Source: Acidobacteriota bacterium
GTDB lineage: Bacteria > Acidobacteriota > Blastocatellia > Pyrinomonadales > Pyrinomonadaceae
DNA: 16,307 nucleotides
Assembly (NCBI GenBank): GCA_003222835.1
Contig: QHXE01000238.1
Span: forward strand, 1-16,307
Reading direction: 5' to 3'
This document shows, in pieces, positions 1-16,307 of this stretch. Position numbers and translations under genes: made by a program. Positions within the stretch are counted from its first letter, which is position 1, and every line of letters starts with the position of its first letter. The notes under the pieces were generated by a model. The model was not told the DNA's origin. It made no database searches and saw nothing but the letters and a program-made list of their open reading frames with translations.

Positions 1-1
1 G

Positions 2-571
2 ATGAATGACAGTTCGCTGATCTTGATGCGGCTGGGCGTAATTAGCGTCATCGGTGGCGGCATCGGAGCGTGGTTATTGATCGCTACGCCAGCCCCCACG
101 TTTGCGCGCCTGGTTCCTTTTCTGATTTTGTTCGCCACGATTCTTTTCGTGATGCAAACTCCGGTGAATCGCTGGCTGCACTTGCCTGCGGCCGGCAAAG
201 AATCGACAAAGGCCTGGTGGATTGGCGCAAGCGTCTTTCAATTTTTCTCGGCGATTTATGGCGGCTATTTTGGCGCCGGCAACGGCATCCTGATGCTGGC
301 GGCGATGGGACTTCTCGGTTTGCACGATATCCATCGCGCTAACGGCATCAAGAATTTTCTCGGCGTCTGCATCAACAGCGTCGCCGTCGTCGCTTTTTCA
401 ATGATGCATCTCGTCTCGTGGCCACGATCGCTCTTCATGGCGATTGCGGCGCTCGCCGGCGGTTACTTTGGCGCCCGCACCGCGCGACGCGTGGGCCGCG
501 TGTTCATTCGTCGCGCGATTGTGGTGATTGGATTTGTGATTACGATCGCGATGCTGTGGAAAATGAGGTGA
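2..571 (+). CDS. TauE/SafE family membrane permease, C-terminal part (5' end outside window)
   Basis: This is a predicted inner-membrane transporter of the TauE/SafE (DUF81) family, whose members are thought to move sulfite, sulfoacetate or other organic anions. The visible 189 residues are mostly hydrophobic helices. They carry the family's glycine-rich signature twice: a GGYFGAGNGI stretch near residue 87, followed by a helix with HRANGIKNFLG, and a second GGYFGAR near residue 154. Full-length members are about 250 residues, and the readable part starts inside a helix, so the first ATG in the window is probably internal and the gene is truncated by the window edge. The substrate cannot be deduced. 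The stop lies 5 nt before a long inverted repeat that may end its transcript. Confidence 0.85.
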   Translation: MNDSSLILMRLGVISVIGGGIGAWLLIATPAPTFARLVPFLILFATILFVMQTPVNRWLHLPAAGKESTKAWWIGASVFQFFSAIYGGYFGAGNGILMLAAMGLLGLHDIHRANGIKNFLGVCINSVAVVAFSMMHLVSWPRSLFMAIAALAGGYFGARTARRVGRVFIRRAIVVIGFVITIAMLWKMR

Positions 572-575
572 AACC

Positions 576-757
576 AATCCGCAGATTTCGCCGATCTCAC
601 AGATTAAGAAAGAGAAAGCCACGAAAAGGCACAAGAGGCACAAGAGGCACAAAGGAATTCAGAACAAGCGATTCATCTTCAGCGAGTTTTCTTTTGCGCC
701 TTTTGTGCCTCTTTGTGGCTGATTCTCTTTCTGTGTAATCTGCGTAATCGGCGGATT
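576..757. repeat. Long imperfect inverted repeat (cgcagatt/aggcacaag type)
   Basis: The left arm begins AATCCGCAGATTTCG at 576 and runs through AAGAAAGAGAAAGCCAC into three near-perfect 9-nt tandem copies of aggcacaag (627-653). The right arm (about 697-757) is its imperfect reverse complement and ends TAATCGGCGGATT. A transcript could fold into a very long hairpin with a loop near 655-695. The repeat fills the whole gap between the permease stop and the glycosylase start. It may act as a terminator or processing site, or be only a mobile palindromic repeat. It shares its style with the repeat at 5503-5590. Confidence 0.8.
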
Positions 758-763
758 GATTCC

Positions 764-1363
764 ATGAAGCTGCCTCGCGAATTTTACACTCGCTCCGACG
801 TGCTCGAAGTCGCGCGCGATCTCCTGGGAAAGAGATTAGTTATTCCCAATAGAAGCGGCGCGCGGGTGGCTGGAATAATCGTCGAAACGGAAGCGTATCG
901 CGGCCCGGAAGATAAAGCCTCGCACGCATACAATGGCCGGCGCACGCGTCGCACGGAAACGATGTATGGCGTTGGCGGCACGGCTTACGTTTACTTCGTC
1001 TATGGCATGTATCACCAGTTCAATGTGGTAACGAACGTAGAAGATATTCCGCACGCCATTTTGGTGCGCGCGGTGGAGCCGGTCGAAGGTTTGGATATCA
1101 TTCGCCGTCGCCGACCCGGAAGATTCGAGCATGAATTGACCAGCGGGCCGGGCCGCTTGTGTGTCGCAATGGGAATCGATCGTAAGTTGGATAAAGCAGA
1201 TCTGCTTGGCGATCGAATCTGGATTGAAGAGGACATTACCGTCTCCCGCCGCCAGATTGCGCGCGGTCCTCGCATTGGAATCGGTTATGCGGAAGAATGG
1301 GTGAAGAAGCCTTGGCGGTTTTGGGTTCGCGATAATCCGTTTGTGAGCCGAGCGAAGAGGTAA
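764..1363 (+). CDS. mpg: DNA-3-methyladenine glycosylase (AAG/MPG family)
   Basis: This base-excision-repair enzyme removes alkylated purines such as 3-methyladenine by cleaving the N-glycosidic bond. The 199 residues match the usual size of bacterial AAG-family enzymes. Family landmarks are the active-site stretch VETEAY, with Glu43 aligning to the catalytic Glu125 of human AAG and Tyr45 to its intercalating tyrosine; then ASHAYNGR, YVYFVYGMY with NVVTN, and SGPGRLCVAMGID. The start at 764 was chosen because the protein begins there as MKLPREFY. An in-frame ATG at 713 would add 17 residues encoded entirely within the upstream inverted repeat, with no family similarity. The ribosome site is weak. 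The AbrB-like gene follows after 10 nt, so the two may be cotranscribed. Confidence 0.93.
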   Translation: MKLPREFYTRSDVLEVARDLLGKRLVIPNRSGARVAGIIVETEAYRGPEDKASHAYNGRRTRRTETMYGVGGTAYVYFVYGMYHQFNVVTNVEDIPHAILVRAVEPVEGLDIIRRRRPGRFEHELTSGPGRLCVAMGIDRKLDKADLLGDRIWIEEDITVSRRQIARGPRIGIGYAEEWVKKPWRFWVRDNPFVSRAKR

Positions 1364-1373
1364 TGCCTTAGTA

Positions 1374-1598
1374 ATGCAAACAAGCAGACTCTCGAGTAAA
1401 GGGCAGGTCACGCTGCCACGCGAGGTGCGCAAGGCACTAGGTGCGGAGCCGGGTGATACGATTGGCTACGAAGTTGAACATGACGTAGTGACGCTGAAGA
1501 AACTCGAGCCTTTCGATGCTGCCTTCCACGAAGCACTTTCCAATACTCTCGATGAATGGGCCACCGAATCCGATGAAGAAGCTTTCCGCGACCGGTAG
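1374..1598 (+). CDS. AbrB/MazE (SpoVT-like) DNA-binding protein, orphan antitoxin-like
   Basis: This is a 74-residue swapped-hairpin AbrB-fold protein. The N-terminal half has the typical SSKGQVTLPREVRKALG core, followed by GDTIGYEVEHDVVTLKKLEP. The acidic C-terminal tail, ending DEEAFRDR, resembles the toxin-binding tail of MazE-type antitoxins, which normally overlap or abut a PemK/MazF toxin gene. No toxin is visible: the only overlapping frame (ATG at 1573) stops after 25 codons at 1650, and the next gene is convergent. The protein is therefore either an orphan antitoxin, a remnant of a toxin-antitoxin pair, or a stand-alone regulator. It starts 10 nt after the glycosylase stop, with a possible AAGAGG ribosome site inside the end of that gene. 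Confidence 0.85.
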   Translation: MQTSRLSSKGQVTLPREVRKALGAEPGDTIGYEVEHDVVTLKKLEPFDAAFHEALSNTLDEWATESDEEAFRDR

Positions 1599-1676
1599 CA
1601 AGGACGTCTTTCAAGAGAGGATTGAAGCCAGGTGGCGCGACAAATACTGACTTGCTTGCCTACCGATCTGACGGGC

Positions 1677-4613
1677 TTAACCGCTCGCGAGTCGTCTCCA
1701 AATTCCGCTTTCGCCTTCGCTTTGAATGAGTGTGCTCACACTGTGATATGACGCCGCGTAAAGCGCGCGCATCTCCTGTTGCGAGCGCGGGTGTTCAAGT
1801 CGTTTCTCTAGTTCGTCAGTTGAAAGCGAGCCGTGCAGGTAATGTGAGAACAACCGGCCTTCACCGGCGAGATGAATCGCGAATCCTTCTTCCAACCAAC
1901 GCGGCGCGCGATTGTGACTGACCGCATCTATCACCGTGTGTGCTAGTTCGTGACGCAGCGTGGTGACGAGCACGCCACGGTGCTTTAGCAAAGCGAGTGG
2001 CTGCAGCTCAATGCGATCTCCTTTCGTCGCGGCGGCGGCCCACCACGGTTGCCCGGTGCGGGCGGTAAAGTCACCGGTGCTTTCGTTAAGTCTGATTTCG
2101 AGTATAGGGATGTCGGAAATCGAAACTGATGCTGCGTTCGCTCGATGGAGATAATCAGCGCGGGCGGATTCCAAAGTGTTCAGAACTTGCTCGGCATCGC
2201 GATGGTCGACACTGGCGGGATAAGTGACGCGAAAGTGATCGCTGGAGATCGTGAGATATCTTTGGTTCGTCTTCAGTCCCGTAGGGGCGAAATAGTTATA
2301 AGTCCAGCTGCCGAATAAATATTCAAGCTCCGTAGGAGCGAAATGTGATTGTTGCTTCCTTTGCGAGAGGGCTGGGGTGAGGGGCGTAGCTTGCGAGCAA
2401 TGAAGGAAATTAACCTCTATTTGTTTCTCCGATCCGCTCGGGGAAGAAATCAAACTAAGACCGTTGGGACCTGTCGCTAAGCCCTCACCCCGAGCCTCTC
2501 CCAAAGGGAGAGGGTGATTCGTTAACAAGAGATCAGCTTTCCAGCTCGCGCTATTCACCCTCGTGCCCGGAAAATATTTCTCAAGAATTCGCTGATAGCC
2601 TGCCCCGCGCTGCGCCATCACGTGCGCGCCCTCCTGACAAAGACCCAAACCATGGCCGAAGCCACGACCACGAAAGATGAAGTTCGATCCCGTGCGAGAA
2701 ACTTCAAATCGCGAACTCTTCAACAGGTTCCATCCCAGCACGCGTCCGACAATTATCTTGAAATCCCAGCCGCGCACGATCTTACGATGTTCGCCTTCGA
2801 GCGTGATAACTTCTGCGCGCCCGGTTTCATCGCGTTTGTTGACGATGATTTGATCGAATCTTGAACCCACATCGGTGCGAGCATCGCTTTGCAGCGCCCG
2901 CAATAAATCGGCGCGAGAGATCACATCGGTCCAGTTTGCATGCGGACCGGTGATGCAGAACTCGTCGTGCCCACCCCGTAGATACGCGGGCGCAGTCTTG
3001 CCCCAGAGCGTTCCGATGTTCGCCGTCTCGCCGCCGCACGAGGCGCCAAAGTATGAATCGATAGGTTGGCCGCGTTCGTCGACGAGCACCTGACCCTCGG
3101 TAGCCTTAACCGCGGCGAGGATCGTGTCAGAAGCCCGACCGTTAGGAAGGGCCCCGCTGCCGATCGAGCCCTCCCTCACGGTCGGACTACTGACACTGAA
3201 TCGCTGGCAGTGCGTGGTCGAACAAAAGTCGTATCCATCCTTCGCATGTCGTCCGCGGTTCTTAATAGCGTAGGTGCGAATCGCGATTGCTAAAGCTTTC
3301 AGCGCTTCGGGTTCCGTTTCCATGCTTCCTTCCGCGCGCATCACGCCGAGGACGTAATCTTCCAAAGATATTTCCCTCGTAATGTTCTCAGTTACCAGAT
3401 GAACTCTTACGATTGCGGATTGCGGGTTGCGGATTGCGGAATTTGAGGGCTCGGCTCTATCTCTGGGTTCCTCTGCGTCTTTGCGGCGAACGTCTTCCGT
3501 CTCCGCGGCGAACGTTTCAAATATAGGTTTCGACAACGTCGCAGCTTCAGCGCCATGCGAACGCGACAGAAGCACCAGCACCGCAAGGTCGATTTCATTT
3601 GAACTTGGTTCAGCAGATGAATCTGCTCGCGTGTGACTGGCGAAACCGACGAACCAACCGTTAGACCGAAAGCCTTTCGCAGGCTGCGAGGTTCCCGTCT
3701 TGCCCAGAATGTAAAGTGGAAGCGAATCGAGGTGCGCGTTCCTTGCCGTACCATAGCGCACGGCGCCGCGCATGCCGTCGATGACGATCGCGCGGTGTAG
3801 TTGAGAGATGTCAATTCGCGATCGTTCGACGGGTGCAGACTGGCTGATTCGAGGTTGCCATAGACGTCCGCCATTCACCAACGCGGTATAGGCCAACAAC
3901 AATTGAATCGGTGTGACTTGAATGTGATCGCTCTCGCCAATCGCTTCGCGCGCGTCGCAGTCGCTTTGCTCCGACGCGTGGGCGCTCTCTCGAATCATCG
4001 CGTTGTTTCCGGTTTCGCAGGGCCGCAGGGTTCCAGCGGTCTCTTCATCGCTTCCGGTTAGTTGGCCAAATCCAAACTGGCGCGCGGTTTCGATTAGCTG
4101 GTCTCGGCCTAGGCGCTGGCCCAGCGTGGCGAAATAGTAATTACACGAATAGGCGATTGCCTGCGACGGCGTGAACGGGGGCAAATGATCTTCATGGACG
4201 CAAGCCAAGGAGAAGCTGCGTCCCGCAAAGCGACCCGGACAGACGGTGCGGGAATCTTTATCAATCAATCCGGCCCGCAGTGCCGCCAAGGCGGTGAACG
4301 GTTTCATTGTCGAGCCGGGCATCAACGCTTGACCGAAGGCAAGCTGAGAATTTACCAACGCACGGATCCGGCCCGTTTGCGCATCCATCACGATGATTGC
4401 GCCTTCGCGTTGGCCGAGCGCAGAAGTGGCCGCCTGCTCTAACGCCGAATCAATTTCGGATTCGTCGACGCTTGAGCTTACGCTCGATAAGTTAAACGAA
4501 ATCCGGTTGCCAATTCTGGAAGGAAACGCGAGCAGCAAAATCGCAGAGCAGGCCCACGTCATGAGCAACGCATGCTCGCGCGTCAGACGATGGAGGCGAC
4601 TGGCGGGTATCAC
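1677..4613 (-). CDS. Penicillin-binding transpeptidase / SpoIID-LytB / peptidase-MA-like fusion protein
   Basis: This 978-residue protein joins three envelope domains. An N-terminal membrane helix (about 18-30) precedes a transpeptidase domain (about 55-365) with all three penicillin-binding motifs: STMK (Ser101), SCN (156-158) and KTG (305-307). A SpoIID/LytB domain follows (about 402-684), with the Glu of GVMRAEG (Glu428) at the position of the known SpoIID catalytic Glu, then CSTTHCQ, SCGGETAN and the GRGFGHGLGLCQEGA signature. The C-terminal part (about 781-978) has HELAH (888-892) and WLEEGFA, the HExxH...E pattern of peptidase-MA gluzincins. The GTG at 4613 was chosen because it overlaps the upstream stop by 4 nt and has GGAGG 7 nt before it; a start at 4712 would overlap the neighbour by 103 nt. 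Repeat-like DNA lies at both junctions. The combined role, probably peptidoglycan remodelling, is inferred. Confidence 0.9.
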   Translation of the reverse strand: MIPASRLHRLTREHALLMTWACSAILLLAFPSRIGNRISFNLSSVSSSVDESEIDSALEQAATSALGQREGAIIVMDAQTGRIRALVNSQLAFGQALMPGSTMKPFTALAALRAGLIDKDSRTVCPGRFAGRSFSLACVHEDHLPPFTPSQAIAYSCNYYFATLGQRLGRDQLIETARQFGFGQLTGSDEETAGTLRPCETGNNAMIRESAHASEQSDCDAREAIGESDHIQVTPIQLLLAYTALVNGGRLWQPRISQSAPVERSRIDISQLHRAIVIDGMRGAVRYGTARNAHLDSLPLYILGKTGTSQPAKGFRSNGWFVGFASHTRADSSAEPSSNEIDLAVLVLLSRSHGAEAATLSKPIFETFAAETEDVRRKDAEEPRDRAEPSNSAIRNPQSAIVRVHLVTENITREISLEDYVLGVMRAEGSMETEPEALKALAIAIRTYAIKNRGRHAKDGYDFCSTTHCQRFSVSSPTVREGSIGSGALPNGRASDTILAAVKATEGQVLVDERGQPIDSYFGASCGGETANIGTLWGKTAPAYLRGGHDEFCITGPHANWTDVISRADLLRALQSDARTDVGSRFDQIIVNKRDETGRAEVITLEGEHRKIVRGWDFKIIVGRVLGWNLLKSSRFEVSRTGSNFIFRGRGFGHGLGLCQEGAHVMAQRGAGYQRILEKYFPGTRVNSASWKADLLLTNHPLPLGEARGEGLATGPNGLSLISSPSGSEKQIEVNFLHCSQATPLTPALSQRKQQSHFAPTELEYLFGSWTYNYFAPTGLKTNQRYLTISSDHFRVTYPASVDHRDAEQVLNTLESARADYLHRANAASVSISDIPILEIRLNESTGDFTARTGQPWWAAAATKGDRIELQPLALLKHRGVLVTTLRHELAHTVIDAVSHNRAPRWLEEGFAIHLAGEGRLFSHYLHGSLSTDELEKRLEHPRSQQEMRALYAASYHSVSTLIQSEGESGIWRRLASG
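2274..2528. repeat. REP-like and FAPT-type repeats embedded in frame (SpoIID to peptidase junction)
   Basis: Two repeat types lie inside the coding region. A REP-like inverted pair has arms at about 2365-2385 and 2481-2502 (GAGAGGGCTGGGGTGAGGGG against GCCCTCACCCC plus GAGCCTCTCCC), with a small AAAGGGAGAGGG hairpin after it. A direct repeat, CGTAGGRGCGAAAT, occurs at 2280 and 2331, exactly 51 nt apart, and gives two FAPT peptides 17 residues apart. The stretch encodes residues about 696-780 of the fusion protein, between the SpoIID and protease domains, with no recognisable domain of its own. Both DNA motifs look like intergenic repeats that happen to be translated. Confidence 0.8.
3125..3195. 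repeat. Palindromic repeat inserted in frame inside the SpoIID domain
   Basis: The left arm starts TGTCAGAAGCCCGACCGTTA at 3125. The right arm is its near-complete reverse complement and ends CGGTCGGACTACTGACA at 3195. The spacer is about 15-20 nt. It encodes about 25 residues (473-497, with SPTVREGS) between CSTTHCQRF and AAVKATEGQVL. In ordinary SpoIID domains the CxTTHCQ motif and the AxxATxGxVL motif are only a few to about ten residues apart, so this looks like a tolerated in-frame insertion. Confidence 0.8.
3411..3515. repeat. Heptamer tandem plus CGCAGAG-type repeat in frame (transpeptidase to SpoIID junction)
   Basis: Four tandem copies of the 7-nt unit GATTGCG (third copy GGTTGCG) occupy 3411-3438 and translate, on the minus strand, to NSAIRNPQSAI. 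Further on, GCGGCGAACGT occurs twice (3483-3493 and 3505-3515), next to TCCTCTGCGTCTTTGCGG, a sequence of the same style as the intergenic repeat at 5503-5590. Together they encode the linker (about residues 371-401) between the transpeptidase and SpoIID domains. Confidence 0.75.
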
Positions 4614-5458
4614 GCGGGGGCCTCCGCGGTCGTGCGCGGTGCGGTCTGAGTTATAGGAGCAGTGGATGTTTCCGTATTCACCTTTGCCAGCGCAGTCACG
4701 GTTACGATCCAACCGATCAGGGAGAAACAGAAAGCAATCAAGAGCTGCGCGATGAAAAGCGCGAAATCGGTCTTCGTCCCTTTTGGGGAAATCTTAACGA
4801 AGAGAACTGCGTAAGGTATAAAAGCAAACAGGATCGCGCCAAGTGCGTACATCAAAACTGAATCGGAGGCGAAGGCACGCGCGAGCCATCTACCGATTCG
4901 CTTCACCGTCGCCTCCGCGCCGCCGCTGAACAATGTTCTAACGTTACCTGCGCTAACTCTGGCCCAGAGATGAATCGTGGCTAGCGGCAACGCTATGGCA
5001 AATACTAGAAATCGGATCGTCGCAAAAATCACCGTGGGCCAATGAAGCGGCTGTGGCTTCGGCGCACCGCGGAGCGATTCGGCCAGCGCCGCTTTTGGAG
5101 CGGGATAGTGAAGCTGAAATTTGTCGAGCAGGGCCCAAAATACCAACGCGATCAAAACGATGGGAATCGTCGCAACAAAGAGCTTAATAGCGCCGCGAAC
5201 GATCTGTGGCCAAAGAAACTTTCCCTCGCGCGCGTGCTCGAGGACCGCCGACTGAAGCACAAAGAACTCGGCCGGTATCAGCACGAGAAAAGCGTAAGTG
5301 ATTAGAACCTGCCAGACCGTCGCTTCGCGGGTGGCGATGAAGATGTAAAAAGTAACGAGTAGTAGCGCGTAAAGGCCGGCGAAGCTAGCGAGGGCCCGGG
5401 CTTGTCTCAGTACTGCCCGCGCGCTGTCAAGCCAAGTCTGCAAAGTTGCTTTGATCAT
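4610..5458 (-). CDS. Polytopic membrane protein of unknown function in the alpha-2-macroglobulin cluster
   Basis: I do not recognise the family of this 282-residue protein. Six hydrophobic stretches long enough to span the membrane lie at about 25-45, 52-72, 89-112, 145-167, 200-222 and 232-258. They are joined by short basic loops and one proline-rich loop around 115-140. The tail is hydrophilic and rich in Thr, Ala and Pro (about 260-282). The ATG at 5458 has AGAGG 5 nt upstream. Its stop codon overlaps the GTG start of the transpeptidase/SpoIID fusion by 4 nt, which implies translational coupling, so the two products are probably made in matched amounts. A role as a membrane partner of the fusion or of the macroglobulin upstream is inferred from position only. 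Confidence 0.85.
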   Translation of the reverse strand: MIKATLQTWLDSARAVLRQARALASFAGLYALLLVTFYIFIATREATVWQVLITYAFLVLIPAEFFVLQSAVLEHAREGKFLWPQIVRGAIKLFVATIPIVLIALVFWALLDKFQLHYPAPKAALAESLRGAPKPQPLHWPTVIFATIRFLVFAIALPLATIHLWARVSAGNVRTLFSGGAEATVKRIGRWLARAFASDSVLMYALGAILFAFIPYAVLFVKISPKGTKTDFALFIAQLLIAFCFSLIGWIVTVTALAKVNTETSTAPITQTAPRTTAEAPA

Positions 5459-5502
5459 ATCTGCCTCTTACAGTACTTAATTAGACGAAAGAACGTTTTT
5501 AA

Positions 5503-5590
5503 GCGCAGAGAACGCGGAGGATTTCGCAGAGGACGCAAAGGTTTTCCTCCGTGACCTCTGCGGAAACCTCTGCGATCCTCTGCGGTTAAT
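5503..5590. repeat. Imperfect palindromic CGCAGAGG-type repeat
   Basis: The left side carries CGCAGAG at 5504 and CGCAGAGG at 5525. The right side carries three CCTCTGCG copies (5555, 5567, 5577), so several alternative stems can form, including one around GTTTTCCTCCGTGACC. It sits in the 138-nt gap between the macroglobulin stop and the next gene of the same strand. It could attenuate or process the operon transcript. Similar words recur inside the fusion gene near 3470-3510. Confidence 0.75.
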
Positions 5591-5596
5591 TCCCCA

Positions 5597-8500
5597 TCAC
5601 TTCTTATCCAAAATTCTCAACCGATCATTACTGGTATTGGCCTGTATCGTCGGCTGATACATCAACTCAGCCCGCGCGGGCGCGATACGGAACTCGCCCG
5701 GGACCTCAACGCGCATAGCGTATTGGAACGTCGCGTCGCCATTGAAGTAATCGACGAAGATGGCCGTGCGGTTGTCTCGGAACTCGCGCGCGCTATACCA
5801 ATCGGTCCACTGTCCAGTTGTGTAATTCAAGTAGATGCCACTGACCTGCGCGACCTGTTCGGCGCCCGCGGGAATCGGATCTTCGATCATCAGGTACTGT
5901 GCCCGCGCGCCGGTGAGATGCAGGCGCACGACGATCAAATCCCCGGAGCGTAGCTCGCCCGTCAACGGTTCAATCTTCCAACTCGACTTTCCGTTTTCGT
6001 TTTCAGTCACGTGGAGGCGCAGATACTCGCGCGCGATCTTCAGATTTCCCGACGACTGGGCAGGTACGTTGTCTTCCGCCGTGAAGTATTGAACCGACGC
6101 CGAAAGATACAGCGCGCCGCGGCCATGCTTAACGACCCGAATCTGATTGTTGTTGCTGACTTCGCCCGCCTTCTTCGTGATCACAAAGTCCTGCGCGTTT
6201 GTAGCCTCGCCTGCGCCGACGTGTTGCTGAGCGACTTGGGCGCCATTCAAATAAATCTCGAATGAATAGTCGGGCGACAATTCATGGCTGACTTTCAAGT
6301 AATCAGTAAGACCATAGATCGCGAAGGCAGTTTCTTTTGTCGAAAGCCAGTAATAACCGTTCTGACGATTCTTCACCAACCAGCGCGCGACTTTTGGCAA
6401 CAGCGCGTTGCTCGGATCGACTTGCGAAAGAGCTTTCAATGATAGCGCTGTGGCTTCCGCGTCAAGATAGACGTTGCGGCCATAATCGTTGACGCGCGCG
6501 GTTTGCCAATGGGCCTCGAATTCGTCCGTCTGTGCTGAGGCGGCGATTGCGCCCGCAATCTCTTTCGCGCGTCCATCTTTGCGCTGGTGCAACGAGAGCG
6601 CGAGCAGAGCGCGGCCGTAAGGCCCGAGGCTCCCGCGCTTCGCATAAAGCGCTTCGAGATAATGACCATCGCTGTCACCACTTTCGGTGTAGGCATAGAT
6701 CATGTAGCTTCTGGTTTCATCATCGATCGGATTGCCGTTGTCGTTCTTGCCCGCGTTCAGCAGAGACGCAAGCTTCTCGCGACCCTGGTCGCGGCGCCCA
6801 AGATCGATCTGGTAGCCGGCTTTGCTCGCCAGCGTCAGCCCGTCAACAACATAGGCCGTCATGAACGGATCGCTCTTGTCGTCTTTCCACCAGCCCCAAC
6901 CGCCATCGTCATGCTGATAGGCGTATAGACGATCGAGCCCGCGTTGAACTTTTTTATCGAGATCGTTCGACGCGCGAATCTTCGCGGTAGGCACGTCCTT
7001 CAAGGTCTGCGCGACAATAACATTCGGCAAGAAGCTGGACATCGTTTGTTCCGTGCAGCCGTATGGAAAACTCGTCAAATAATCGAGCGCGCCAAACAGA
7101 GTTCCAGCTAAAGAAGGCGACGCTTCGATGCGGAGATTGCGCGCCTGGCTATCAGGATTTGCTGATAGATCGAGCGAGAAAGTTTGGTCCGCATCATTCT
7201 GCGTGAGTGTCGTCGTGTTGCCGACAGTCTGCTTCAATCCATGCGGCACGATCTCCATGGTCATCTCGACCGCATCAGACTCAGTATCAGTCAACGCCTT
7301 CGCCAACAGCGTGAGTTTGCCGACTTGATTGGCTTGCACGCGCCAATCAACGCGATGTTCGCCGTTTTGTTTGATCGTCACAGTTTCGCTCGGCGAATCG
7401 AGTAATTGAGCCCCGTTAAGATCGAGCGAGATCTTCGTCGACTTGTCACTCTTCAGGAAGTTATGCACGACGCCTGAGATAGTCACAGTGTCGCCTTCAG
7501 TCAGAAAGCGCGGCATTTCCAGACGCATGATCACATCCTTGCGCGCGATTGTTTTCTGCACGGCTGAACCTACGCGGGTGTCGGTGGTGACGGCGCGCGC
7601 GGTCGCACGCCAGGTAGTTAAGTTGTCCGGCAGCTTGAAATTTACCGTGGCTTTGCCATCGCCGCCGGTCACCGCATCCGGTTGCCAAAACGCAGTGTCC
7701 TTGAACTCGCGGCGAATAGTAGGTTCAGCGTAAGCACTTTCATTTTTGAAATCGGCGAGCTGATAAGCAGATTTGTTCTTTGCGAGGTCGACTGGCTTGT
7801 CGCCGGCAAAGCCTGCAAATTTGTAGTGTATCGCAAGACTCGTCTGTACTTCGTTGTAGCGCTTGCCATAGAACTCACGCTTGATATTACGCGCAGTTTC
7901 CGCCTGGATGCTGTAAATCGCTTCGTCGACAATTCCGAGACTCACCTCCGCATTCGCCGCGGGCGAGCCATCTTCGTTGCGCGCCACGATTGTGTATGAC
8001 GCCACGTCGCGTGGCTTGAATTCTTTCTTATTGGGCACGATGTCAAGCTTCAGCATTTTGTCGCGCGCGGGCACGGCGATGAGTTGGCTCTGGCTGTACA
8101 TGTCGCTGTCCTTGACGAACGACACATCGAGATAAACATTCGGTTCGTAGCGCTGCTCGATTGGCACATCGATCACGATGCTGCGGCCGGCCGCGTCAAT
8201 TTCTCGCGCAGTTATGACGTTCGACAGCTCAGTCGTTACCAGCAGGTGGGCTTTGTCGGCCGGCAGCATCGCGAGCACGTGCGCGGTCTCGCCAGCCTTG
8301 TAAGATTTTTTGTCGGGTACGAGCTTGATTGATTTCTCGTCATAGTCACGATACTCAAAATCGGACCATTCGCCTTTCTTATCGGGCGCCCAGAACGAGC
8401 CGCCGCGATTCACGATCTCTTTACCGTTTTCGCTAAGGATGGCTTTGACGTAAATGCTACCGGGCGAGGGAACAGTGAAATCGTACGCTGCATTGCCCTG

Positions 8501-10525
8501 GCTGTCTGTGTTTACATCGGCAGAACCCAACTCGCGTTCATGCAGGATGTAATCGTAGTTCTTGTACTTATAGCCGTTGTACTCCTCCTCTTTCTCGACC
8601 TTCTCGTATTTCTGTTCGATGAACTTGAGCGTGACTTTCTCGGAAACTGGATGGCCGGCATAGTCAGCAGTCTTTACTTTGATCTTCGCGGTGTCGCCTT
8701 GGTAATAGAGATAGCGTTCTGGGTATGCGTCGGCGACTGTTTTGCCGCGCGTGCCGATGAAAGAGGCTTGGCCGTGCATCTCGCGGCGCGAGGCGTCAGT
8801 GACCTGCGCTTCGAGTCGATATGAATAGTCCCATTCATCTTTCTCTTCAGGCGCCGGTACTTCGAAATCGACAGCCATCTCGCCGCGTGAATTGAGCGTG
8901 CCATCGCCTTCAGTCACCAGATCACTGCCGTAGGAACCGGAGTTTTCTTCGTCGCCACCTTCGTTCTCTGGTCCCGCCGCGTCGTCGAATTCGTCGTTTG
9001 ATTCGTCGCCCCACCACCAGTGGTAATAACGTTGCTTGTAGATGTAGTAATGCACGTCGGCGTTCGTCACCGGCGCGCCGAAGAAATAATTGGCGTTGAC
9101 CGTGAACTTCACTTTCTCGCCGACGGCGGCAAACTCTTTCGGACCCTTGACCGTCACTTTGAATTCTGGCTTCTTGTATTCCTGAACCTCGAAGTAACCA
9201 CTCGATTTCGCGTCGCCAACTGCGGCCGTGATGTTGTAGTTGCCGAGCGGTGCTTCGTCGGCGAGGTCTATCTCTCCGCTGAAACTGCCGCGCGTCGATA
9301 GCGGCAATTCCTTCTCGAAAATCTTGCCGTTATTCGGATCTTCGATCGTTACGTCGACGGTCTTGCTGTCGAGCAGTTGATAGCCATTGCGGCCCCATTG
9401 CCGCAGGATGCCTTTGAAATAGACTTTCTGTGCCGGGCGATAGATTGGGCGATCGGTATAGATATAGCTGGTGACGTCCTCGCTCGTAAGTGCATCGTCT
9501 TCGCCGCCCTCGCCGCTGAAATAGAATGATTCGACGTCGGAGATGACAAAGTTGTCGCGCTCGCGCGCCATGATCAGGTAAGCGCTTTTCTGCGATTCCT
9601 CCTGGTCGGTATTTTCTTCTGCACCCTCCTTGGCTGCCGGTTGTTTCACTTCGGTTTTGAAGACACCGCTTTTATCCGTCGTGCCGCTGGCCAGGACCTG
9701 TTTGCTTTTGGTGACTTCGATACTGACGCCTTCGTGCGGCGCGCCGGTCTTACGATCGACGACATAAACCAAAACCTGACCGTCCTTCGTCGTCTTTTCG
9801 ATCATTGTCAGATTGCTGACGATGGCGATCGAATAGGCACGCAGATCGCCATTCACGGCTTCGATCAGATAGACACCCGGTTCCTGTTTTCCGAGCGTGA
9901 CCATGCGGCCGTCGTATTCATTTTCGAGTGGCGGCAGAGGCTCGCGCCAATCTTTCACCTTCTGATCGGGATTGAGCAAAGGCACGCGCGCATAGTCGGC
10001 TATGTTCAGCGGCGTGCGGGTTGGTTCAGTCTCTCTGCGGAACTTTTGATTGAAAGTCTCGCGGTGTTGCTTCAATAAATGCATGCGGACGTAATCTCTG
10101 ACGGCGGTGAACAGAGAGATCTTCAATCGGTGGGTCCGCTCAAGCAGAGAAATCCGCGCGCCGTAGCCCTGCGAGATTTCTTCCTTCTCTTTCTCGCCCA
10201 TCTGATGCGGGTCGCCGAGCTGCTTGAAAAACTTGTTCGGGTCCTTGACGCGATATACACGGAAGTCGAGATGGTCGATGTTCTGATAGCTGGCCCAGAC
10301 GCGCGACGTTTCGCTTGTCGAATAAGTGCGATTCGTCGTCAGCGAGAAATAGGGCTTACTGTTGGCGACAGTCGGCGCGGGCGTCTCTGGCTGTGCGGGT
10401 GGCGCAGGTTGGTTCCGCACGGCGCGCGAACGAATCACGTTGAAGCCAAAAGCGGATGCGACGACGATTAAATATGTAGCTGCGGTCAGTAATAGGCTGC
10501 GCAGGCGTTGATTAGTTTCAGACAC
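5597..10525 (-). CDS. Bacterial alpha-2-macroglobulin family protein with intact thioester
   Basis: This is a large periplasmic protease-trap protein of about 1642 residues, the normal size for bacterial alpha-2-macroglobulins. A hydrophobic helix (about 10-30) works as signal or anchor and is followed by a Pro-rich linker. There is no lipobox Cys, unlike the lipoprotein YfhM. Visible landmarks are macroglobulin-like domains with YTDRPIYRP (about 357), an acidic insert rich in Asp, Glu and Gly (about 502-535), a bait-region-side domain with AEVSLGIVDEAIYSI, LPDNLTTWRATARA, then PYGCTEQ with thioester Cys1157 and Gln1160. The alpha-helical thioester domain follows (about 1150-1440, with GGWGWW), and a C-terminal beta domain with PIPAG. 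The GTG at 10525 was chosen because AGGGAGG lies 9 nt upstream. A TTG at 10579 would overlap the previous gene and add 18 unlikely residues. DUF1175 precedes it, as with yfaT/yfaS. Confidence 0.93.
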   Translation of the reverse strand: MSETNQRLRSLLLTAATYLIVVASAFGFNVIRSRAVRNQPAPPAQPETPAPTVANSKPYFSLTTNRTYSTSETSRVWASYQNIDHLDFRVYRVKDPNKFFKQLGDPHQMGEKEKEEISQGYGARISLLERTHRLKISLFTAVRDYVRMHLLKQHRETFNQKFRRETEPTRTPLNIADYARVPLLNPDQKVKDWREPLPPLENEYDGRMVTLGKQEPGVYLIEAVNGDLRAYSIAIVSNLTMIEKTTKDGQVLVYVVDRKTGAPHEGVSIEVTKSKQVLASGTTDKSGVFKTEVKQPAAKEGAEENTDQEESQKSAYLIMARERDNFVISDVESFYFSGEGGEDDALTSEDVTSYIYTDRPIYRPAQKVYFKGILRQWGRNGYQLLDSKTVDVTIEDPNNGKIFEKELPLSTRGSFSGEIDLADEAPLGNYNITAAVGDAKSSGYFEVQEYKKPEFKVTVKGPKEFAAVGEKVKFTVNANYFFGAPVTNADVHYYIYKQRYYHWWWGDESNDEFDDAAGPENEGGDEENSGSYGSDLVTEGDGTLNSRGEMAVDFEVPAPEEKDEWDYSYRLEAQVTDASRREMHGQASFIGTRGKTVADAYPERYLYYQGDTAKIKVKTADYAGHPVSEKVTLKFIEQKYEKVEKEEEYNGYKYKNYDYILHERELGSADVNTDSQGNAAYDFTVPSPGSIYVKAILSENGKEIVNRGGSFWAPDKKGEWSDFEYRDYDEKSIKLVPDKKSYKAGETAHVLAMLPADKAHLLVTTELSNVITAREIDAAGRSIVIDVPIEQRYEPNVYLDVSFVKDSDMYSQSQLIAVPARDKMLKLDIVPNKKEFKPRDVASYTIVARNEDGSPAANAEVSLGIVDEAIYSIQAETARNIKREFYGKRYNEVQTSLAIHYKFAGFAGDKPVDLAKNKSAYQLADFKNESAYAEPTIRREFKDTAFWQPDAVTGGDGKATVNFKLPDNLTTWRATARAVTTDTRVGSAVQKTIARKDVIMRLEMPRFLTEGDTVTISGVVHNFLKSDKSTKISLDLNGAQLLDSPSETVTIKQNGEHRVDWRVQANQVGKLTLLAKALTDTESDAVEMTMEIVPHGLKQTVGNTTTLTQNDADQTFSLDLSANPDSQARNLRIEASPSLAGTLFGALDYLTSFPYGCTEQTMSSFLPNVIVAQTLKDVPTAKIRASNDLDKKVQRGLDRLYAYQHDDGGWGWWKDDKSDPFMTAYVVDGLTLASKAGYQIDLGRRDQGREKLASLLNAGKNDNGNPIDDETRSYMIYAYTESGDSDGHYLEALYAKRGSLGPYGRALLALSLHQRKDGRAKEIAGAIAASAQTDEFEAHWQTARVNDYGRNVYLDAEATALSLKALSQVDPSNALLPKVARWLVKNRQNGYYWLSTKETAFAIYGLTDYLKVSHELSPDYSFEIYLNGAQVAQQHVGAGEATNAQDFVITKKAGEVSNNNQIRVVKHGRGALYLSASVQYFTAEDNVPAQSSGNLKIAREYLRLHVTENENGKSSWKIEPLTGELRSGDLIVVRLHLTGARAQYLMIEDPIPAGAEQVAQVSGIYLNYTTGQWTDWYSAREFRDNRTAIFVDYFNGDATFQYAMRVEVPGEFRIAPARAELMYQPTIQANTSNDRLRILDKK

Positions 10526-10571
10526 GATCGATTGCCTCCCTGGAGACTTCCCTTGACAACTAAAAATGAAA

Positions 10572-11501
10572 TCATTCAAGAATCTTCAGTCGATAAAACC
10601 CAAGAAAATTTCTATTGCTTTCCAGCGGCCGCCAACGCGGATCGGGATGATGTTCGAGCACCGAAAGCTCGACCTTCTTAACCGTCCCCTTGTCTGTCGG
10701 CGACGAACCGGTGTGATAGACCACCCAATCTCGCTGTCCATTTGGCGCCACGCGCGGCGAGCCCAGAAAAATCATCACGTGATAAGGAAACTTCTGGACC
10801 CAGGGTTGATAGAAGAAGAGCAGATCACCGGCTTCGGCTTGCCGCCGATCTCGACTCACAAAAGTCGCATTGAAATTTTTGAGCGCGCGGCCATCGGCGA
10901 ATTCGGAGAATCTTCCGTCGCGTAGATCGCTTTCATGAAACGATCCGAAATCAGTGCGAAAGATTTTTTCTCCGAGCGGATTGTGATCGAGATCGAAACC
11001 AGCAACATCCGACGCCACAGGGTCGTAGCCCGGGCCCATCTTCTGAAACCAGAGGCGATCGTGACGCCGCAGCGCTTCACGAATTGCAAAGCGCGCCAGT
11101 CCGGCACAATCGTGCTGTTCGATCTTCCATTGATCGCTCAACTGATAGAACTGCATTTCAGCGATTGCCGTGAACCACCAACGAAAGTTGTCGCGATCTT
11201 GAAATGTGTGCAGTTCGACAGCGTCGGGGATGCCGTCGTTATCTGAGTCGATCAGTTTGCGGTCAGAGAGGAACGATTGGTTGGTTTCTGAGGTGGATGA
11301 ACTTGATGGACTTGTGTTCTGCTTAGTGCCTCCCGCCTCCTGCTTCCTGCTTCCTGCTGCGGCGGGTACCCCTTCGAAGCCCCGCGCACGCGGCAGCAAT
11401 CGATTCACGCCCCATCCCACGGCCGCGAGCGAAACGATGAGGATGCTCGCCATCGTCGTCGAGCGCCTCGAAGGGGCACGCATTTGAAAGGGGATTAGCA
11501 T
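10572..11501 (-). CDS. DUF1175 (YfaT-type) membrane-anchored protein with NlpC/P60-like signature
   Basis: This 309-residue protein resembles the DUF1175 family, typified by E. coli YfaT, whose gene accompanies the macroglobulin gene yfaS. It has an N-terminal hydrophobic segment (about 17-32) and a low-complexity linker encoded in part by a heptamer tandem. A DSDNDGIPDAVEL stretch near residue 85 looks like a calcium-binding EF-hand or thrombospondin-3 type loop. The main domain has HDCAGLARF (Cys132), then EAGDLLFF, then YHVMIFLG (His241) and VVYHTG (His263). This order and spacing mirror the NlpC/P60 pattern DCSGL...GDLVFF...HVGIYLG. A cysteine amidase-like fold is therefore inferred, not proven. 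The ATG at 11501 has AGTAGG 5 nt before it; a GTG two codons upstream is an alternative. The macroglobulin start lies 46 nt downstream, so the two form an operon. Confidence 0.85.
   Translation of the reverse strand: MLIPFQMRAPSRRSTTMASILIVSLAAVGWGVNRLLPRARGFEGVPAAAGSRKQEAGGTKQNTSPSSSSTSETNQSFLSDRKLIDSDNDGIPDAVELHTFQDRDNFRWWFTAIAEMQFYQLSDQWKIEQHDCAGLARFAIREALRRHDRLWFQKMGPGYDPVASDVAGFDLDHNPLGEKIFRTDFGSFHESDLRDGRFSEFADGRALKNFNATFVSRDRRQAEAGDLLFFYQPWVQKFPYHVMIFLGSPRVAPNGQRDWVVYHTGSSPTDKGTVKKVELSVLEHHPDPRWRPLESNRNFLGFYRLKILE
11335..11362. repeat. Heptanucleotide tandem repeat in the DUF1175 gene
   Basis: The 7-nt unit GCTTCCT occurs as GCCTCCT, GCTTCCT, GCTTCCT and a decayed fourth copy. On the coding strand it yields the linker peptide SRKQEAGG right after the membrane helix. 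Gain or loss of one unit would shift the reading frame. Confidence 0.7.
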
Positions 11502-11719
11502 TGCCACCTACTATGACGCCGTAATTAGTTCATTTTGCACGCGGATGCTATCACGTATCGGTCAGGCCAACCACTTTTATGTTGCGGCACGCTACGCCGC
11601 GCCTAAGTGTGGATTCCCTCAGTTATGGTCGCGACAAAATTCGCGAACGCTTGGTTGTGCGCAAAATTTTGATTTTCGATGGCAAGACCAAGTCTTTTCA
11701 CTTTGCCCGCAGAAAGTTA

Positions 11720-11748
11720 TTGCAAAATCGGGAGGGCTCCGGTTAGAT
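11720..11748 (+). promoter_or_regulatory. Candidate sigma-70-like promoter for the lysW-like gene
   Basis: TTGCAA (11720-11725) and TTAGAT (11743-11748) are separated by 17 nt, close to the TTGACA/TATAAT consensus. Transcription would start near 11755. It is a motif match only; the palindrome at 11779 would then lie in the 5' untranslated region. Confidence 0.35.
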
Positions 11749-11778
11749 TGAGGCCGTAAGGATTCAAGAGATTAAGGT

Positions 11779-11794
11779 GCGTGAGTACTCACGC
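11779..11794. promoter_or_regulatory. 16-bp perfect palindrome, candidate operator
   Basis: GCGTGAGTACTCACGC is a perfect dyad 37 nt upstream of the lysW-like start codon. It has no loop, so it suits a dimeric repressor site better than a terminator hairpin. The binding protein is unknown. Confidence 0.45.
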
Positions 11795-11830
11795 CGCAAG
11801 TAGACCAAATCTTCACTGGAGGTAGGAGAA

Positions 11831-12016
11831 GTGCCGACCGGAACATGTCCCGAATGCGAAGCCGACGTTCATGTCGATACCGACGCGGACAAAGGCGAGA
11901 TAGTTGATTGTGAAGAGTGTGGAATTCAATTGGAAGTCGTTGGCCTCGATCCCGTCGAATTGGACATTGTCGAAGAAGAAGGCATCGACGAAGATGAGGA
12001 CGAGGATGAGTTCTGA
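11831..12016 (+). CDS. lysW: LysW-like amino-group carrier protein (zinc ribbon, acidic tail)
   Basis: LysW is the small acidic carrier that holds alpha-aminoadipate or glutamate during lysine or arginine synthesis in Thermus, Deinococcus and archaea. This 61-residue protein has the family's zinc ribbon with Cys6, Cys9, Cys27 and Cys30 (GTCPEC and CEEC), then the LysW hallmark LEVVGLDPVELD and a run of acidic residues. Oddly, it ends EDEDEDEF. Canonical LysW ends EDWGE, and the C-terminal Glu is the attachment point for the substrate, so carrier function is uncertain. The start is a GTG at 11831, with GGAGG 8 nt upstream and a second AGGAG closer in. No LysX, LysZ or ArgX gene lies nearby. 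It may be a diverged paralogue with another task. Confidence 0.85.
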   Translation: MPTGTCPECEADVHVDTDADKGEIVDCEECGIQLEVVGLDPVELDIVEEEGIDEDEDEDEF

Positions 12017-12048
12017 GAGTGATCAGTAAGCGGTGAGGAAAAAGTAAT

Positions 12049-12180
12049 TCATTTTCCATTTATCATTGCTGTCTAATCGGATCTGAGCTTGCCGATCACC
12101 TCATTTGATCTGGATTCCGCTTGCCGGAAAAATGGCAAATGAAAAATATCAAATTATATCGAAAGACAAATGGAAAATGA
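12049..12180. repeat. Inverted repeat between convergent genes
   Basis: TCATTTTCCATTTATC (12049-12064) pairs with GACAAATGGAAAATGA (12165-12180) with a single mismatch. A third related word, AATGGCAAATGAAAAAT, lies at 12131. The right arm abuts the stop codon of the VWA gene. Position between two convergent genes suggests a bidirectional terminator or a mobile AATGGCAAATG-type repeat. The inner 100 nt hold no gene. Confidence 0.6.
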
Positions 12181-13227
12181 TCACTGCTTTCCTGCCTGAT
12201 ATCCCGGTCGGCTTTGGCGCAGTGTTAGTCCGCCCGGCCCTTCAATTTTAATCGTGTGGAACTTGCCGTCGTTTCTCTTTTCATTCGGCGGATAAAACGA
12301 TAGCGCGTAGGCGGTGGCAACCTCTTCCGCGATGGCCCGAAACAACGGCCCCAGATCTTTTTCGTTTGCGTAGACACTGCGGCCGCCGGTTTTCTCAACC
12401 AAGCCGCTGACGTCGAGCGGCGTCGGCAGCGGCGTCATGTTAGTGGACGCGAGCAGGTGCGTGTATGAAGGCATCGTGACGACGTACACACTGGTGTCGG
12501 CGGCATTGGCGCGTTCGATCACTGTGTCCGGCGAAACTACGTCGCCGACCGGAAAGCCGTCGGTGATTACGACGACGGCGCGTTTTACCGATTGATGTGC
12601 TCGCGTCAGGGGCGCGTGGCGCGCGAGCATGCGCACGGCGTCGTCAACGGCATCATAAGTATGCGTGGACATTCCATTTGGTTCATGCGCCAGACGCTCG
12701 AATGCGCGTTCAAGTTTCTCGCGATCGCCGGTAAAACTCTGAATCGTTTTTACGCGCATGCCAAAGATTAGGACCGCAAAGACTGCCGGATGCTCTGCCA
12801 GACGCTTTGAGAACTCGCGCATCGCATCGCTGACCCGGGCGATTTCTTCCGGAGACATACTGCCGGAGAGATCGAGGGCGAAAACAATCGCGACGGGGCG
12901 CGGTGCGCCTTCAATCTTCTCGACATTGAAAGACGCAATTGGGCGCTCGATGCCGTCTTCGAATAATTTGAAGTCCTCCTTTTTCAAATTACGCACCAGC
13001 CGCCCCTTCGAATCAGTTACCGTGACGTCAAGCGGAACCAGATCCGTATCGACCTTAATGACATCCTGCGGTTCACTCTCACTTGGGAGCGCGCGACGGG
13101 GCCGTTGTTTTTGGGCGGCGTCTTGCTGGGCTTGCGCGAGAAAAGGGACCAGAGCGATTAAGAAAAACGCCAGGGCGGGCAAACAAACTTGCCGTAGCCA
13201 TCGAGATCGGATAAAAGCAGATGACAT
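12181..13227 (-). CDS. Secreted VWA-domain protein (acidobacterial VWFA-related type)
   Basis: This 348-residue exported protein carries a von Willebrand factor A domain like those annotated as VWFA-related acidobacterial proteins (TIGR03436), a family expanded in Acidobacteriota. A signal peptide (about 1-33, ending AQAQ) is followed by a conserved lead-in with VPLDVTVTDSKGRLVRNLKKEDFKLFEDG, a small beta domain. The VWA domain (about 110-300) has a complete metal-binding MIDAS site: DLSGS (Asp119, Ser121, Ser123), a Thr near 188 in STHTYDAV, and Asp223 in VITDGFP. The C-terminus has YALSFYPP, typical of the family. The ligand is unknown; a role in adhesion or in assembling envelope proteins is plausible. 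A TATAAT box lies only 11 nt upstream of the ATG and no Shine-Dalgarno is visible, which fits a leaderless mRNA. Confidence 0.9.
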   Translation of the reverse strand: MSSAFIRSRWLRQVCLPALAFFLIALVPFLAQAQQDAAQKQRPRRALPSESEPQDVIKVDTDLVPLDVTVTDSKGRLVRNLKKEDFKLFEDGIERPIASFNVEKIEGAPRPVAIVFALDLSGSMSPEEIARVSDAMREFSKRLAEHPAVFAVLIFGMRVKTIQSFTGDREKLERAFERLAHEPNGMSTHTYDAVDDAVRMLARHAPLTRAHQSVKRAVVVITDGFPVGDVVSPDTVIERANAADTSVYVVTMPSYTHLLASTNMTPLPTPLDVSGLVEKTGGRSVYANEKDLGPLFRAIAEEVATAYALSFYPPNEKRNDGKFHTIKIEGPGGLTLRQSRPGYQAGKQ

Positions 13228-13238
13228 GATCAGGGCAA

Positions 13239-13244
13239 ATTATA
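13239..13244 (-). promoter_or_regulatory. TATAAT -10 box for the VWA gene, probable leaderless start
   Basis: A perfect TATAAT on the minus strand ends 11 nt before the ATG at 13227, so transcription would begin only about 4-6 nt upstream of the start codon. The -35 is weak: TTGGCG lies 19 nt upstream of the -10. No purine-rich ribosome site lies between the box and the ATG. Confidence 0.5.
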
Positions 13245-13334
13245 CGCTGCTAACAATTGCTCACGCCAAACGCACCGCGGGCAACGGCGCTTGGTGTAAT
13301 AACCTTCCTACTCTTTGTCAGGAGGGACACGTTC

Positions 13335-13358
13335 ATGGCGACGCATTCCCGTACGTAA
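13335..13358 (+). CDS. Possible seven-codon leader ORF (MATHSRT)
   Basis: A strong AGGAGG (13319-13324) lies 10 nt before an ATG that opens a frame of seven codons ending TAA. It precedes the secreted carboxypeptidase-regulatory-like gene by 23 nt. It may be a leader peptide or a chance occurrence; nothing else supports translation. Confidence 0.25.
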   Translation: MATHSRT

Positions 13359-13381
13359 TAACTTTGGAGTTGAGGAAACAA

Positions 13382-14005
13382 ATGAATTCGAAGAGATTAA
13401 TCTGCGCATCCGTCTTGGTGCTTCTCGCTGCTTTTCTTTGTCTGGCTCAGGACAAGAATAACGGCGCGATCAAAGGAAAAGTTCGCGTCGAGAGAGGCTC
13501 GGCCGGAGGCGTGGCCGTGATTCTGCGGCAGGAAGATCGCGAGATAATGCGCACGACAACTGATAAGAGAGGCGACTTTGTGCTGTCTCACGTCAATCCT
13601 GGGATTTATGGTGTGACGCTCCGCAAGCCCGGGCTGGCCGTAGGTTCGATTGAAAAAATTGAAGTAAGAGGCGGGCAGACACGCGCGCTGGGCGATCATC
13701 TTTTCCTGAAGATCGATGAAGGATCGATTGCCTTCATAAAGGGCAGCGTCTTCAACGAGGGTGGCAGGATCGTACGCGGCGTGCGCATCGAGCTGTCAAA
13801 AATCGTTGACGAGAGTTCTACCCAAAAGCTTGATGCGCGAATTACGGACGAGGATGGCGCGTTTGTTTTCCGACTTCCGCCTGAACCTGCCAAATATCGC
13901 GTCACCCTTAAGGCTGAGGGCTCAGCGCCGGTGACACAAGATGTCGCGGTCGAGAGCGCCGCTGTCTATCGCGTCTCGTTGACGTTGAAGTCGAATCCGA
14001 AGTGA
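13382..14005 (+). CDS. Secreted carboxypeptidase-regulatory-like (CarboxypepD_reg) protein
   Basis: This 207-residue exported protein has a signal peptide (about 1-20, ending LCLAQ) and two predicted beta-sandwich repeats of the carboxypeptidase regulatory-like type. The first is about 24-95 (AIKGKVRV...GGVAVILR...TTTDKRGDFVLSHVNPGIYGVTLRKPG). The second is about 115-205 (FIKGSVFNEGGRIVRGVRIEL...ARITDEDGAFVFRLPPEPAKYRVTLKAEG). These folds are non-enzymatic and are common as surface or TonB-linked modules. The ATG at 13382 was chosen because TGAGG lies 6 nt upstream and the signal peptide starts there. The frame is open for 208 codons further upstream, but that part is antisense to the VWA gene and encodes nothing recognisable. 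An HTH gene starts 1 nt after its stop. Confidence 0.85.
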   Translation: MNSKRLICASVLVLLAAFLCLAQDKNNGAIKGKVRVERGSAGGVAVILRQEDREIMRTTTDKRGDFVLSHVNPGIYGVTLRKPGLAVGSIEKIEVRGGQTRALGDHLFLKIDEGSIAFIKGSVFNEGGRIVRGVRIELSKIVDESSTQKLDARITDEDGAFVFRLPPEPAKYRVTLKAEGSAPVTQDVAVESAAVYRVSLTLKSNPK

Positions 14006-14006
14006 A

Positions 14007-14249
14007 ATGTCTGACCGGGAAGAGTTTCTAACTGCGAAACAACTCGCCGAAATTCTTCAGGTGAGTGAATCGACAGTCCGTCGTCTGGCTCAAAAGCGCC
14101 GCATCCCATCAGTGCGCCTGACGCCCCGCCTTATTCGATTCCATCTCGATGCCGTGCGCGAGGCTTTGGATGTGCCCCGCGTGGCGCGTCCACAGGGGAT
14201 CCTCACTGACGATGCACAGTTGTCCTTTGAGGATTTGCTTTCGAGTTAA
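14007..14249 (+). CDS. Excisionase-family (MerR-like HTH_17) DNA-binding protein
   Basis: This 80-residue protein has a winged helix-turn-helix of the excisionase/HTH_17 type: FLTAKQLAEILQVSESTVRRLAQKRRIPSVRLTPRLIRFHLDAV, residues about 7-50. The tail (about 55-80) is short and acidic, ending SFEDLLSS. Such domains act in phage excision but also as small chromosomal regulators. No integrase or attachment site is visible here, so a regulator is more likely. The ATG lies 1 nt after the stop of the secreted beta-repeat protein, which implies translational coupling with that gene. No independent Shine-Dalgarno is evident. Confidence 0.85.
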   Translation: MSDREEFLTAKQLAEILQVSESTVRRLAQKRRIPSVRLTPRLIRFHLDAVREALDVPRVARPQGILTDDAQLSFEDLLSS

Positions 14250-14315
14250 TGCTTGAATCCAGCGCCGCAACCAAAACTCGACCGCGTGGCTTAGTAACTA
14301 GAAGATAATTCATCC

Positions 14316-14870
14316 TCACTTTGGCGGTTGACGGCCGCGCAGATCAAATTCATTCCATTTACCATTCTGTTTGATGTAAGCGCGCGGCGGCTTGATCGGA
14401 AAACGGCGCGCAAATGCGAGATTGCTTTTCAAGAAACGATCGATCGTTGCGCGATCGCCCGTAGCCACGCGCCAGCCTCCTTCTTCACGCACCAGATACT
14501 GCTGCACGACTAACTTACCGTCGGCATCGAAGGGCGGGGCGATATGCGCGTACATCACCGTATCGACGACGGCGAGATTTCCTGAGATGCGCGGCGCGCC
14601 GATTTCAATCCGATCGAGTTGATACAGATTTCGCGAACGTTGCAGCGAACTGGCAAAGCGATCGCGCGTGATGCGCGAGCGCGAGGACGACGGTAGCGAA
14701 TCATAAAGCGCTTCGTACTCGCCGGCTTTCAATTGATTGAAGATGCGTTGGACCGCAGCCCGAACATCAGATTGATCCGAAGGATCGATGGCGAGTCCTG
14801 AGCTAGCGAAGCAGAAAAGCAGGAGAAGCAGAATCGGTAATGTCGTCTTAGTTTTCATCTCTTTCTTCAT
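14316..14870 (-). CDS. Small secreted protein of unknown function, possibly NTF2-like
   Basis: I do not firmly recognise this 184-residue protein. It has a clear signal peptide (about 1-27: basic start, LLLLL core, then GLA). The mature part begins with a helical region (DVRAAVQRIFNQLKAGEYEALYDSLP), continues through RITRDRFASSLQRSRNLYQLDRIEIG and ends with a likely beta-sheet half (VVDTVMYAHI, LVVQQYLVREEGGWRVATGD). This order of helices then sheet, with a Trp-containing last strand, resembles the SnoaL/NTF2-like fold of secreted DUF4878-type proteins; that is inference. The start at 14870 overlaps the end of the upstream membrane gene by 23 nt; the ATG at 14858 is an alternative. It is the last gene of a three-gene minus-strand run. 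Confidence 0.75.
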   Translation of the reverse strand: MKKEMKTKTTLPILLLLLFCFASSGLAIDPSDQSDVRAAVQRIFNQLKAGEYEALYDSLPSSSRSRITRDRFASSLQRSRNLYQLDRIEIGAPRISGNLAVVDTVMYAHIAPPFDADGKLVVQQYLVREEGGWRVATGDRATIDRFLKSNLAFARRFPIKPPRAYIKQNGKWNEFDLRGRQPPK

Positions 14871-15054
14871 CGACTAAGTCATCCTGTTTATCAATTGCGA
14901 CGCTGGCGCGCAATTGAGAACGATAGCTTAGAAACCACGTGACGGCGCCGAGCGTGGCAATTACGAAAGCGGCCGACAAATTGCCTCGCCAAAGGAAGAC
15001 TGCCGCGACTATCAACAAGAGAATTGCCAATATCATCCATATTCGCTCGTTCAT
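14848..15054 (-). CDS. Small two-helix membrane protein
   Basis: This 68-residue protein has two hydrophobic stretches (about 5-21 and 27-43) separated by WRGN, then a charged tail (about 48-68, ending EERDEN). I do not recognise the family. The ATG at 15054 has a weak AAAGAG 3 nt upstream. It lies 7 nt after the DsbD-alpha-like lipoprotein and overlaps the next gene by 23 nt, so it sits in a tight operon of envelope proteins. A short membrane chaperone or a structural role is possible but unsupported. Confidence 0.7.
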   Translation of the reverse strand: MNERIWMILAILLLIVAAVFLWRGNLSAAFVIATLGAVTWFLSYRSQLRASVAIDKQDDLVDEERDEN

Positions 15055-15061
15055 GCACTCT

Positions 15062-15631
15062 TTATTTTACGTCGGCGGCTAGAGTTGTGTTCAGTGTCGC
15101 GGGCGGAAAGCACTGTTCATTGTCACATGCCTGAACCCGAACCTTGATTGGCAAGGAAGTAGATACTTTGGCGCCATTTGCCTTCGCGCGCAGCGGCAAT
15201 TTGATTTGGGTCTCGCCTTCGTAAACGGCTAGGGGTTGGTCTGCAAACTGAAACTTTTCCATTCGCCCCGCAGGGTAGACAGCCTTGTCCACGTTAATTT
15301 CTTCGGCATTCTCAGCAGTCACTTCGGTGGGAATCAGATACGAAAAAGTTGCCGGGTTAGCGTTGACGTGGAAACCGGAAGAGATCGAAAGTGTCACGGT
15401 CGCGGTGGCCTCCCCACCCGAAGGGATCGTCACCCCGGTGGTGCGCACTTTGACAACTTCGGCTGATGTTGAGACTTGGGTCGGAGGCGAAGATTTCGCA
15501 GGAACACCACTATTAACTTGCTGGTGATTACCGCTACATCCATTGAGCGCCACAGCAATGAACAGGCACAAACACGGTAATGACTTGATGAACATTCCTT
15601 TCATCCCTCGGCCTGAGCTTATTAATCTCAT
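15062..15631 (-). CDS. DsbD-alpha-like (PF11412-type) lipoprotein
   Basis: This 189-residue predicted lipoprotein carries a domain like the N-terminal, periplasmic alpha domain of the thiol reductase DsbD. The signal peptide has a lipobox LNGC with Cys32. A Ser/Thr/Pro linker follows, then an immunoglobulin-like domain (about 58-187) with GFHVNANP, LPLRAKANG and the end motif VRVQACDNEQCFPPATL. That end motif holds Cys169 and Cys174, matching the redox pair of DsbD-alpha. No transmembrane beta domain or thioredoxin domain is present, so it must take electrons from another protein or serve a different role. The ATG at 15631 was chosen for the GGAG 6 nt upstream; ATGs at codons 10 and 13 would also leave a signal peptide. 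Confidence 0.82.
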   Translation of the reverse strand: MRLISSGRGMKGMFIKSLPCLCLFIAVALNGCSGNHQQVNSGVPAKSSPPTQVSTSAEVVKVRTTGVTIPSGGEATATVTLSISSGFHVNANPATFSYLIPTEVTAENAEEINVDKAVYPAGRMEKFQFADQPLAVYEGETQIKLPLRAKANGAKVSTSLPIKVRVQACDNEQCFPPATLNTTLAADVK

Positions 15632-15704
15632 AGGAGGCTCCGATGACTAGCAGTTTGGGTTTGAACGATCCCCAGACTTACAGCTTGCGTTCTTTAGATA
15701 CTAT

Positions 15705-16307
15705 TCATTCTTCGGTTGGCTCCTTCTCTTTTCCGTCAGCTCTCTTGATCCCAAACTTCTCCAGCCGATATTGCAACGTGCGAAACGTCAGACCCAGCAG
15801 TTTTGCCGCTTTCGTAATATTGTAATCAGTCTGATCCATTGCCTGGAGAATCAAGTTCTTTTCGACTTCTTCGAAGCTGATTCCTTCGGGCGGTAACTTG
15901 AAAGCGCCCGGCCCGGTGCCTTTTGTTTCCTGTTGCACTTCCGTAGGCAAATCTTCGGGTGTGATCATGTCGCCTTCGCACAAGAGAATGGCGCGCTCGA
16001 TGGCCGATTCGAGTTGGCGCACGTTGCCGGGCCAGGCGTAGTCGTGCATCATCCTTCTCGTCTCTGGGGTCAATCCTTTCACCAGGCGCGATGTATTGCG
16101 CGTGTGCTTTTTGAGAAAGTAATCAAGCAGCACCGAGATGTCTTCACGACGTTCGCGGAGCGGCGGCACATCGATCGACAGCACGTTTATCCGATAGTAA
16201 AGATCGTCGCGAAAGCGGCCATCAGAAACCATCGCCCGCAGGTCACGATTGGTGGCAGCCACTACGCGCACGTCTATGGGAAGCTCAAACGTGCCACCCA
16301 CGCGGCG
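15705..16307 (-). CDS. Sigma-54-dependent NtrC-family response regulator, C-terminal part
   Basis: The visible 200 residues are the end of an enhancer-binding regulator of sigma-54 RNA polymerase; the gene runs past the right edge of the window. The AAA+ part shows IDVRVVAATNRDL (sensor I region), GRFRDDLYYRINVLSIDVPPLRERREDI, and YAWPGNVRQLESAIERAILL (sensor II). A Fis-type helix-turn-helix follows near the end (LILQAMDQTDYNITKAAKLLGLTFRTLQYRLEKFGI), then a charged tail ending EKEPTEE. The Walker motifs, GAFTGA loop and any receiver domain are beyond the window. The DsbD-like lipoprotein starts 73 nt downstream on the same strand. Whether it is a target is unknown; no -24/-12 promoter was seen in that gap. 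Confidence 0.93.
   Translation of the reverse strand, partial: RRVGGTFELPIDVRVVAATNRDLRAMVSDGRFRDDLYYRINVLSIDVPPLRERREDISVLLDYFLKKHTRNTSRLVKGLTPETRRMMHDYAWPGNVRQLESAIERAILLCEGDMITPEDLPTEVQQETKGTGPGAFKLPPEGISFEEVEKNLILQAMDQTDYNITKAAKLLGLTFRTLQYRLEKFGIKRADGKEKEPTEE

Follow-up and report, generated by a model that had tools for sequence, protein, structure and literature searches.

A single open frame in an acidobacterial genome (family Pyrinomonadaceae; assembly GCA_003222835.1, contig QHXE01000238.1) raises the question of whether one polypeptide really unites a penicillin-binding transpeptidase, a SpoIID/LytB domain and a peptidase-MA-like domain and, if so, what such a protein would do. In the window, which is the whole stretch of 16,307 nucleotides that was analysed, the frame lies on the minus strand, which the initial annotation had left unspecified. 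It stays open between a TTG at 4712 and its stop codon at 1677 (1011 amino acids), and the plus-strand frame across 1677-4613 contains many stops. The GTG at 4613 is the likely start of the gene, which gives a product of 978 amino acids, and it overlaps the stop of the gene upstream as GTGA. A near-identical database protein (P0001, with 19 member sequences) is likewise 978 amino acids long and aligns to 97% of the query with 98% identity.

Table 1. Features of the window. Residues of the fusion protein are counted from the TTG at 4712; fractions refer to the 128 aligned sequences.
Feature	Position	Strand	Basis or remark
Fusion gene, transpeptidase - SpoIID/LytB - HExxH peptidase-MA-like	1677..4613	minus	978 aa from likely GTG
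Penicillin-binding transpeptidase domain, residues 104-361	3630..4403	minus	PF00905, E 7.9e-41
SxxK motif, S134-T-M-K137	4302..4313	minus	S and K in 128/128
SxN motif, S189-C-N191	4140..4148	minus	S and N in 128/128
KTG motif, K338-T-G340	3693..3701	minus	128/128
Repeat-like linker transpeptidase/SpoIID (NSAIRNPQSAI)	3408..3464	minus	
SpoIID/LytB domain, residues 446-720, lytic-transglycosylase type	2553..3377	minus	TIGR02669, E 1.2e-47
SpoIID glutamate E461	3330-3332	minus	128/128
In-frame palindromic repeat within SpoIID domain	3123..3194	minus	
Low-confidence linker SpoIID/MA with dispersed repeats	2274..2522	minus	
C-terminal HExxH...E domain, peptidase-MA-like, residues 820-1009	1686..2255	minus	PF13485 sub-threshold, and alignment
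HELAH, residues 921-925	1938..1952	minus	H921 and E922 127/128 each; H925 128/128
Putative third ligand E942	1887-1889	minus	127/128
282-aa membrane protein between A2M and fusion	4610..5458	minus	Membrane nature read from sequence
Alpha-2-macroglobulin (A2M)	5597..10579	minus	Pfam MG2, A2M, bait region, TED, bMG10
A2M thioester motif CTEQ, residue 1175	7046-7057	minus	
DUF1175 protein, YfaT-like	10572..11507	minus	PF06672, E 4.8e-64

The initial annotation had proposed a triple fusion in one open frame with the motif sets of all three domains, and this was borne out: the complete catalytic set was found in 127 of 128 aligned sequences, which comprised that of the window, 16 relatives hand-picked from 120 listed and 111 of the 120 from a second listing, where only sequences above 700 amino acids were aligned and the nine of 700 or less were left out. 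The Pfam match together with the SxxK, SxN and KTG motifs identifies the N-terminal part as a putative penicillin-binding transpeptidase. Likewise, a match over the whole domain including the catalytic glutamate points to SpoIID/LytB: TIGR02669 (SpoIID_LytB) scored 163.1 bits against a cut-off of 83.3, PF08486 (SpoIID) matched residues 443-544 (E 1.6e-19), and the solved SpoIID structure 5i1t matched the fusion with an E-value of 7.5e-23. The complete domain and its glutamate are common to the fusion and the SpoIID/LytB lytic transglycosylases, but the solved SpoIID relatives are free-standing proteins of about 330-350 residues that carry neither transpeptidase nor peptidase.

The C-terminal domain is a candidate protease on the strength of its HExxH...E motif and of a Pfam match below threshold. 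The HExxH with its downstream glutamate is present in 127 of the 128 sequences. Peptidase_MA_2 (PF13485) matched residues 918-1004 of the whole protein with an E-value of 7.5e-4 and 19.8 bits, short of the cut-off of 32.4 bits at which Pfam would accept such a match by itself. The C-terminal piece by itself reached 23.5 bits (E 5.5e-5), still below that cut-off, and PF13485 was matched by 11 of 18 C-terminal pieces at E <= 0.1. A search of solved structures with the MA alignment returned no relative and one unrelated match, NalD (E 0.089). The domain assignments of the initial annotation thus held for PF00905 and PF08486, whereas the peptidase-MA part stayed below the Pfam cut-off.

An error of frame or assembly, or a read-through made by repeats at the domain borders, is an extremely improbable explanation of the fusion. 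Dispersed repeats do occur in the inter-domain linkers, and one relative (L008) is divided into a transpeptidase-SpoIID frame and an MA frame. Nevertheless, both junctions that had been doubted are in frame, PF00905 and PF08486 lie together in one frame in all 120 relatives listed (precomputed matches, with PF13485 also in four of them), and retention of the full catalytic set in almost every aligned relative argues against an artefact. Other exceptions are L006, with HELAL in place of HExxH, and L049 and L059, in which SpoIID is found without transpeptidase or MA in the frame. Short repeats resembling the transpeptidase/SpoIID linker were found in L005, L006, L016/L053 (one genome) and L059. 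An arm of the palindrome within the SpoIID domain was counted 142, 152, 85, 2, 210, 75 and 32 times in seven related genomes (both strands, one mismatch allowed; none for the reversed-sequence control), and an arm from the SpoIID/MA linker 9-33 times per related genome (control, 0-1). None of the three linker repeats of the window had a match in the divergent relatives L041, L042, L048 and L057, which retain the fusion and so contradict an origin from repeats. The full-length structure model was weak (pLDDT 60.7, pTM 0.39), with low-confidence stretches at residues 411-433, 487-527 and 722-816, the last with pLDDT below 50. Because the repeats keep the reading frame and fall mostly within such low-confidence stretches, they explain the uneasy junctions without having created the fusion. 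Given the weak model, structure matches were used for the transpeptidase only; none was listed for the SpoIID and MA parts, in lists that a single domain can fill.

The surroundings of the gene are informative. The order on the minus strand is DUF1175 - A2M - membrane protein - fusion, and these four genes are kept in that order on one strand in seven of seven loci (L001-L007). The DUF1175 protein is weakly NlpC/P60-like (NLPC_P60 E 0.0016, below cut-off), and the 282-residue membrane protein had no Pfam match. Among the nine window proteins scanned with Pfam we found no DUF2135, no DUF2138 and no PBP1C with a glycosyltransferase domain. A CxEQ A2M adjoining a penicillin-binding transpeptidase is also the arrangement of the type I A2M with PBP1C (YfhM/PbpC); the window transpeptidase lacks a glycosyltransferase domain and carries SpoIID and MA-like domains, whereas type I PBP1C has the glycosyltransferase.

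In a survey of 297 Acidobacteriota genomes, DUF1175 was present in 39, and in 36 of these 39 the three domains are encoded near it, in three architectures. A single transpeptidase-SpoIID-MA frame was found in 14 (G001, G004, G028, G104, G122, G138, G192, G230, G254, G262, G264, G270, G286 and G296, the last with a partial DUF1175 and no A2M found). Two genes were found in four (G134, G174, G236 and G276), where the last part of the transpeptidase frame overlaps the first part of a SpoIID-MA frame. The remaining 18 have MA before SpoIID, with a separate transpeptidase frame upstream in 17 and a fused transpeptidase-MA-SpoIID frame in one (L104); frames in these loci were extended to the first possible start, and some overlaps between transpeptidase and MA-SpoIID therefore exist only on paper. 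Their transpeptidase carries the motifs PMGSLAK, SCN and KTG, and HExxH was present in 18 of 18, including two in which the MA profile fell under the threshold (L108 and L113). The domains are not near DUF1175 in three genomes: in G056 the fusion lies about 26 kb away, in G166 the transpeptidase and a SpoIID-MA frame are on another contig, and in G210 the A2M is at a contig end. CxEQ was found in every A2M frame of two acidobacterial sets (17/17 and 29/29, two genomes common to both). Loci L010-L039 were excluded from the later tallies. The fusion family is usually linked to A2M and DUF1175. The initial annotation knew of no characterised protein with this architecture, and the searches made here likewise found none characterised biochemically, but it is a recurring acidobacterial family and no isolated oddity.

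By sequence comparison, the fusion is homologous to E. coli YfaQ over its transpeptidase and SpoIID parts. YfaQ (DUF2300, PF10062) belongs to the yfaA-T-S-Q-P operon, and in E. coli K-12 the order yfaT (DUF1175) - yfaS (A2M, annotated pseudogene) - yfaQ gives it the same position, after DUF1175 and A2M, as the fusion. The layout is also alike, with an N-terminus of transpeptidase/beta-lactamase fold, a SpoIID core and a C-terminal HExxH (HEYLH). By contrast, YfaQ has 549 amino acids instead of 978, shows SxWK, SCG and KTW where the fusion has SxxK, SxN and KTG (SxxK retained, SCG and KTW in 34/34 aligned relatives), and is recognisable as SpoIID over no more than the first part of that domain, whereas the domain is complete in the fusion; the yfaS open frame lacks the CxEQ that acidobacterial A2Ms keep. 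The Pfam model DUF2300 does not extend to the acidobacterial fusion proteins: PF10062 was not found in the window protein, and none of the 297 genomes had a match over the cut-off. One sub-threshold match, in G098, lies in a stretch matched by none of the operon profiles. The HEYLH piece may correspond to the MA domain of the fusion, judging by position and by a weak profile match (P 0.0078), and it also matched the end of the SpoIID profile of the fusion (P 0.00037). With small alignments, profile comparison captured the SpoIID core only, larger alignments cut by domain being needed for more. The model of YfaQ suggests an N-terminus like class A or D beta-lactamases, a likeness that does not tell transpeptidase, lactamase and sensor apart; no structure match was listed for its C-terminal part, again in a list that a single domain can fill.

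In the available part of a study printed in 2025, YfaQ is described as bipartite, with transpeptidase-like and SpoIID-like parts; yfaQ deletion gave wider cells and was linked to mepK, mepS, nlpI and other envelope mutants, and YfaQ-msfGFP gave no signal (PMC12282094). The terms metalloprotease, peptidase, macroglobulin and yfaS are absent from the main text of that source. YfaQ also occurs on plasmids, in seven records (six from Escherichia and one from Citrobacter).

The mag operon of P. aeruginosa encodes the periplasmic type II A2M MagD together with its partners MagA, B, C, E and F. According to the available part of PMC5764988, MagD has no thioester motif, unlike the window A2M with its CTEQ; of the type II (mag/yfa) traits, the window has the DUF1175 neighbour and, in the proteins scanned, neither a CxEQ-less A2M nor DUF2135 or DUF2138. 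Gene order and size indicate that MagE is probably a YfaQ relative. A published primer reads LYSLQER, which gives 6/7 residues of a motif in 6/120 YfaQ relatives listed, a weak match that 2 of 200 shuffled peptides equalled. In the same part of PMC5764988, magE deletion alters the amount and forms of MagD, and earlier work is cited that suggested a cytoplasmic MagE with no stable place in the Mag complex. No stable MagD-MagE or MagD-MagC complex was found in that study, which proposes signal-peptide processing as the role of MagE; as to the loss of the 100-kDa form upon magC deletion, its text and a figure legend conflict. For type I, the same source proposes that PBP1c repairs the wall in a process coupled to protease trapping. 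MagD is described as giving protection from the wall-cutting T6SS effector VgrG3 and weak protection from Tae1, another such effector, but none from TseH, and as dispensable against B. thailandensis (PMC12663445, available part).

The conserved catalytic residues, the linkage to a CxEQ A2M and DUF1175, and the homology to YfaQ suggest a role in wall remodelling. On balance, we favour the reading that the fusion is the wall-remodelling enzyme of the A2M operon, a YfaQ relative with intact motifs that would couple the protease trap to wall repair. The protein would sit on the periplasmic side, anchored in the inner membrane. Upon a breach of the envelope by foreign enzymes, the A2M would trap proteases, the SpoIID domain would trim damaged glycan strands and the transpeptidase would re-cross-link the wall; the HExxH domain would cleave a protein of the A2M system, with the A2M or an A2M-trapped protease as the most likely target, and it is this cleavage that may couple the trap to repair. 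The initial annotation had emphasised that one polypeptide would hold opposing wall activities. The domains are indeed present, but their union is less odd in this context, because wall synthesis and repair normally require a cutter and a cross-linker together. We infer that proteobacterial YfaQ, with its SCG and KTW, and the thioester-less A2Ms may have decayed from an intact ancestor.

That the fusion is instead a housekeeping wall enzyme, its A2M neighbourhood being incidental or reflecting only a shared envelope-stress regulon, seems rather unlikely to us. Some part of the three-domain profile was matched in 291/297 Acidobacteriota genomes, often the transpeptidase or SpoIID only, and SpoIID-MA frames without a nearby A2M, which speak against the tie being exclusive, do exist: six fetched loci (L040, L043, L044, L046, L056 and L058), some on short contigs, have such a frame and showed neither a transpeptidase nor an A2M in the vicinity, and HExxH was seen in L040, L044 and L046. 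Against an incidental neighbourhood stand the three domains kept in the fetched stretch of 36 of the 39 DUF1175 genomes despite three gene architectures, when a rough estimate gives a chance of 1% per genome of meeting a SpoIID gene within 10 kb (two SpoIID genes per 4 Mb assumed, relatedness ignored), and the partnership of A2M, DUF1175 and a fusion-type protein found again in E. coli. Distinctly unlikely, in our view, is that some domains are binding modules or pseudoenzymes and that the protein is a scaffold holding A2M at the wall, as YfaQ might be. The altered YfaQ motifs, the HELAL of L006 and the term inactive peptidoglycan binder given to DUF1175 in the available part of PMC10318531 are consistent with a scaffold, but a pure scaffold would not need the motif residues that all but one of the acidobacterial-type sequences (127/128) possess in full.

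The favoured reading of a wall-remodelling enzyme can be extended, tentatively and with more doubt than confidence, to a proposal in which the transpeptidase, the SpoIID cutter and the HExxH protease make up a single A2M-serving unit that has been fused, split and, with its parts in a different order, re-fused. In such a unit, the HExxH domain would process the A2M or dispose of the trapped protease, trapping would trigger local wall repair, and the operon would be an intact link between type I and type II. A2M processing by HExxH would then be equivalent to the step of MagD from 165 to 100 kDa in P. aeruginosa, via MagE, and the acidobacterial operon would join the type I (thioester and transpeptidase) and type II (DUF1175 and YfaQ) systems.

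YfaQ as a transpeptidase/SpoIID-like protein, the mag and yfa operons and each single domain are already known. What seems new is that a third domain is present, that the catalytic set is complete, that the family is linked to CxEQ A2Ms and tied to YfaQ, and that it also occurs in split and permuted forms: in the open-access literature searched we found no mention of a third YfaQ domain or a YfaQ-A2M link, of DUF2300, or of SpoIID together with a transpeptidase in Acidobacteria. Collectively, the fusion family suggests testable jobs for the partner proteins of macroglobulins, in the form of three candidate enzymatic activities. It would place wall cutting and cross-linking beside protease trapping, offer a protease that might process macroglobulins and provide a bridge between thioester and thioester-less macroglobulin systems, and the little-studied YfaQ of E. 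coli would gain intact relatives and an overlooked third domain.

The fusion gene of the window carries in-frame palindromic repeats, which are reminiscent of Rickettsia palindromic elements. A palindrome arm of one of them (3123-3194) was found in 2-210 copies per related genome, with no copies in the control. The linkers of the window protein and of P0002 are unlike in content, despite the fact that the two proteins are close relatives. In one relative, L008, the fusion is carried in two frames, TP-SpoIID and MA; either the gene has truly split there or the frame is in error.

Coordinates of the features
Feature	Coordinates	Remark
Dispersed palindromic repeats	window 3123-3194, 2274-2522, 3408-3464	in frame, within coding sequence
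282-aa membrane protein	window 4610-5458	
DUF1175 protein	window 10572-11507	
Two-frame fusion	L008:2786-5591	
Permuted MA-SpoIID proteins	L104:14772-16916; L095-L099, L103, L108-L118	adjoin A2M and DUF1175

Pfam and NCBIfam gave no match for the membrane protein. Matches to its profile adjoin single-frame fusions (L001-L008, L050-L054, L106, L120 and L121), and none was detected in L041, L042, L048, L057 or the split or permuted loci. DUF1175 is termed inactive in PMC10318531; the DUF1175 protein of the window retains a Cys in the motif DCAG and a His in FPYH, residues such as an NlpC/P60 enzyme might have.

A Pfam scan of two permuted proteins (L103 and L104) yielded no TP, SpoIID or MA domain match, and therefore standard annotation may overlook proteins of this arrangement.
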